Positions 1 to 64,000 of a DNA stretch of 64,000 nucleotides are shown here, piece after piece. How positions within the stretch are numbered: position 1 is the first letter of the stretch; each line of letters opens with the position of its first letter. This DNA comes from Leisingera daeponensis. GTDB taxonomy: Bacteria; Pseudomonadota; Alphaproteobacteria; Rhodobacterales; Rhodobacteraceae. The stretch is from contig NZ_JAHVJA010000013.1 of NCBI RefSeq assembly GCF_019801465.1, forward strand, positions 1 to 64,000, written 5' to 3'. The notes below the pieces were generated by a model. The model did not search any database and was not told the origin of the DNA. It worked only from the letters and a program-made list of their open reading frames with translations. The translations under genes and the position numbers were made by a program.

Positions 1-161
1 CCCGCGGCCTCATAGGCGGCATCGGAAAACCCCGCCGCCGCCCCGGCCCCGGCCTCGATCGCGCAGCCGTACCCCAGCTTCTGCAGCTGCGCCGCAGACT
101 CCGGCGTCATCGCTACGCGGTTCTCACCCGGAAATGTTTCTTTTGGTGTACCTATTTTCAC
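1..161 (-). CDS. pntA: NAD(P) transhydrogenase subunit alpha, N-terminal part (cut by window edge)
   Basis: Only the first 53 codons are inside the window. The protein starts MKIGTPKETFPGENRVAMTP, which is the N-terminal signature of the NAD(H)-binding domain of PntA, the proton-pumping pyridine nucleotide transhydrogenase that makes NADPH from NADH at the inner membrane. Alanine dehydrogenase has a related N-terminus, but this wording is closer to PntA. The start is GTG at 161-159, preceded on the minus strand by a G-rich AGGGGG Shine-Dalgarno. The rest of the gene, and presumably pntB, lie to the left. Confidence 0.85.
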   Translation of the reverse strand, partial: MKIGTPKETFPGENRVAMTPESAAQLQKLGYGCAIEAGAGAAAGFSDAAYEAA

Positions 162-299
162 CTTTTTGGTCCCCCTCGTCCTGCCCGTGCCAGCAATGCC
201 TGGGTACGGATCACAATAATTCTCTCTACATTGCGCAATTTTGTTGCGCAAGGATTTTGCCGCATTGCCGCAAATTCACGCCGCACTGCCGCATTGACA

Positions 300-749
300 T
301 CACATCCAGCGGCGCACCTTTTGCTCGTACCGGGCCCAGTCCGCCCGGAAGGTCCGGCGCATCCGGTCCTCTTCGGGAATGACAAAACGCTTTTCCAGCA
401 GCCACAGGAAGACCGGGATCAGCGGCAGCGAAAGCACCGCATCGAACCACACAACCAGACCTGCCAGGATCAGCACATCGCCCAGGTAAATCGGGTTGCG
501 GCTCCGGCTGAAAATTCCCGATTGCACCAAGCGGCTGGGTGTCTGATGCGGGATCACCGTAGTGTTCTGCCGCCGCATTTCGGTGATGGCAAGAAGCGCC
601 AGAAGGATGCCGCCGCCGGTCAGAATGCCCGCCAGTAACCCGGCCCAGGCTCCGCCAAAGGAAAGGCCCAGGTCAAAATGCGCCGATTGCAGCCAGGCCG
701 CCGCAACAAAACCGGCGAGCCAGACAGGCGGCATATCCAGCCACCGCAT
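300..749 (-). CDS. PEMT/ICMT-type integral membrane methyltransferase family protein
   Basis: 149 aa. It has three to four hydrophobic segments (about residues 10-28, 33-55 and 93-115) and the motif SRNPIYLGD near residue 82, typical of the phospholipid / isoprenylcysteine methyltransferase superfamily (DUF1295/PEMT-like) in which the RNP-Y segment binds S-adenosylmethionine. An EE-R-F-WARYE tail follows, also usual in the family. The substrate cannot be told from sequence. I chose ATG at 749; a GTG one codon upstream is possible, and a GGGGCAGG Shine-Dalgarno precedes both. It is codirectional with pntA 138 bp downstream and stands alone. Confidence 0.8.
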   Translation of the reverse strand: MRWLDMPPVWLAGFVAAAWLQSAHFDLGLSFGGAWAGLLAGILTGGGILLALLAITEMRRQNTTVIPHQTPSRLVQSGIFSRSRNPIYLGDVLILAGLVVWFDAVLSLPLIPVFLWLLEKRFVIPEEDRMRRTFRADWARYEQKVRRWM

Positions 750-1117
750 CACGACCTGCCCCTTTGCAGTATTCTGTCTGAAGTATCACGCATCGCGGGC
801 AACTTTCCTTTAACCGGCCTGCTCGTCCAGCCCGCTTCGGCCGGGATTGAAAGAAAAGGACAATTTGCCCCACATGCCGTGGAAACGGCGAATCTGTTCC
901 CTCTTGCGGCATGGATCCTGCATAGTTTGGCCCGGATGCCTATGTATTTCTTTGTGTACCAAAGCGCCGGCGCGGCGTTCAGCCTGTGCCTTTGCCGCAA
1001 TTCGGGCCTGCTTCCTCGGAACTGTTTGCAGCCCGGAAGCACAGCGGGGTTGCCAGATGTCCCGGCCCGGTTAGGCTGGCGTGCAAAACAGGGAGGCCAA
1101 TAGGAGGCCGAGGGATC
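750..1117. other. intergenic region without a recognisable gene
   Basis: 368 bp between two divergent genes. No convincing frame with a ribosome binding site was found. It should hold the promoters of both neighbours. A Shine-Dalgarno (GGAGG-type, about 1102-1106) precedes the SDR start at 1118. No strong hairpin or repeat stands out. Confidence 0.5.
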
Positions 1118-1870
1118 ATGACATTGAACGGTAAACACGCGCTGGTCACCGGCGGCGGCACCGGGATCGGGCTGGCGATTGCCCAGGCCCTGGTCGCCGA
1201 AGGCGCGCAGGTCACCATTACCGGCCGCAGGCAGGAGATATTGGAGCAGGTGGCCACTGGAGGCCTGCATCCCCTGGCGATGGATGTGCGCAGCGAGGAG
1301 GACGTGGCGAACAAGGTGGAGGCTGCTGCGGCGGCCCGCGGCCCCATCCAGATCTGCGTTGCCAATGCCGGCGTTGCCGAGGGCGCAGCGCTGCACAAGA
1401 CCTCGATGGAGTTCTGGCGCAACATGATGGCGACCAACCTGGACGGGGCCTTCCTGACCATCCGGGAGTGTTTCAAGTCGATGCGGGAGACCGATTGGGG
1501 GCGGGTGATCACCGTGTCCTCCATCGCGGGCCTGCGCGGGCTCAAAGGCGGCGCCTGCTACACGGCCAGCAAACACGGGCTGGTCGGCCTGACCCGCGCG
1601 CTCAGCGAGGATTATCTGGGCACGCCATTTACGTTCAACGCGCTCTGCCCCGGCTATGTCGACACCCCGATTGTCGAGCGCAACATTACCTCGATTGCCC
1701 AGCGCGCCGGGATGAGCGCGGTGGAGGCCCTGGACGTGATGGTGAATGCCAACCGCCACAAGCGGCTGATCGAGCCCAGCGAAGTCGCCGCGGCGGCCCT
1801 TTGGCTGTGCGGGCCGGGATCCGGATCGGTGAACGGCCAGAGCATCGAGATCGCGGGCGGGCAGACCTGA
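1118..1870 (+). CDS. short-chain dehydrogenase/reductase (SDR)
   Basis: 250 aa, the usual size for a classical SDR. The Rossmann cofactor loop is VTGGGTGIG (residues 10-18), NAG is at 83-85, and the catalytic Ser135-Tyr148-Lys152 triad has the standard spacing. The end, VNGQSIEIAGG, is typical of 3-hydroxyacyl / 3-oxoacyl reductase-type SDRs such as hydroxybutyrate dehydrogenases, but the substrate is not determined. The chosen ATG has an AGGAGG-like site (TAGGAGGCC) about 10 bp upstream and begins exactly at the conserved N-terminus; an in-frame extension to 986 lacks similarity. Its stop overlaps the next start (TGATG). Confidence 0.92.
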   Translation: MTLNGKHALVTGGGTGIGLAIAQALVAEGAQVTITGRRQEILEQVATGGLHPLAMDVRSEEDVANKVEAAAAARGPIQICVANAGVAEGAALHKTSMEFWRNMMATNLDGAFLTIRECFKSMRETDWGRVITVSSIAGLRGLKGGACYTASKHGLVGLTRALSEDYLGTPFTFNALCPGYVDTPIVERNITSIAQRAGMSAVEALDVMVNANRHKRLIEPSEVAAAALWLCGPGSGSVNGQSIEIAGGQT

Positions 1871-2247
1871 TGGACCGGGACGGGTTCAACGCGTTCTGCG
1901 CCAGATTTCCCGCGGCAGAGCATGTGGTTCAATGGGGCAATTCGGACGTCTGGAAGGCGGGCGGCAAGCTGTTTGCGGTCTGCGGCTGGGCCGAGGGCAG
2001 GGACGCGTTCACCTTCAAGGCCGGAGAGATCGCCTTTGAGGTATTGCAGGAGCGCCCGGGTGTTCGCCCGGCGCCTTATCTGGCGTCGCGCGGAATGAAG
2101 TGGCTTCAGCAATTTGACAACAATGGCCTAACGGACACGGAGCTGAAAGAACAGATCTCACTGTCCTACCAGATGGTCACAGCAAAGCTGTCCAAGAAGA
2201 AACGCGTCGAACTGGGCATCCCGGACCCGCAGCCGGCCGAGCGCTAG
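1870..2247 (+). CDS. MmcQ/YjbR family protein
   Basis: 125 aa. It matches the MmcQ/YjbR ('CyaY-like DNA-binding') family: an N-terminal AxHVVQWGNSDVWKAGGKLFA segment, a middle KAGEIAFEVLQERPGVRPAPYLA and the conserved W-L-Q helix before a C-terminal SYQMVTAKLSKKKR. The family fold is known and its function is not; DNA binding has been proposed for members. It overlaps the SDR stop by one base, so the two are almost certainly cotranscribed and translationally coupled. Whether this means a shared role is open. Confidence 0.88.
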   Translation: MDRDGFNAFCARFPAAEHVVQWGNSDVWKAGGKLFAVCGWAEGRDAFTFKAGEIAFEVLQERPGVRPAPYLASRGMKWLQQFDNNGLTDTELKEQISLSYQMVTAKLSKKKRVELGIPDPQPAER

Positions 2248-2286
2248 GCACTGGACAGAATGATGCGGATGCGGTAGCAAACCCAA

Positions 2287-2299
2287 AAGCTTTAAGCTT
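2287..2299. promoter_or_regulatory. 13-bp palindrome upstream of kynU
   Basis: Two AAGCTT hexamers separated by one T form a perfect palindrome apart from the centre base, 30 bp before the kynU ATG. Kyn genes in proteobacteria are often controlled by an Lrp/AsnC-type regulator (KynR), so this is a candidate operator. No regulator gene lies next to it here. Confidence 0.3.
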
Positions 2300-2328
2300 G
2301 AAATACCTCTAGGCATACGAGGCTCCCA

Positions 2329-3522
2329 ATGACCGATTTTGCTGCAACCAAGGCGATGTTCGACCTGCCGGAAGGCGTGATCTACCTGGATGGCAACTCT
2401 CTGGGCCCCCTGCCCCGCGCCGCCCGGGAGCGGGTCGGGTCGATGATACAGGACGAATGGGGGCAGATGCTGATCACCGGCTGGAACAAGGCCGGCTGGA
2501 TGGACAAGCCCAAGGCGCTGGGGGACCGGATCGGCCGGCTGATCGGGGCGGAGCCTGGCCATGTGGTGATGGGCGACACGCTGTCGATCAAGGTTTACCA
2601 GGCGGTCGCCTCGGCGCTGGAGCTGAACCCGCGCCGCAAGGTGGTGCTGTCGGACAATGGCAACTTCCCCACCGACTTGTACATGGCGGACGGGCTGCTG
2701 AAATCGCTGGGGCCGGATTATGAGCTGCGGGTGGTCGATCCGGAGGCGGTCGAGGACGCCATCACCGAGGACATCGCGGTGCTGATGATCACCGAGGTGG
2801 ATTACCGCACCGGCCGCAAGCACGACATGAAGGCGCTGACCGAGAAGGCCCATGCGCTGGGTGTGCTGACGGTCTGGGATCTGGCCCACTCGGCGGGTGC
2901 CATTCCGGTGGATCTGGCCGAATGCAACGCCGATTTCGCGGTAGGCTGCACCTATAAATACCTGAATGGCGGCCCCGGTGCGCCGGCCTTCATCTATGTC
3001 TCCCCCCGCCACGCAGAGACCGCCCGCCCCGCCCTGTCCGGCTGGCTGGGGCATGAGGCGCCCTTTGCCTTTGACCTCGACTACCGGCCGGGCAGCGGCA
3101 TCGACCGGATGCGGGTCGGCACACCGCCGATCCTGCAACTGACCGCGCTGGAAACGGCGATGGATATCTGGGACAAGGCCGACATGAACTCCGTGCGCGC
3201 CAAGTCCATCGCGCTGTGCGACCTGTTCATCGCCGAAGTTGAGAAGAGCTGCCCGCAGCTGGAGTTGGCCTCGCCGCGCGACCCCGCCTTCCGTGGCAGC
3301 CAGGTGTCGTTCAAGTTCGACGAGGGCTATGCGGCGATGCAGGCGCTGATTGCCCGCGGCGTGATCGGCGACTTCCGGGCGCCGGATATCATGCGGTTCG
3401 GCTTCACCCCGCTGTACATCGACGAGGGCGACGTGCGCGCCGCGGCGGAGATCATCGCCGATGTCATGACAAACGCCCTTTGGGACCAGCCGGAATACAT
3501 GGTCCGCCACGCGGTCACCTGA
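2329..3522 (+). CDS. kynU: kynureninase
   Basis: 397 aa, PLP enzyme that cleaves L-kynurenine to anthranilate and alanine in tryptophan catabolism. The N-terminus [12 protein letters not shown] is the family signature. The PLP lysine is Lys210 in [15 protein letters not shown], and WDLAHSAGA, which contains the PLP-ring-binding Asp, lies shortly before it. GTPPILQL and FGFTPLY near the end are also typical. It precedes tryptophan 2,3-dioxygenase by 148 bp, giving two of the three steps from tryptophan to anthranilate; kynurenine formamidase is not in the window. A palindrome at 2287-2299 may regulate it. Confidence 0.97.
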
Positions 3523-3670
3523 TGCGCCTCAGCTGCTCATACCGTCTGCCGCTCTGCCGCCCGGCGGGCTGGGTTGCGCTGTGGCGCCGCCTGGCCCAAT
3601 GCGGCACCTTGAACCGGAGGACGGCTTCCTTTCCCTGACTTATGCTACACTTAGGAAAAGGAATGATCCG

Positions 3671-4504
3671 ATGACCCAACCCTACGATCCCGCGGACGAT
3701 GGCGCCCAGATGTCCTTCGACGGGCGCATGTCCTATGGCGATTACCTGTCGCTCGACATGCTGTTGAACGCGCAGAAGACATGGACCAACACCCATGACG
3801 AAATGCTGTTCATCATCCAGCACCAGACCTCTGAGCTGTGGATGCGGCTGGCCATTCACGAAATCAGCGCCGCCCGCGAACGGCTGCTGGGCGGCCAGGC
3901 ACGGCAGGCCTTTAAGATGCTGGCGCGTGTGGCGCGGATCTTTGAGCAGCTCAATTCCGCCTGGGACGTCCTGCGCACCATGACCCCCTCGGATTACACC
4001 GCCTTCCGCGACGAACTGGGCCAAAGCTCAGGCTTCCAGTCGCACCAGTACCGGCAGATCGAATTCATGCTCGGGAACCGAAACAAAGCGATGCTGCGCC
4101 CACACGCCCACCGCCCGGACATTCTGGCGCTGCTGGAGGCGGAACTGGAGCAGCCGTCGCTTTATGATGTGGCACTGAAGGCGCTGGCGCAGAGCTTTAC
4201 GCTGCCGGAAGAAGTGCTGAACCGCGACGTGTCGGAGGCCTATCAGCCGCATGAGGCGGTACAGGCAGCCTGGACCGAGGTCTACCGCGACACAGAGGCC
4301 CATTGGGAGCTGTATGAGCTGGCAGAAAAGCTGGTGGATTTCGAGGATTACTTCCGCCGCTGGCGCTTCAATCACGTGACCACGGTGGAGCGCGTCATCG
4401 GCTTCAAGCGCGGCACCGGCGGCACCGGCGGCGTCAGCTATCTGAAACGGATGCTGGAGGTGGAGCTGTTCCCCGAGCTCTGGCATCTGCGCACCGAGCT
4501 GTGA
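3671..4504 (+). CDS. kynA: tryptophan 2,3-dioxygenase
   Basis: 277 aa, heme enzyme opening the indole ring of L-tryptophan to N-formylkynurenine. Family motifs are all present: [41 protein letters not shown], and the C-terminal [20 protein letters not shown], in which His235 is the expected proximal heme ligand. The chosen ATG has AGGAAAAGGA eight bases upstream; an earlier ATG at 3663 is out of frame. It follows kynU on the same strand with room for its own promoter. Downstream is a bidirectional hairpin and the convergent tetR gene. Confidence 0.97.
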
Positions 4505-4511
4505 AATAGTT

Positions 4512-4535
4512 ATCGGGCCGCACTAACGGCCCGAT
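4512..4535. terminator. bidirectional hairpin terminator between kynA and tetR
   Basis: Perfect 9-bp stem ATCGGGCCG / CGGCCCGAT with a 6-base loop, eight bases after the kynA stop and two bases before the end of the convergent TetR gene. On the minus strand it is followed by a modestly T-rich AACTATTTC. Confidence 0.6.
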
Positions 4536-4537
4536 CA

Positions 4538-5119
4538 TCACCGGGGCGTCAGGCCGGCCCCAGCCAGGGCCGCCAGCTGGCGCACCCCGGCTTGATACTC
4601 GGCATAGTCTCCTGCCGTTTGCTTGATCCCTTTCAAGGAGGCGCTGATGGTGCGGGCGACTTCTGCGGCATCGCCGCTCAGAACCGCCCGGCCTGCCTGG
4701 GCCTCCTTCTGCAGCCAATCGGCATAGATGCCGCTCAGGGCGGCTTCGCCCTCGGCAATCACCTCGCCCGCGACGCTCTTGGTGATCTCGAACAGCTCCA
4801 TCCCGTGCGGCGAGGACATCATCATCTGCACGCCCTCCCCGGCCTGGCCCTGGAACGCCGCCAGCAGCCGCTCCGGCAGCGGCCCCGGCTCCGCCAGCGC
4901 AGCCCGCACCCCGGCAGCCGCTGCGCCGTAATAGGCGGCAACCAGCGCCCGGAAGATCGCTTCCTTGTTCTTGAAATGCAGATACAGCGCTGGCCGCGAC
5001 ATGCCCGCGCCCTTGGCGATGTCATCCATTGAGGTCTTGCGGAATCCGTAAGTTGAGAACGCCATCCAGGCGGCCTCAAGGATTGCCTGCTGTTTCGGAT
5101 CAATGCCTGCCATGTTCAT
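4538..5119 (-). CDS. TetR/AcrR family transcriptional regulator
   Basis: 193 aa. The N-terminal HTH domain is unmistakable: ILEAAWMAFSTYGFRKTSM, then DDIAKGAGMSRPALYLHFKNKEAIFRAL (about residues 13-58). The C-terminal ligand domain is helical and not assignable. The start is ATG at 5119 with GCGGA seven to eight bases upstream; an in-frame ATG two codons later is possible. It is divergent from the iorA/iorB-like pair, and two operator-like palindromes lie in the shared 93-bp gap, so it most likely represses itself and the oxidoreductase. The inducer is unknown. Confidence 0.93.
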   Translation of the reverse strand: MNMAGIDPKQQAILEAAWMAFSTYGFRKTSMDDIAKGAGMSRPALYLHFKNKEAIFRALVAAYYGAAAAGVRAALAEPGPLPERLLAAFQGQAGEGVQMMMSSPHGMELFEITKSVAGEVIAEGEAALSGIYADWLQKEAQAGRAVLSGDAAEVARTISASLKGIKQTAGDYAEYQAGVRQLAALAGAGLTPR

Positions 5120-5130
5120 GTTTCCGCTTC

Positions 5131-5154
5131 TGACATTGTTTGTAAAATATGTCA
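5131..5154. promoter_or_regulatory. candidate TetR operator 1
   Basis: Imperfect 24-bp palindrome with outer arms TGACAT / ATGTCA. It has the same length and the same TGACA...TGTCA ends as the second site at 5165-5188, and their centres are 34 bp apart. It lies 12 bp upstream of the tetR start. Confidence 0.5.
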
Positions 5155-5164
5155 ATTGACACCC

Positions 5165-5188
5165 TGACAAAAATAGTTACTTTTGTCA
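5165..5188. promoter_or_regulatory. candidate TetR operator 2
   Basis: 24-bp palindrome with perfect 8-bp arms TGACAAAA / TTTTGTCA. It lies 24 bp upstream of the iorA-like ATG, just before its Shine-Dalgarno, where a bound repressor would block transcription. A TTGACA hexamer at 5156-5161 lies between the two sites and may be a -35 element. Confidence 0.6.
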
Positions 5189-5212
5189 GAAGCACAGCAA
5201 GGGAGCCCCGCC

Positions 5213-5677
5213 ATGCCAACAGACCTGCGCATCAATGGAAAAACCCATCAGGTGGATCTGCCTGATGATGTGCCCCTCCTCTGGGTTCTGCGGGATGAGG
5301 TTGGCCTCACCGGCACCAAGTTCGGCTGCGGTGTGGCCGCCTGCGGCGCCTGCACCGTGCACATCGACGGCGAGGCGGTGCGCTCCTGCCAGGTGGCGCT
5401 GTCGGATGTCTGGGGCGAGGTGACCACGATCGAAGGCCTCGGCACGCCGGACGCCATGGCCGCAATCCAGCAGGCCTGGGTGGAGCATCAGGTGGCGCAG
5501 TGCGGCTATTGCCAGTCCGGCCAGATCATGCAGGCGGCAAGCCTCCTAGCCGAGAACCCGGCACCCTCGGACGCGGAAATAGACGATGTGATGCAGGGCA
5601 ACCTGTGCCGCTGCGGCACCTACCCGCGCATCCGCGCGGCCATTCATACCGCCGCCCGGAAGATGCAGGAGGCATAA
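5213..5677 (+). CDS. [2Fe-2S] subunit of a xanthine dehydrogenase-family oxidoreductase (IorA-like)
   Basis: 154 aa, small iron-sulfur subunit of molybdenum hydroxylases such as isoquinoline 1-oxidoreductase. The plant-type cluster ligands are Cys39, Cys44, Cys47 and Cys59 ([12 protein letters not shown]); the second cluster uses Cys97, Cys100, Cys132 and Cys134 (QCGYCQSG and [11 protein letters not shown]). It passes electrons from the Mo subunit encoded three bases downstream to an acceptor. The ATG is chosen because AAGGGAG lies eight bases upstream; a TTG at 5183 would start inside the operator. No separate FAD subunit is present, as in IorAB-type enzymes. Confidence 0.93.
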
Positions 5678-5680
5678 ACC

Positions 5681-7921
5681 ATGGCCAGCTTCAAGAGAAT
5701 CGCCCGCCGCTCCTTCCTGATCGGGTCCGCCGCCATCGTAGGCGGTGTCGCCTTCGGCGCCTATTACGTCAGCCGCCCGGCCCCGAACCCGCTGAGACCG
5801 GCAGAAGGCGAAGCGGCCTTCAACCCGTTTGTGTTGATCTCTGGCGAAAAGATCACCCTGATCGCCCCGCGCGCCGAGATGGGCCAGGGCGTCCACACCA
5901 CTTGGGCCGCGCTGATCGCCGAGGAGCTGGACGTGACGCTGGACCAGGTGGAGGTCATCCACGGCCCTGCCGCCACCGCCTATTACAACGCGGCACTGCT
6001 GGGGGAGGCAATCCCATCCAAAGGCTACGACAAGTCCCGCTTCATGCATTCGCTGGGCGAGGCGCTTGGCCATGCCGGCAAGCTGATGGACATGCAGGTG
6101 ACCGGCGGTTCCTCCTCGATGAAGGACGGGTATGAGCGGATGCGCGCGGCGGGCGCCTCTGCCCGGGAAACGCTGAAACTGGCCGCGGCCAACAGGCTGG
6201 GTATTTCCGCCAGCCAGCTGTCCACCAAGGACGGCAAGGTGGTAGCGCCCGGCAGCATCGAGATTGCCTATACCGACCTTGCCGCCGAAGCAGCCGGCCT
6301 GGAGCCGGTCGAGGCCCAACTGCGCCACCGCAGCGAGTGGAAACTGCTGGGCAAGCCGCAGCCGCGTGTGGACATGCCTAGCAAGGCCACCGGCACAGCA
6401 GAGTTCGGTATCGACGTGCGCCTGCCGGGGATGAAATTCGCAGCCCTCAAGGGCAACCCGCACCTAGGCGGCGCCATGAGCGGCCTTGATGCCAGCGAAG
6501 CGCTGCTGATGCCGGGCATTGAACAGGTGGTGGACTTGGGCAATGCCTTTGCCGTGGTTGCAAACAACACATGGCTCGCCTTACAGGCCGCCGAGGCAGT
6601 GGTGGCAGACTGGGGCCCCGCGCCCATTCCGGCGACGCAGGGCGAAATCCAGGATGCCATCCGTGCTGCCTTTGACGCGGAGCCGAATTCCACCCTGCGC
6701 GACGATGGCGATATCTCGGCCGTTCCCCAGGGTGCGCAGGAGGTTACCGCCGAATACGAGGTGCCCTTCCTTGCCCACGCCACAATGGAGCCGCTGAATG
6801 CCACCGCTCTCTACGACGGCGGTAAACTGCAGATTTGGAGCGGCAATCAGGGGCCGCTTCTCACCCGCAACCACTGCGCCGATGCCTTGGGGATTGATGC
6901 GGAGCAGGTCGAGGTGAACACCCCGCTGATGGGCGGCGGCTTCGGGCGGCGCGGCGAGATGGACTTCTCGGTTTACGCCGCGAAGCTGGCGCAGCAGCTG
7001 CCCGGCACCCCGGTGCAGCTCACCTGGAGCCGGGAAGAGGACATGACCCATGACTTCTACCGCCCCGGCGCCATGGCCCGGATGCGGGGCGCTGTGAAGG
7101 ACGGCAGCGCGGTCCTGCTGGACGGCCAGATCGCCAGCCAGGCGCTGACCCCGCAACTGATGAACCGCTGGTTCGGATTAACCCCTGCCGGGCCGGACAC
7201 GACACTGGTGGACGGCGCCTTCAACCAGCCCTACGGCATCCCCAACTTCCGCATCCGCGGCCATGCGGCAGATCTGCAGATCCCTGTTGGCGCTTGGCGC
7301 TCTGTTGGGGCCTCCTTCAACGGTTTCTTCATGGAGAGCTTCCTGGACGAGATGGCACATGCAGCCGGGGCGGACCCGCTGGAGTTCCGCCTTGCCCTCA
7401 CCCGCCAGGAATTGGCACCCGCGGCCAAGGTGCTGGAGGCGGTCAAGGAGATGTCCGGCTGGACCGGCAAGACGCCCGACGGTGTGGGCCGGGGCGTTGC
7501 CATGACCTACAGCTTCGGCACGCCAGTGGCGCAGGTGATTGAGGTGGCAGAAGAGGACGGTCTGATCCGCCTCAAGAGCGCCTGGATCGCCGCCGACCTG
7601 GGCGTTGCGCTGGATCCGCATAACCTGAAAGCGCAGATGTTCGGCGGCATGGCCTATGGACTGTCAGCCGCGATGTTCGGCGAGATCACCTTTGCCGAAG
7701 GCGCCGCCGAGCAAGTGAATTTCCCTGACTATGACAGCATCCGAATGCACACCATGCCGCCGGTGGAGGTGCGCATTCTGGAAGAACAGTCTCACATCAG
7801 CGGCGCGGGTGAGCCCGGCACCCCGCCAGCGGCCCCGGCTCTGGCAAATGCGCTTTACGACCTTACCGGCAAACGCGCGCGGCGGCTGCCTCTGATGCAT
7901 GATTTCAATCTGCTGGCCTGA
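5681..7921 (+). CDS. molybdopterin-binding subunit of a xanthine dehydrogenase-family oxidoreductase (IorB-like), Tat-exported
   Basis: 746 aa. The N-terminus RIARRSFLIGSAAIVGG is a twin-arginine signal (Arg9-Arg10), so the folded, cofactor-loaded complex is probably exported to the periplasm together with the small subunit. AEMGQGVHTTWAALIAEELD, GGGFGRRGEMDF and QIPVGAWRSVGASFNGFFMES are molybdopterin-binding segments, and the active-site Glu is in GAGEPGTPPAAPAL close to the C-terminus. The IorB-like family oxidises N-heterocycles or aldehydes; the substrate here is not known. It forms an operon with the preceding gene, probably repressed by the divergent TetR protein. Confidence 0.93.
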   Translation: MASFKRIARRSFLIGSAAIVGGVAFGAYYVSRPAPNPLRPAEGEAAFNPFVLISGEKITLIAPRAEMGQGVHTTWAALIAEELDVTLDQVEVIHGPAATAYYNAALLGEAIPSKGYDKSRFMHSLGEALGHAGKLMDMQVTGGSSSMKDGYERMRAAGASARETLKLAAANRLGISASQLSTKDGKVVAPGSIEIAYTDLAAEAAGLEPVEAQLRHRSEWKLLGKPQPRVDMPSKATGTAEFGIDVRLPGMKFAALKGNPHLGGAMSGLDASEALLMPGIEQVVDLGNAFAVVANNTWLALQAAEAVVADWGPAPIPATQGEIQDAIRAAFDAEPNSTLRDDGDISAVPQGAQEVTAEYEVPFLAHATMEPLNATALYDGGKLQIWSGNQGPLLTRNHCADALGIDAEQVEVNTPLMGGGFGRRGEMDFSVYAAKLAQQLPGTPVQLTWSREEDMTHDFYRPGAMARMRGAVKDGSAVLLDGQIASQALTPQLMNRWFGLTPAGPDTTLVDGAFNQPYGIPNFRIRGHAADLQIPVGAWRSVGASFNGFFMESFLDEMAHAAGADPLEFRLALTRQELAPAAKVLEAVKEMSGWTGKTPDGVGRGVAMTYSFGTPVAQVIEVAEEDGLIRLKSAWIAADLGVALDPHNLKAQMFGGMAYGLSAAMFGEITFAEGAAEQVNFPDYDSIRMHTMPPVEVRILEEQSHISGAGEPGTPPAAPALANALYDLTGKRARRLPLMHDFNLLA

Positions 7922-7928
7922 CAAGCTT

Positions 7929-7955
7929 GCGGCCTGCTCTTGCGGAGCGGGCCGC
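7929..7955 (+). terminator. hairpin after the molybdenum oxidoreductase operon
   Basis: 11-bp stem with one T-G wobble (GCGGCC-T-GCTC / GAGC-G-GGCCGC) and a 5-base loop, eight bases after the stop codon. There is no clear T-run, so factor-independent termination is uncertain. Confidence 0.45.
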
Positions 7956-7975
7956 CCGAGCCTCTGCTCCGGCGT

Positions 7976-8491
7976 TCAATCCAGGATTTTTACCATCCTG
8001 TAGTTGTGGATCTTGACGCCGCGGCGCTCGAATTCGCGCCGCCGGTCAATGGCAAACCCCTGCCGGGTGAAAAAACCGCGCGCAGCCTCACTGGCGTTCA
8101 CATAGAGCAAACCCAGTCCTTGCCGCAGCGCCGCCGCCTCCAGCCTTCCATACAGCGACGCTGCCACGCCCTGCCCTGCCGCGCGGGGATGGCAGAACAG
8201 CATGTCGATATGACCATCGGATTCCAGATCGATGAAGGCGGCCGGAACATCGTTGCCGTCGGCCGCCACCCACAGCGCCCGCCCGTCCGTCAGGCGTTGC
8301 CGGAACAACTCGGCCGGAGGCGCTTCCGGGCACCAGGCTGCGATCTGCTCAGGAGAGTAGAAACGGCTAGCAATACCATGCACCGCAGAATGGAAAATCT
8401 CCGCCAGCGCCGCTGCATCCGCTGACCTGGACTGCCTGACCCGGAACGGCCCCTGCCCCCGGGCATTGCCGTCTCCCCCCTCAACCGCCAT
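7976..8491 (-). CDS. GNAT family N-acetyltransferase
   Basis: 171 aa. The acetyl-CoA-binding motif A is visible as CHPRAAGQGVAASLYGRLE, followed by the LLYVNASEAARGFFTRQGF segment (motif B) that ends GNAT domains. Family members acetylate amines on small molecules or proteins; the substrate is unknown. ATG at 8491 is used because it follows the upstream gene's stop by 20 bp; its Shine-Dalgarno is poor, so the start is uncertain. The order (XRE-cupin regulator, amidotransferase-fold hydrolase, GNAT) suggests a polyamine or amino-acid theme, but this is inference. Confidence 0.85.
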   Translation of the reverse strand: MAVEGGDGNARGQGPFRVRQSRSADAAALAEIFHSAVHGIASRFYSPEQIAAWCPEAPPAELFRQRLTDGRALWVAADGNDVPAAFIDLESDGHIDMLFCHPRAAGQGVAASLYGRLEAAALRQGLGLLYVNASEAARGFFTRQGFAIDRRREFERRGVKIHNYRMVKILD

Positions 8492-8511
8492 AACCAAGAA
8501 ACCCGAAACCC

Positions 8512-9291
8512 CTACGCTGACTTCTGAAAACCGGTCTGCCCGCCGCCCGCCGCCCAAGCCCGGACGGCGGCGCCAAAGGCTTCGAACAGCGGCCGCGAGA
8601 CCGGATCCGCCGCGGCCTCCCATTCCGGATGCCATTGAACTGACAGGGTGAACCCGGGCGCGTCCTTGATGTAGACGGCCTCCGGCGTGCCATCGGGTGC
8701 ATGACCGTCGATCACCACCCGCCCACCGGGGCGCTTGATGCCTTGGCCGTGCAGCGTGTTGGTCATCACTTCCTCGGCGCCGAACAGGCGGTGGAACACG
8801 CCGCCGGAGTTGAATTTAACGGTGTGGCGCAAGGCAAATTTCTCTTCCAGCGTGCCGTCCGGCGGCATCCGGTGGTTCATCCGTCCGGGCAGGTCGCGGA
8901 TTTCCGGGTGCAATGTGCCGCCCATCGCCACGTTTACCTCCTGAAACCCGCGGCAGATGCCCAGAAACGGCTGGCCGCGCTCCACGCAGGCGCGCACCAG
9001 CGGCAGGGTGATGGCATCGCGGGCCCGATCGAAGGCGCCATGCGCCTCGGTCTCGGCTTCGCCGTACTCGTTGGGGTGCACGTTGGGCCGTCCGCCCGTC
9101 AGCAGGAAGCCGTCAAAGGTTTCAAGAAGTTCCCCGACAGTGACAAAGCGCGGGTCTGACGGGATCATCAGCGGCATGCAGCCTGCGACCTCGGCGATGG
9201 CTTCGGAATTCATCGTCCCGCCCGCATGCACGGGGTACTGATCATTGATCAGGTAAGAATTGCCGATAATGCCTACTTTGGGTCGCGCCAT
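8512..9291 (-). CDS. class I glutamine amidotransferase-fold hydrolase (gamma-glutamyl-GABA hydrolase / peptidase C26 type)
   Basis: 259 aa. The catalytic Cys113 lies in the nucleophile elbow FLGICRGFQE, and His221-x-Glu223 in VQWHPEW completes the triad, as in PuuD. PuuD cleaves gamma-glutamyl-GABA in putrescine breakdown; other members act on different gamma-glutamyl amines, so I do not assign the symbol. There is no ATP-dependent synthetase partner next to it. The gene is followed 20 bp later by the GNAT gene and preceded by an XRE-cupin regulator, the same regulator type as PuuR. Confidence 0.9.
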   Translation of the reverse strand: MARPKVGIIGNSYLINDQYPVHAGGTMNSEAIAEVAGCMPLMIPSDPRFVTVGELLETFDGFLLTGGRPNVHPNEYGEAETEAHGAFDRARDAITLPLVRACVERGQPFLGICRGFQEVNVAMGGTLHPEIRDLPGRMNHRMPPDGTLEEKFALRHTVKFNSGGVFHRLFGAEEVMTNTLHGQGIKRPGGRVVIDGHAPDGTPEAVYIKDAPGFTLSVQWHPEWEAAADPVSRPLFEAFGAAVRAWAAGGGQTGFQKSA

Positions 9292-9397
9292 GCTCTATCC
9301 GTAATTCCTGATCCTTACGAAAAACCTAGCCCTGCCACTGCCAGGGTTCAACAGTTCCTGCGGCGCAACAGATTGTTCACATGTGCACATGCCCGTA

Positions 9398-10018
9398 TCA
9401 GGAGCTTTCCCCGCTGGCCGCGTTACCGCCCGACACCACCACAAGGGCCCTGCACCTTTGCCCCCCGGCGGACCGGTAGCTGTGCTCGAACCCGGCGTCG
9501 AAATAGACCGAGTCGCCCTTTTGCAGCACTTCCGTCCGGCCATGAATGGCCAGTTCCAGGCTGCCCTCGATGACATAAACCATCTCAGCCCCCTCGTGGC
9601 TGTGCGGCCTGCTTTGCGCAGCGGTCACGGAAAACTCAGCGAGATAAGCTTGAAACCGGCTTTTTGAAACCGGAAAGTCCAGGCTTTCAAACAGATAAGA
9701 CACCGGCCCGTCGGTCTTGTCGCCCAGTTTCAGACGGTCGCGGGCCCGCACCACTTCGAATACCGGCTCCTCCTCGCCCGGGGCGAAAAAGTGATCCAGC
9801 CCGACGCCGAACACCAGCGCAATGCGCAGCAAGGTCGCCAATGTCGGGAACACCTGCCCCCGCTCGATCCGCGACAGCATGGCAGCGGACAGCCCTGTGT
9901 GGCCGCCCAACTGAGCGAGGCCCATATCCTTGGCCAGACGCAAGGCACGCACCTTTGGGCCGATTCGATAGGCTTCCAGCCCGTCCTGCAGGGTGTCCGA
10001 CAGAGCTGATCTGTTCAT
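9398..10018 (-). CDS. XRE family transcriptional regulator with C-terminal cupin domain
   Basis: 206 aa. A helix-turn-helix occupies residues about 22-78 (KVRALRLAKDMGLAQLGGHTGLSAAMLSRIERGQVFPTLATLLRIA, shown here only by its hallmark SRIERGQ and TLATLLRIA parts). The cupin domain follows with PHSHEGAEMVYVIEGSLELA. PuuR and similar regulators of amine and amino-acid catabolism share this layout. The start at 10018 is fixed by GGAGGTG just upstream; a start nine codons earlier would overlap this site. Palindromes at 10062-10116 in front of it look like its own operator. Confidence 0.92.
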   Translation of the reverse strand: MNRSALSDTLQDGLEAYRIGPKVRALRLAKDMGLAQLGGHTGLSAAMLSRIERGQVFPTLATLLRIALVFGVGLDHFFAPGEEEPVFEVVRARDRLKLGDKTDGPVSYLFESLDFPVSKSRFQAYLAEFSVTAAQSRPHSHEGAEMVYVIEGSLELAIHGRTEVLQKGDSVYFDAGFEHSYRSAGGQRCRALVVVSGGNAASGESS

Positions 10019-10061
10019 CCTTTCACCTCCGGAGCAAACCTTCACCTAGCATTTTAACAGC

Positions 10062-10116
10062 ATGCAAAAAACATGCACATCACACAAATGTGTACGTCAT
10101 GCAAAATTTTTGCATG
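10062..10116. promoter_or_regulatory. candidate operator region of the XRE-cupin regulator
   Basis: A perfect 9-bp inverted repeat CATGCAAAA / TTTTGCATG around a single T lies at 10098-10116. A further ATGCAAAA copy is at 10062-10069, and ACACA-AA-TGTGT lies between them at 10082-10093. The cluster sits between the divergent XRE-cupin and fasciclin genes. Confidence 0.5.
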
Positions 10117-10173
10117 GAATGCTGAATCCGCAAAGAGCCATCCGGCTCCTTCCAATGACAGAAAGGAAATCTC

Positions 10174-10656
10174 ATGTTGTTCAACCGCCCATCCCTGACA
10201 GCATTGGCCATTGCTATCGGTCTGGCGCTGCCCGCTACTGCACCTGCGGCATCAAAGGATATCGTCGACACTGCCATCGAGGCGGGCAGCTTCGAAACTC
10301 TGTCTGCGGCGCTGACTGCAGCGGATCTTGTGGCGACACTGAAGGGCGACGGCCCGTTCACGGTTTTCGCCCCGACGGATGAAGCCTTTGCGGCACTGCC
10401 CGCCGGCACCGTCGAAAACCTGCTCAAGCCGGAGAACCGCGAGCAGCTGACCCGGATCCTCACCTACCACGTTGTGCCGGGCAAGGTGATGTCTTCGGAT
10501 CTGAGCGATGGAATGAAAGCGGAAACCGTGATGGGCAAGGAGATCACGGTGTCGCTGAACGGCGGTGTCAAGGTCAATGACGCCGCCGTCACCACTGCGG
10601 ATATCGAAACCGCGAACGGCGTGATCCACGTGATCGACGCCGTCATTCTGCCCTGA
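10174..10656 (+). CDS. secreted fasciclin (FAS1) domain protein
   Basis: 160 aa. A signal peptide (hydrophobic residues 8-20, likely cleavage after the Ala-rich TAPA at about residue 25) precedes a single FAS1 domain. The H1 box [15 protein letters not shown] and H2-like [10 protein letters not shown] are clear, and the domain ends [13 protein letters not shown] as usual. FAS1 proteins are periplasmic or surface proteins linked to adhesion; no enzymatic role is implied. The start has AAAGGAAA seven to eight bases upstream. It is divergent from the XRE-cupin gene and shares its operator region. Confidence 0.93.
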
Positions 10657-10667
10657 CAGCAGGACGT

Positions 10668-10691
10668 GCCCTCCTGCTTCGGCGGGAGGGC
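10668..10691 (+). terminator. terminator of the fasciclin gene with UUCG tetraloop
   Basis: A 10-bp stem (GCCCTCC-T-GC / GC-G-GGAGGGC, one wobble) closed by TTCG, 11 bases after the stop and followed by AAGTTT. It ends six bases before the convergent GlcG-like gene. Confidence 0.65.
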
Positions 10692-10696
10692 AAGTT

Positions 10697-11125
10697 TCAG
10701 ATTTCGCCTTGCAGGCCCGCTGCCTCGATCCCGGCCATGGCTGCAACGGCATCATTGTCAGAGGTATCGCCGGTAACGCCGACTGCGCCGATCACCGCGC
10801 CATCCGCTCCGCGCACAAGCACACCGCCCGGCACTGGCACCACCTGCCCGCCGTAGACACCGTTCACTGCTGCCATAAAGTAGGCCTGCGCCTCGGCCCG
10901 TGCCATCTGTGCGCTGCCGGCCATGCCCAGCATAACCGAGCCATAGGCCTTGCCGTGAGCGATCGCGAACCGGCCCGGTGCGGCGCCGTCCTCACGCTCG
11001 AACGCCTGCACATGGCCCCCGGCATCCAGCACCACCACAGACAGCGGTTTCAGCTGCATTGCGCGGCCGGATTCCAGCGCCGCGCGGATGATGGTGCGGG
11101 CCTGCTCCAGTGAAATCCCTGACAT
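10697..11125 (-). CDS. GlcG/HbpS family protein
   Basis: 142 aa. The GlcG/HbpS (PF03928) fold is recognisable: a start helix LEQARTIIRAALESGRAM, VVVLDAGGHVQAFEREDGAAPGRF, then the glycine-rich VPVPGGVLVRGADGAVIGAVGVTGDTSDND end. Members bind heme or corrinoids, or accompany glycolate and malate synthase genes (glcG in the glc operon). It lies directly downstream of malate synthase G, the same neighbourhood as glcG with glcB in enteric bacteria. A terminator-like hairpin at 11164-11189 separates it from glcB, and GGGAGGAAG provides its own ribosome binding site. Confidence 0.88.
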   Translation of the reverse strand: MSGISLEQARTIIRAALESGRAMQLKPLSVVVLDAGGHVQAFEREDGAAPGRFAIAHGKAYGSVMLGMAGSAQMARAEAQAYFMAAVNGVYGGQVVPVPGGVLVRGADGAVIGAVGVTGDTSDNDAVAAMAGIEAAGLQGEI

Positions 11126-11163
11126 TGGCGTACTTCCTCCCGTTACCTGACGTCACGAAAGGA

Positions 11164-11189
11164 AAAAGGAGGCCAAACGGCCCCCTTTT
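11164..11189 (-). terminator. terminator downstream of glcB
   Basis: On the minus strand, arms AAAAGGGGGCC / GGCCTCCTTTT around a 4-base loop, with one mismatch, ending in a T-run (plus-strand A-run 11163-11167). It lies 50-75 bp after the glcB stop. Confidence 0.6.
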
Positions 11190-11238
11190 ACTACCCGTCA
11201 AAATGCTGAAACTGTTTCCTGGGGTCAGTTTGCCGCAG

Positions 11239-13386
11239 TCAGGCCGAAGCTTCCTGGGCCTTCAGCTCCAGCCGCCGCGCGTGCAGTACCGGCTCGGTAT
11301 AGCCCGAGGGCTGCACCCGCCCCTTGAACACCAGGTCGCAGGCCGCCTTGAAGGCGATCGTGTCATAACCGGGCGCCATCGGGCGATAGGTATTGTCGCC
11401 GCGGTTCTGTTCGTCCACCACCTTGGCCATCTTGCGCAGGCTGCCCATCACCTCCTCCTCGGAGACGACACCGTGGTGCAGCCAGTTGGCGATGTGCTGG
11501 GCAGAGATCCGGCAGGTAGCGCGGTCTTCCATCAGTCCCACGTCGTTGATGTCCGGCACCTTGGAGCAGCCGACGCCCTGGTCGACCCAGCGCACCACAT
11601 AGCCGAGGATGCCTTGCGCATTATTGTCGACTTCGCGGGCGATCTGCTGCGGCGTCCATTTGCGGTAGGTCGCCAGCGGGATTTCGAGGATGCCGTCCAC
11701 ATGGGCACGGCGTCCGCCGGCTTGGAGTTTTTCCTGCACCGCAAACACGTCTACCTTGTGGTAATGCAGCGCGTGCAGGGTCGCGGCGGTCGGGCTCGGC
11801 ACCCAAGCACAGTTGGCGCCGGATTTCGGGTGCTCAATCTTCTGCTCCAGCATCGCCGCCATCATGTCGGGCATCGCCCACATGCCCTTGCCGATCTGCG
11901 CCTTGCCGGACAGGCCGCACTCCAGCCCGATATCCACGTTCAGGTTCTCATAGGCTCCGATCCAGGCCTTGCGCTTGATGAAATCCTTGCGGGAGAACGG
12001 CCCCGCCTCCATCGAGGTGTGGATCTCATCGCCAGTGCGGTCCAGGAAGCCGGTGTTGATGAAGGCCACCCGGTGCTTGGCGGCGCGGATGCATTCCTTG
12101 AGGTTGACCGAGGTGCGGCGCTCCTCGTCCATGATGCCGATTTTCACGGTGTGGCGCGGCAAGCCCAGGATGTCCTCGACCTTGTCAAAGATGCGGTCGG
12201 TAAAGGCGACCTCTTCCGGCCCGTGCATCTTGGGCTTCACCACATAGACCGAGCCCAGGGCGGAATTGCCGCCCTCGCGCTTCAGGTCGTGTTTGGCGAT
12301 CATTACGGTGATCAGCGCGTCCAACAGCCCTTCAAAAGCCTCGTTGCCGTCCTGATCCAGCACAGCCGGGTTGGTCATCAGATGGCCTACGTTACGCACC
12401 CACAACAGAGCCCGGCCCTTCACGGTCTTGGCGGTGCCATCCGGCGCGGTAAAGCCGAAATCGGGGTTCAGTCGGCGGGTGATGACCTTGCCGCCCTTTT
12501 CCAGATTGGTCTCCAGATCGCCCTTCATCAGGCCCAGCCAGTTGGAATAGGCCAGCACCTTGTCCTCGGCATCGACGCAGGCAACCGAGTCTTCGCAATC
12601 CATGATCGCCGACATTGCGCTTTCCAGCCGCACATCGGCGAGTCCGGCCTGGTCGCGGGCTCCGATCGCATGTGCGCGGTCGAACACCAGCTCCACATGC
12701 AGCCCGTTGTTGCGCAGCAGCACCGATTCAGGCGCCTTGGGATTGCCGCGGTAGCCTGCGAATTTCTCCGGCTGCGCCAGCGGCAGGTCGTCGACCAGCA
12801 GCTGGCCGTCCTGCACATGGTAGCGGCGCGCATCCGCGTGGCTGGTGCCGTCGACCGGGAAGGCCTCGTCCAGGAACACCCGCGCCCGCGCCACAACCCG
12901 CGCGCCGCGGCCCTTGTCATAGCCGCCCTTGGGCGCAGGCGTGCCCATGGCATCGGTGCCGTAGAACCCGTCATAAAGGCTGCCCCAGCGCGCGTTCGCC
13001 GCGTTCAGCGCATAGCGCGCATTGGTGATGGGCACCACCAGCTGCGGCCCCGGCACCTTGGCAATCTCCGGGTCCACGTTCTGGGTCTCGATCTCGAAAT
13101 CGCCGCCCTCCGGCAACAGGTAGCCAATCTCTGTCAGGAACGCCTTGTAACCCTCATGGTCATGCGGCTTGTCACGGTTGGCGATATGCCAGGCGTCGAT
13201 CTTAGCCTGGATTTCTTCCCGCTTGGCCAGCAGCGCGCGGTTTTCCGGGCCGAATGTGTTCACCAGCTCTGCCAGGCCTTTCCAGAACATCTCAGCTTCA
13301 ACCCCGGTCCCCGGCAGCGCCTGCTTTTCGATGAACTCCGCCAGCTCCTGCGCAACCTGAATTCCCTGCTTCTCGATCCGGTTCAT
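11239..13386 (-). CDS. glcB: malate synthase G
   Basis: 715 aa, close to the roughly 720 aa of the G isoform and much longer than isoform A. It condenses glyoxylate with acetyl-CoA to malate in the glyoxylate shunt. Family segments include [15 protein letters not shown]-like text near residues 130-145 ([15 protein letters not shown]), [32 protein letters not shown], and the C-terminal [17 protein letters not shown]. The start is ATG at 13386 with GGAAGGAG seven bases upstream; nine extra codons upstream are open but unlikely. No isocitrate lyase is in the window, so in this organism glyoxylate may come from other routes. Confidence 0.97.
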
Positions 13387-13607
13387 GTCTTGCTCCTTCC
13401 GGCGGTACACCACTGTATGCTGACCTAACTAGGATAGAGGTTTCCGATCGGCAACAAAACAGGCGCCTTGTGAAACCGAACTCAATTTCTTGATTTTCAA
13501 GAAAGTGCTGCGGATTTTTCCGGCCACTCGCTTCCGGACACCAATCCGCTTGCAGTCCCGCCCCTATCCTCTACACCTGAAAAGAAGCAGCGCCGAGGAG
13601 AGCGAGA

Positions 13608-16160
13608 ATGGCCAAAGACACGCCCCAGACCTTCTACCTGAAAGACTACACACCTTTTGGATATGACGTTGAAAGCGTTCACCTGACCTTCCGTCTGGCG
13701 CCGGAAACCACCCGGGTTCTCAGCCGTATCCGCTTTGCCCCGAAACCGGACGCTGCCGAAAAGACCTTCTTCCTGCACGGCGAGGATCTGCAGCTGATTT
13801 CGGTAAAAATCGACGGTCAGGACGTGAAGCCTCGGCTGGTCGATGGCGGGCTCACTTGCGAAGTGCCCGGCGCCCCCTTCACCTGGGAGGCGGAGGTGGA
13901 GATCAACCCGGCCGGCAATACCGCGCTGGAGGGCCTGTACATGTCCAACCGCATGTATTGCACCCAGTGCGAGGCCGAGGGCTTCCGCAAGATCACATAT
14001 TACCCCGACCGTCCCGATGTGATGTCCACCTTCTCCGTGCGGATCGAGGGCGACGAGCCGGTGATGCTGTCCAACGGCAACCCGATGGGCCAGGGCGAGG
14101 GCTGGGCGGAATGGCACGACCCCTGGCCGAAACCGGCTTATCTGTTTGCCCTGGTGGCGGGCGATCTGGTGAACTACCCCGGCAGCTTTACCACCAAGTC
14201 CGGCAAGGAGGTCGAGCTGAACATCTGGGTCCGCCCCGGTGACGAGAACAAATGCGCCTTCGGCATGGAGGCGCTGAAGAAGTCGATGAAATGGGACGAG
14301 GACGTCTACGGCCTCGAATACGACCTTGAGCTGTTCAACATCGTCGCCGTGGACGACTTCAACATGGGTGCGATGGAGAACAAGGGGTTGAACATTTTCA
14401 ACTCCTCTTGCGTACTGGCGTCGCCTGAGACCTCCACAGATGCAAATTTCGAACGTATCGAGGCAATTATCGCGCATGAGTATTTTCACAACTGGACCGG
14501 GAACCGCATTACCTGCCGCGACTGGTTCCAGCTCTGCCTCAAGGAAGGGCTGACGGTCTTCCGCGACGCCCAGTTCACTTCCGACATGCGGTCCGAGCCG
14601 GTGAAACGCATTGACGATGTGATCACCCTGCGCGCCCGCCAGTTCCCGGAGGACGCCGGCCCCCTCGCTCATCCGCCGCGGCCCGAGCAGTTCCAGGAGA
14701 TCAACAACTTCTACACCGCCACCGTCTATGAAAAAGGCGCCGAGGTGATCGGCATGCTGAAACGCCTGGTGGGGGATGACAACTACTACAAGGCGCTGAA
14801 GCTCTATTTTGAGCGCCACGATGGACAGGCCTGCACCATCGAGGACTGGCTGAAGGTGTTCGAAGATGCCACCGGGCGCGACCTGCAGCAATTCAAGCTG
14901 TGGTACAGCCAGGCGGGCACTCCGCGGGTGAAAGTCTCCGAAGACTACGCCGACGGCAGCTATACCCTGACATTTGAACAATCGACACCCCCGACCCCGG
15001 GCCAGCCGGACAAGGCGCCGCGGGTGATCCCGGTGGCGGTGGGCCTCCTGTCGCCCAATGGCGATGAAGTGCGCGCGACCGAAGTTCTCGAACTGACCGA
15101 GGCCAAGCAGAGCTTCACCTTCGACGGCCTCGCCTCCAAACCGGTTCCGTCGATCCTGCGCGAATTCTCCGCCCCGGTGATCCTGGAGCGCGACACAACC
15201 AACGCTGAACGCGCCTTCCTGCTGGCCCATGACACCGACCCGTTCAACCGCTGGGAGGCAGGCAACGCGCTGGCCAAGGAAACCCGCGTGGCGATGGTGC
15301 TGGACGGGGCGCCGCCGGATACCGCCTATTTGGACGCGCTGGAAAAGCTGGTGCGTGATGATGACCAGGACCCGGCCTTCCGCGCCCTGGTTCTGTCGCC
15401 GCCCAGCCAGGCCGACATCGCCCAAACCCTGCACGAGCGCGGCCACACCCCCGATCCGCAGAAAATCTACGACGCGGCCGAGACTTTCACCCAGACCCTG
15501 GCACAGCAGCTGGAAACCAGCCTGCCCCGGCTTTATGCCGCCAAAACGGTCGAAGGCCCCTACTCTCCGGATGCCGTAAGCGCCGGCAAACGCGCCCTCA
15601 ACGGCCGCCTCCTGTCGCTGCTGACCCGGCTGGACGGCGGCGAGCAGGCCGTGCGCCAGTATGCTGCCGCCGACAACATGACCCAGCAGTATGCCGCCCT
15701 CGCCGCGCTGTTAAAGGCTGAGAAGGGCGAGGTCCAAAGCCGGGCCTTCTTTGACCAATGGCAGGACGACCGGCTGGTGATGGACAAATGGTTTGCCCTG
15801 CAGATCGCCTGCGCCGCGCCGGAGAAGACCGCCGCCACCGCAAAGGCCCTCACTCAGCACGCGCTGTTTGACATGAAGAACCCCAACCGGTTCCGCGCCG
15901 TCTTTGGCGCGCTGGCGGGCAACCATGCGGGCTTCCACCATGCCAGCGGCGAGGGCTACCAGCTGCTGGCGGACAACCTGATCGCGCTGGACAAGCTGAA
16001 CCCGCAGACCACCGCCCGGATGTGCGCCGCCTACCAGACCTGGAAGCGCTACGATGCCGGCCGCCAATCGCTGATCCGCGCCCAGCTGACGCGGATTGCA
16101 AACACCGAAGGCCTCAGCCGCGACACCAACGAAATGGTGACCCGGATCCTGGATGCCTGA
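13608..16160 (+). CDS. pepN: aminopeptidase N (M1 family)
   Basis: 850 aa, zinc aminopeptidase of the bacterial PepN subfamily with the usual four-domain length. GAMENKG (about residue 252) recognises the substrate N-terminus. The zinc site is His290-Glu291-x-x-His294 in IIAHEYFHNWTGNRITCRDW, with the third ligand in LKEGLTVFRD about 18-20 residues later. It has no signal peptide, so it acts in the cytoplasm in peptide turnover. A GAGGAGAG ribosome binding site precedes the ATG. Its last bases overlap the start of the next gene by 8 bp. Confidence 0.97.
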   Translation: MAKDTPQTFYLKDYTPFGYDVESVHLTFRLAPETTRVLSRIRFAPKPDAAEKTFFLHGEDLQLISVKIDGQDVKPRLVDGGLTCEVPGAPFTWEAEVEINPAGNTALEGLYMSNRMYCTQCEAEGFRKITYYPDRPDVMSTFSVRIEGDEPVMLSNGNPMGQGEGWAEWHDPWPKPAYLFALVAGDLVNYPGSFTTKSGKEVELNIWVRPGDENKCAFGMEALKKSMKWDEDVYGLEYDLELFNIVAVDDFNMGAMENKGLNIFNSSCVLASPETSTDANFERIEAIIAHEYFHNWTGNRITCRDWFQLCLKEGLTVFRDAQFTSDMRSEPVKRIDDVITLRARQFPEDAGPLAHPPRPEQFQEINNFYTATVYEKGAEVIGMLKRLVGDDNYYKALKLYFERHDGQACTIEDWLKVFEDATGRDLQQFKLWYSQAGTPRVKVSEDYADGSYTLTFEQSTPPTPGQPDKAPRVIPVAVGLLSPNGDEVRATEVLELTEAKQSFTFDGLASKPVPSILREFSAPVILERDTTNAERAFLLAHDTDPFNRWEAGNALAKETRVAMVLDGAPPDTAYLDALEKLVRDDDQDPAFRALVLSPPSQADIAQTLHERGHTPDPQKIYDAAETFTQTLAQQLETSLPRLYAAKTVEGPYSPDAVSAGKRALNGRLLSLLTRLDGGEQAVRQYAAADNMTQQYAALAALLKAEKGEVQSRAFFDQWQDDRLVMDKWFALQIACAAPEKTAATAKALTQHALFDMKNPNRFRAVFGALAGNHAGFHHASGEGYQLLADNLIALDKLNPQTTARMCAAYQTWKRYDAGRQSLIRAQLTRIANTEGLSRDTNEMVTRILDA

Positions 16161-16611
16161 CGTTCCCGGAGAACCCGCACCGGCGGAGGACTACAGCTTC
16201 TCCCGCCGCGGACGTTCGACCGCAGCCGTTCTGGCAACCGGCGGCTGGCTGGCTGCCGTTCTGGTGCTGTGGCTGGCGCTGGATGCGGCGGTGTGGCTGG
16301 TGGTCATTCTGGCCCTGCCGGTCCTGCCTGCCGTTGCGGATCTCATCCGCAACCCCCTGTCCGGCCTGAAGATTTCGCAAGATAAAGTCGAATGGTTCAC
16401 CGGAAAGCTGACAGGCAAAGCAGCACTGGATGAAATCGAACGGGTGCGGTTCGACACGCGCTGGGACTTCTCGGTGCGGGCAACGCTGATCCTGCGCAAT
16501 GGCAAGCGAATCCGCCTGCCGCAGGAGGCCACGCCGCTCTACGCGGAAGCCGATGCCGAATTTCAGAAACGCAGCATACGCACCGAACGTCACCACTTCA
16601 CCGCGTTCTGA
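16153..16611 (+). CDS. small membrane protein with C-terminal soluble domain, function unknown
   Basis: 152 aa. Two hydrophobic stretches at about residues 23-45 and 46-65 form a hairpin anchor. The remaining part (LKISQDKVEWFTGKLTGKAALDEIERVRFDTRWDFSVRATLILRNG in outline) alternates beta strands like the PH-like domains of small bacterial membrane proteins. I do not recognise a named family with certainty. Its ATG lies inside the pepN reading frame and overlaps its end by 8 bp, so the two are translationally coupled. Confidence 0.8.
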   Translation: MPDVPGEPAPAEDYSFSRRGRSTAAVLATGGWLAAVLVLWLALDAAVWLVVILALPVLPAVADLIRNPLSGLKISQDKVEWFTGKLTGKAALDEIERVRFDTRWDFSVRATLILRNGKRIRLPQEATPLYAEADAEFQKRSIRTERHHFTAF

Positions 16612-16783
16612 CCGCATCCGTAAAAAGCCGGCCAAATTCAATTCAAACTCAAGGCGGCCAAGGCGACGCTCCTGCGTATTTCACCGCCTGCGCGCGTTAA
16701 CTTCCTCACTGCCGCCATCTTTGCGCCCCATTGCCTGACGAAACTGTGACCAACGATAAGCTGCCACGTATCAGGAAGCGCAA

Positions 16784-18067
16784 ATGCTCACACAGTCTCG
16801 ACAGGCGCGGGATCTTCTGTCCCGGATTTCAGGCCTGGTATCCAGCCGGTCCCGACCGGCTGCCCGCCAAGCCCCATCCCCTGCTCAGACCCCTGCCGAA
16901 CAGCTTCCGCCCGGGCGGCTCGAGGACTGCCTGTCGATTCCGGTCTGCAGCGCGCAGGGCGATCCGCAAAGCATCGCGGCCCAGGAGCGCGGCCAGTTCC
17001 TGGCGCGCCAGGAACTTTGGGAGGACCTGTCGAGCCGGATCCGCGAGGCGGACGAAAGCCGCGCCGCCGCCCCCTGCGGCCTGCCTCTGGCCGACCTCAT
17101 CGCCTACGGCGCCCGTGCCGATGTGGTCACCGCAACCGAACGGGCGGTGGCCGATAACGAGAGCCCCCGCAGCCGCGCCCTGATCCGCGGCCTGATGGCG
17201 TTTGAAGCCCTGCGGGCGGAAAACCGCAGCGACCCCTATCTGACAGCCCTTGTAGCGCTGGCCCATACCGACATCGGCTGGGCCTGGCGCAGCGTCGGCG
17301 GCCAGGCCCGGCCGCAATCAAACCAGCGCCGCTGCGCTGCCCATTTCGACCGCGCTGCCGCCCTGCTGGACCAGATTGCGGCAGACAGCCGCAGCAGCCC
17401 GTTTCTGCAAGCGGCGCAATGCGCCCTGTTTGCCGGACGCACAGGCAGCACCGTTCAAGTCGCGGATGCCTACAGCGCGCTGATTGACCTGGCCCCTGTC
17501 AACCACCGCCACATGCGGGCGCTGGGAACCCGGATGCTGCCCCGCGCGTCCGGCAGTTATCCCGCCTTGGAGCTGGAAGCCCGCCGCACCGCCGCCCGCA
17601 CCGAACAGACCTGGGGCGCAGGCGGCTACACCTGGGTTTATTTCGATGCCATAACAATCGACGATCAGGCCTGCGCCCGGGTCGACACCCGTTTCTTCCT
17701 GGATGGCTTGCGCGATATTGTGAAGGCCAACCCCTCGCAGGAAATGATCAACCTGCTGGCTGCCTACTGCACGGTTGCCCTGCGCAAGGGGCGGGGTGAG
17801 GACCAGCAGGCCGATGTGCCGCGGCTGAGGATTGCCGAAGCCGCAAACTGGCTGATCCGCGACCACCTGACAGAACTGCATCCGCTGATCTGGGCGCACG
17901 CGGAAGAAGGCTTCGACAACAGCGCCCTTGTCCGCTCTGTCAGCCGCTTCGCCGCCCGCGGCCACGCCGGTGCGATGCAGGCCATCGCCGCGGTGTTCCG
18001 CGAAGAAATCGCAAGCGGACAGAAGGTCGCTTTCACCGAGCAGGGCCTGCAGCTCAGCCCGGCCTGA
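16784..18067 (+). CDS. conserved hypothetical protein, alpha-helical, 427 aa
   Basis: 427 aa with no signal peptide and no membrane segment. After a proline/alanine-rich residues 20-45 the protein is almost entirely predicted helix, with alanine- and leucine-rich blocks such as ALIRGLMAFEALRAENRS and LVALAHTDIGWAWRSVGG that resemble TPR-like solenoids, but no canonical TPR consensus is met. Four to five cysteines are scattered. An AGGAAG site precedes the ATG. It stands alone between pepN and the convergent tex gene. Function unknown; coding character is strong because GC-rich third positions continue throughout. Confidence 0.82.
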   Translation: MLTQSRQARDLLSRISGLVSSRSRPAARQAPSPAQTPAEQLPPGRLEDCLSIPVCSAQGDPQSIAAQERGQFLARQELWEDLSSRIREADESRAAAPCGLPLADLIAYGARADVVTATERAVADNESPRSRALIRGLMAFEALRAENRSDPYLTALVALAHTDIGWAWRSVGGQARPQSNQRRCAAHFDRAAALLDQIAADSRSSPFLQAAQCALFAGRTGSTVQVADAYSALIDLAPVNHRHMRALGTRMLPRASGSYPALELEARRTAARTEQTWGAGGYTWVYFDAITIDDQACARVDTRFFLDGLRDIVKANPSQEMINLLAAYCTVALRKGRGEDQQADVPRLRIAEAANWLIRDHLTELHPLIWAHAEEGFDNSALVRSVSRFAARGHAGAMQAIAAVFREEIASGQKVAFTEQGLQLSPA

Positions 18068-18076
18068 ACAGGAAAC

Positions 18077-18090
18077 GGGGCCGCGGCCCC
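18077..18090. terminator. GC-rich palindrome between convergent genes
   Basis: GGGGCCGCGGCCCC lies in the 29-bp gap between the unknown 427-aa gene and tex. It could fold as a hairpin in either transcript. There is no T-run. Confidence 0.35.
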
Positions 18091-18096
18091 GGCCCG

Positions 18097-20451
18097 TCAT
18101 TTCTTCTTGAACGCGTCCATCAGGGCAGCGCCCAGCGCGCCGGTTCCCTGATCCTTGCCTTGGCCGCCTTTGGGGCCAGCAGACATCTGGCCCTTGCCTG
18201 CCTTAGGGCCGCCGGGCTTGCCGCCGCGGCGCAGGCCTGCCCTCTTGGCCGGGCCGCGCGCGTTGCGGTCCTCCTTGGCCGAGGCACCGCCGTCCTTCTT
18301 CATGGTCAGCCCGATCCGCTTGCGCGGCACATCAACCTCAGTCACCGTGACCTTGACCACCTGGCCGGTCTTCACCACCTCATGCGGGTCCTTCACGAAG
18401 CGGTCGGCCAGCTGGCTCACGTGCACCAGACCGTCCTGATGCACCCCGATGTCCACAAAGGCGCCAAAGGCCGCGACATTGGTCACGGTGCCCTCCAGCA
18501 CCATGCCAGGCTTCAGGTCGGTGATCTCCTCCACCCCGTCCTTGAAGGACGCGGTCACGAAAGACGGGCGCGGGTCGCGGCCCGGCTTTTCCAGTTCCTG
18601 AAAAATGTCGCGCACGGTTGGCAGGCCGACATCGCCGCCGACGAAATCCTCCACCCGCAGGCCTTTCAACGCCGCAGCGTCGCCCATGATCTGGCGGATA
18701 TCGCGCCCGCAGGCGGCCACGATCTTGCGCGCCACATCATAGCTCTCGGGGTGGACCGAAGACGCATCCAGCGGCTCCTTGCCATCCCGGACGCGCAAGA
18801 ATCCCGCGCATTGTTCAAACGCCTTGGGACCCAGCCGCGCGACCTTCAGCAGCTCCCGGCGCGACTTGAACGCCCCGTTCCCATCGCGATGCGCCACAAT
18901 CGCCTCTGCCAGACCGGGGCCGAGGCCCGAGACATGGGACAGCAGCGGTGCCGAGGCCATGTTCAGGTCCACACCCACCGCGTTCACCACGTCCTCAATC
19001 ACCGCCTCCAGCGATTTCGACAGTTTGTGCTGGTCCACATCGTGCTGGTACTGGCCGACACCGATGCTCTTGGGCTCGATCTTCACCAGCTCAGCCAGAG
19101 GGTCCTGCAGGCGCCGTGCAATCGACACCGCGCCGCGCAATGACACATCAAGATCCGGGAACTCCCGCGCCGCCAGTTCGGAGGCGGAATAGACCGAGGC
19201 ACCGGCCTCAGACACCACCACCTTGGTCGGGGCCTTGATCTTGGCGGGCAGGTGTTGCAGCACCTCTGCCACCATCCGCTCGGTCTCGCGGCTGGCGGTG
19301 CCGTTGCCGATGGCGATCAGCTCCACGCCGTGCTCGGCGATCAGTTTCACGATCGACACCTGCGCCCCGCGCAGATCGTTCTTCGGCTGGAACGGGTACA
19401 GGGTTTCTGTGGCTACCAGTTTCCCGGTTGCATCAACCACTGCCGCCTTAACGCCGGTGCGGATGCCCGGGTCAAGCCCAAGAGTCGGCCGCGCACCGGC
19501 CGGAGCTGCAAACAGCAGGTCCTTGAGGTTGCGCGCAAAGACCTGAATGGCGTCCTCCTGCGCGCGCCCGCGCAGGTCGCCCATCAGTTCCAGCATCATC
19601 GAGAGCGACAGCTTTACCCGCCACGTCCATCCCGCCACCTTGCGCAGCCACTTGTCGCCCGGCCCGTTGCCGCCCGCGCCCAATTCCGCCGCGACCATCG
19701 CCTCGGCCTTGGCGACACCCTCTTCCGGCTCCGGCCCGACGTCCAGCGTCAGCACGCCCTCGTTGGAGCCGCGCAGCATCGCCAGCGCCCGGTGCGAGGG
19801 CACATCGGCCCAGCGCTCGGAATGCTCGAAATAGTCGGAGAACTTGGCGCCCTCCTGCTCCTTGCCCTCAATCACCTTGGCGGTCAGCACCGCTTCCCGC
19901 TGCAGGAACTCCCGCAGCCGACCCAAGAGTGTTGCGTTTTCGGTCAGCCGCTCGGTCATGATATCCCGCGCGCCGTTGAGCGCGTCTTTCACCGTGGCCA
20001 CCGCCTCGGTGACATAGCCCTCGGCCAGTTTCTCCGGATCGGCGCTGCGGTCGGCCAGAATGGCATCTGCCAGCGGCTCCAGCCCGTTTTCCCTGGCAAT
20101 CATCGCCTTGGTGCGCCGCTTGGGCTTGTAGGGCAGATAGATGTCCTCCAGCTGCGCCTTGGTCTCCGCCTTGGCGATGGACGCGGCCAGATCATCGGTC
20201 AGCTTGTCCTGCCCTTTGATCGAGTCAAGAATGGCCGCCCGCCGCTTTTCCAGCTCGCGCAGGTACTCCAGCCGCTCCGCCAGGGTGCGCAGCTGAGTGT
20301 CATCCAAGCCCCCGGTTGCCTCCTTGCGGTAGCGCGCGACGAAGGGCACCGTGGCGCCTTCATCCAGTAGCGCGACGGCCGCGCTCACCTGCTTGGCGGC
20401 GGCGCCGATTTCCGTGGCAATGGTCTGGCTGATGCGGGCGGATGTGTCCAA
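18097..20451 (-). CDS. tex: Tex family RNA-binding transcription accessory protein
   Basis: 784 aa, close to the usual 770-790. The YqgF-like RNase H fold starts at [21 protein letters not shown]. Helix-hairpin-helix parts follow ([28 protein letters not shown] in outline). The C-terminal S1 RNA-binding domain reads [36 protein letters not shown] basic glycine/lysine-rich tail ([17 protein letters not shown]) follows the S1 domain. Tex binds nucleic acid and associates with the transcription machinery; its exact role varies. It is divergent from gatB with a 249-bp gap that must hold both promoters. Confidence 0.96.
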
Positions 20452-20700
20452 GGCGGCGGCTCCTTCTTATTCTCGGACGTCATTCTTAGCCCCGCTACCA
20501 AACCCCGCCAAGCGAATGTTTCGCTCTCAGCGGAGGGCCGCGCCCGAGCCTGGGAGGGTGCGAATGCGCCCTCCCGTGGGGAAGGTCGGGCGCGGCCCGG
20601 GCTTGCAGGCCGCGCCAAGAACCCATTGCCCCCTTGCCCCTGCCCGCGCACGGGCCTAGAACGCTTGCCAACCAAAGACATTCGGATACGGCGGAAAACC

Positions 20701-22212
20701 ATGCTCGACCTGACATATGAACTCCCCAAGCCCAAGGTGATCGCGGGCGCCAAGCATGACTGGGAATTGGTCATCGGCATGGAGGTGCATGCCCAGGTCA
20801 GCTCCAATGCCAAGCTTTTCTCCGGAGCCTCCACCAAGTTCGGTGCCGAGCCGAATTCGAACGTGGCCTTTGTCGACGCGGCAATGCCCGGCATGCTGCC
20901 GGTGATCAACGAATACTGCGTTGAACAGGCGGTGCGCACCGGCCTGGGCCTGAAGGCCGATATCAACCTGTGGTCAGCCTTTGACCGCAAGAACTATTTC
21001 TATCCCGACCTGCCGCAGGGCTACCAGATTTCCCAGCTGTATCACCCCATCGTGGGCGAAGGCGAAGTGCTGGTGGAGCTGGGCGACGGCACCGCGCGCA
21101 ACGTGCGGGTTGAGCGTATCCACATGGAGCAGGACGCGGGCAAATCGATCCACGACATGGACCCCAACATGTCCTTTGTCGACCTGAACCGCACCGGCGT
21201 CTGCCTGATGGAAATCGTCTCCCGCCCCGATATCCGGGGTCCTGAGGAAGCCGCTGCCTATATCGCCAAGCTGCGTCAGATCATGCAGTACCTGGGCACC
21301 TGCGACGGCAACATGCAGAACGGCAACCTGCGCGCCGATGTGAACGTCTCTGTCTGCCTGCCCGGCCAGTACGAGAAATACCAGGAAACCCAGGACTTCT
21401 CGCATCTCGGCACCCGCTGCGAGATCAAGAACATGAACTCGATGCGCTTCATCCAGCAGGCCATCGAGGTGGAAGCGCGCCGCCAGATCGCCATCATCGA
21501 GGGCGGCGGCAAGGTGGAGCAGGAAACCCGTCTCTATGACCCGGACAAGGGCGAGACCCGCTCCATGCGTTCCAAGGAAGAAGCGCACGACTACCGCTAT
21601 TTCCCCGATCCTGACCTGCTGCCGCTGGAAATCGAGCAGGCCTGGGTGGATGATATCGCCGCCAATCTGCCGGAGCTTCCGGACGAGAAAAAGGCGCGCT
21701 TCATCAACGATTTCGGCCTCAGCGACTATGACGCATCGGTGCTGACCGCGGATGTGGAATCGGCCGCCTTCTTCGAGGAAACCGCCAAGGGCCGCAGCGG
21801 CAAGCTGGCTGCCAACTGGGTCATCAACGAGCTGTTCGGCCGCCTGAAGAAAGAAGACCACGCGATTACCGAATCCCCGGTCTCCCCGGCGCAGCTGGGC
21901 GGCATCATCGACCTGATCGCCTCTGACGCCATCTCTGGCAAGATTGCCAAGGACCTGTTCGAAATCGTCTACACCGAAGGCGGCGACCCGGCGCAGATCG
22001 TCGAGGAGCGCGGCATGAAGCAGGTGACCGACACCGGCGCGATTGAGACCGCCTTGGACGAGATCATCGCCGCCAACCCGGCGCAGGTGGAAAAAGCCAA
22101 GGAGAACCCCAAGCTCGCGGGCTGGTTCGTCGGCCAGGTGATGAAGGCCACCGGCGGCAAGGCCAATCCCAAGGCAGTGAACGAGCTGGTCGCCAGGAAA
22201 CTGGGCGGCTGA
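20701..22212 (+). CDS. gatB: aspartyl/glutamyl-tRNA amidotransferase subunit B
   Basis: 503 aa. GatB activates and transamidates Glu-tRNA(Gln) and Asp-tRNA(Asn) within the GatCAB complex. [13 protein letters not shown] is the family start; [13 protein letters not shown], the [23 protein letters not shown] region and [10 protein letters not shown] are diagnostic of the kinase-like domain, and the C-terminal YqeY-like tail domain is complete. The start is ATG at 20701, matching the family N-terminus. gatA and gatC are not in the window. A strong terminator follows the stop. Confidence 0.97.
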
Positions 22213-22233
22213 TCCCTGCGGAAAACGGATTTC

Positions 22234-22263
22234 AAAAGGGCGCCCCCTCACGGCGCCCTTTTT
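22234..22263 (+). terminator. rho-independent terminator of gatB
   Basis: Perfect 11-bp stem AAAAGGGCGCC / GGCGCCCTTTT with a 7-base loop, ending in a run of five T, 22 bases after the stop. Confidence 0.9.
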
Positions 22264-22399
22264 CGTGACCGAGATGGGGGAGGACATGCATGCTCCCTTT
22301 GCGCACCGGGTAGCGCTTTTTCCCGCTGCCGCTGCGGATTCCCCGCCTTGACCTTCCCAGCGCCAGCGGCTTTGCTCCCGCCAAAACCCCGGAGGTGTC

Positions 22400-23641
22400 A
22401 TGGAACGCATTTTCGATCAGGAACTCGAGGACCGTCTGGTCCGCTACGCCGCCATTGACAGCCAGAGCGACGAGACTTCCACTGCAACCCCCAGCACCGC
22501 AATCCAGTTCGGCATGCTGAACCTGCTGGTGGCGGAGCTGCAGGAGATCGGCGCTGAAGAAGTGGTGCTCACAGAGTACGGCGTCGTGCTGGCCACCATT
22601 CCCGCCACCGGAACGGGACCGGCCATCGGCTTCCTCGCCCATGTCGACACCGCGCCGCAGTTCAACGCCACCGGCGTCAAACCGCGGGTGATCAAGGGTT
22701 ATGATGGCGGCGACATCACCTACCCCGACAACCCGGCCCTCGTGCTGTCACCACGAAAATCCCCTTACCTTGCATCCAAAAAAGGCGACGACCTGATCAC
22801 CGCGTCCGGCCTCACGCTGCTGGGCGCCGACGACAAGGCAGGCGTCGCCATCGTGATGACGCTGGCCCGCCACCTGCTGGCAAGCCCGGGCATCAAGCAC
22901 CCGAAAATCCGCCTCGCCTTCACCCCGGATGAGGAGATCGGCCGCGGCGTTGGCGAGCAGCTGCCCAAAGACCTGGGCGTGGATTTTGCCTATACTCTGG
23001 ACGGCGGCGACGCAGGCGAGATCGTTTATGAAAGCTTCTCCGCCGACCGCGCTGTGGTCACCGTCAAGGGCGTGTCGATCCACCCCGGCTGGGCCAAGGA
23101 GAAAATGGTCAACGCCGCGCATCTGGCGGCAAAAATCGTGCAAACGCTGCCGCAGGCCACGATGACGCCGGAGACGACGGACGGGCGCGAGGGGTTCATC
23201 CATATCACCGACATGAACGGCGGCTCGTCGGAGATGGAGATCAAGCTGATCCTGCGCGATTTTGAACTGGACGGGCTGACGGCCAAGGGCGATCTGCTCA
23301 AGAAGGTCTGCGAGGCGGTGCAGGCCTCGGAGCCGCGGGCGGAGATTGCGTGCGAAATCATTCCCCAGTACCGCAACATGCGCTATTGGCTGGAGAACGA
23401 CATGACCCCGGTGGAGCTGGCGCTGGCCGCCTGCAAGGCGCATGGGATCGAGCCCATCTCCGCCCCGATCCGCGGCGGCACCGACGGCTCGCGGCTGACC
23501 GAATTCGGGGTGCCGACACCCAATATCTTCACCGGCATGCAGAACGTGCATGGTCCGCTGGAATGGATTTCGGTTCAGGACATGGCCAAGGCCACGGAGG
23601 TCTGCCTGACTTTGGTGCAGTTGGCCGCGGAACAGCGCTGA
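22400..23641 (+). CDS. pepT: peptidase T (tripeptide aminopeptidase, M20B)
   Basis: 413 aa, cytosolic dizinc tripeptidase. The metal-binding HVDT is at residues 81-84, the LLGADDKAGVAIVM segment gives the bridging Asp, FTPDEEIGRG carries the catalytic Glu, and YTLDGGDAGEIVYESF is PepT-specific. The C-terminal IRGGTDGSRLTEFGVPTPNIFTG is intact in outline. GGAGGTG lies five bases before the ATG. It is followed by 132 bp and a separate small gene. Confidence 0.96.
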   Translation: MERIFDQELEDRLVRYAAIDSQSDETSTATPSTAIQFGMLNLLVAELQEIGAEEVVLTEYGVVLATIPATGTGPAIGFLAHVDTAPQFNATGVKPRVIKGYDGGDITYPDNPALVLSPRKSPYLASKKGDDLITASGLTLLGADDKAGVAIVMTLARHLLASPGIKHPKIRLAFTPDEEIGRGVGEQLPKDLGVDFAYTLDGGDAGEIVYESFSADRAVVTVKGVSIHPGWAKEKMVNAAHLAAKIVQTLPQATMTPETTDGREGFIHITDMNGGSSEMEIKLILRDFELDGLTAKGDLLKKVCEAVQASEPRAEIACEIIPQYRNMRYWLENDMTPVELALAACKAHGIEPISAPIRGGTDGSRLTEFGVPTPNIFTGMQNVHGPLEWISVQDMAKATEVCLTLVQLAAEQR

Positions 23642-23773
23642 GTCCCGCCGGGGAGGCGGAATAATGCGAAGTTTCCTGCCCGGAAACGGCTGGCTGCCGC
23701 GCATGTGCCCGTCAGCGTGCCTTGACCGCCTCCCCCTTTCCGCTAAACCTGCGCTGCGAGACAGGAGACGTTC

Positions 23774-24268
23774 ATGCAAGCATTCGAGTACAAGGTCGTT
23801 CCCGCCCCGGCCAAGGGCACCAAGGCCAAAGGTGTGAAGACACCGGAGGCGCGCTTTGCCAATTCGATCGAAATCCTGCTGAACGAGATGGCGGCGGACG
23901 GCTGGGAGTTCCAGCGGGCCGAACTGCTGCCGAGCGAGGAACGCTCCGGCATGATGGGCTCCGCCACCAATTGGCGCAACGTGATGGTGTTCCGCCGCCC
24001 CTTGGCGGCCAAGCAGGCCGCTCAGTTGCCGGAAACAGGCCGCAAGGAACCCGCAGCGCCATCCGCCGTCCGCCACAACGAGACAAAAACACCGCGGCTG
24101 ACAGCGGCAGCAGGCGACCCCGAGGCACCACCGGATGCGGAACAGGTGCCCGGCCCCGGAGCCTCAAAAATGCTGGCCGATGACGGGGTCGAGGAATTGA
24201 GTCCGGTTTCCGGCATGACCGCGGCACTGAAGGCCCGGGCCGGGTTGAAAGACGGCGGCGACAAGTAA
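23774..24268 (+). CDS. DUF4177 domain-containing protein
   Basis: 164 aa. The first 75 residues are the DUF4177 module: FEYKVVPAP at the start, then LLNEMAADGWEFQRAELLPSEERSG and VMVFRRPL. The remaining half is low-complexity, rich in Ala, Pro, Glu and Thr, and probably unstructured. Function unknown. A CAGGAGA site lies eight bases before the ATG. It sits between pepT and the convergent bolA; a 7-bp GC hairpin at 24279-24297 may end it. Confidence 0.85.
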   Translation: MQAFEYKVVPAPAKGTKAKGVKTPEARFANSIEILLNEMAADGWEFQRAELLPSEERSGMMGSATNWRNVMVFRRPLAAKQAAQLPETGRKEPAAPSAVRHNETKTPRLTAAAGDPEAPPDAEQVPGPGASKMLADDGVEELSPVSGMTAALKARAGLKDGGDK

Positions 24269-24278
24269 ACCGGAAACT

Positions 24279-24297
24279 GGCGGGCGCATTGCCCGCC
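24279..24297. terminator. GC hairpin between DUF4177 gene and bolA
   Basis: Stem GGCGGGC / GCCCGCC with loop GCATT, lying ten bases after the DUF4177 stop. No T-run follows, so its function as a terminator is uncertain. Confidence 0.4.
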
Positions 24298-24347
24298 CTG
24301 CGGCCCGCTGGCTTCCGGGCAGGCGTTTCCGCCCGCCGCGGTGCGGC

Positions 24348-24602
24348 TCAGGCGCCGATATCAAGCGCCAGCGCGTGAATGCGCGGCACGATGCCCCCCA
24401 GCGCCTTGTGCACTGCCCGGTGCTGCTGAACCCGGTTCATGCCCTGAAACGCTTCGGCACGGATTTTCACCGCAAAATGGCTCTCTCCCGAGCCGTCATC
24501 GCCGGCATGGCCAGCATGCTTGTGGCTTTCGTTCACCACCTCCAGCTCTGAGGGCGCAAAGGCCGCCTGCAGCGCCGCTTCCATTTCCTGCTTCACACTC
24601 AT
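24348..24602 (-). CDS. bolA: BolA family protein
   Basis: 84 aa, a normal BolA/IbaG length. HKHAGHAGDDGSGESHFAVKI contains the conserved HxxH-like and G-ESHF elements, and FQGMNRVQQHRAVHKALG carries the RHR-type helix. BolA proteins bind [2Fe-2S] glutaredoxins and act in iron homeostasis and stress morphology. It is divergent from the J-domain gene with a 106-bp gap. Which BolA subgroup it belongs to cannot be settled by eye. Confidence 0.92.
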   Translation of the reverse strand: MSVKQEMEAALQAAFAPSELEVVNESHKHAGHAGDDGSGESHFAVKIRAEAFQGMNRVQQHRAVHKALGGIVPRIHALALDIGA

Positions 24603-24708
24603 TTTCCGCTCATCCGCATATTTTTTTCTCTGCGCCCCTTCAATCTGGCGCCCCTTAGACTAAACTGCTGCCTCCGAGTCGAACAGATGCGTCTAGAAGG
24701 TGCGCCCC

Positions 24709-25332
24709 ATGACCAAATCCGATCCCTTTGGCTTCGATATGTCCGTCCGCTCCGCCAAGAAGAAAAACCCGCGCGGGCGGCGCGCTGCCACGGGCGCCTC
24801 TGAGACGTCCCAGCGCGTTTGCGACAAGGACGGCTGCCAGGAGGCCGGCAAGTTCCGCGCACCCAAGGCGCCGGATGTGCTGGATGACTTCTACTGGTTC
24901 TGCCAGGAGCATGTGCGCGAGTACAACAACCAGTGGAACTTCTTTGAGGGCACTACAGAGGCCGAACTGAACGCGCAGCGCTCCAAAGACAAGGTGTGGG
25001 AGCGCGAGACCAAGCCGCTCGGCGACCCGGAGGCGCGTGCCTGGGCGCGGCTGGGCATCGAGGACCCGCATCAGGTGCTGGGCGCCAACGCCACACAGAA
25101 CCCGGGCCGCGCCGCCAAAGCAGGCCGCCGCCTGCCGCCGACCGAGCGCCGCGCCATTGAGATCCTCGAGGCTAAGGACGACTGGTCCAAGGCCGATATC
25201 CGCAAGGCCTACAAGAAACTGATCAAGGTGCTGCACCCCGACATGAACGGCGGCGACCGCAGCCAGGAAGAACAGCTGCAAGAGGTCCGCTGGGCCTGGG
25301 ATCAGATCAAGGACAGCCGCAGCTTCAAGTGA
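24709..25332 (+). CDS. J-domain protein with N-terminal cysteine-rich part
   Basis: 207 aa. The J domain is at the C-terminus (about residues 145-205) with the essential HPD in IKVLHPDMNGG, so it should stimulate an Hsp70. In front of it, residues about 30-75 carry VCDKDGCQEAGKF and FYWFCQEHVREYN, a Cys-x4-Cys...Cys-x2-His arrangement that could bind zinc. This is not the classic DnaJ layout, where the J domain is N-terminal. The start is ATG 24709 with AGAAGG eight bases upstream; a GTG at 24700 overlaps that site. A strong terminator follows. Confidence 0.9.
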   Translation: MTKSDPFGFDMSVRSAKKKNPRGRRAATGASETSQRVCDKDGCQEAGKFRAPKAPDVLDDFYWFCQEHVREYNNQWNFFEGTTEAELNAQRSKDKVWERETKPLGDPEARAWARLGIEDPHQVLGANATQNPGRAAKAGRRLPPTERRAIEILEAKDDWSKADIRKAYKKLIKVLHPDMNGGDRSQEEQLQEVRWAWDQIKDSRSFK

Positions 25333-25356
25333 GCGCGGGCGGAATTGCGCAATGCG

Positions 25357-25379
25357 GGGCGGCTGAAGCCGCCCTTTTT
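25357..25379 (+). terminator. rho-independent terminator of the J-domain gene
   Basis: Stem GGGCGGC / GCCGCCC, loop TGAA, followed by TTTTT. Confidence 0.9.
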
Positions 25380-25380
25380 C

Positions 25381-25740
25381 TTTGCGGCACCGGCAGTTGC
25401 AATGGGCGGTCTCTTGCCGAAATTTTACGATAGAGATTTTATTTCTTTGACGCGTGCCGCCTTAACCGGCTACGCAGGGTCATGCCGGACGCAGCTGTCC
25501 CCCCAAGAGCGCGACATAACCGGCAGAATGCGCCCCCCGCTGCCCGGCTGGGGGCGCTTTGACGCTGATGCGGCGGCTGCCGCAGGTCCTGCTCTGCCGC
25601 TTCCGCCCGTCCAGTTGACGGCCAATCGCAGCCTCAGCTGGTTTCCGGCGCGACTTTCCCTTGCCCTTGGCCGCCAGATCAGGCACCAATCCCGCGAATT
25701 GACCCCTGACGGCAGGGAAGAGGGATAAGGACCGACTGCG
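25381..25740. other. intergenic region before cobS
   Basis: 360 bp without a supported gene. An AT-rich patch at about 25415-25450 followed by TTGACG and, 18 bases later, TACGCA is a possible cobS promoter. No cobalamin riboswitch core was recognised. GGGAAGAGGGATAAGGA at 25714-25730 supplies the cobS ribosome binding site. Confidence 0.45.
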
Positions 25741-26727
25741 ATGACCGACGGATTTGTGGATATGAATGCGAAACCGACCGAAGCGATTTCGGTGCGCGAT
25801 GTGTTCGGGATCGACACGGATATGACGGTCAAGGGCTTTGCCGAGGGTTCCGAGCGGGTGCCGGCCATGGACCACACCTACAAGTTCGACCCGGAAACCA
25901 CGCTGGCGATCCTGGCCGGCTTCAGCCACAACCGCCGCGTGATGATCCAGGGCTACCACGGCACCGGCAAGTCGACCCACATCGAACAGGTCGCTGCGCG
26001 GCTGAATTGGCCCTCCGTCCGCGTCAACCTCGACAGCCACATCAGCCGGATCGACCTGATCGGCAAGGACGCGATCAAGCTGCGCGACGGCAAGCAGGTC
26101 ACTGAGTTCCACGAGGGCATCCTGCCTTGGGCGCTGCGCAACCCGGTTGCAATCGTGTTTGACGAATACGACGCCGGCCGCGCTGACGTGATGTTCGTGA
26201 TCCAGCGGGTGCTGGAGCATGACGGCAAGCTGACCCTCTTGGACCAGAACGAGATCATCACCCCGAACCCGTTCTTCCGCCTTTTTGCCACCGCCAACAC
26301 CGTCGGCCTGGGTGACACCACCGGCCTCTACCACGGCACCCAGCAGATCAACCAGGCGCAGATGGACCGCTGGTCGCTGGTCTCCACCCTGAACTACCTG
26401 AGCCATGACGCCGAAAGCGCCATCGTCCTGTCCAAGGCGCCGCATTACAACACTGAGAAGGGCCGCAAGACCATCTCCCAGATGGTGACGGTCGCCGACC
26501 TCACCCGCACGGCGTTCATGAACGGGGATCTGTCCACCGTTATGTCGCCGCGGACCGTGATCAACTGGGCCCAGAACGCCGAGATCTTCCGCAACGTGGG
26601 CTATGCCTTCCGCCTGTCGTTCCTGAACAAATGCGACGAGCTGGAACGCCAGACCGTGGCCGAGTTCTACCAGCGCTGCTTTGACGAAGAGCTGCCCGAA
26701 AGCGCCGCAAGCGTTTCGCTGGGCTGA
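25741..26727 (+). CDS. cobS: aerobic cobaltochelatase subunit CobS
   Basis: 328 aa, AAA+ ATPase of the CobNST chelatase that inserts cobalt into hydrogenobyrinic a,c-diamide in aerobic B12 synthesis. Walker A is GTGKST (residues 74-79) and Walker B is the [13 protein letters not shown] stretch. The N-terminus [13 protein letters not shown] and the tail [14 protein letters not shown] are CobS-specific. cobT follows 166 bp later on the same strand. The large CobN subunit is not in the window. Confidence 0.97.
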
Positions 26728-26739
26728 ATGTGACGTACC

Positions 26740-26791
26740 GCCCGGCCGTCAGGCCGGGCAGCGCCCGTCCCGCCCCCCACGGGGCGGGCGC
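26740..26791 (+). repeat. two GC-rich hairpins between cobS and cobT
   Basis: The first stem is GCCCGGCC / GGCCGGGC with loop GTCA (26740-26759). The second pairs GCGCCCG with CGGGCGC around an inner CCCC/GGGG (26761-26791). Neither has a T-run. They could stabilise the cobS transcript end or reduce read-through to cobT. Confidence 0.5.
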
Positions 26792-26893
26792 TTCGCTTCC
26801 CACCCCGCCGGGCCGGGCGCTGCCCTAACCGCAGCTGTCCCACTGGACTTTCCCGAAACAAGGGGGGATGCTCAAAAGGGATAAGGTGCGACC

Positions 26894-28771
26894 ATGAAAA
26901 AGCCGAACGACAACCCCGCCGATCCGTTCAAGAAGGCGCTGGCCGAAGCCACCAAGGTCATGGCCGACGACCCGGAACTTTCGGTCAGCTACACCGTCGA
27001 CCCCTCGGGGCTGTCGGGCGACTCGATGCGGCTGCCGCAGGTCTCCCGGCGGATGAGCCGCGAAGAGGTGCTGCTGGCACGCGGCACCGCGGATGCTCTG
27101 GCGCTGCGCCACAAATTCCACGATGACGCCACCCATGCCAAATACGCCCCTCCCGGCGAAATGGCCCGCGACCTTTATGAGGCGATGGAAACCGCCCGCT
27201 GCGAGGCGATGGGCGCGCGCCACATGCCCGGCACCGCGTCGAACATCGACGTGAAGATCCGCAACGAGTCGATCCGCCGCGGCTATGACCAGATGAAATC
27301 CTCTTCCGAGGCGCCGCTGGCAGCCGCCGCGGGCTACCTGGTGCGCCATCTGGCAACCGGCCGCGAGCTGCCCGAGGGCGCCTCCAACATCATGGAGCTG
27401 TGGCGCGGCTTCATCGAATCCCAGGCCGGGGGCACGCTGGAGAACCTGGACGAGACCATTTCCGACCAGGCCGCCTTCGCCAAGCTGGCACGGCAGGTGA
27501 TCTCTGACCTTGGCTATGGCGACCAGTTGGGCGATGACCCGGATGAGCTGGACGACGAGGCCAATGACGAGGCCGAAGACAACGCCGAGGAGCAGCAGGA
27601 CCCGGACAGCACCGGCCAGGACGATTCAGAGGAAGAGCAGGCCGACGCCTCCCCTGAGCAAAGCCAGGAGCAGCAGCAGGACGAAAGCCAGGCCCAGGTC
27701 TCAATGGACGAAATGGCCGACGACGATCTGGCCGAGGACACAGAGATGCCCGACGGCGAGGCACCGCTGGAGCCGCCTGCCCCGCCGCCGGTCTCGGATG
27801 CCGACCCGGACTACAAGGTGTTCCTCGACACCCACGACGAGGAAATCAACGCTGAGGAACTGGCCGAACCTGCCGAGCTGGAGCGTCTGCGTGCCTATCT
27901 CGACCAGCAGCTGGAGCCGCTGAAGGGCGCGGTGAGCCGCCTTGCAAACAAGCTGCAGCGCCGCCTGCAGGCTCAGCAGAACCGCAGCTGGGAGTTCGAC
28001 CGCGAGGAAGGCATCCTGGATGCAGGCCGCTTGGCGCGGGTTGTTGCCAACCCGACCACGCCGCTGTCGTTCAAGGTCGAAAAGGACACCGAATTCCGCG
28101 ACACCGTGGTGACGCTGCTGCTCGACAACTCCGGTTCCATGCGCGGCCGACCGATCTCCATCGCGGCGATCTGCGCCGATGTGCTGGCCCGCACCTTGGA
28201 ACGCTGCAATGTGAAGGTTGAGATCCTCGGCTTCACCACCCGCGCCTGGAAGGGCGGATTGGCGCGCGAGGCCTGGCTGAACGACGGCCGGCCGCAGCAG
28301 CCGGGGCGCCTGAACGACCTGCGCCACATCATCTACAAGGGCGCCGACGCGCCGATGCGCCGCACCCGCGCCAACCTGGGGCTGATGATGAAAGAGGGCC
28401 TCTTGAAGGAAAACATCGACGGCGAGGCGCTGGAATGGGCGCACCGGCGGATGGTGGCGCGGCGCGAGGCCCGCAAGATCCTGATGGTGATCTCCGACGG
28501 CGCGCCGGTCGATGATTCGACGCTCTCGGTGAACCCGGCGAACTATCTGGAGAAACACCTGCGCGACGTGATTGCGATGGTGGAAAAGCGCAAGCAGGTG
28601 GAATTGCTGGCGATCGGCATCGGCCATGACGTGACCCGCTATTACGAGCGCGCGGTGACGATCACCGATGTGGAGCAGCTGGCCGGCGCCATGACCGAAC
28701 AGCTGGCGGCCCTGTTCGACAGCGACCCGCGCGCCCGCGCCCGCGTCATGGGCATCAAGCGCGCCAGCTGA
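26894..28771 (+). CDS. cobT: aerobic cobaltochelatase subunit CobT
   Basis: 625 aa. The middle (about residues 215-300) is strikingly acidic and Gln-rich, as in all CobT proteins. The C-terminal von Willebrand A domain carries the MIDAS motif Asp411-x-Ser413-x-Ser415 in [11 protein letters not shown]. CobT pairs with CobS like the BchD/BchI pair of magnesium chelatase and links ATP hydrolysis to CobN. The ATG has AAGGGATAAGG upstream. It lies 166 bp after cobS, separated by two hairpins. Confidence 0.97.
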
Positions 28772-29141
28772 TCCCGTACCGATCCAGGCCAAAGGCGCAC
28801 TCCCGCGCCTGTGGCCTGCATCTTGAGATGCCGTCTTTAGTCTTGGGCATGGCCGCGTGCGATGCGCGCGGCGGCGCCGGATGCCGCGCATCCGGCGCGT
28901 GGCCCAACGGGCCACAGCGCATCTGAGATGCGCCAAGGCTGGGCGGGAGCACACCGCGGGATAAGTGTCTTTCACGTGTTCCGTCAGGTCCCGGAAAATC
29001 TCTCCGCCGCCACCCTTGCCAGCCGCAGGGCGATTTGGGACAAGAAGGGGCGCGCGGCTGCTCAGCCCCGCGCCTTTTCTTTGCCGCGGCCGCCGGGATT
29101 TCCCCTGCCGCCGCCCCGCCCCTTAAGCAGGAGAGACGCTG
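28772..29141. other. intergenic region with a cluster of palindromes
   Basis: 370 bp between cobT and the aminopeptidase P gene. Four palindromes are packed into 28818-28933 (see separate entry). The rest looks like ordinary spacer; no frame has a ribosome binding site and a family-like protein. AGCAGGAGAGACG at 29128-29140 is the ribosome binding site of the next gene. Confidence 0.5.
28818..28933. repeat. cluster of four palindromes
   Basis: GCATCT-TG-AGATGC (28818-28831); GCGCCGGATG / CATCCGGCGC, a 10-bp stem with loop CCGCG (28874-28898); TGGCCC-AAC-GGGCCA (28900-28914); and GCGCATCT-G-AGATGCGC (28917-28933). The first and last share GCATCT...AGATGC. Each could form a hairpin in RNA or a protein-binding dyad in DNA. 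Confidence 0.6.
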
Positions 29142-30932
29142 ATGTATCAGACCTTCGATGTGACTGCACGCCCGGAGCAGGGCCCGCCCCGGCTGGCCGC
29201 CCTGCGCAAGGAACTGGCGGCAGAAGGTCTCGACGGCTTCCTGGTGCCGCGCGCCGATGCCCATCAGGGCGAATATGTGGCACCGCATGACGAGCGCCTC
29301 AGCTGGCTGACCGGTTTCACTGGCTCCGCGGGCTTTTGCGCGGTGCTGAAGGAGACTGCCGGCGTCTTCATCGACGGCCGTTACCGCACCCAGGTGAAAC
29401 GGCAGGTGGCCGCGGAGTACACGCCTGTGCCCTGGCCCGAGGTGCAGCTGGCGGACTGGCTGAAGGAGCAGCTCCCGGGGGGCGGCAAGGTGGGATTTGA
29501 TCCCTGGCTGCATGCTGCTGGGCAGATCACCGCGCTGGAAAAGGAGCTGACGGGCAGCGGCATCACCCTGGCACAATGCGAGAACCTGGTAGACCGGATC
29601 TGGGAAGACCAGCCCGCGCCGCCGATGAACCCGGTAACCGCGCACCCGCTGGACTACGCAGGCGAAAGCGCTGCGGACAAATGCGCCCGGCTGGCCAAGG
29701 GCCTGCGTAAGGCAGGCCAGGCGGCGGCAGTTATCACCTTGCCCGACAGCATCATGTGGCTGCTCAATATCCGCGGCGCAGACGTGGCCCGCAACCCGGT
29801 GGCGCACGGCTTTGCCATTCTGCACGGCGACGCCCGGGTGGACCTGTTCATGGCGGCAGAGAAGCTGGAAGGGCTGCATGGCCATTTTGACGGCTCCGTC
29901 ACCGTGCATGCCCCCGAAGACTTCCTCAAGGCCGCCGCCGCGCTCAACGGCTCCGTCGCCTCCGATTCCGGCACCCTGCCGCAGATCGTGGCCGACGCGC
30001 TTGGCGACCGCATGGTGCCTGCAGGCGACCCCTGCGCGCTGCCGAAGGCGCGCAAAAATGCCGCCGAGATCGCCGGCAGCGCCGCGGCCCATCTGCGCGA
30101 CGGCGCGGCGATCGTCGAGATGCTGGCCTGGCTCGACACCCAGGCGCCCGGCACCATCACGGAAATCGGCGTGGTGAAAAAACTGGAAGCACTGCGGAGC
30201 GCCGACCCCGCCCTGCGCGACATCAGCTTTGAAACCATTGCAGGCACCGGTGAGAACGGCGCCGTCATGCACTACCGCGTGACCGAGGAAACCGACACAA
30301 GGCTGGAGGACGGACACCTGCTGGTAATGGACAGCGGCGGCCAGTATCTGGACGGCACAACCGACATCACCCGCACCATCGCCATCGGCACGCCGGGCGG
30401 GGAAGAGCGCGCGGCCTACACGCGGGTTCTGCAGGGCATGATTGCGATGTCCCGCCTGCGCTGGCCCAAGGGCCTGGCAGGCCGCGACATCGAATGCATC
30501 GGCCGGATGCCGCTGTGGCTGGCAGGGCAGGACTTCAACCACGGGCTCGGCCACGGCGTCGGCGCCTACCTCAGCGTGCATGAAGGGCCGCAACGGCTGG
30601 CGCGCACCAGCCATGTGCCTCTGGAACCCGGCATGATCCTCTCGAACGAGCCGGGATACTACCGCGAAGGCGCCTTTGGCATCCGGATCGAGAACCTTTT
30701 GGTTGTGGAAGCGGCCCCGGCCCTTGACACCAGCGACCCGGAGCGCGACATGCTGTGCTGGCGCACGCTCACCTTTGCCCCGATCGACCGGCGGCTGGTG
30801 GACGCCTCCATGCTGACAGCAGACGAAAAAGACTGGCTCGACAGCTATCACAGTGAGGTTTCGGAGAAGATCGGACCGCTGCTCAGCCCCGCCGCAAGGG
30901 CGTGGCTTGATGCCGCAACCGCCCCCTTGTGA
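29142..30932 (+). CDS. Xaa-Pro aminopeptidase (M24B, aminopeptidase P type)
   Basis: 596 aa, the long aminopeptidase P form with two N-terminal creatinase-like domains and a C-terminal pita-bread domain. Metal ligands are visible as VMDSGGQYLDGTTDITRTI (two Asp), GLGHGVGAYLSVHEGP (His), SNEPGYYREGAFGIRIENL (Glu) and the final Glu in the same block. It removes N-terminal residues preceding proline. No signal peptide, so cytoplasmic. The ATG follows AGCAGGAGAG. A 20-bp palindrome overlaps its stop codon. Confidence 0.96.
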   Translation: MYQTFDVTARPEQGPPRLAALRKELAAEGLDGFLVPRADAHQGEYVAPHDERLSWLTGFTGSAGFCAVLKETAGVFIDGRYRTQVKRQVAAEYTPVPWPEVQLADWLKEQLPGGGKVGFDPWLHAAGQITALEKELTGSGITLAQCENLVDRIWEDQPAPPMNPVTAHPLDYAGESAADKCARLAKGLRKAGQAAAVITLPDSIMWLLNIRGADVARNPVAHGFAILHGDARVDLFMAAEKLEGLHGHFDGSVTVHAPEDFLKAAAALNGSVASDSGTLPQIVADALGDRMVPAGDPCALPKARKNAAEIAGSAAAHLRDGAAIVEMLAWLDTQAPGTITEIGVVKKLEALRSADPALRDISFETIAGTGENGAVMHYRVTEETDTRLEDGHLLVMDSGGQYLDGTTDITRTIAIGTPGGEERAAYTRVLQGMIAMSRLRWPKGLAGRDIECIGRMPLWLAGQDFNHGLGHGVGAYLSVHEGPQRLARTSHVPLEPGMILSNEPGYYREGAFGIRIENLLVVEAAPALDTSDPERDMLCWRTLTFAPIDRRLVDASMLTADEKDWLDSYHSEVSEKIGPLLSPAARAWLDAATAPL

Positions 30933-30947
30933 CACAGCGGTGTCACA
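30928..30947. promoter_or_regulatory. 20-bp perfect inverted repeat between aminopeptidase P and DUF427 genes
   Basis: TGTGACAC / GTGTCACA with spacer AGCG. It resembles half-sites of CRP/FNR-type operators, but the 10-bp space between TGTGA and TCACA is wrong for Crp (6 bp). It could be an operator for the DUF427 gene 59 bp downstream or an RNA hairpin ending the upstream transcript. Confidence 0.45.
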
Positions 30948-31006
30948 TAGGCTGCTACATAGACTGAACCAAAGACGACAAGACCGAAGAGAATGGGAAA
31001 ACACGC

Positions 31007-31348
31007 ATGACCACTATCCGAATCCGCAAGGCCGAAGGCACCTGGACCGTCCGCTCCGGCGGCGCCGTACTGGGGGAAACCTCCAATGCACTGGAGCTGT
31101 CGGAGGGCGATCTGGATCCGGTCATTTATTTCCCGCGCGACGATATCGCGATGGCGTTCCTGGACCGCACCAGCAAGACCACCCATTGCCAGCACAAAGG
31201 CGAGGCCAGCTATTTCTCGATCGCAAACAAATCCTCGGTCACCGAAAACGCGGCCTGGAGCTATGAGAATCCGAAAGACGAAGTGGCACAGATCAAGGGT
31301 CACCTGGCCTTTGTGCTGAGCGAGTCCGTCAAGGTGGAGCAGGTCTGA
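31007..31348 (+). CDS. DUF427 domain-containing protein
   Basis: 113 aa, the standard size. The family text is clear: VIYFPRDDIAMAFLDRTSKTTHCQHKGEASYFSI and ENAAWSYENPKDEVAQIKGHLAFV. DUF427 proteins are small soluble beta-roll proteins without an agreed function. A perfect 20-bp palindrome and a strong terminator bracket it, suggesting a single-gene unit with its own regulation. Confidence 0.93.
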   Translation: MTTIRIRKAEGTWTVRSGGAVLGETSNALELSEGDLDPVIYFPRDDIAMAFLDRTSKTTHCQHKGEASYFSIANKSSVTENAAWSYENPKDEVAQIKGHLAFVLSESVKVEQV

Positions 31349-31386
31349 GCTGCCCAGCCGCATGGCGCTCACCTTCAACAATCATG

Positions 31387-31416
31387 CACCGGCGCCTTGG
31401 CGCCGGTGTTTCTTTT
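31387..31416 (+). terminator. rho-independent terminator of the DUF427 gene
   Basis: Perfect 10-bp arms CACCGGCGCC / GGCGCCGGTG with TT at the tip, followed by TTTCTTTT. Confidence 0.9.
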
Positions 31417-31494
31417 CCTGCGTGCCGCGCAAACGGACGCACCCGCCTGCCTCCGCACGGGGCGCAGGTCAGTTGCCGGTGCGAAAGGTGCGGC

Positions 31495-31686
31495 TCAGGT
31501 CAGAATGGCCCGGCTGAGGTCCAGCCTGGCTTTCTCCAGCGAGTCGCCTGCGCCAGGAAAATCCGTTTCACGTGCGCATTGGATCGCGTAGTTGATCGCC
31601 GCTTCCAGGGCCGCCCGCTCGTTTTCCCGCTCGTTTGCCTTTTGTTTCGCACCAGCCTCTTGCGGGCCGGTTTCGAAGGTGTGCAT
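31495..31686 (-). CDS. small hypothetical protein, 63 aa
   Basis: It begins MHTFETGPQEAGAKQKANER and continues as a charged amphipathic helix with AINYAIQCARETDFPG and SLEKARLDLSRAIL, i.e. one long helical hairpin with no membrane segment. AGGCAA lies a few bases before the ATG, and a full CtrA-type box lies 83 bp upstream. I do not recognise a family. It is short enough that it could be spurious, but ribosome binding site, promoter-like element and residue composition all fit a real gene. Confidence 0.55.
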   Translation of the reverse strand: MHTFETGPQEAGAKQKANERENERAALEAAINYAIQCARETDFPGAGDSLEKARLDLSRAILT

Positions 31687-31768
31687 TTTGTTGCCTGCCG
31701 ATGTGAGTGTGCCTTGCAATTTTCAAATGTAATGTTGAGTCACTCCCTGCCGCAGAGCAATGCACAGA

Positions 31769-31783
31769 TTAATTAAACCTTAA
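31769..31783. promoter_or_regulatory. CtrA box (TTAA-N7-TTAA)
   Basis: TTAA at 31769-31772 and TTAA at 31780-31783 with exactly seven bases between match the full alphaproteobacterial CtrA consensus, and the second half reads TTAACC. It is positioned 83 bp upstream of the 63-aa gene. Confidence 0.55.
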
Positions 31784-31881
31784 CCTGTAGCGGAAATCTC
31801 ACATATCCGGGGAATGGCGGGACAGATTTCCCCTAAACCGGCGCGGGACCCGGCAGCACAGCCGCAACCGGACAGATCCGC

Positions 31882-33564
31882 CTACCTGTGCTCCTCTGCC
31901 GCTGTCGCGGCCAAGGCCCGATTGTAGGCTTTCAGCGCATCCACATGATAGAGCGCACCGATGACCTCCTCCTCGCCGCCATCCTCCATCACCACCGGAA
32001 GGTAAGGCGTATCCGCGCGGTCAAACACCGGCATCGCCGCTTCCAGCGAGGCGGAGGCTCGGATGCACAACCCGTCCTCCACCAGGGCCTGGCACTCTTC
32101 CAGCGCAGCGCAGCGGCTGTCGCCCATCGGCCGCATCACCGCTCCGGCACGGATCATGCCCAACAGATAGGCCTGCGGCCCGGCGGCACAGTGAATATCT
32201 CGCCGCTCCAGCTGCGTCAGGAAGAATGAGCGCGCCACCAGCCGCGAGGCAAGCGCAGTGGACATGGAGACCGAGACCATCACTGCCAGGCCGATCTGCC
32301 AATCGCCGGTCAGCTCAAACACGATAAGAGTGGTGGAAATCGGCGCCCCCAGCACCGCCGCCGCCACCGCCCCCATGCCGGCAAAGGCATAAAGCGTATG
32401 GGTGCCGGAAACATCCGGCAGCACCGCGGTGGCGATCAGGCCGAAGGCCAGTCCGGTCAGCGCTCCGATCATCAGCGATGGAGAAAAGACCCCGCCGCCC
32501 ATGCGCCCGCCCATGGTGATGGCAACCGCCGCGGTCTTGACCACGGTGAACACCACCGCCTGCCCCAGCAGCAGCCCGCCGGTGAGCGCCAGCACCGTGG
32601 TTTCATAACCCACGCCGATGATATGCGGGAACCAGACGGCAATCACGCCCAGCATGGCGCCGGACACGGCAGGCCGCAGCCAGCGCGGCAGCGACAGGCG
32701 TTTCTGCACCGCATTGCCGACCTTCTCGGCAAAGAAGATTGCCCGCATCTGTGCCACCGCCACCAGGCCGCAGATCAGGCCGAGGATCAGGAAAGCCGGC
32801 AGTTCCACATAGAACTGCAGCGCGCCGGGGGTGTTCAGGGTGAACTCGGTGACATCGCCGTATTCAAGCCGGTTGATCACAGTGCCTGCTACAGAGGCCA
32901 CCACGATCGGCGCGAAGGCGTTGACCGAGAAATGCCGCAGCACGACCTCCATCGCAAACAGCGCACCAGCGATTGGCGCGTTGAAGCTGGCTGAAACCCC
33001 CGCAGCGACAGCGCAGCCCAGCAGATCGCGGCCTGTGATGCCATCGGCGTTGATCCGGTTGCTGACCCAGGTGGAGATCACCCCTGCCAGGTGCACCACC
33101 GGTCCCTCCCGGCCGGTGGAGCCGCCGGTGGACAGCGTTATGAAGGACGCCAGCGCCGAGGCCAGGCCCTCCTTGTGCTCAACCCGGCCGTCATGTAGAG
33201 CTGCGCCTTCGATGACGTCGGCGACCGAGCGCACCCGGGCATCGGCGGTGAAGCGGTCCAGGATCAGCCCCACCACCAGACCGCCGCCTGCCGCGATGGA
33301 AACCAGCACATACCAAGGCAGCCCCTGCGCGTAGGAATGCAGGTAGTCGAGATCCGGCGCGCCATAAACCCAGGCCTGCAGCGCGGCGATACCCTTGCGA
33401 AAGAAGAGCGCGGCAAAACCCGCCGCGATTCCGATCATGAGCGCAATCAGCCAGAACTGGAACTGGCTGGGGCCGCGGTGGCGCAGCACCCGCCAGATGT
33501 CCTTGAGGCCGGCCAGCCATTGAAGCGATATTGCGGAAAGGGACGAACGGATTTCTTGCACCAT
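31882..33564 (-). CDS. ClC-family chloride channel / transporter
   Basis: 560 aa with about ten hydrophobic segments starting near residue 30. The ClC signatures are present: FITLSTGGSTGREGPVVHLAG (GxxGREGP), GGRMGGGVFSPSLMIGA (GxFxP) and a GAPISTTLIVFELTG segment. A C-terminal cytosolic part of about 110 residues after residue 450 may be a degenerate CBS-like region. Members are either H+/Cl- exchangers or channels. The start is uncertain: ATG 33564, GTG 33561 and an upstream GTG at 33609 are in frame and none has a strong ribosome binding site. Confidence 0.92.
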   Translation of the reverse strand: MVQEIRSSLSAISLQWLAGLKDIWRVLRHRGPSQFQFWLIALMIGIAAGFAALFFRKGIAALQAWVYGAPDLDYLHSYAQGLPWYVLVSIAAGGGLVVGLILDRFTADARVRSVADVIEGAALHDGRVEHKEGLASALASFITLSTGGSTGREGPVVHLAGVISTWVSNRINADGITGRDLLGCAVAAGVSASFNAPIAGALFAMEVVLRHFSVNAFAPIVVASVAGTVINRLEYGDVTEFTLNTPGALQFYVELPAFLILGLICGLVAVAQMRAIFFAEKVGNAVQKRLSLPRWLRPAVSGAMLGVIAVWFPHIIGVGYETTVLALTGGLLLGQAVVFTVVKTAAVAITMGGRMGGGVFSPSLMIGALTGLAFGLIATAVLPDVSGTHTLYAFAGMGAVAAAVLGAPISTTLIVFELTGDWQIGLAVMVSVSMSTALASRLVARSFFLTQLERRDIHCAAGPQAYLLGMIRAGAVMRPMGDSRCAALEECQALVEDGLCIRASASLEAAMPVFDRADTPYLPVVMEDGGEEEVIGALYHVDALKAYNRALAATAAEEHR

Positions 33565-33652
33565 ACCTGTCAGCGGGTCTTTTTGTTTTCTGTGGCCCCT
33601 AGCTGCCACACGCCGGTTAAAGAACCCTCACCCAGGCAAACAATCCGGCGGA

Positions 33653-35302
33653 TCATCCCGCCAGCAAGGCGCGTGCCGCGGCGCGGGCTTCTTCCGTGAT
33701 GGTATCGCCTGAGACCATCCGGGCAAGCTCATCCACCCGTTCCGCCTCGGCCAGCGGCACCACCTGCGACAGCGTCATGCCGTCAACCACCTGCTTGCGG
33801 ACCTGCCAGTGATGGCCTCCGAGCGCCGCAACCTGCGGCGAATGGGTGACCACCAGCACCTGCCCGCCGTCGGCAAGGCTGCGCAGGCGCCGCCCCACCG
33901 CATCCGCCGTGGCGCCACCGACTCCGCGGTCGATCTCGTCGAAGATCAGTGTCTTGCTGGCATCCTCGCCGCGCAGGCAGACCTTCAGCGCCAGCAGGAA
34001 GCGGCTCAGCTCGCCGCCCGAGGCGATCTTGTTCAGCGGCCCCGCGGGCGCGCCGGGATTGGTGGCGACGGTAAAGGCCACCGCGTCCATGCCTTCCGGC
34101 CCCGGCTCTGCGGTGGTAATGCGGGTTTCGAACACCGCGCGCTCCATCTTCAGCGGCGCCAGTTCCGCCATCACCGCCTGATCCAGCGCCGCGGCGCTTT
34201 CGCGGCGCACCGCGCCCAGTTGCTTGGCGGCCTCGGCATAGGCCGCCTCTGCCGCCTTCAGCGCCGCCTCCTGGTCGGCCAGATCCTGATCACCGGCATC
34301 CAGCGCCGCCAGCTTGCCGCGCAGGGTTTCGGCATAGCCTGCCAGCTCATCCGGCTGCACATCATGCTTACGCGCCAGCCCGCGGATCGCAAACAGCCGC
34401 TCCTCGCAGTCCTCCAGCTCGCCGGGATTGAAGTCGAGGCTGTCCAGCACCCGCTCCACCCCGTCCTGGGCATCACCCAGTTCGATCATCGCCCGGCTGA
34501 GCGCGGCCAGCGGTTCATCCAGCCCGCCCTCGGCCTCCTGCCCCGCGACACCTTCCAGCCAGCGCTGCGCCTCGCCCATGGCGCTCTCGGCGCCCTCGCT
34601 GAGGAGCGCATGGGCGCGGGCGATGTCGCCGCGGATGCGTTCGGCCGCCTGCATCTGGCGGCGGCGGGTGTCCAGCGCCTCGTCCTCGCCCGGCTGCGGG
34701 TCCAGCTTGTCCAGTTCCGCAACCGCGTGGCGCAGGAACTCTTCCTCGGCCCGCACCGCCTCCAGCGCGGCGCGGGTGGCCGCCACCGTCTTGCGCGCCC
34801 TGGCGGCCTCCGTCCATGCGCCGCGCACCGTGGCCAGCAGCGCCTGCACCCCGGCATACTGATCGAGCAGCGCCATATGGCCGCGCGGGTTCAGCAATCC
34901 GCGGTCGTCATGCTGCCCGTGCAGCTCCACCAGCGTCTCCGACAGCGCCCGCAGCACCTCGCCGGAGCAGCGCCGGTCGTTGACCCAGGCGGTCTTGCGC
35001 CCCTCAGAGGTGTTCACCCGGCGCAGGATCAGGGTGTCGCCGCCCGGCAGCCCGGCCTCTTCGAGGATCGCATGTGCGGGATGGGCCGCACCCAGCTCGA
35101 ACTCCGCCAGCACCTCGCCCTGACTGGCGCCCTGGCGCACCAGCTCGGCACGGCCGCGCCAGCCCAGCACGAAACCAAGGCTGTCGAGAAGGATGGACTT
35201 GCCGGCCCCGGTTTCGCCGGTCAGCACATTCAGACCGGGCTGAAAATTCAGCTCGAGGTGATCGATGATCAGGATATCCCGGATATCAAGCGCGCGCAGC
35301 AT
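33653..35302 (-). CDS. recN: DNA repair protein RecN
   Basis: 549 aa, SMC-like ATPase in double-strand break repair. Walker A is GETGAGKS (residues 29-36), the centre is coiled coil (residues 160-370, Ala/Glu-rich), and the C-terminal half gives the ABC signature LSRFLLALKVCL, Walker B TLIFDEIDRGVGG and the H-loop LVVTHSPQVAALG. It is 27 bp downstream of bamD and in the same direction, so bamD-recN is probably an operon at the end of the division cluster, as in several relatives. Confidence 0.97.
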   Translation of the reverse strand: MLRALDIRDILIIDHLELNFQPGLNVLTGETGAGKSILLDSLGFVLGWRGRAELVRQGASQGEVLAEFELGAAHPAHAILEEAGLPGGDTLILRRVNTSEGRKTAWVNDRRCSGEVLRALSETLVELHGQHDDRGLLNPRGHMALLDQYAGVQALLATVRGAWTEAARARKTVAATRAALEAVRAEEEFLRHAVAELDKLDPQPGEDEALDTRRRQMQAAERIRGDIARAHALLSEGAESAMGEAQRWLEGVAGQEAEGGLDEPLAALSRAMIELGDAQDGVERVLDSLDFNPGELEDCEERLFAIRGLARKHDVQPDELAGYAETLRGKLAALDAGDQDLADQEAALKAAEAAYAEAAKQLGAVRRESAAALDQAVMAELAPLKMERAVFETRITTAEPGPEGMDAVAFTVATNPGAPAGPLNKIASGGELSRFLLALKVCLRGEDASKTLIFDEIDRGVGGATADAVGRRLRSLADGGQVLVVTHSPQVAALGGHHWQVRKQVVDGMTLSQVVPLAEAERVDELARMVSGDTITEEARAAARALLAG

Positions 35303-35329
35303 TGCCCCGCCCCATTGCCGCAGCGGCCG

Positions 35330-36178
35330 TTACAGCCACTGCCCTTTCAGCGTCTGACGGTAGATCTGGCTCAGCCAGTTGTTGCCGCGGTCCTTGGGCT
35401 TGAGCCCGTTCGCGGTCAGCAGCCGGTAGCTGTCCTCATACCATTCGGTGGACTGGAAGTTGTGGCCCAGGATGGCGGCCGCGGTCTGCGCCTCGGCGGT
35501 CAGGCCCAGCGACAAGTAGCCCTCGACCAGCCGGTGCAGCGCCTCTGCGGTGTGGCTGGTGGTCTGGAAATCCTCCACCACGACCCGGAACCGGTTGATC
35601 GCAGAGGTATAGTGGCCGCGGCGCAGATAGTAGCGGCCAATCTCCATTTCCTTGCCCGCCAGATGGTCAAAGGCCAGGTCGAATTTCAGGATTGCCGAAT
35701 TGGCATATTCGCTGTCCGGGTAGACCTCGATCACTGTACGCAGCGCCTGCAGAGCCTGGAATGTCAGCCCCTGATCGCGGCCCACCTCGTCAATCTGGTC
35801 GTAATAGCTCAGCGCTAGCAGATACTGGGCATAGGCCGCATCCTCATCCGCCGGGTAGTAGTCGATGAACCGCTGGGCAGCGGCGCGGCTGTTCTCGTAA
35901 TCCTTGGTGGTGTGATAGGCGAAGGCTTGCATGATCACGGCCTGCTTCGCCCATTCGGAATAAGGGTACAGGCGCTCGATCTCGGAGAAATAGTAGGCCG
36001 CGTCCTTGGGCTGCCGCTGCGCCAGCTCGAACTCGCCGCGCTCATAGATCTGCTCCGGTGTGAAGGCTTCCAGCGACTCGCCGCGCTTTACCGCGCCGCC
36101 GTCGCCGCCGCAGCCCGCAAGGGCCGCCATCAAAAGCACCGCGCCGAGGGTTTTGGCTCCTGCCCTGATGCCGTTCAT
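35330..36178 (-). CDS. bamD: outer membrane protein assembly factor BamD
   Basis: 282 aa lipoprotein. The lipobox is LAALAGC-like (AALAGC, Cys23), after a short hydrophobic signal. TPR-like helices follow: FTPEQIYERGEFELAQRQ, DAAYYFSEIERLYPYSEWAKQAVIM, YPADEDAAYAQYLLALSYYDQID. BamD is the essential scaffold of the BAM complex at the inner face of the outer membrane. GAGGTGAGGC precedes the ATG. Its neighbours are lpxC upstream and recN downstream. Confidence 0.96.
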   Translation of the reverse strand: MNGIRAGAKTLGAVLLMAALAGCGGDGGAVKRGESLEAFTPEQIYERGEFELAQRQPKDAAYYFSEIERLYPYSEWAKQAVIMQAFAYHTTKDYENSRAAAQRFIDYYPADEDAAYAQYLLALSYYDQIDEVGRDQGLTFQALQALRTVIEVYPDSEYANSAILKFDLAFDHLAGKEMEIGRYYLRRGHYTSAINRFRVVVEDFQTTSHTAEALHRLVEGYLSLGLTAEAQTAAAILGHNFQSTEWYEDSYRLLTANGLKPKDRGNNWLSQIYRQTLKGQWL

Positions 36179-36361
36179 TGTGCCTCACCTCACCGTCATT
36201 GCCTTACGGGTGTCCGCCCCGGTTACGCCGTCTCTAGCATAATCAAATGGCACGCAAAACGTCTTTCGCCATTTCCGCACTCACATGGCAGAGAAAGCCG
36301 GCGGTGGTCAAGGCTGCCCGGCCGAACCCGCCCTGTTCCGCATCCTATCGACAGGAAAAGA

Positions 36362-36383
36362 CCCGGGACAATTGGGTCCCGGG
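36362..36383 (-). terminator. terminator downstream of lpxC
   Basis: 8-bp perfect stem CCCGGGAC / GTCCCGGG with a 6-base loop. On the minus strand it is followed by TCTTTTCC, a reasonable U-tract, and lies 32 bp after the lpxC stop. Confidence 0.75.
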
Positions 36384-36414
36384 CCAGTTTGACGCTCGTT
36401 CCTGTTTCTCTGCC

Positions 36415-37350
36415 TTATGCCACGCGGCGCTGTTCGGCCGGGATCTCCGACCAAATCAGCCCCTGCCCGGGCAGCCGTGCGGTCATCGCTGCATCGCAAG
36501 CGACGGCCCGGACCGCACCCGGCTCCGCGAACAGGGCCCGCAGCAAAGTGTTGGTAAGCGCGTGCCCCGCGCGCTCGCCAACGTAGCGCCCCAAGATCGG
36601 CCCCCCAGCCAGCGCCAGATCCCCCAGCGCATCCAGCATCTTGTGGCGTACAGGTTCGTCAGAGTGGCGCAGCCCCGCACCGCTCTCGACCCGTTCCCCG
36701 TCAAACACAACAGCGTTCTCGCCCGGCTTGCCGCCCAGAGCGAGGCCATTGGCCTGCATGGTTTCGACATCCGCCTGGCGGCAGAAGGTGCGGCTGTCGC
36801 ACAGCTCGCGCGCAAAGCTGCCGTTGCGCATGTCCAGAACCTTGCTCTGGCGGCCGATTGCGGCCTCGGCAAAGTCGATATGGAATTCGATGGTCAGCCG
36901 GTCGCTGGGCAGCAGGGTGGCACGGGCGCCATCCTTTTCCACCGTCACCGGCTTCAGGATTTCATAGGCCATGATCGGCGCCGCCAGACGTTGCACGCCA
37001 TGCTCCATGATTCCGCGCACGAACGGGGCGGAGGAGCCGTCCACGATCGGCACTTCCGGGCCGTCAATCTCGATCAGCGCATTGTGCACGCCGCAGCCGG
37101 CCAGTGCCGCCATGATGTGTTCGACAGTGGAGACGCTGACGCCGGAGCCATTGACCAGGCGGGTGCAGAGCGGGCTGCGCTCAACCAGGTCCCAGCGCGC
37201 CGGAACCACGGTGTTGCCCAATGCAATGTCGGTGCGCTTGAACACGATTCCGTGCCCCGCCGGAGCCGGGATCAAAACCATGCGTGCGGGTTTTCCTGAG
37301 TGCAGGCCGACCCCTTCGAATGCCACCGATGCCTTGAGCGTATTCTGCAC
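36415..37350 (-). CDS. lpxC: UDP-3-O-acyl-N-acetylglucosamine deacetylase
   Basis: 311 aa, the zinc enzyme committing to lipid A synthesis. The zinc ligand His78 is in STVEHIMAALAGCG, and the second set lies in the PVRHKMLDALGDLALAG stretch. The start is GTG at 37350 with GAGGCG seven bases upstream, giving the family N-terminus (M)QNTLKASVAFEGVGLHSG; the frame is open further upstream, but that part crosses the promoter region. It is a separate unit from ftsZ, which ends in its own terminator. Confidence 0.96.
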   Translation of the reverse strand: MQNTLKASVAFEGVGLHSGKPARMVLIPAPAGHGIVFKRTDIALGNTVVPARWDLVERSPLCTRLVNGSGVSVSTVEHIMAALAGCGVHNALIEIDGPEVPIVDGSSAPFVRGIMEHGVQRLAAPIMAYEILKPVTVEKDGARATLLPSDRLTIEFHIDFAEAAIGRQSKVLDMRNGSFARELCDSRTFCRQADVETMQANGLALGGKPGENAVVFDGERVESGAGLRHSDEPVRHKMLDALGDLALAGGPILGRYVGERAGHALTNTLLRALFAEPGAVRAVACDAAMTARLPGQGLIWSEIPAEQRRVA

Positions 37351-37514
37351 GTTGCGCCTCTTTCCGCTGTTTCCGGCCTCCAGGGCCGTGTTGCGGATGA
37401 GAGTTAAGGTTTTGCTTAAAAAGCCACAACTCAATCTTTGTAACGGATTGAAACATGGGTGTAACAGCTCGGCAAAACACCGCTCAGAACGCGACAAGCA
37501 CCTGAATTAAATGC

Positions 37515-37541
37515 AAAAAAGCCGCCCTCCGGGCGGCTTTT
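37515..37541 (-). terminator. rho-independent terminator of ftsZ
   Basis: Perfect 11-bp arms AAAAGCCGCCC / GGGCGGCTTTT with loop TCC. Read on the minus strand the T-run (plus-strand A-run from 37515) follows the stem directly, 20 bp after the ftsZ stop. Confidence 0.92.
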
Positions 37542-37561
37542 GAAGCGTGATATGTGATGCG

Positions 37562-39271
37562 TCAGTTGGCCTGGCGGCGCAGGAATGCAGGGATTTCGAT
37601 GCGTTCCTGGTCCGGATCGGCCTGCTGTTGTTGCACCTGCTGCGGCTGGGCCGCCGGGGCGTGTGCCTGCATCGAAGGCTGCTGGCGCACCGCCTGCGGC
37701 TGCTGTTTCGCGGCCGGGGCGTCATTGCTGCCGGTCATCCGGTGGATCAGCGAATTCAGGCCAAAGCGGCGCTGCCCTTCGGGCTGCTGCTGCGATTGCT
37801 GCTGTTGCGGCGCCTGGGCGGCAGGGGCTGCGGGGCGCACGGGCTGCGGGGCCTGCTGCTGCGGCTGCTGCACCCGCTGGGCGGCGGCCTGCAGACGCTC
37901 CAGCGCTTGCGGGGACGGGGTGCCCGGCGCGGGGGCCTTGGGCGCGACAAAGGCTGCCTGCGGGGGTTCTGCGACATCCGCCTGCGGGCGGAACTCCGGC
38001 ACCTGCGGCTGGTAGGCCGGCGGCGGCAGGCCGTCGTCGCTCATCTGCTCCACGTCCTCGAACACGTCTTCGGGCTGCTCCTGTGCGGCGGCCTGCTGAA
38101 CGTTCAGCTCCTCGAACAGCGACGGCTCTTCCAGAGCGGCGGCAGCCGGGGCCTCGGCAGCGGGGGCCGGTGCGGTCTCGGCAGCAGGCTGCTGAACCGG
38201 GGTTTCCAGCTCCAGCGGTGCGGCGCGGTTTTCTTCGACGCTGACGGTCTGGCGCAGCGGTGCCGACATCGGGCGGCGCGGCACCGGCATTTCGGTGTTC
38301 ACGTCGGTAGCGTCGATGCCGGTGGCCACGACGGACACCCGCATCCGGCCTTCCATGCCGGTATCCAGGGTGGAGCCGACGATGATGTTGGCATCCGGGT
38401 CCACTTCCTCGCGGATGCGGTTGGCGGCCTCGTCCAGCTCGAACAGGGTCAGGTCATGGCTGCCGGTGATGTTGATCAGCACACCCTTGGCGCCCTTGAG
38501 GCTGATTTCATCCAGCAGCGGGTTGGCGATCGCCTTTTCGGCGGCCTGGACCGCACGGTCCTCGCCCTCGCCCTCACCGGTGCCCATCATCGCCTTGCCC
38601 ATCTCGTCCATCACGGCGCGGACGTCGGCAAAGTCGAGGTTGATCAGGCCGGGCCGGACCATCAGGTCGGTGACGCCCTTGACGCCCTGGTACAGAACAT
38701 CATCCGCCATCGAGAACGCCTCGGTGAAGGTGGTCTTTTCATTGGCCAGGCGGAACAGGTTCTGGTTCGGAATGATGATCAGCGTATCGACCACCTTCTG
38801 CAGGCTCTCGACACCGGCTTCGGCCTGGCGCATCCGCTTCAGGCCTTCGAACTGGAACGGTTTGGTGACAACGCCGACGGTCAGCACGCCCAGCTCACGC
38901 GCGGCCTGCGCGATGATCGGCGCGGCGCCGGTGCCGGTGCCGCCGCCCATGCCCGCGGTGATGAAGCACATATGCGCGCCGGCCAGGTGATCGACGATCT
39001 GCTCGATGCTTTCCTCAGCCGCGGCCGAGCCAACCTGCGGGCGGGCGCCTGCGCCCAGCCCTTCGGTGACCTTGATACCCAGCTGAACCCGGCTCTTTGC
39101 GGCACTCTGCTGCAGAGCCTGAGCGTCGGTATTGGCCACGACGAATTCGACGCCATCCAATTCCTTTGCGATCATGTTGTTGACGGCATTTCCGCCAGCG
39201 CCGCCGACACCGAACACAGTGATCTTCGGCTTCAACTCTTCATTCCCGGGCATCGAAAGGTTCAACGTCAT
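37562..39271 (-). CDS. ftsZ: cell division protein FtsZ
   Basis: 569 aa, tubulin-like GTPase forming the division ring. [17 protein letters not shown] starts the core, the tubulin signature GGGTGTG is at residues 109-115, and the T7 loop [11 protein letters not shown] supplies the catalytic Asp. Beyond residue 320 a Pro/Ala/Gln-rich linker of about 230 residues leads to the conserved tail IPAFLRRQ that binds FtsA. The ATG at 39271 is preferred over one six bases upstream because AGGCGG lies seven bases before it but abuts the earlier one. A terminator at 37515-37541 ends the unit. Confidence 0.97.
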
Positions 39272-39645
39272 GCTCATACCGCCTGTGTTACCTGCCCTTC
39301 CCGCAAAGGGCTTATTCCTGTCCTATTCACCATAATCTTACCGCGGAGAGGGTGTTTCGTCATCCCAAAAAGCACGACGAACCACAAAATAAGACCTCAT
39401 TCTAAGGTAAAAACCGCGGTATTTCGCCGTCCCTAGCAGATATAGCGGTTCAAGCACAAGCAGCACACAACAAAGCCTCCCCGCCCGCAAAAATGCTTTG
39501 CGGGTGGAAACGGATCCTGATTTTTTGCTGGCCACTGCCCGGCCTGCTGAATCGCCGCATTTTTGCGGACGTTAAGAACAGCCTAACGGGTCATAAGGGC
39601 AGTGTCACGCCCTCTTTGCCCGTTCCGGCTGAATTGATTTCACAC
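39272..39645. other. ftsA-ftsZ intergenic region (ftsZ promoter region)
   Basis: 374 bp on the minus strand between ftsA and ftsZ. The gap is unusually long for this junction, so ftsZ surely has its own promoter here. On the minus strand a TATATC hexamer (39440-39445) is the best -10 candidate. An 8-bp hairpin CCCGCAAA / TTTGCGGG lies at 39484-39504. TTAA-N7-CTAA at 39572-39586 is a near-match to a CtrA box. No gene is supported. Confidence 0.5.
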
Positions 39646-40980
39646 TTACCAGTTGTCGCGGAACCAGCGAACCGCGCGCCCCAGGGTGCCCGCCGGATGG
39701 CGGCCCGCCGGCATCTCGAAATCCCACCATTCATCCTGCGGGTGGGCAGCAAACAGGCACAGCCCGACGGCAGAGGCAAAACCCGGCCCGGTCGCCGATT
39801 GCGGCAGGCCATGCACCCGCAGCGGGCGGCCCAGCCGCACTTGCTGGCCGAGGATCCGGCTCGCCAGCCCGTCCAGCCCCATGATCTGGCTGGAGCCGCC
39901 GGTCAGCACGATCTGCTGGCTGGGCAGGTATTCGAACCCCGCCGCATCCAGCCGGGCCCGCACCTCCTCGAGGATTTCCTCGACGCGTGGGCGCATGATG
40001 CCGATCAGCTCGGCCCGGCTGACGGTGCGGCGGTCATGCTCCCAGTCGCCGGTGTCGCCGCCGATATCGATGATCTCGCGGTCGTCGGCGCCGGTGGCAT
40101 GCACCCCGCCATTGAAGGTCTTGATCCGCTCCGCATTGGCCATCGGAATGCCCAGCCCCATCGAGATGTCGCTGGTGATATGGTCGCCGCCCAGACGCAC
40201 CGCGTCGGCATAGATCATGTGCTTCTTCATGAAGATCGAAATCGAGGCCGAGCCGCCGCCCATGTCGATGCAGGCCGCGCCCAGTTCCTGTTCATCCTCC
40301 ACCAGCGCCGAGAAGCCGGAGGCATAGGCCGAAGATGCAATCCCCGCCAGCTCCAAGTCGCAGCGCTGAATGCAGCGCACCAGGTTCTGCACCGCAATGG
40401 CATCGACGGTCAGCATGTGCATGTCCACGGCCAGCGTCTGCCCCATCTGGCCGCGCGGATCGCCGAGGCCGGAGCGGTTGTCGAGCGCGAAGTTCACCGG
40501 CTGCGCATGCAGCACTTCGCGGCCGGCACCGTATTCCGGCACCTCGCAGGAGGCCAGCACCTGCGCCACCTCATGCTCGGACACCACCTGCCCTTCCAGG
40601 TCCAGCTTGGCGTCCAGCCCGTAGGAGCGCGGATTGGCGCCGGAAAAACAGGCGATCACGTGATCGACCCGCACCTCGGCCATCTTCTGTGCCGCCTGCA
40701 CCGCGGTGCGGATCGCGCGTTCGGTCTCCTGCATGGCGGTGATTTCACCGAACTGCACACCGCGCGACCGCGTGGTCGCGGCGCCGATCACCCGGAACCC
40801 GGACTGCCCGGCCAAGGCGCCGATGGAACCGTCCTCGCTCAGCCGCCCGGTGCCATCAAAGCGCAGCACCAGACAGGCGATCTTGGAACTGCCCACGTCC
40901 AGAATGGCCACCACGCCGCGCTGCATCGCCTGGCGGCGCATGTGCCGCATCGCCCGCTGCGATTGATAGAGATCTGTCAT
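39646..40980 (-). CDS. ftsA: cell division protein FtsA
   Basis: 444 aa, actin-like protein that tethers FtsZ to the membrane. VVAILDVGSSKIACLVLRFDG is the phosphate 1 loop, AACIDMGGGSASISIFM the phosphate 2 loop, and IVLTGGSSQIMGLDGLASR the adenosine motif. The C-terminal amphipathic helix ends GTLGRAVRWFRDNW. The ATG lies one base after the ftsQ stop (TAA-C-ATG), so the two are coupled. ftsZ follows after a 374-bp gap. Confidence 0.96.
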   Translation of the reverse strand: MTDLYQSQRAMRHMRRQAMQRGVVAILDVGSSKIACLVLRFDGTGRLSEDGSIGALAGQSGFRVIGAATTRSRGVQFGEITAMQETERAIRTAVQAAQKMAEVRVDHVIACFSGANPRSYGLDAKLDLEGQVVSEHEVAQVLASCEVPEYGAGREVLHAQPVNFALDNRSGLGDPRGQMGQTLAVDMHMLTVDAIAVQNLVRCIQRCDLELAGIASSAYASGFSALVEDEQELGAACIDMGGGSASISIFMKKHMIYADAVRLGGDHITSDISMGLGIPMANAERIKTFNGGVHATGADDREIIDIGGDTGDWEHDRRTVSRAELIGIMRPRVEEILEEVRARLDAAGFEYLPSQQIVLTGGSSQIMGLDGLASRILGQQVRLGRPLRVHGLPQSATGPGFASAVGLCLFAAHPQDEWWDFEMPAGRHPAGTLGRAVRWFRDNW

Positions 40981-40981
40981 G

Positions 40982-41875
40982 TTACTGCCCGCCCCCGTTC
41001 AATTGCCGGATCCGCCACCAGTTTTCCACCGAGTTTTCGGTCATCCGCACGGTGGGGCGCCCAGCCAGACGCATATCCACCGCGGCCACATCGCGTTCCA
41101 GCAAATCCTGTACTTCACTGACCGCCAGCACCCGCTCCAGCGCCCGGACCGGGTTCTGGGCCGGCAGCATGATGCGCTGCTTGCGGTCCAGCACCACGTC
41201 CCAGCGCCGTTCGCCGACGCGGACCAGCCCGCGCAGCCGCGGCCCAAGCGGTTTTGCGGCCGCAAACAGCCGCAACGCCTGCGCCGCGTGCTTGGCCGCC
41301 CCCTTGCCTGCGATCAGCGGCAGGTCCGGATGCAGGCTGCGGCGGCCCAGTTCTGCGACGTGGATGCCGTTTTCATCCAAAAGCGCCAGCCCCTCGCGGC
41401 TGCGCCAGATCAGCGCCGGCTCGCGCTCCTCGACATCCACCTGCAGGATACCGCCCGGGCGGATCCTGACGCTTGCGGTCTTCACCGGATCCAGCCCGGT
41501 GATCACGTCGCGGATCTGCTCCAGGTCCAGGTCGAAGGAACTGACCGGGAAATCCACCGGCACCACTTCACGGATGTCGCGCGCCACGCTCGGGCCGGCC
41601 CCGTCCACCGCCATCACGTTGACCATGAACTCAGGCCGCTCCTGAATCGCGGCGCGGGCGTCGTTATAGACCCCCACCAGCGCCGCGCGCCGGGCTTCGT
41701 CGGCGAGATAGGCACTGCCCGCAGCGAACACCAGAAAGAACGGAACCCCGAAGCGCAGGCCGAAGCGGATACCCGGCGTCAGCATCCAGCGCTGCAAACG
41801 GTACTTCAGCCGCGACGGCGCCGGATCGCACCGCCCGTCGTCCGGCTTGCGGAACCAGCCCGTCAGCGGTTGCAT
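40982..41875 (-). CDS. ftsQ: cell division protein FtsQ
   Basis: 297 aa, bitopic protein linking the early and late divisome. One membrane segment at about residues 42-62 (FGVPFFLVFAAGSAYLA) is followed by a POTRA domain (FMVNVMAVDGAGPSVARDIREV in outline) and the FtsQ beta domain with VEEREPALIWRSREGLALLDENG. The start ATG at 41875 has GGAGG about seven bases upstream inside the ddl frame; it overlaps the ddl end by 13 bp. ftsA follows one base after its stop. Confidence 0.95.
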   Translation of the reverse strand: MQPLTGWFRKPDDGRCDPAPSRLKYRLQRWMLTPGIRFGLRFGVPFFLVFAAGSAYLADEARRAALVGVYNDARAAIQERPEFMVNVMAVDGAGPSVARDIREVVPVDFPVSSFDLDLEQIRDVITGLDPVKTASVRIRPGGILQVDVEEREPALIWRSREGLALLDENGIHVAELGRRSLHPDLPLIAGKGAAKHAAQALRLFAAAKPLGPRLRGLVRVGERRWDVVLDRKQRIMLPAQNPVRALERVLAVSEVQDLLERDVAAVDMRLAGRPTVRMTENSVENWWRIRQLNGGGQ

Positions 41876-42786
41876 GAGGCATCCTCCACCATCCAGGCGC
41901 AGAGCTGGCCGAAGCTCATGCCGCAATGGGCCGCCTGCTCCGGCGCCAGCGAGGTCGGGGTCATGCCGGGCTGGGTGTTGGTTTCAAGCAGCACCAGGCC
42001 GCTGGCCCCGCGCGCCTCATCCCAGCGGAAATCGGTGCGGCTGACACCGCGGCAGCCCAGTGCATCATGCGCAGTCAGCGCATATTCCAGGCACAGATCG
42101 AAGATTTCCCGCGGCAGGTCGGCGGGCAGCACATGGCGCGAGCCGCCCGGCTTGTATTTGGCGTCATAGTCATACCAGCCTTCGGTCAGGATGTCGGTTA
42201 CCGTCAGCGCCCGGTCGCCCACCACCGTGGTGGTCAGCTCGCGCCCGGGCGCATAGGTCTCCACCATCACCTGCTGCGGCATTGCCTCTGACAGCTGCGG
42301 CGGGCCGTTGGCGGCCTCATGCACGATATAGATGCCGACGCTGGAGCCTTCGTTATTGGGCTTCACCACATAGGGCGGCGCCATCACATGGCCGGCGCAC
42401 ACGTCGCCCTTGGCAAAGAGGCCGCTTTCCACAACCGGCAGCCCGGCCGCGCGGTACACTTCCTTCGAGCGCTGCTTGTCCATCGCCAGCGCCGAGGCCA
42501 GCACCCCGGAGTGGGTATAGGGGATCTGCAGCCATTCCAGCACGCCCTGGACGCAGCCGTCCTCGCCCCAGCGCCCGTGCAGCGCGTTGAACACCACGTC
42601 CGGTTTGATTGCCGTCAGCCGCGCATGCAGATCCGCCCCTGCATCCACTTCCACAACCTCGAACCCCTCACCGCGCAGCGCTGCCGCGCATTCACGGCCG
42701 CTGGACAGCGATACCTCGCGTTCGGCTGACGGTCCGCCCATCAGCACCGCGACTTTCGGGAGTGCCCTGCTCGACTTACTCACCAC
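41863..42786 (-). CDS. ddl: D-alanine--D-alanine ligase
   Basis: 307 aa, ATP-grasp enzyme making the D-Ala-D-Ala dipeptide for peptidoglycan. VAVLMGGPSAEREVSLSSG is the family start, and HGRWGEDGCVQGVLEWLQIPYTHSG and KPNNEGSSVGI are typical. LLETNTQPGMTPTSLAPEQA carries the metal-binding residues. It starts with tandem GTG codons (42786 and 42783) after GAGGCG; the second has the better spacing. It overlaps ftsQ and follows murB after a 287-bp gap. Confidence 0.96.
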   Translation of the reverse strand: MVSKSSRALPKVAVLMGGPSAEREVSLSSGRECAAALRGEGFEVVEVDAGADLHARLTAIKPDVVFNALHGRWGEDGCVQGVLEWLQIPYTHSGVLASALAMDKQRSKEVYRAAGLPVVESGLFAKGDVCAGHVMAPPYVVKPNNEGSSVGIYIVHEAANGPPQLSEAMPQQVMVETYAPGRELTTTVVGDRALTVTDILTEGWYDYDAKYKPGGSRHVLPADLPREIFDLCLEYALTAHDALGCRGVSRTDFRWDEARGASGLVLLETNTQPGMTPTSLAPEQAAHCGMSFGQLCAWMVEDASCNR

Positions 42787-43073
42787 AAGCGCCTCAATAT
42801 GCGGAGCTTTGCGCCCCTGTTTCTTAAGGCCTGCAACAGACCCGTTTTATCTCTTAGCGCCGGCTTGCCGCCGGCTGATGCGTGCAGGGCGTTTCGCCCC
42901 TGAAACCGGCAGTGCATTGCCGCCTCTCCGGCACCCTAACGCCCGAAGTCTTACCGGGGTGTTAACAATGCCTTTACCACGGTTAAGATACCTCGCTCCC
43001 AAACCCGCTCCGGAACAATGTGCCGCTTAACGCTGCAGCCGGACAAGCCTTTGTCAGCGCAAGGGATTTCCGG

Positions 43074-43997
43074 TCATTCGGGAAGCGGATCACCAATCCG
43101 CATGATTTCCCACTCTAGCGTGATGCCGGAATTCTCGTAAACCCTTTTCCGCACATCTTCGCCCAGCCCCTCCAAATCTGCGGCAGTTGCGCCACCGGTG
43201 TTGATCAGGAAATTGGAATGCTTCTCGCTCATTTGCGCGCCGCCGCGCCGCGCGCCGCGCATGCCGGCGTTGTCGATCACCTTCCACGCCTTCAGGTCAT
43301 GCACGTCATCGGCCCGCCCGGTTGAGGAAAAGCCGGCGGGGTTGCGGAAGGTGGAGCCCGCCGAGCGGTCCCGCGTCGGCTGGGTCTCATCCCGCTTCTG
43401 CAACTGCACCGCCATCCGCGCATGCAGCTCCGCAGGCTCGCCCTTGGGCCCGCGCAGGGTGGCGGAGACCAGCACCGCCCCCTCCGGAAACGCCGTCTGC
43501 CGGTACTGAAAGTCCAGCTCCCCGGCGGTGATTTCGCGGATTTCCCCCGCGCGGGTGACGATGGTGGCCGACACGAACACATCGGCGGTGTAGCTGCCGT
43601 AGCAGCCCGCGTTCATCCGCACTGCGCCGCCGATGGAGCCGGGAATGGTGCGCAGGAAGGTCAGGTCGATGCCCGCATCCGCGGCGCGCTTGGCCACATG
43701 AGCATCCAGCGCCGCGGCGCCGGCAGTGACAGTATCGCCATCGGTTTCAATGCCGTTGAAGCCGCGGCCCAGCCGGATCACCACCGCCCGCATGCCGCCG
43801 TCGCGCACGATCAGGTTGGACCCGACGCCCATCGGGAACACCGGCACCGCCGGGTCCAGCTGGCGCAGGAAATCCGCGAGATCGTCAATATCCGCGGGCT
43901 GAAACAAATGGTCCGCCGGCCCGCCGACCCGCAGCCAGGTCAGCTCCGCCAAATCACGGTTGGGAGTCACCTTCCCCCGGATACCATTCAGCTTCAT
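43074..43997 (-). CDS. murB: UDP-N-acetylenolpyruvoylglucosamine reductase
   Basis: 307 aa, FAD enzyme reducing UDP-GlcNAc-enolpyruvate to UDP-MurNAc. The FAD motif is [43 protein letters not shown] is the family hallmark, and the catalytic serine region is [19 protein letters not shown]. The final glutamate lies in [21 protein letters not shown]...[12 protein letters not shown]. It belongs to type I/II MurB proteins lacking the extra loop. A 141-bp gap separates it from the small membrane gene upstream. Confidence 0.97.
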
Positions 43998-44138
43998 GTC
44001 GCCCGTCCCTCAATGCATTGCAGTCTGCATCTACCAATCAATTGCCGCCCGGCACAACGCCGTGCTTTGCGGCTCCGGTGTCAGGCCTGACCGCGCCGAT
44101 CCTGCCCGCCGGTCCCAAGCAATTTCACTTCAGCGCCT

Positions 44139-44396
44139 TCACCGGCCTTTCACACGGCCCCACAGCCAGCCAACCAGCGAGCATACTCCGTAAACAAGAT
44201 GCCCTCCGAGATAAAGCACTAACGCTACGCCTTCCACGTCATGGGGTTCAGTCACCACCCGCCATATCAGCCAAGCAAGAACAGCAGCCCACACAACCGC
44301 AATTGCAAGTGCAGTCCCAGCCCTGCTGGACCGTGCCAGCGCATAAAAGCCGGCAAGCCACAGCGCACCAAAAAATAGCCAAATGGCCCAAATCAT
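44139..44396 (-). CDS. small integral membrane protein, unknown function
   Basis: 85 aa with three hydrophobic segments, at about residues 3-20, 27-47 and 58-78 (GVALVLYLGGHLVYGVCSLVG). It is nine bases downstream of the DUF2484 gene and in the same direction, between murC and murB. No family is recognised. The position inside the peptidoglycan operon suggests an envelope role, by inference only. Confidence 0.7.
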   Translation of the reverse strand: MIWAIWLFFGALWLAGFYALARSSRAGTALAIAVVWAAVLAWLIWRVVTEPHDVEGVALVLYLGGHLVYGVCSLVGWLWGRVKGR

Positions 44397-44405
44397 TTTC
44401 GGTTA

Positions 44406-44657
44406 CTATCCCCGCCGCGCCTGCCGCCGCAGCCAGCGCCCGAAATACAACACCGGCCAGCGCAGCACCGACATCCCTGCCAGCAGCACCGCCAGCCCCC
44501 ACCAGGGGCCGTTCTCATAGGTGACATAGCCGAGCAGCGGAATTCCCAGCGCGATCAGCACATAGGCGCGGCGCCAGTGGTTGTCGCGGCTGGGGATCAT
44601 CGCCAAGATGTTGGCCGCCAGCGCCCAGACGGCGGCCAGGGTCAGGGAAAGCGTCAT
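44406..44657 (-). CDS. DUF2484 family membrane protein
   Basis: 83 aa. Three membrane segments, with the family text MTLSLTLAAVWALAANILAMIPSRDNHWRRAY and GPWWGLAVLLAGMSVLRWPVLYFGRWLRR. DUF2484 proteins are known from Rhodobacterales and occur between murC and murB there; their role is unknown. The ATG is five bases after the murC stop, so it is almost certainly cotranslated with murC. Confidence 0.9.
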   Translation of the reverse strand: MTLSLTLAAVWALAANILAMIPSRDNHWRRAYVLIALGIPLLGYVTYENGPWWGLAVLLAGMSVLRWPVLYFGRWLRRQARRG

Positions 44658-44662
44658 GCCCC

Positions 44663-46060
44663 CTATCGCTCCAGGCGCGCAGGCAGGCCGTTGGCCCAGG
44701 TGCTGATTGTGCCGGCGCCCAGGCAGACCACCATGTCGCCGGGCCGCGCCTGCTCGCGCACCAGGCGCTCCAGGTCGTCCTCGCTCAGGATGGCGCGGGC
44801 ATGGCGGTGGCCGTGGCGGATCAGCCCCTCGACCAGATCATCGCGGCTGGCGCCTTCGATCGGCTCCTCTCCGGCCGCAAACACCTCGGCAATCGCCACC
44901 ACGTCGGCCTCGTTGAAGCAGGCGCAGAAATCGTCGAAAAGGTTCGACAGCCGCGAATAGCGGTGCGGCTGATGCACCGCGATCACCCGGCCCTCGCTGG
45001 CCTGGCGCGCCGCCTTCAGCACTGCGGCGATCTCCACCGGATGGTGACCGTAGTCATCGATGATGGTGACGCCGTTCACTTCGCCCACCTTGGTGAAACG
45101 CCGGTTCACCCCGCCAAAGGCCGCCAGCGCCTCGCGGATCTCGGTGCTGTTCATGCCCAGATGCCGCGCCACAGCGACCGCGGACAAGGCGTTGGAGACA
45201 TTGTGGTCGCCCGGCATCGGCAGAGTGCAGCCCTCAATCACCCGGTCTTCAGCCTGCAGCACCACGTCGAAATGCGCGACACCCGCCTTGTAGGTCAGGT
45301 TCACCGCCCGCACATCGGCCTGCGCGTTGAAGCCGTAGGTTACAACCCGGCGATCGGAAATCCGCCCAACCAGCGCCTGCACCTCGGGGTGGTCGGTGCA
45401 GCAGACCGCGATACCGTAGAACGGGATGTTGGAGACGAACTCCAGAAAGCCGTCGCGCAGGGTGTCGAAGTCGCCCCAGTGCTCCATGTGCTCCGGGTCG
45501 ATGTTGGTGACAACAGCAATGGTCGCGGGCAAACGGTTGAAAGAGCCGTCGCTCTCATCCGCCTCGACCACCATCCATTCGCCCTGCCCCATCCGCGCAT
45601 TGGAGCCGTAGGCGTGGATGATGCCGCCGTTGATGATGGTGGGGTCAAAGCCGCCCGCCACCATCAGCTCCGCCATCATCGTGGTGGTGGTGGTCTTGCC
45701 GTGGGTGCCGGCAATGGCGACGTTGGATTTCAGCCGCATCAGCTCCGCCAGCATGTCGGCGCGGCGCACCACCGGCAGGCCGCGCAGGCGGGCCTCGTCC
45801 AGTTCCGGATTGCCTGGCTTGATCGCCGAGGAGATCACCACAACCGCGGCGTCCTCCAGGTTCTCCGCCTTCTGTCCCACGAAGATGCGCGCGCCCAGCT
45901 CTTCCAGCCGCCGGGTGATTTTGGAGGATTTCAGGTCCGACCCCTGCACCCTGTAGCCCAGGTTCAGCAGCACCTCGGCGATGCCCGACATGCCGATGCC
46001 TCCGATGCCAACGAAATGGATCGGGCCGACGTCGCCGGGCAGCTTGGTTGCAGGGTTCAT
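44663..46060 (-). CDS. murC: UDP-N-acetylmuramate--L-alanine ligase
   Basis: 465 aa, adds the first amino acid to UDP-MurNAc. The Rossmann start is [17 protein letters not shown], the ATP loop is [15 protein letters not shown], and the central [10 protein letters not shown] and [11 protein letters not shown] motifs are MurC-specific. The start is ATG at 46060, four bases after the murG stop, with AAGGATGAG upstream and partly inside murG. A longer in-frame extension into murG has no similarity. Confidence 0.97.
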
Positions 46061-46064
46061 ACTC

Positions 46065-47156
46065 TCATCCTTCCTGGGCCAGTTGTTCAACAAGCGCCGC
46101 CAGCCGTTCGGCGGCATCCGGGACGCCGGCGCTCAGCGCTGCGTTAGCCATCTGCGACGCAGCCTGCGGGTTACTCAGAATTGCGCCCATATGCTCTGCC
46201 AGCACCGGAACATCAAGGGCGCTTTCCGGGATCATCACGGCGGCATTGGCGTCAACCAGCCCGCGGGCATTGGCGGTCTGGTGGTCGCCGGCAGCGGCGG
46301 CAAAGGGGATCAGGATCGAAGGCCGCCCGATCACCGAGATATCCGCAACCGAGGACGCCCCGGAGCGAGAGATCACCAGCTGCGCCTCCGACATGCGGGC
46401 AGGCACATCGGTGAAGAAGGTCTGCACATCAGCGTTGATGCCGTGCTCAGCGTAAAACGCACTGACCCGCTCCAGGTCCTCCTCGCGCGCCTGATGCGAA
46501 ACGCGCAGGTGCTTGCGGATCCCTTCCGGCAGCGCCGCCACGGCGGCGGGCACCACGTCGGACAGGATCCGCGCGCCCTGGCTGCCGCCCATTACCAAGA
46601 GCGACATCGGGTAATCGCCCGGCGGGATATATCCGGCGCCTGCCCGCTCCTTCACCGCGCCGCGCACCGGGTTGCCCACATGCTCATGCGGCACCCCGTC
46701 GGGCAGCGTTGTCGGCCAGGTGCCGCAGGCGACGCCTGCCACGCGGGCGGCAAAGATCTGGTTCACGCGCCCCAGCACGCCGTTCTGCTCATGGATCATC
46801 CGCGGCCGTTTCAGCAATAGCGCCGCCCCCAGCGCCGGAATCGACGGGTACCCGCCGAAACCGATCACCGCATCGGGCCGGTCCCGGCGCATCTGCAAAG
46901 CCATAGACAGCACCCCGCCGGCGATCTTCGGCCCCACCAGCGCCTTGGCCAGCAGCCCGCCGCGGGCAAAGGTGGCAGAGGACACCTGCGAAATTTCCAC
47001 CGCGCTTGGAAACGCGGCGGTGTAGCGCGCGCCCCGCGCGTCCGTTGACAGCTTCACCCGCCAGCCCCGCGCCAGCATCATCTCGGCAAGCGCCTGTGCA
47101 GGAAACATATGGCCGCCGGTTCCCCCGGCAGCCATCAAAAGCATTTTCTGTGCCAT
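46065..47156 (-). CDS. murG: lipid II synthase MurG (UDP-GlcNAc transferase)
   Basis: 363 aa, peripheral membrane glycosyltransferase adding GlcNAc to lipid I. The glycine-rich loop is [32 protein letters not shown] and [16 protein letters not shown] are family motifs, and the UDP-GlcNAc site is in [25 protein letters not shown]. It lies 26 bp after ftsW and four bases before murC. Confidence 0.97.
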
Positions 47157-47182
47157 CGAAGCCGGCCTCTTTCCTAATCTCG

Positions 47183-48349
47183 TCAGCGGCCGCGGCCGTT
47201 CAGGTAGTCGGCAATCCCGCCTTGCGGGCGCGTCCGGGTAAAGGCCAGGAGCATACCCACCGCGATCCCGGTGGCAATCAGCGAGGATCCGCCGTAGCTG
47301 ACAAACGGCAAAGTCATGCCTTTGGCGGGCAGGAGCCGCACCGCGACCCCCATGTTGATCATCGCCTGCACCCCGAAAACGCAGACCAGCCCGGTTCCCG
47401 CCAGACGGATGAACGTGTCACGCTCGCGCATCAGCCGGAACAGCGAGCGCACAACGATGGAGGCATAAAGCGCAATCAGCACCGCCACCAGCACCAGCCC
47501 GTATTCCTCGGCCGCAACGGCGACGATAAAGTCGGTATGGGCATCCGGCAGCGACCACTTCACCTGCCCCTCGCCGACGCCGACCCCGAACAGGCCGCCC
47601 TCGCGGATCGCGTTGGTGGCATAGCCCAGCTGGGTGGTGGGATCGACATCCGGGTTCAAAAAGCCGTCGATGCGGCGGGCAAAATGCTCGGAACTGTTAT
47701 AGGCGAATACGCCTCCCAGCACGACCACCCCGGCCATGCACACCAACAGCAGCATCGGCGCGCCGGCCACGAAATACATCACCCCCCAGCCGAACAGGAT
47801 CAGGCAGGCCTGGCCGAAATCCGGCTGCAGCACCAGCATCATCACCACCATCATGCACAGCGCAAAGGACATCAGCGTGCCCGGCGGGCCGTTGATCTGC
47901 TGGCTGGCCGCAATCATCCAGGCCGCGACCACGATGAAGCCGGGCTTCAGGAACTCCGACGGCTGCAGCGAGGCGAAGCCAAGCGAGTACCAGCGCACCG
48001 CCCCCTTGCCGAAGTCGGTGCCGAAGATCGGCAGGAAAGCCAGCGCGACAAAAGCCGCGGCAAAGCCGACCACCGCCAGCCGCCGCACCAGAACCGGCGA
48101 CATCACCGAGGTTATCAGCATCGCCGCCAGCGCCGTCAGCCCAAACACCGCCTGGCGCTGCACGTAGTGGAAATTGCCGAACCCGTTGCGCTCCGCCAGC
48201 GGCACCGAAGCCGCCAGCCCCAGCAAAAGCCCGATCACGAACAGCATCAGGATGCAGGACATCGTCCATTTATCCAGCGTCCGCCACCACTTGGGAAGAA
48301 TCGGCTCACCAGCCTGCACGGGAACCGCGCCATAGACCATCTCAGTCAT
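47183..48349 (-). CDS. ftsW: lipid II polymerase / division protein FtsW
   Basis: 388 aa SEDS-family membrane protein with about ten hydrophobic segments. Characteristic pieces are [41 protein letters not shown] in outline and the ending [22 protein letters not shown]. It polymerises septal glycan with FtsI. ATG at 48349 is preceded by GGCGG; upstream in-frame codons overlap a region needed for the divergent flavoprotein. It starts the ftsW-murG-murC part of the cluster after an interruption by three plus-strand genes. Confidence 0.96.
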
Positions 48350-48585
48350 GGGAATACCGCCACTATATGCCTCGTTCCGCCCCATTTTTCGGGGTCTCCC
48401 TGAAACTGTAACGAAACGTGAGCCGCGGCGCCAGAAAAAGAACACAGTTCGGCAAGAATCCACCTCTCGCGCAGCGGGCCGTCTTGACAGGCGGGAAGCT
48501 GCCAGTCAGCCGGCACCGATCCGCCAGCCTGTGCCAAGGCCGCCTTCCCCTTGCGCCGCCGCCGGTTCCGTGGTCGATGCGCGCC

Positions 48586-49767
48586 ATGCGGATAAACACT
48601 CTGATTCTCGGCGCCGGCGCAGCCGGCATGATGTGCGCGCGCTATTGCGGCGGCAGCACCTTGGTCATCGACCATGCCAAGGCGCCAGGCGAGAAGATCC
48701 GGATTTCCGGCGGCGGCCGCTGCAACTTCACCAACATGTATGCCGAGGCGAAGAACTACCTTTCCGCCAATCCGCATTTCTGCAAGTCGGCGCTGGCACG
48801 CTACACCCAGTGGGACTTTATCGAGCTGGTCGGCCGCCACGGCATCGCCTGGCACGAAAAAACACTGGGCCAGCTGTTCTGCGACGGCTCCTCCAAGCAG
48901 ATCATCGCCATGCTGGTGGAGGAGATGCGCAAGGCCGGCGCGGACCTCTGGCTGCACACTTCCGTCGAGACGGTGGCGCAGACCGCGGACGGGTATACGG
49001 TCAAACTGCAGCGAGAAGGCCAGCTGCAGACCATCACCTGCCGCAATCTGGTGCTGGCCACCGGCGGCAAGTCGATCCCCAAAATGGGCGCCACCGGGCT
49101 TGCCTATGACCTCGCCCGCCAGTTCGGGCTGGAGCTGACCGAGACCCGCCCGGCGCTGGTGCCCTTCACCTTTCCGGACGGGCGCTTCCAGCCGCTGGCG
49201 GGCGTTTCGCTGCCTGCGCGGCTGTCAAACGCCCGCACCGCGTTTGACGAGGCGCTGCTGTTCACCCACCGGGGCCTCTCTGGCCCGTCGGTGCTGCAGC
49301 TCTCCTCCTACTGGCGCGAGGGGGAGGAGATCACCGTGAACCTCATCCCCGGCACACCACTCTACGATCTGTTGCGGGAACAGCGCCAGGCCGAAGGCCG
49401 CCGCGATCTCACCACCGAACTGTCGCGCCACCTGCCCGGCAAGCTGGTGGACTTCCTCGCCCCGCAGCTCGGCCTCAAGGGCCGTCTCGCCGACCAGTCC
49501 GACGGTGCATTGTCCGCACTCTGCGAATCCCTGCGAAACTGGCATCTGCTGCCGGCCGGAACCGAAGGCTACCGCACGGCAGAAGTCACCCTGGGCGGCA
49601 TCGACACCGATGGCCTGTCCTCCAAGACAATGGAAGCGAAAGCCGCCCCCGGCCTCTTTGCCATCGGCGAAGCGGTGGATGTAACCGGCTGGCTCGGCGG
49701 TTACAACTTCCAATGGGCTTGGGCCTCCGGCCACGCCGCTGGCACCGCCATCGCCGCCAAGAGCTGA
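48586..49767 (+). CDS. NAD(P)/FAD-dependent oxidoreductase (HI0933/YhiN family)
   Basis: 393 aa, the normal family length. The FAD dinucleotide fold is LILGAGAAGMMCARY, followed by the family motif EKIRISGGGRCNFTNM and VLATGGKSIPKMGATGLAYDLA. The C-terminal GGIDTDGLSSKTMEAK and LFAIGEAVDVTGWLGGYNFQWAWASG close the FAD domain. Members include BaiN; the native substrate is unknown. ATG 48577, three codons upstream, is an alternative start; neither has a strong ribosome binding site. It is one of the plus-strand genes inserted in the division cluster, divergent from ftsW. Confidence 0.93.
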   Translation: MRINTLILGAGAAGMMCARYCGGSTLVIDHAKAPGEKIRISGGGRCNFTNMYAEAKNYLSANPHFCKSALARYTQWDFIELVGRHGIAWHEKTLGQLFCDGSSKQIIAMLVEEMRKAGADLWLHTSVETVAQTADGYTVKLQREGQLQTITCRNLVLATGGKSIPKMGATGLAYDLARQFGLELTETRPALVPFTFPDGRFQPLAGVSLPARLSNARTAFDEALLFTHRGLSGPSVLQLSSYWREGEEITVNLIPGTPLYDLLREQRQAEGRRDLTTELSRHLPGKLVDFLAPQLGLKGRLADQSDGALSALCESLRNWHLLPAGTEGYRTAEVTLGGIDTDGLSSKTMEAKAAPGLFAIGEAVDVTGWLGGYNFQWAWASGHAAGTAIAAKS

Positions 49768-49825
49768 GCCAACGGGACTTTCGCTCGGGTGTGTCTGAAG
49801 CCCTGCAGCCTTTCCCTGCAATCTC

Positions 49826-50722
49826 TTACACCTCCAGATCGGCCACCTCCGCCAGCAGCCAGCTGCGGAAGGCCGCAATGGCCGGCGCATCGCGGCGTGC
49901 TTCCGGGTAGACGAGCCAGACCGAAATATCATCCTCCGTCACCAGATCGAACGGCTGCACCAGCGCGCCGCTGGCGATCAGGCCGCGGGCATAGGCCGGT
50001 GTCAGCAGGCAGGCCCCTTGCCCCGCCAGCGCCGCCTGCACTTCCAGCATCTGGGTGCCGAGGCTGTGCTGGTCCGCCTGTTTCGGCGGCTCTACGCCCG
50101 CTGCGCGGAACCACATGGCCCAGGCCGGATCGCCGGCATCCACCCGCGGCACCCGCAGCAGGTCGGCCGGCTCCCTTATGGGGCCGTGGGTCTCCATCAG
50201 CGCCGGCGTCAGCAGAGGTGTGTAGCTGGAGCGGATCAGCAGGTCCGCCGCAAGCCCCGGCCAGCTGCCGCGCCCGGCCCGGATCGCCACGGTGGCCTCG
50301 CCCGCCAGCAGATCCACCACCCGCGGATTGACATCCACCCGCGTGGTGATGCCCGGATGCGCCACCTGAAACTGCCCCAGCCTTGGTGCCAGGATGAAGG
50401 CGGCGAAACTGGTGAGGGTGCTGATCACCAGCTCCTCACCGCCGCTTCCGCGCAGATCCGCCCAGCCCTGGCGCAGCAGGTCCAGCGCCTCGCTGGCCTG
50501 CCTCTGCAGCACCTTGCCCGCTGCAGTCGGTGCCACCCCGCGCGGCAGCCTTTTGAACAGAGGCCGGCCCGCCCGGTCCTCCAGCAGCTTGATCTGGTAG
50601 CTTACAGCAGCCTGCGTCATTGCAAGCTCCTCCGCCGCGCGGCTGAAACTGCCCAGCCGGGCCGCCGCCTCAAAAACGCGCACAGCCGGCAGCGGCGGCA
50701 GGGGATTGACAGAACGATCCAT
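49826..50722 (-). CDS. LysR family transcriptional regulator (GcvA-like)
   Basis: 298 aa. The HTH reads FEAAARLGSFSRAAEELAMTQAAVSYQIKLLE, followed by the usual linker helix and a periplasmic-binding-type effector domain (VISTLTSFAAFILAPRLGQF). The subfamily resembles GcvA/AmpR regulators. The start is ATG 50722. It is divergent from a DUF1127 gene 92 bp away, and a TCAAT-N5-ATTGA dyad lies in that gap, so regulation of the DUF1127 gene and itself is likely. The effector is unknown. Confidence 0.94.
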   Translation of the reverse strand: MDRSVNPLPPLPAVRVFEAAARLGSFSRAAEELAMTQAAVSYQIKLLEDRAGRPLFKRLPRGVAPTAAGKVLQRQASEALDLLRQGWADLRGSGGEELVISTLTSFAAFILAPRLGQFQVAHPGITTRVDVNPRVVDLLAGEATVAIRAGRGSWPGLAADLLIRSSYTPLLTPALMETHGPIREPADLLRVPRVDAGDPAWAMWFRAAGVEPPKQADQHSLGTQMLEVQAALAGQGACLLTPAYARGLIASGALVQPFDLVTEDDISVWLVYPEARRDAPAIAAFRSWLLAEVADLEV

Positions 50723-50752
50723 CAACACAGCTTATACCAGCGCCGCTGAGAT

Positions 50753-50767
50753 TCAATTGGTCATTGA
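50753..50767. promoter_or_regulatory. candidate LysR-type operator
   Basis: TCAAT and ATTGA arms separated by five bases, in the middle of the 92-bp gap between the LysR and DUF1127 genes. It fits the general form of LysR boxes, though the exact T-N11-A spacing is not met. Confidence 0.4.
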
Positions 50768-50814
50768 CGCAGCAACCCCCCACATCTTGTTCAGACAGAA
50801 CAAGGATCGAGCCC

Positions 50815-50982
50815 ATGGCGGAAATGCTTTCGCAAATGAACCTCTGGCACGTTATCAGCAGGGTTTTTGCCTTTCACCGGCACGGGGCCTCCCGGGCCAG
50901 CCAAACCGCCGGGCAGCAAGAGCTGGCCCGCAGGCGGCTAAGCCACCTGCCGGAGCATTTGCTGCGCGACATCGGGCTTTGA
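50815..50982 (+). CDS. DUF1127 family small protein
   Basis: 55 aa. The C-terminal DUF1127 signature is LARRRLSHLPEHLLRDIGL; the N-terminus is MAEMLSQMNLWHVISRVFAF. DUF1127 proteins are small basic Arg-rich proteins; one in Rhodobacter sphaeroides, CcaF1, binds RNA. The ATG has AAGGAT eight bases upstream. Its stop is only 7 bp from the end of convergent murD, so no CcsR-type hairpins can follow it, unlike the DUF1127 gene at the right edge. Confidence 0.9.
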   Translation: MAEMLSQMNLWHVISRVFAFHRHGASRASQTAGQQELARRRLSHLPEHLLRDIGL

Positions 50983-50989
50983 GGCGCGG

Positions 50990-52390
50990 CTAGGCTTCCA
51001 GCCGCGTCTTCACTTCGGCGGCGAAGTCATCGCCGCGCTGCTCGAAGTTGTCATACTGATCAAAGCTCGCCGCGGCCGGCGCCAGCAGAACGGTGTCACC
51101 TTCCTGCGCGTCCGCCATCGCGCGCTCCACCGCCGCAGCCATGGTGGTGCAGACCTCGGCCTCCACATCCAGCTGCAGCGCAAAGCCCGCCGCCTCGCGG
51201 CCGATCACATAGGCCTTGCGCACATTGGCGGTCTGCCCCTTGAGCGCATCCAGCCCGCCTTCCTTTTCCAGCCCGCCGCAGATCCAGCGGATGTTTTTGA
51301 AGGCGCTGAGGGCCTTCACGGCGCTATCGAGGTTGGTGGCCTTGCTGTCATTCACATAACGCACGCCGCCCGCCTCGGCGATGGTCTGGCTGCGGTGCGG
51401 CAGGCCGGGGAAGGTCGCCATCGCGTCCCCGATGAGCCGCGGCGCCAGCCCCAGGGTGCGCGCCGCGGCATAGGCCGCGCAGGCGTTCTGGTGGTTATGC
51501 GCGCCCGGCAGCCCCATCATCTCCCGCAGGTCGATGGAGGCCGCCTGCCGCCCCTTGCGGTATTCGCTCAGAAACCCCTTGCGGGCAAAGACCTGCCAGC
51601 CCGGCCCGGTCAGCTTGCGCGCGGCGGAAATCCGGATCACCCGGTCATCGCCCGCGCCCTCGGACAGCTGGCCCGCCAGGAACAGCCCCTCGTCCTCATC
51701 GATGCCGACAACGGCACGGTCCGGGCCGCCCTCGGAAAACAGCCGCCGCTTGGCAGCGAAATAGCCGCCCATGCCCCCGTGCCGGTCCAGGTGGTCGGGC
51801 GACAGGTTGGTGAACACCGCCACATCCGGCGTCAGCGCGCGCGCCAGTTCGGTCTGGTAGCTGGACAGCTCCAGCACCACCACACCGCCCTCGCCCGGCG
51901 GGTTGATGTCCAGAACGCCGCGGCCGATGTTGCCCGCCAGCTGGCTCTCGCGGCCCGCCTCCTGCAGGATGTGATGCAGCAGCGCCACCGTGGTCGATTT
52001 GCCGTTGGAGCCGGTGACCGCCACCACGCGCGGCGGCTGGTCATGCATCTGCCACTCTGCATCAGCAAAGGAGCGGAAGAACAGGCCGATGTCATTGTCC
52101 ACCGGCACCCCGGCCTCCATCGCGGCGCGGATCACCGGGTTGGGTTTCGGGTAAAGATGGGGAATGCCGGGCGAGGTGATCAGCGCCGCCACATCATCAA
52201 AGGCACCGGCTTTATGCAGATCGCGGCAGTCAAAACCTTCCGCCTCCGCCGCCTCGCGCGCGGCCGGGTTGTCATCCCAGCACAACGGCTCCGCACCGCC
52301 CGCCCGCAGGGCCCGCGCGGTTGTCAGGCCCGAGCGCCCCAGACCCAGCACAGCAACTTTTGCGCCTTCATAACCTTTGACCGGGATCAT
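50990..52390 (-). CDS. murD: UDP-N-acetylmuramoylalanine--D-glutamate ligase
   Basis: 466 aa, adds D-glutamate to UDP-MurNAc-L-Ala. [22 protein letters not shown] is the N-terminal fold, [19 protein letters not shown] the ATP loop, and [22 protein letters not shown] and [17 protein letters not shown] are MurD motifs. ATG at 52390 sits behind GGGAGGGCAGG. It is isolated from mraY by plus-strand glsA and from ftsW by three more plus-strand genes, so it must have its own promoter in the 130-bp gap shared with glsA. Confidence 0.97.
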
Positions 52391-52520
52391 CACCTGCCCT
52401 CCCAAATGTCCATTGCCAGAACCGCTATCCGATCCGCTCAGCCTTTGCCAGAGCCGTCAGATTGACAAGCCCCGGCCCATGCCGGAGATTCCGCGCAAAT
52501 CAAGAAGGAAGGATCGCTCT

Positions 52521-53435
52521 GTGGCCGCGGACATGCAGGTTTTGCTCGACCGGATCAGTGCTGAGATGCAGAGCCGCACTGACCGCGGCGCTGTCGCCAG
52601 CTATATTCCGGAGCTGGGGCAGGTTGACCCCAACCAGTTCGCGATTGCAGTGGCCACCGCCGATGGCGGACTGTTCCACGCGGGCGATGCGCTGACCCGG
52701 TTTTCCGCCCAAAGCATCACCAAGGTGTTCACTCTCGCCATCGCGCTTGGCCGCGCGGGCGACCAGCTGTGGAGCCGTGTCGGACGCGAGCCCTCGGGCA
52801 CCGCCTTCAATTCCATCGTGCAGCTGGAGCATGAACGCGGCCGCCCCCGCAACCCTTTCGTCAACGCGGGCGCCATCGTCACCACCGATGCGCTGCTGGC
52901 CGGCCGCGCACCGAAGGAGGCACTGGCGGAAATCCTCGCCTTCATCCGCGCCGCGGCGGAGGACGAGGACATCCACATCAATAAGGCGGTGGCCGGCTCC
53001 GAAACCCGCCACGGGCACCGCAACTTTGCCCTTGCCAATTTCCTCGCCTCCTTCGGCAACCTGAAGAACACGCCAGAGAAAACACTGGGCACCTATTTCC
53101 ACCAATGCGCCACCGAACTGACCACGGTGCAGCTGGCCAAGGCCGGCCGCTTCCTGATCGGCGGCGGCGCCAAGCCGGCGCTGGTATCGCAAGGCAGGGT
53201 GCGGCGGCTGAATGCGCTGATGCTGACCTGCGGCCATTACGACGGGTCGGGCGAGTTCGCCTACCGCGTCGGCCTGCCCGCCAAGAGCGGGGTCGGCGGC
53301 GGTATTCTGGCCATCGTGCCGGGCAAGGCCAGCATTGCGGTCTGGTCGCCGGGGCTGGACCACAACGGCAACTCCAAGCTGGGTACTGAGGCGATGGAGG
53401 TTTTGGCGCGCGAAATGGACTGGTCGGTGTTCTGA
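52521..53435 (+). CDS. glsA: glutaminase (GlsA family)
   Basis: 304 aa, a serine-dependent beta-lactamase-fold enzyme hydrolysing L-glutamine to glutamate and ammonia. The catalytic Ser-x-x-Lys is in [17 protein letters not shown]. Other family motifs are [31 protein letters not shown] and the [24 protein letters not shown] block. GTG at 52521 is preferred because AAGGAAGGA lies seven bases upstream; ATG 52533 is 19 bases from it. The gene interrupts the division cluster between mraY and murD. Confidence 0.95.
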
Positions 53436-53522
53436 AGGCCGCGTGTGCGGGTGTTGCGCACCCACAGTACGCTGCCCTCACCACATCTTCACTCCGCTGG
53501 GTTACCTTCGAACCGTTGCAAC

Positions 53523-53658
53523 AAGAAGACCAGGAGACCGGCCCCCACAGACCACCTCTTCATTGGGTGCAGGGCGGGCCCGCACAGGCCGACAGACGGG
53601 CACAGCCCCTTGGCAAGGGCTGTCCGATGCTCCGCCCCTCCGGCGGCGCCGTCTTCTT
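53523..53658 (+). ncRNA. candidate structured RNA of unknown class
   Basis: Arms nest from outside in: AAGAAGAC (53523-53530) with GTCTTCTT (53651-53658), GGAG (53533-53536) with CTCC (53638-53641), GGGCGG (53572-53577) with CCGCCC (53632-53637), and ACAGCCC (53602-53608) with GGGCTGT (53617-53623). Together they draw one long hairpin with large internal loops, about 136 nt, a shape like 6S RNA. No class-specific conserved sequence was recognised, and the strand cannot be decided because the pairing works on both. Confidence 0.3.
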
Positions 53659-53669
53659 CCTCAAAGACA

Positions 53670-53699
53670 AACCGCCCGGCGCAGCAGCCCCGGGCGGTT
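53670..53699 (-). terminator. terminator downstream of mraY
   Basis: 10-bp stem AACCGCCCGG / CCGGGCGGTT with a 10-base loop, 64 bp after the mraY stop. On the minus strand a T-rich TTTGTCTTTG follows. Confidence 0.7.
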
Positions 53700-53762
53700 C
53701 CATGGAAAAGAGAGTTCAAACCACCCCGCCAAGAACACGGCGCGGCGGTAAAACGGCGTGTC

Positions 53763-54845
53763 TTACCGCACCTTCAGCGTCGCCAGACCGATCATCGCCA
53801 GGATCAGCGAGATGATCCAGAAGCGGATCACGATCTGCGGCTCGGCCCAGCCCTTCTTCTCATAGTGGTGATGGATCGGCGCCATCAGGAAGACCCGCCG
53901 CCCGGTGCGCTTAAAGTAAAGCACCTGAATGATCACCGACAGCGCTTCAACCACGAACAGCCCGCCGACGATGGCCAGAACCAGCTCGTGCTTGGTGGCA
54001 ATGGCGATCGCGCCCAGCGCGCCGCCCAGGGCCAAAGAGCCGGTGTCGCCCATGAACACTGCGGCAGGCGGCGCGTTGTACCACAGGAAGCCGAGGCCTG
54101 CGCCGAACAGTGCGGCACAGAAGATCAGGATCTCGCCGGTGCCGGGCACGTAATGCACGTCCAGGTATTCGGTGAAGTCGACGCGGCCCACCGCATAGGC
54201 GATGACGCCCAGGGTGCCCGCGGCAATCATCACTGGCATTATCGCAAGGCCATCCAGACCGTCGGTCAGGTTCACCGCATTGGCGGCCCCGACCAGAACG
54301 CAGATCGAGAACGGCACATAGAAGATCCCGAGGTTGATCAGCGTGTCCTTGAACACCGGCAGTGCCAGCTGGTTCTGCAAGGGCGCCGGATGATAGGCCG
54401 CGGCCCAGAGCGCCGCAATCACCGCAATCAGGATCCCCAGCGCCAGCCGCACCTTGCCGGGCACGCCCTTGGTGTTCTGCTTGGACACCTTGGCGTAATC
54501 ATCGGCAAAGCCAATGAGCCCGTAGGCCATGGTCACGAACAGCACCAGCCAGACAAAGGGGTTGTCCCAGCGCGCCCACATCAGCGTTGCGGTCAGCAGT
54601 GCGCCCACCACCAAGAGACCGCCCATGGTGGGGGTGCCTGCCTTGGAGAAATGCCCCTCCGGCCCGTCGTCGCGGATCGGCTGCCCCTTGCCCTGGCGCT
54701 TGCGCAGCACGTTGATCAGCGGCTTGCCGAACAGGAAACCGAAAATCAGCGCGGTCATGAAGGCGCCGCCTGCGCGGAAGGTGATATAGCGGAAGAGGTT
54801 GAAAACATCCCCCCCGTCCGACAAAGCGGTCAGCCAATAGAGCAT
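53763..54845 (-). CDS. mraY: phospho-N-acetylmuramoyl-pentapeptide-transferase
   Basis: 360 aa with ten membrane segments, forming lipid I from UDP-MurNAc-pentapeptide and undecaprenyl phosphate. The catalytic Asp pair is in [12 protein letters not shown], the nucleotide/Mg site in [14 protein letters not shown] and [12 protein letters not shown], and the MraY-specific histidines in [13 protein letters not shown]. It is 21 bp after murF and ends the first block of the division cluster, followed by a terminator and convergent glsA. Confidence 0.97.
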
Positions 54846-54866
54846 CTGAGCCCTTCCCTCGTTCTC

Positions 54867-56267
54867 TTATGCGTTTTCTTGTGTGGGGGTGGAGTGACCC
54901 ATTTCGCGGATGCCGTCAACGATCTTGGCCAGCGCCATACTGAGCGAGCCCTTGGCCAGCACGATGTCGCCGCCGTGGATTTCGCCCGCCAGATCGGGCA
55001 CCGCCTCGGCGCTGGTCCGGTACCAGCCGCCGCGTTTCCCCTCCGGCAGGGCGTCGTGCAGCGCCTGCATCAGCGGGCCGATGCAGTGGATCCTGTCGAT
55101 GCCCTGCACCGCGTCCAGAGCCGCCAGCCCGGCGTGCAGCTGCACCTCCTGCGGGCCAAGCTCCTTCATGTCGCCGACATAGGCGATCCGGCGCCCCTGC
55201 CCCGGCGTTGCCGCCAGCACTGCCAGCGCCGCCGCCATCGAGGTCGGGTTGGCGTTGTAGCTGTCGTCCAAGAGGGTGATGTCGCCGCCCGCCAGCCGGA
55301 CCGTCTCGCGCACGCCGCGGCCCTTGACCGGCGACCACAGGGCGAGGCTTTCGACAGCTTTTACCGGATCAGCGCCCAGCGCCTCGATACAGGCCAGCGC
55401 CCCCAGTGCATTCATCGCGAAATGGGCGCCAAGCGATTGAATATGCAGCTCAACTTCGCGCCCGTTTGCAGTGGCGCGGGCAACGGTCTCCTCGCCCTCG
55501 ATCCCGGCGGAATGCAAGGTGTAGTCCGCGGCGCTCTCGCCGAACCAGCGGGCGGTTGCGCCCAGATCCGCGGCCACATCGCGCAGCACATGGGCCTCTG
55601 CGATATCGGCGTTCAGCACCGCAACGCCGCCCGGCTCCAGCCCTTCCATGATCGCGGCCTTCTCAGCCGCGATGCCCTCGACGTTTTCAAACGCCTCCAG
55701 GTGCACTGCCGCGACGGTGGTCACCATCGCCACATGCGGGCGGGCCTGTTTTGCCAGCGGCGCAATCTCGCCGGGGTGGTTCATGCCGATCTCGATCACC
55801 GCGTATTCGGTGTCGCGCGGCATCCGCGCCAGCGTCAGCGGCACTCCCCAGTGGTTGTTGTAGCTGGCGACCGCCGCATGGGTGCGGCCCTGGTCGGACA
55901 GCATCCGTGCCAGCATTTCCTTGGTCGAGGTCTTACCGACCGAGCCGGTGACCGCTACGACCTTGGCCTGCGCCCGCGCCCGCGACGCCCGACCCAAGGC
56001 CTCCAGCCCCGCCTGCACGTCGTCAACAATCAGCAGCGGCGCATCCGCAGGCACCCCATCCGGAACGCGGGAAACCAGCGCCGCGCCTGCGCCCTTCTCC
56101 AATGCCTGCGACACGAAGTCATGGCCATCGCGCGCGGCCTTCAGGGCAACGAACATGTCTCCGGGCTCGATGGTGCGGGTGTCGATTGACAGGCCGGAGA
56201 CAGCCCAGTCCCCCTGTGCCTGCCCGCCACTGGCGGCGGCGGCCTCATGTGCGGTCCACAGGCTCAT
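54867..56267 (-). CDS. murF: UDP-N-acetylmuramoyl-tripeptide--D-alanyl-D-alanine ligase
   Basis: 466 aa, adds D-Ala-D-Ala to the UDP-MurNAc-tripeptide. The ATP loop is VVAVTGSVGKTSTKEMLARML; NNHWGVPLTLARMP and VIEIGMNHPGEIAPLAKQARP are MurF hallmarks, and LLDDSYNANPTSMAAAL closes the central domain. ATG overlaps the murE stop by four bases (ATGA), so translation is coupled. mraY follows after 21 bp. Confidence 0.97.
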   Translation of the reverse strand: MSLWTAHEAAAASGGQAQGDWAVSGLSIDTRTIEPGDMFVALKAARDGHDFVSQALEKGAGAALVSRVPDGVPADAPLLIVDDVQAGLEALGRASRARAQAKVVAVTGSVGKTSTKEMLARMLSDQGRTHAAVASYNNHWGVPLTLARMPRDTEYAVIEIGMNHPGEIAPLAKQARPHVAMVTTVAAVHLEAFENVEGIAAEKAAIMEGLEPGGVAVLNADIAEAHVLRDVAADLGATARWFGESAADYTLHSAGIEGEETVARATANGREVELHIQSLGAHFAMNALGALACIEALGADPVKAVESLALWSPVKGRGVRETVRLAGGDITLLDDSYNANPTSMAAALAVLAATPGQGRRIAYVGDMKELGPQEVQLHAGLAALDAVQGIDRIHCIGPLMQALHDALPEGKRGGWYRTSAEAVPDLAGEIHGGDIVLAKGSLSMALAKIVDGIREMGHSTPTQENA

Positions 56268-57751
56268 GCGATCCTCCCGTCGAGCGCGGCCACGGCAATG
56301 CTGGCCTGTTCCACATCATCAAAGGGCAGCACCGTGTCGCCCACGGTCTGGCCGGTCTCATGCCCCTTGCCGCAGACGATCAGCGCATCGCCCGCCTGCA
56401 GCATGTCCGCCCCGCGCAGGATTGCCTCGGCACGGTCGCCGATCTCGATACAGTCCGGGGCGCCGCCCTTGACCGCTGCCCGGATCACCGCCGGGTCCTC
56501 GCTGCGGGGGTTGTCGTCGGTGACAATCACCACGTCGGCGTTGTCATGCGCCGCCTGCCCCATCAGGGGGCGCTTGCCGGTGTCGCGGTCGCCGCCGGCG
56601 CCGACGATGGCAATCAGCCGCCCCAGCACATGCGGGCGCAGCGCCTTGATGGCGCTGGCAACGGCATCCGGGGTGTGGGCGTAATCGACAAACACGGCCG
56701 AGCCGTTGTCGCGTGACGCTGCCAGCTGCATCCGTCCGCGCACGGTGGTCAGATGCGGCAGGGTTTCGAACACCCGCTCCGGGTCCTCGCCGCCCGCAAT
56801 CACCAGCCCGCAGGCCAAGAGCACGTTTTCCGCCTGGAAGCCGCCGATGAGGTTCAAGCGCACCTGATAGGGCTTGTCATGCCAGGAGAACCGCACGTCC
56901 TGCCCGGTGCCGTCATAGCGCAGCCCCATCAGGTTCAAATCGCCCAAGCCGCGGCCCACGGAAATCACCTCCTGCCCGCGGGCGGCGGCGACGGCGCGCA
57001 TCTCCGCACCGCGGGGATCGTTCATGTTGATGACGGCGACGCCCTCCTCCGGCAGCACACGGCGGAACAGGCCCGCCTTGGCGGTGAAATAGGCGTCGAA
57101 GGTTTCGTGGTAATCCAGATGGTCCTGGGTGAAATTGGTGAAGCCGGCGGCGGCCAGCTGCACCCCGTCCAGGCGCCGCTGGTCCAGCCCGTGCGAGGAG
57201 GCCTCCATCGCCGCATGGGTAACACCCGCTTCGGCGGCCTCTGCCAGCGCGCGGTGCAGGGTTATGGGTTCCGGCGTGGTGTGGGCCAGCGGATAGCTCC
57301 AGGCGCCTTCGATACCGGTGGTGCCCATGTTGACGGCTTCATGGCCCAGCTCGGTCCAAATCTGTCGCACGAAGGTCGCGACCGAGGTCTTGCCGTTGGT
57401 GCCGGTCACCGCCACCACGGTCTGCGGCTGGCGGCCGAACCACAGGGCGGAAGCATAGGCCAGCGTCTGGCGCGGGTCTTCAACCACGACCAAAGCGGCA
57501 TGGCTGTCGTCCAGAACCTTGGCGGCGATCTCCGCCCCGGCAGCGTCTGTCAGGATGGCAGTTGCGCCTTTCTCCAGTGCGCCCGGGATGAACTTGGCGC
57601 CATGCACCTTGCTGCCCGGTAGCGCTGCGAAAAGATACCCGTCGCGCATCTCGCGGCTGTCCACCGCCAGCCCGCGGATCTGCGGGTCGGCACCGCCGCG
57701 GGCAGTAAGCCCCAATTGGCTGAGAGGCTGGTCTGGTCTACTGCTGCTCAT
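56264..57751 (-). CDS. murE: UDP-N-acetylmuramoyl-tripeptide synthetase MurE (meso-diaminopimelate type)
   Basis: 495 aa. ATP loop VVAVTGTNGKTSVATFVRQ. The amino-acid selecting motif DDNPRSEDP identifies the meso-diaminopimelate-adding form rather than the lysine one, consistent with a Gram-negative wall. HGLDQRRLDGV and FTNFTQDHLDYHETF are family motifs. ATG 57751 has GAGGG seven bases upstream; four upstream codons are open but less likely. It is 17 bp after ftsI and overlaps murF by four bases. Confidence 0.97.
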   Translation of the reverse strand: MSSSRPDQPLSQLGLTARGGADPQIRGLAVDSREMRDGYLFAALPGSKVHGAKFIPGALEKGATAILTDAAGAEIAAKVLDDSHAALVVVEDPRQTLAYASALWFGRQPQTVVAVTGTNGKTSVATFVRQIWTELGHEAVNMGTTGIEGAWSYPLAHTTPEPITLHRALAEAAEAGVTHAAMEASSHGLDQRRLDGVQLAAAGFTNFTQDHLDYHETFDAYFTAKAGLFRRVLPEEGVAVINMNDPRGAEMRAVAAARGQEVISVGRGLGDLNLMGLRYDGTGQDVRFSWHDKPYQVRLNLIGGFQAENVLLACGLVIAGGEDPERVFETLPHLTTVRGRMQLAASRDNGSAVFVDYAHTPDAVASAIKALRPHVLGRLIAIVGAGGDRDTGKRPLMGQAAHDNADVVIVTDDNPRSEDPAVIRAAVKGGAPDCIEIGDRAEAILRGADMLQAGDALIVCGKGHETGQTVGDTVLPFDDVEQASIAVAALDGRIA

Positions 57752-57768
57752 GGCGGCCCTCACCTGGA

Positions 57769-59553
57769 TTAGTTCGAGGTCAGGGTTATACCAGTCACCT
57801 CTGCGGGTTCAACTTGCGGACGGAGGCCCAGCAGCGGCGCGACCCGGCCGATCATTTCGGCGGCCACCGGGGTGGCGGTCCAGCCTGCGGTGCGGCGCTC
57901 CTCGCCATGGGCGATGATCGACGGCTCGTCCAGCGTCACGATCAGCACGTATTTCGGGTCATGTGCCGGGAAAATAGAGGCAAAAGTGGCAATCACCTTG
58001 TCCTCGTAGTACCCGCCGCGGGGCTTGGGCTTGTCGGCGGTGCCGGTCTTACCGCCCACCTGATAGCCTTCGACCTCGGCAAAAGAAGCTGTGCCTTCGC
58101 TGACCACCTTGCGCAACATCTTGCGCGCGGCGGCGGCGGTGGCCTCGCTCAACACCCGCTCCCCCGGCTGCGGCGCGGTCTGCTTCAGAATCGTCGGCGC
58201 CACATACCGCCCGCCGTTGGCAATCGCTGCATAGCCCGCGGCCAGGTGCATCGGCGTCGTGGAGATGCCGTGGCCGTAGGAGATGGTCATCGCCGACAGT
58301 TCCGACCAATTGCCGGGCAGCAGCGGCTTGCCGCCTGCGGCCTCGGTGATCTCGAACGGGGTCGGCTCCAGCATGCCCAGATCATTGAGGAAGCTTTTCT
58401 GCCGCTCCACCCCGATCTGCTGCGCCAGCCGCGCGGTGCCGATATTGGAGGATTTAACGATGATCTTGGTCACCGACATCTCGTTGCCGTAGTTGCGGAA
58501 ATCGCGGATCGCAAAACGGCCCCAGCGCAGCGGCCCGCGGGTGTCGATCACGGTATCGGCGCCCACCAGCCCCAGCTCCATCGCCTGGGCGGCGGTGAAG
58601 ATCTTGAAGGTGGAGCCCAGCTCATAAACCCCCTGCACCGCGCGATTGAACAGCGGGCTGTCGGAGGGATCGAAGCCGGAAGTCGGCGGCCGCGGCCGGT
58701 CATTGGGATCGAAATCCGGGAAGGAAACCACCGAAATCACTTCGCCGGTGTGCACATCCATCAGGATCGAGGTTGCGCCCTTGGCGTTCATCAGCTTCAT
58801 GCCGCCATAGAGCACCTGCTCCGCCGCGGCCTGCACGGTAAGGTCCAGCGACAACTGCAAGGGCTTGCCCGCATTGGCCGGATCGCGCAGGTAATCGTCG
58901 AACTGGCGCTCGACGCCGGCGACGCCGATCACCTCGGCCGCGTTCACGCCCTCCTTGCCAAAACCGGCACCGCCCAGCACATGGGCGGCCAGGCTGCCAT
59001 TGGGATACAGCCGCATCTCGCGCGGGCCGAACAGCAGGCCGGGATCACCGATGTCATGCACCGCCTGAAGCTGCTCCGGGCTGATTTTCTTTTTCACCCA
59101 CAAGAACTTGCGCTTTCCGGTGAAGTCCTTGATCAAACGCTCGCGGTCGAGGTCGGGAAAGATCTCCACCAGCTTTTCCGCAGCACTGACCGGATCGATC
59201 ATCTGCGGCGGCTGGGCGTAAAGCGAATGGGTCTCGAAATTGGTGGCCAGCAGGCTGCCGTTGCGGTCGACGATGTCGGCGCGCTGCGCGGCAATGGCTG
59301 CGCCGGGAACGCTGGCGACGGGCTCTTCCGGCTCCGACACCGCGGTCATGCCCATGCGGGCGATGATGGCGCCGAAAGCGCACACAAAAAACAGGCCCAG
59401 CACCAGAAGCCGCCCCTCGGCGCGCTGACGGGCCTGCACCTGCATTTCCTGATGGCGCAGGCTGATGTTTTCCTTCTCGATCACATCCGGATTCTCGCCG
59501 GAGGCGCGAGCGTGCAGGATGCGGGCCAGCGGGCGGAGCGGCGTGCGGATCAT
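57769..59553 (-). CDS. ftsI: peptidoglycan transpeptidase FtsI (PBP3)
   Basis: 594 aa. A short cytosolic tail and one membrane anchor (about residues 47-68, LLVLGLFFVCAFGAIIA) precede the periplasmic part. The transpeptidase motifs are Ser314-x-x-Lys317 in ELGSTFKIFTAA, SSN in VKSSNIGTARL, and KTG in VGGKTGTADKP. With FtsW it builds the septal wall. Its ATG overlaps the ftsL stop by four bases. A proline-rich tail is absent. Confidence 0.97.
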   Translation of the reverse strand: MIRTPLRPLARILHARASGENPDVIEKENISLRHQEMQVQARQRAEGRLLVLGLFFVCAFGAIIARMGMTAVSEPEEPVASVPGAAIAAQRADIVDRNGSLLATNFETHSLYAQPPQMIDPVSAAEKLVEIFPDLDRERLIKDFTGKRKFLWVKKKISPEQLQAVHDIGDPGLLFGPREMRLYPNGSLAAHVLGGAGFGKEGVNAAEVIGVAGVERQFDDYLRDPANAGKPLQLSLDLTVQAAAEQVLYGGMKLMNAKGATSILMDVHTGEVISVVSFPDFDPNDRPRPPTSGFDPSDSPLFNRAVQGVYELGSTFKIFTAAQAMELGLVGADTVIDTRGPLRWGRFAIRDFRNYGNEMSVTKIIVKSSNIGTARLAQQIGVERQKSFLNDLGMLEPTPFEITEAAGGKPLLPGNWSELSAMTISYGHGISTTPMHLAAGYAAIANGGRYVAPTILKQTAPQPGERVLSEATAAAARKMLRKVVSEGTASFAEVEGYQVGGKTGTADKPKPRGGYYEDKVIATFASIFPAHDPKYVLIVTLDEPSIIAHGEERRTAGWTATPVAAEMIGRVAPLLGLRPQVEPAEVTGITLTSN

Positions 59554-59900
59554 GGCTGGCTCCCTGCATTGAGGCCGGAGACCTCGATCTCATTGCTGAT
59601 CTCCAGCTCCGGCGGTGCTGGGTAGGAGACCTCATCCACGCGGCCGAACTGATCCGGGCGCAGCGGCAGGAGGCCGAGGCTGTCAAAGTTGATGTCGGCC
59701 AGATCGCGCAGGCGCTGCGGGCGGTTCAAATAGGCCCATTCGGCGCGCAGCACGCTGAGGCGCACCTGGGCGGCGCCGATCTGGCGCTGCAAGGCGCGGG
59801 TGTCTTTCAGCACCTGCTGAGTGGCGTAGTTTTCGCGGTAGGCCCAGAAGGCGAGGCCGAAAACGGCCAGGCAGGTTGCGGCATACAGCAAAGTTTTCAT
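59550..59900 (-). CDS. ftsL: cell division protein FtsL
   Basis: 116 aa with the FtsL layout: a hydrophobic N-terminal anchor (residues 3-20, [18 protein letters not shown]) and a heptad-patterned periplasmic helix ([33 protein letters not shown]). The conserved W-LN-P-R-L end of the coil is characteristic of alphaproteobacterial FtsL. It lies between rsmH and ftsI with ATGA overlaps on both sides, the expected position. Confidence 0.93.
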
Positions 59901-60889
59901 TTACGCGCCTCTTTCAGCTGCGGCATTCCAAGCTCCTTGGCCGAGATCGGCCCCGGTGCGGCCCCGGTGCGGCGCCCCACCCGCAGGCGGGCGGACCGGG
60001 CGCGGGGGTTTTCGGCCAGTTCCTGCTCGTCCGGGCCCACCGCCTTGCGGGTGACCAGTTCGAACTGGGCGGGGGTTTCCTCCTGCTCCGGCGCATAGCG
60101 GTTGGCGCGGCCGGTCTTGCCCGCGCGGTGCTGGAAGAAGCGCTTGACCATGCGGTCCTCGACCGAGTGGAAGGTGACAACCGCCAGCAGGCCGCCGGGC
60201 TTCAGCGCCCGCTCGGCCGCCAGCAGGCCCTCGAACAGCTCGTCGTATTCGGCGTTCACCGCGATGCGCAGCCCTTGGAAGCTGCGGGTCGCCGGGTGCG
60301 ACTGGCCGGGCTTGGGGCGCGGCAGGCAGCTCTCGATGATGCCCGCAAGGCGCAGGGTGGTGGTGATCGGCTCGATCGCGCGCTCCCGGACAATCGCCTT
60401 GGCGATGCGGCGGCTGGCGCGCTCCTCGCCGTAATGGAACAGGATGTCGGCGATCTGCGCCTCGGTGAGTTCGGCGATCAGATCAGCGGCCGAGGGGCCT
60501 GACTGCGACATCCGCATGTCCAGCGGGCCGTCCTTCATGAAGGAGAAGCCGCGCTCGGCCAGGTCCAGCTGCATCGAGGAGACGCCGAGGTCCAGCACCA
60601 CGCCGTCGAGGTCCTGAGCGTATTCATCCATGCGGGAAAAGACGCCCGGCTGCAGGATCAGGCGGTCGCCGTACTCCCCTGCCCAGGGTTTTGCCAGTTC
60701 AAACGCCAGCGGATCGCGGTCGACGCCGGTCACCTGATCCGCGCCGGCCTCCAATAGGCCGCGGGTGTAGCCGCCGGCCCCGAAGGTGCCGTCCAGCCAG
60801 CGGCCCGCGACCGGGGCCACGGCCGCAAGCAGCGGGCGGAGAAGAACCGGGATATGGGGACCATTGGCAGCTTTTTGGTCCTGGGTCAT
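59897..60889 (-). CDS. rsmH: 16S rRNA (cytosine1402-N4)-methyltransferase
   Basis: 330 aa, formerly mra[40 protein letters not shown] contains the SAM-binding motif [23 protein letters not shown] and the [17 protein letters not shown] segment are family signatures. [21 protein letters not shown] is the NPPY-like catalytic region of this family. It begins three bases after the mraZ stop and overlaps ftsL by four. Confidence 0.97.
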
Positions 60890-60892
60890 GTC

Positions 60893-61396
60893 TTAAGCGC
60901 CCCCGGCGCCATCTAGGAATTCCATCGGATCGAAGTCCTCGGGCAGGTCTTCCATCCACTTCTCGGCCTGGGCCAGTTCCTCTGCCTCGTAGGTTTCCGG
61001 CTTCCAGATCTGAAAGGTGTCGCCTGCGGCGATGAAAAAAGCCTCTGCCTCAAGGTCGATCTTCTGGCGCAGCTTGGCCGGCAGCACCAGGCGGCCGGTC
61101 TCATCCACGTTGGTCGGGAAGGACTGGCCGTGGAACATGCGCTGCAGCATCTTGCGCTGCATCGAGCCGCGCGGCAGCTGGTCGATCTTGGCGTCGACCT
61201 CCTCGATCGCCTCTATAGTATAGCATTCCAGGAAGTTGCGGCGCTGATCGCCGTAGACGATTACCAGTTCGGGGTTCTGGCCGGGCTGCCAGTTCGGATC
61301 GGCAGCCTCCAGCACACGGCGAAAAGAGGCCGGGATTGACACCCGCCCCTTGCTGTCCACCTTGTGGTGGCTTTCGCCCCTGAACCTGCGGCCCAA
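60893..61396 (-). CDS. mraZ: transcriptional regulator MraZ
   Basis: 167 aa with two SpoVT-AbrB-like domains: GESHHKVDSKGRVSIPASFRRVLEA (first) and FPTNVDETGRLVLPAKLRQKIDL (second). MraZ forms rings and binds repeated TGGGN sequences in its own promoter, repressing the division cluster. The start is TTG at 61396, giving (M)GRRFRGESHHKVD, with AAGGACGG seven bases upstream. The frame stays open far upstream, but that part covers the leader terminator and is not homologous. It is preceded by an unusually long leader. Confidence 0.95.
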   Translation of the reverse strand: MGRRFRGESHHKVDSKGRVSIPASFRRVLEAADPNWQPGQNPELVIVYGDQRRNFLECYTIEAIEEVDAKIDQLPRGSMQRKMLQRMFHGQSFPTNVDETGRLVLPAKLRQKIDLEAEAFFIAAGDTFQIWKPETYEAEELAQAEKWMEDLPEDFDPMEFLDGAGGA

Positions 61397-61444
61397 TTTC
61401 CCGTCCTTTTCGCGCGTCCCTCGCGTTAACCCGTCCCCCAGAAT

Positions 61445-61485
61445 GAAAAGGGGCGGGTTGATCTGCTGCCACTGATCAACCCGCC
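61445..61485 (-). terminator. attenuator/terminator hairpin in the mraZ leader
   Basis: Perfect 12-bp arms GGCGGGTTGATC (61452-61463) and GATCAACCCGCC (61474-61485) with a 10-base loop. On the minus strand the stem is followed at once by CCCTTTTCATT, a short U-tract. It lies upstream of the mraZ start, so read-through would control the whole cluster. Confidence 0.85.
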
Positions 61486-61655
61486 GCCTTGGCCCGCTTT
61501 GCGGGATGTCCGACTGCACGCGCCACCTGGGGGGATGTCTGCTCGCCCGCGCGCCGGATCTCTTGGTTCGATGAAAGCGAAGGCCTGTATGAAACCTGCT
61601 TGTTTTGTTTTTGGCTCTGGGGTCGTTTGGCGCCCCGTCCCTCGTCTCATCTGAT
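61445..61655 (-). ncRNA. upsM: UpsM-like leader small RNA of mraZ
   Basis: In Rhodobacter sphaeroides the long mraZ leader yields a very abundant small RNA, UpsM, by premature termination ahead of mraZ (known from the literature; roughly 200 nt). Here a proximal promoter would start RNA near 61655, and a terminator-like hairpin ends it near 61445, about 210 nt. No other gene lies in between. The 5' end is inferred from the promoter guess; the 3' end is firmly marked by the hairpin. Confidence 0.65.
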
Positions 61656-61660
61656 GAACT

Positions 61661-61691
61661 AGGGATACTATGGGAATTGATGGCCCTGCAA
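61661..61691 (-). promoter_or_regulatory. proximal dcw promoter overlapped by three MraZ-box-like repeats
   Basis: Minus-strand TTGCAG (61691-61686) and TATCCC (61667-61662) are 18 bp apart and would start RNA near 61655. On the plus strand the same bases read AGGGA-, TGGGA- and TGGCC- at 61661, 61671 and 61681, each ten bases apart, the (TGGGN)N5 spacing known for MraZ sites. A bound MraZ ring would cover both promoter elements. Confidence 0.55.
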
Positions 61692-61808
61692 CTCTTTTTT
61701 GCGGGAAACCGCCGAAGCCTTGACAAGTTATCCGCAGATTCGGGCCAGATTCGCGCCTGACTCAGGGAGGAAATCGGAACTTGTTGTAAAAAAATACAGG
61801 TCAGACAC

Positions 61809-61865
61809 TAGATATAGATGCGAGTTGCGCAGGCCAATTTTTTCCCATAGTTTCCCGCGATTCCG
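61809..61865 (-). promoter_or_regulatory. distal dcw promoter preceded by three MraZ-box-like repeats
   Basis: Minus-strand TTGGCC (61837-61832) and TATCTA (61814-61809) are 17 bp apart. Directly upstream, on the minus strand, stand CGGA, GGGA and GGGA half-sites (plus-strand TCCG 61862, TCCC 61853, TCCC 61843), 9 and 10 bp apart. This block is a near copy, in inverted orientation, of the repeats at the proximal promoter (both contain GGGA-A/T-ACTATGGGAA). Confidence 0.5.
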
Positions 61866-62010
61866 CCCGCCGCACTCCAGGATTCCACAAAGTTCCCCCT
61901 ACGTTCGCACAATCTATCGTACAGAAGCGCCGGAAATCCCCTTAAGCAGCGTTTGAACACCGAGTGATTCGCGTCATCAAGAGGGTTCGGACGGGAAAAG
62001 GGCCATGATT

Positions 62011-62148
62011 TCCCGTAGCACCCATGAATTCCCGCCAGTCCCGCGAATTCCCAGTCGTCCCATATGCTCCCAGCCATCCCGCGGCATCCCGCGCGGCACA
62101 GCAGGTGCCATACAGTCCCAATTCCGGCGGGCAATCCCATCCGCGCCC
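62011..62148. repeat. phased array of YGGGA half-sites upstream of the division cluster
   Basis: On the plus strand TCCC (once ACCC) begins at 62011, 62020, 62030, 62039, 62049, 62058, 62068, 62077 and 62087, spacing alternately 9 and 10 bp. TCCC at 62116 and 62135 and GCCC at 62145 stay in the same phase. Read on the minus strand this is a 19-bp unit with two YGGGA halves, e.g. TGGGAATTCG followed by CGGGACTGG. It is not in multiples of three and has no frame, so it is not coding. Confidence 0.8.
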
Positions 62149-62230
62149 GAATTTCAGCGCGGAACAAGACCGGAGGCAGCGCGCACCGCCGCCGCTCTGC
62201 AGCCTTTCCCGGCCAGGCAAAAGGCAAAAA

Positions 62231-62249
62231 GCCCGCCGGAGCGGCGGGC
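62231..62249 (-). terminator. rho-independent terminator of mrp
   Basis: 8-bp stem GCCCGCCG / CGGCGGGC with loop GAG. On the minus strand TTTTT follows directly (plus-strand A-run 62226-62230). It lies 54 bp after the mrp stop and separates mrp from the mraZ control region. Confidence 0.9.
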
Positions 62250-62302
62250 CTTCAAGGCGCTCTTATATATAGAGGCCGGATTTCCAGGCGCCGCCGGGCG
62301 GC

Positions 62303-63367
62303 TCAGGCCATGCCGCCGCCGATCAGACCCTCGGCGATGCGGGCATAGGCCCGGGCCATCGGCCCCTCCCCCGCGGCGACGGGCGTGCCACTGTCGCCGG
62401 CCAGACGGGTTTCCAGATCAATCGGCAGCGCGCCCAAAAGCGGCAACCCAAGCGCCTCGGCCTCTGCCGCGACGCCGCCGTGGCCGAAGATGTGATGCTC
62501 GCCGCCGCAATCCGGGCAAGTGAAGAAAGACATGTTCTCGATCAGCCCCAGCACCGGGGTCTTCAGCGTGCTGAACATGTCCATCGCCTTGCGCGCATCC
62601 AGCAGCGCCACATCCTGCGGGGTGGAGACAACGATGGCGCCGGACAGCTCCGCCTTGGTGCAGAGCGTCAGCTGCACATCGCCGGTGCCGGGCGGCAGGT
62701 CGACGATCAGCACGTCCAGCTCGCCCCAATTCACCTGACCCAGCATCTGCTGCAGGGCGCCCATCAGCATCGGGCCGCGCCAGACCACTGCCTTGCCTTC
62801 CTCCAGCATGAAGCCGATCGACATCAGGGTGACGCCATGAGCGTGCAGCGGCTCGATGGTCTTGCCGTCGGGGCTGGCAGGCCGCCCTTTGGCGCCCATC
62901 ATGCGGGGCTGAGAGGGGCCGTAGATGTCGGCATCCAGCAGGCCCACCTTGCGGCCCTGTTTCGCCAGCGCCACGGCGAGGTTGGAGGACACGGTGGATT
63001 TGCCCACCCCGCCCTTGCCGGAGGCGACCGCCAGGATGCGTTTGACGCCAGCCGGCTTCAGCGGCTCCGCCTGCGGTTTCGGGTGGCCGCCAACCTTGAG
63101 GCTGGGCGCGGGCTGCTGCGGCGCATGGGCGGTGAGCGCGGCGGAGACTTTCTCAACCCCTTCCAGCGACAGCACCGCGGCCTCGGCGGCTTTGCGCAGC
63201 GGCTCCATCAGCTTGGCGATTTCGGGGCTCGGCGCCTCGATCACGAAGCTCACCTTGCCGCCCTCGATGCGCAGCGCCCGCAGCATGTCGCGCGATACCA
63301 GGGTGCCGCCGTCCGGCAGCGCCAGCCGTTCCAGCACAGCGCGAATCTGTTCCTGTGTCACACCCAT
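62303..63367 (-). CDS. mrp: Mrp/NBP35-family iron-sulfur cluster carrier ATPase
   Basis: 354 aa. An N-terminal MIP18-like domain (residues 1-80) precedes the P-loop ATPase: deviant Walker A SGKGGVGKST (116-125), LIVDLPPGTGDVQLTL, and the metal-binding CxxC in SFFTCPDCGGEHHIFG. Proteins of this family carry [4Fe-4S] clusters to apo-proteins. It lies upstream of the mraZ region on the same strand but ends in its own terminator, so it is not cotranscribed with the division genes. Confidence 0.96.
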   Translation of the reverse strand: MGVTQEQIRAVLERLALPDGGTLVSRDMLRALRIEGGKVSFVIEAPSPEIAKLMEPLRKAAEAAVLSLEGVEKVSAALTAHAPQQPAPSLKVGGHPKPQAEPLKPAGVKRILAVASGKGGVGKSTVSSNLAVALAKQGRKVGLLDADIYGPSQPRMMGAKGRPASPDGKTIEPLHAHGVTLMSIGFMLEEGKAVVWRGPMLMGALQQMLGQVNWGELDVLIVDLPPGTGDVQLTLCTKAELSGAIVVSTPQDVALLDARKAMDMFSTLKTPVLGLIENMSFFTCPDCGGEHHIFGHGGVAAEAEALGLPLLGALPIDLETRLAGDSGTPVAAGEGPMARAYARIAEGLIGGGMA

Positions 63368-63708
63368 GGCTGCTCTCCTGCGTCAATTCCGGCTCATATA
63401 TATGTGCCGGCCGCCGGACTGGAAACCCGCCCGGCGCGATTGCCGCAGGCGGGCTGCCGCATTTGTCAACTAGCCGCCCCGCCAGCCATGCGCTGCTCGC
63501 GGCGCTGCGCCCGGAAATTATACAGCCGCACAACGGCGTGCTGCAAAACTCAGCCAATAACAAAGGCATACCCCGCGTCACCCATGCGCTTGCCGCATAG
63601 CAGCAATGACGAAGCACGGGATTGTGCATCTGCAGCATATCCTTAAATTGTCATTCAAGAAACGCCACAGCGGCACACGACGAGACGGTTAGACGAAGGA
63701 ACGGAACG
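63368..63708. other. intergenic region between divergent mrp and DUF1127 gene
   Basis: 341 bp with no supported gene. A 22-bp interrupted palindrome CCGGC-T-CATATATATG-T-GCCGG at 63389-63410 lies 22 bp upstream of mrp and probably covers its -10 region. The promoter of the DUF1127 gene must lie in 63600-63690; I found no clear sigma-70 pair, which would fit the alternative RpoH-type promoters used by DUF1127-CcsR units in Rhodobacter. Confidence 0.45.
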
Positions 63709-63918
63709 ATGGCAGCAGCACAACAGATCTCCGCGGTGAACATTGCATCCCCGGCAGGCTTCCTGGATGCCCTGCTGGTCAAGTTCGCCCGCTACCGCCT
63801 GTACCGCCAAACGGTCAATGAACTGTCGGCACTGACGAACCGCGACCTGGCCGACCTGGGCCTGGACCGGTCCGAAATCAAGCGCATCGCCTATCAGGCG
63901 GCCTACGAGAACAACTGA
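63709..63918 (+). CDS. DUF1127 family protein (CcaF1-like)
   Basis: 69 aa. The DUF1127 signature is at the C-terminus: VNELSALTNRDLADLGLDRSEIKRIAYQAAYENN. The N-terminal 40 residues form one basic helix (LVKFARYRLYRQ). In Rhodobacter sphaeroides the homologous CcaF1 is an RNA-binding protein encoded just upstream of the CcsR small RNAs and involved in their maturation. The same arrangement is seen here: CCUCCUCCC hairpins begin eight bases after the stop. GAAGGAACGG precedes the ATG. Confidence 0.92.
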   Translation: MAAAQQISAVNIASPAGFLDALLVKFARYRLYRQTVNELSALTNRDLADLGLDRSEIKRIAYQAAYENN

Positions 63919-63925
63919 TAGAGAT

Positions 63926-64000
63926 CAGGTCCTTTCTCCTCCTCCCTTGAAGGACCTGTCTTTGGCGGTGGCATCCTCCTCCTCCCTGATGCCACCGCAC
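63926..64000 (+). ncRNA. CcsR / 'cuckoo'-type small RNA (continues past window)
   Basis: Two hairpins carry the same loop motif. Hairpin 1: CAGGTCCTT (63926-63934) with AAGGACCTG (63950-63958), loop containing CCTCCTCCC at 63938-63946. Hairpin 2: GCGGTGGCAT (63965-63974) with ATGCCACCGC (63989-63998), loop containing CCTCCTCCC at 63978-63986. Both stems are perfect. Two CCUCCUCCC-loop hairpins per RNA, placed behind a DUF1127 gene, define the CcsR family in Rhodobacteraceae. The window ends before any second copy can be seen. Confidence 0.88.

Follow-up and report, generated by a model that had tools for sequence, protein, structure and literature searches.

The DNA analyzed here (hereafter, the window) is a stretch of 64,000 nucleotides from the 4.89-Mb, 48-contig assembly of Leisingera daeponensis, a member of the Rhodobacteraceae. 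On the minus strand of the window, mrp is followed by a terminator-like hairpin, mraZ and rsmH, and the intergenic region between mrp and mraZ is 900 bp long (Table 1). The genome contains two PF02381 matches, both inside this mraZ gene, whose product matches the solved structures 1n0e/1n0f/1n0g, 9qlg/9r4j, 9sx6/9sz7 and 9qlr and, among the best 80 of 446 relatives, is closest to the MraZ of Leisingera aquaemixtae (99%). MraZ, a transcription factor that is very widespread among bacteria, forms a ring of many identical DNA-binding subunits (eight or more). It has been described as "octameric toroidal" (PMC7761207).

In Rhodobacter sphaeroides, the sole promoter from which mraZ is transcribed is that of UpsM, located 268 nt upstream of the gene (Weber et al., PMC5089854), and a long leader with a terminator is considered a feature of the Rhodobacteraceae (PMC5089854). 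The locus in the window resembles this arrangement in its long 5' leader with a strong terminator-like hairpin near the end, which was not among the terminators of a simple scan of the region (2 such sites compared to 1.2 expected). A simple scan of the intergenic region for sigma-70-like promoters found no such site, so the promoters were positioned from the published UpsM start together with conservation. The gene-proximal block of boxes described below, block A, ends at a median position of -265 from the start of the MraZ match (quartiles -271 and -258; -258 in the window), that is, where the UpsM promoter is expected, and from this position and its conservation we infer that block A lies at the UpsM/mraZ promoter. 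At E≤1, an Rfam search gave no match in the array discussed next, and two weak matches, both under the gathering score, overlap the mrp terminator region; short open reading frames across the array were dismissed as mechanical.

Table 1. Features of the mrp-mraZ region of the window
Feature	Position	Strand	Evidence
mraZ coding region, start codon not settled	60896..61402	-	PF02381, E 2e-17
UpsM-type mraZ leader with terminator-like hairpin (GGCGGGUUGAUC...GAUCAACCCGCC then CCUUUU)	61430..61660	-	fold z = -3.1
Block A: reverse GGGA boxes (61662, 61672) and a third, degenerate box (61682); inferred UpsM/mraZ promoter	61661..61690	+	PWM match
CTATATCTAGTG motif between A and B	61806..61817	-	conservation
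Block B, 173 bp upstream of A: one GGGA-N6-GGGA pair, forward	61840..61863	-	PWM match
Core of block C: five double units of 19 bp with 10/9-bp box steps	62001..62091	-	7-9 of 10 boxes in register in 13/13 Leisingera-type loci
Block C outlying boxes (62116, 62135, GCCC at 62145)	62116..62148	-	retained in part in Leisingera units 6-7
Intrinsic terminator-like hairpin 3' of mrp, between mrp and the array	62227..62253	-	terminator scan
mrp (NUBPL/ParA-like), upstream of the array	62303..63367	-	same search as for mraZ

The box array in Leisingera-type loci

The minus strand, which is the coding strand of mraZ, carries nine GGGA/GGGT boxes at steps of 10, 9, 10, 9... bp between 62011 and 62090; the corresponding plus-strand TCCC/ACCC tetramers start at 62011, 62020, 62030, 62039, 62049, 62058, 62068, 62077 and 62087 (steps 9, 10, 9, 10, 9, 10, 9, 10). 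Re-counting thus confirmed the array reported in the original prediction, and chance does not approach it: when the 900-bp intergenic region was dinucleotide-shuffled 5,000 times and both strands were scanned, the longest chain of GGG[AT] boxes at 9/10-bp steps comprised four boxes, and this only once, compared to the nine observed. In the rest of the 64-kb window, no such chain exceeds two boxes, and the next-best 9/10-step chain over all 256 exact tetramers comprises four. Three additional in-phase copies had been proposed to extend the array to 62148; two of these are boxes (plus-strand tetramers starting at 62116 and 62135), but the third, at 62145, reads GCCC instead of T/ACCC, and the outlying boxes are off the register of the core by one base (29 bp from 62087 to 62116, not 28). 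The double units of the core conform to the consensus Y-GGGA-AWTCAT-GGGA-CNGC. The pattern GGGA-N6-GGGA-N5-GGGA-N6-GGGA with at most one mismatch yields three overlapping matches in the 4.89-Mb genome, all inside the array (0 in the reversed control), so the genome scan suggested along with the original prediction turned up no second array of this kind.

Conservation of the array was assessed in 13 Leisingera-type loci (the window, L003-L012, L044 and L061), the upstream regions of which were divided into double units of a constant 19 bp, counted from an anchor on the right-hand side. (One of these records, L011, JAHVJD010000007.1, is titled Nocardioides marinus and has a Leisingera-like dcw region; it is probably a mislabelled assembly.) In all 13 loci, the array lies at -608 to -614 from mraZ. 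Among the ten boxes of units 0-4, GGG is kept in nine in the window and seven other loci, in eight in three loci, and in seven in two; all 13 lack GGG in the second box of unit 0, and L007, L010 and L061 lose others. When the 65 units are pooled, the first box retains its three G's in 64, 63 and 61 units, and the second box in 64, 65 and 51, with the linker 3' of the second box being near random. The boxes thus hold the 19-bp register while the spacers drift, in line with the proposal that selection acts on the tetramer and its spacing, and the persistence that was anticipated for relatives in the Roseobacter group is indeed found.

The same comparison bears on the possibility, raised in the original prediction, that the array is a neutral, degenerate minisatellite produced by slippage. 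Run length does vary, as slippage would have it: the unbroken GGG[AT] run comprises nine boxes in the window, L009 and L012, three in L006 and L007, and two in L061, it also differs among genera, and separate long runs exist in Roseovarius nubinhibens and others. However, in units 1-4, spacer identity is 0.576 between genomes in the same register but only 0.395 between registers within a genome, which equals the between-genome, out-of-register level (0.396); therefore, the units are old and orthologous and have not been homogenized within genomes in the 13 loci. With the boxes near-invariant as well, a minisatellite origin appears extremely improbable. The run in Roseovarius nubinhibens (L057), a genus other than Leisingera, comprises seven boxes upstream of mraZ and belongs to block C as defined below.

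Three blocks of boxes upstream of mraZ in Rhodobacteraceae

To place the array in the context of the family, we collected 212 mraZ upstream regions (the window, 80 named loci, 28 of 30 loci, 98 fetched stretches and 5 loci with four-box matches), of which 201 remained after identical ones were dropped; given that the named loci are the best 80 of 446 relatives and that MraZ was found in 380 of 388 genomes, the 201 regions are a sample. Within 850 bp of mraZ in these regions, GGGA-GGGA pairs at 10 bp occur 326 times in the forward and 204 times in the reverse orientation, compared to 8.5 +/- 3.3 in shuffles, with lesser peaks at 19 bp (143) and 9 bp (59) among the forward pairs and at 20, 29 and 30 bp (48, 77 and 72) among the reverse ones. 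The two orientations occupy different places: 199 of the 204 reverse pairs fall within -350 to -226, and 323 of the 326 forward pairs lie upstream of -400, in clusters at -475 to -425 and -725 to -550 (25-bp bins throughout). At least one forward pair is present in 173 of the 201 regions, and a reverse pair in 172.

The resulting family-wide layout consists of a reverse block A at the promoter, a forward block B about 172 bp upstream, and a forward block C, mostly 112-198 bp beyond B. The block A matrix (TTGATTtCCATGAATTCCCATGGCATCCCT) matches in 193 of the 201 regions and the block B matrix (TGGGAAaTcATGGGA) in 183; block C, defined by at least one TGGGAAaTcATGGGA-type pair beyond B, is present in 170, and all three blocks in 167 (at the PWM cut-offs used, 8 regions are without A, 18 without B and 31 without a scored C). 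Against this background, the array looks like a Leisingera expansion of the third of three family-wide blocks of putative MraZ operators. The original prediction, right about the array itself, overlooked both its membership in a family-wide block and the intervening block B; the site that it placed at 61661-61691 corresponds to block A, a putative operator reverse in orientation.

Several observations bear on the link between the boxes and MraZ. An exact search for the four-box pattern in 394 family genomes gave 14 matches, spread over 12 genomes (0 in the reversed control), all 256-684 bp from the start of an MraZ match. The exact sequence TGGGAAWTYATGGG occurs once in each of 17 out of 61 family genomes (control 0), and its place could be compared with listed mraZ positions in two of the 17 (G043 and G053), in both of which it is upstream of mraZ. 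In L. daeponensis itself, YGGGAAWTYRYGGGA with one mismatch has seven matches, three of them at this locus (two in C, and one that is block B) and four scattered, compared to two in the reversed control, so no further MraZ-like target is clear elsewhere in the genome. In Escherichia coli K-12, TGGG occurs at -43, -33 and -23 relative to mraZ, with AAATTG as the first spacer; we take these boxes to be the exact sequence bound by MraZ. The MraZ boxes of E. coli have been located upstream of mraZ, and MraZ represses from them (PMC8475190, PMC7761207). The likeness to the locus studied here is close, in that both have TGGG direct repeats 10 bp apart, upstream of mraZ and the start of the dcw cluster, and the first step of the E. 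coli operator, GGGAAATTGTGGG, nearly equals the pairs here; this shared box, together with the location of the four-box matches, bears out the association with MraZ put forward originally. The E. coli operator differs in being a single three-box cluster beside mraZ, in contrast to three separated blocks, two of which are remote and opposite in orientation to A, and a 10/9-spaced array.

The spacing calls for comment. The 10-bp direct repeats of TGGG(A/N) are found in A, in B and within each pair of C, but consecutive pairs in C are separated by 9-bp steps, whereas known MraZ operators have a plain 10-bp step, so the 9/10 alternation counts against assigning C to a loop formed by MraZ. In two of the 12 genomes with an exact four-box match, block A itself is longer, with four reverse boxes at steps of 10, 9 and 10 bp in one (L086, G286) and five at 10, 9, 10 and 10 bp in the other (L096, G230); in both, these boxes precede the MraZ match by about 256-266 bp; thus, the 9-bp step arises also when A is extended. 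In Burkholderia cenocepacia, a promoter fragment with four seven-base repeats separated by 3-base spacers is bound by MraZ in EMSA, and a distal probe (-386 to -136) is not bound (PMC7761207). Mollicute sites consist of direct repeats AAAGTG[T/G] (PMC8475190). The available text of these reports describes no remote blocks such as those found here.

Outside the family, in a set of 28 alphaproteobacterial mraZ loci (out of 30, from 94 genomes with a match), 10-bp reverse TGGG pairs are present in 23 and forward pairs in only 4; two of the five loci lacking a reverse pair (L253 and L258) have less than 130 bp of upstream DNA, and the boxes of L247, where the contig ends, are placed 189 bp too far upstream. 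Given this difference, block A is probably the ancestral operator, and blocks B and C look like an addition of the Rhodobacteraceae. In genomes with no MraZ match, no TGGG pairs were found upstream of rsmH (0 of 8, mostly AT-rich, GC 0.30-0.52, compared to one of three MraZ-bearing loci likewise examined over 700 bp). The low GC content would by itself reduce the number of boxes and, together with the scarcity of pairs in the MraZ-bearing loci, makes this a weak comparison; the 8 genomes come from 10 with an rsmH match, with the fragments L274-L276 (G301, G462), whose upstream DNA is not usable, left out and L272 covered over about 434 instead of 700 bp.

Helical phasing of the blocks

Examination of the distances between the blocks, measured from PWM anchors, reveals steps of about 10.7 bp for both A-B and B-C. 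The 178 A-B distances fall into 150-152 (4 regions), 159-163 (31), 169-174 (130) and 180-182 bp (9), with none at 153-158, 164-168 or 175-179 and four outliers at 121, 204, 226 and 227 bp. Among the 170 B-C distances, 166 are within 112-198 bp, with peaks near 114, 124, 135, 146, 158 and 167. With one genome per genus, R is 0.82 for A-B (n=101, best period 10.80) and 0.72 for B-C (n=92, best period 10.65), values that overstate independence because the genomes are related, compared to 0.09 (n=114) for the control distance from A to mraZ. Of 2,000 sets with a jitter of at most 6 bp, not one attained the observed value for A-B or B-C, whereas 1,529 did so for A-mraZ. Restricting the analysis to regions with a single scored C pair and no flanking in-phase GGG, to guard against an artefact of choosing between neighboring boxes, leaves R at 0.75 for a period of 10.70 and 0.57 for 10.0 (n=80). 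In the 35 genomes in which mrp was placed, the distance from C to the end of mrp gives R of 0.06-0.14, compared to 0.78 at 10.7 for B-C. Helical register is thus kept in A-B and B-C while the distances vary; phasing measured directly from A to C, using looser "last pair" anchors prone to shifts of one box, is less pronounced (R=0.54 at 10.5, n=148).

Kinship of the genomes does not easily explain this phasing. In a FastTree phylogeny of 103 MraZ+RsmH rows, the minimum number of turn-class changes is 9 for A-B (98 rows scored) and 38 for B-C (97 rows). Among neighbor pairs differing by at least 5 bp, which may share a member, 71 of 89 differences are within 2.2 bp of a multiple of 10.8, with about 46% expected. 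In the window, the C pairs are located 158, 177, 196, 215 and 234 bp from B (the pair at 215 falls below the pair score), and only the first two are near favored phases; because successive sites of the array are mutually out of phase, the phasing argument applies to the B-proximal C site, not to the array as a whole.

Turn-sized steps are also apparent in the distances to A and B of another conserved motif, CTATATnTnGTG, which, counted together with its variant CTAnATATnGTG, is present in 82 of the 201 regions at -480 to -330 and corresponds to CTATATCTAGTG in the window; we take it to resemble an NrdR box.

A putative MraZ repression loop

The explanation that we favor, and regard as fairly likely, is that the array is an enlarged auxiliary MraZ operator, and that MraZ rings bridge blocks A, B and C, looping the control region of the dcw cluster. 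Rings bound at the three blocks would touch or share subunits, such that the intervening DNA would loop (about 172 bp between A and B, and mostly 112-198 bp between B and C), and the looped promoter would be repressed in proportion to the MraZ level. A site of two or three boxes would leave some of the DNA-binding subunits of an MraZ ring unused. Looping would account for the preservation of whole helical turns in A-B and B-C because the operators of a loop have to face the same side of the helix, and the forward orientation of B and C versus the reverse orientation of A argues against one continuous wrap of DNA around a single ring. Nucleation of MraZ rings or sensing of division-gene dosage, the functions suggested for the array originally, would not be the whole story, given that the helical register points to looping rather than only these.

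Alternative readings of B and C have to be weighed against MraZ bridging. MraZ bound at these blocks might act as an enhancer, with the looped complex activating the very strong UpsM promoter and A serving as an independent repressor site; helical phasing suits activation loops equally, UpsM is reported to be transcribed more often than any other sRNA in R. sphaeroides (PMC5089854), and for mycoplasmas an activating role of MraZ is cited (PMC7761207). We nevertheless consider an enhancer unlikely, given that B and C share their box with repressor operators and that MraZ is a repressor in E. coli and M. genitalium (PMC7761207, PMC8475190). It is, in our view, quite improbable that MraZ binds only at A and that another protein at B and C (NtrX, CenR or an unknown factor) contacts the promoter complex. 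NtrX and CenR act upstream of mraZ in R. sphaeroides, with ChIP signals there (PMC7240162, PMC9275681), and may use the same upstream region as the blocks, and the CTATATnTnGTG motif indicates that the putative loop contains conserved sites of other kinds; the motifs published for NtrX and CenR (GCA-N9-TGC; TGA-N8-TGA), however, are not GGGA-N6-GGGA, and one box is common to A, B, C and the E. coli mraZ operator. The many tandem sites and the strong conservation of the boxes would also suit a passive sponge that titrates MraZ with gene dosage and forms no loop, but a sponge needs no helical register, and the phasing of A-B and B-C makes this possibility very slim.

Under MraZ bridging, the Leisingera C block would have grown to four or five double sites. 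Two turns of 10.7 bp exceed the 19-bp step by about 2.4 bp, and each next site is therefore rotated by about 80 degrees, so that MraZ sites would be displayed on several faces of the helix, with higher avidity and looping less dependent on exact phase. Whether a repression loop formed by MraZ across three phased, oppositely oriented blocks controls the division and cell-wall cluster and the leader sRNA throughout the family, with the Leisingera spiral array making the loop avid and less phase-dependent, is a broader proposition on which we are evenly divided.

GalR, LacI, AraC and lambda CI are looping repressors with separate operators at whole helical turns. The arrangement described here would be similar in this respect but would differ in that the regulator is a ring of MraZ, with an AbrB-like fold, and in that the phasing is read from evolution rather than from insertion mutants. 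In the literature searched, outside of which were most subscription papers and all bioRxiv preprints, we found no remote MraZ operator, phasing or looping control of a dcw cluster; the main text of the UpsM study in R. sphaeroides contains none of the terms "repeat", "binding site" and "TGGG", and its available passages describe no upstream operators (PMC5089854). Known MraZ operators use three or four boxes, leaving the purpose of a many-subunit ring a puzzle; remote operators in strict helical register would give the ring an obvious job, that is, bridging distant DNA. The natural length variants of A-B (about 151, 161, 172 and 182 bp) are a ready set for testing such bridging.

Apart from the mraZ region, positions 63709-64000 on the plus strand comprise a small open reading frame that is presumably DUF1127-like and, 3' of it, a match to a CcsR1/ar14-like sRNA (E 3.1e-6 and 4.5e-5), below the gathering score and cut by the end of the window.
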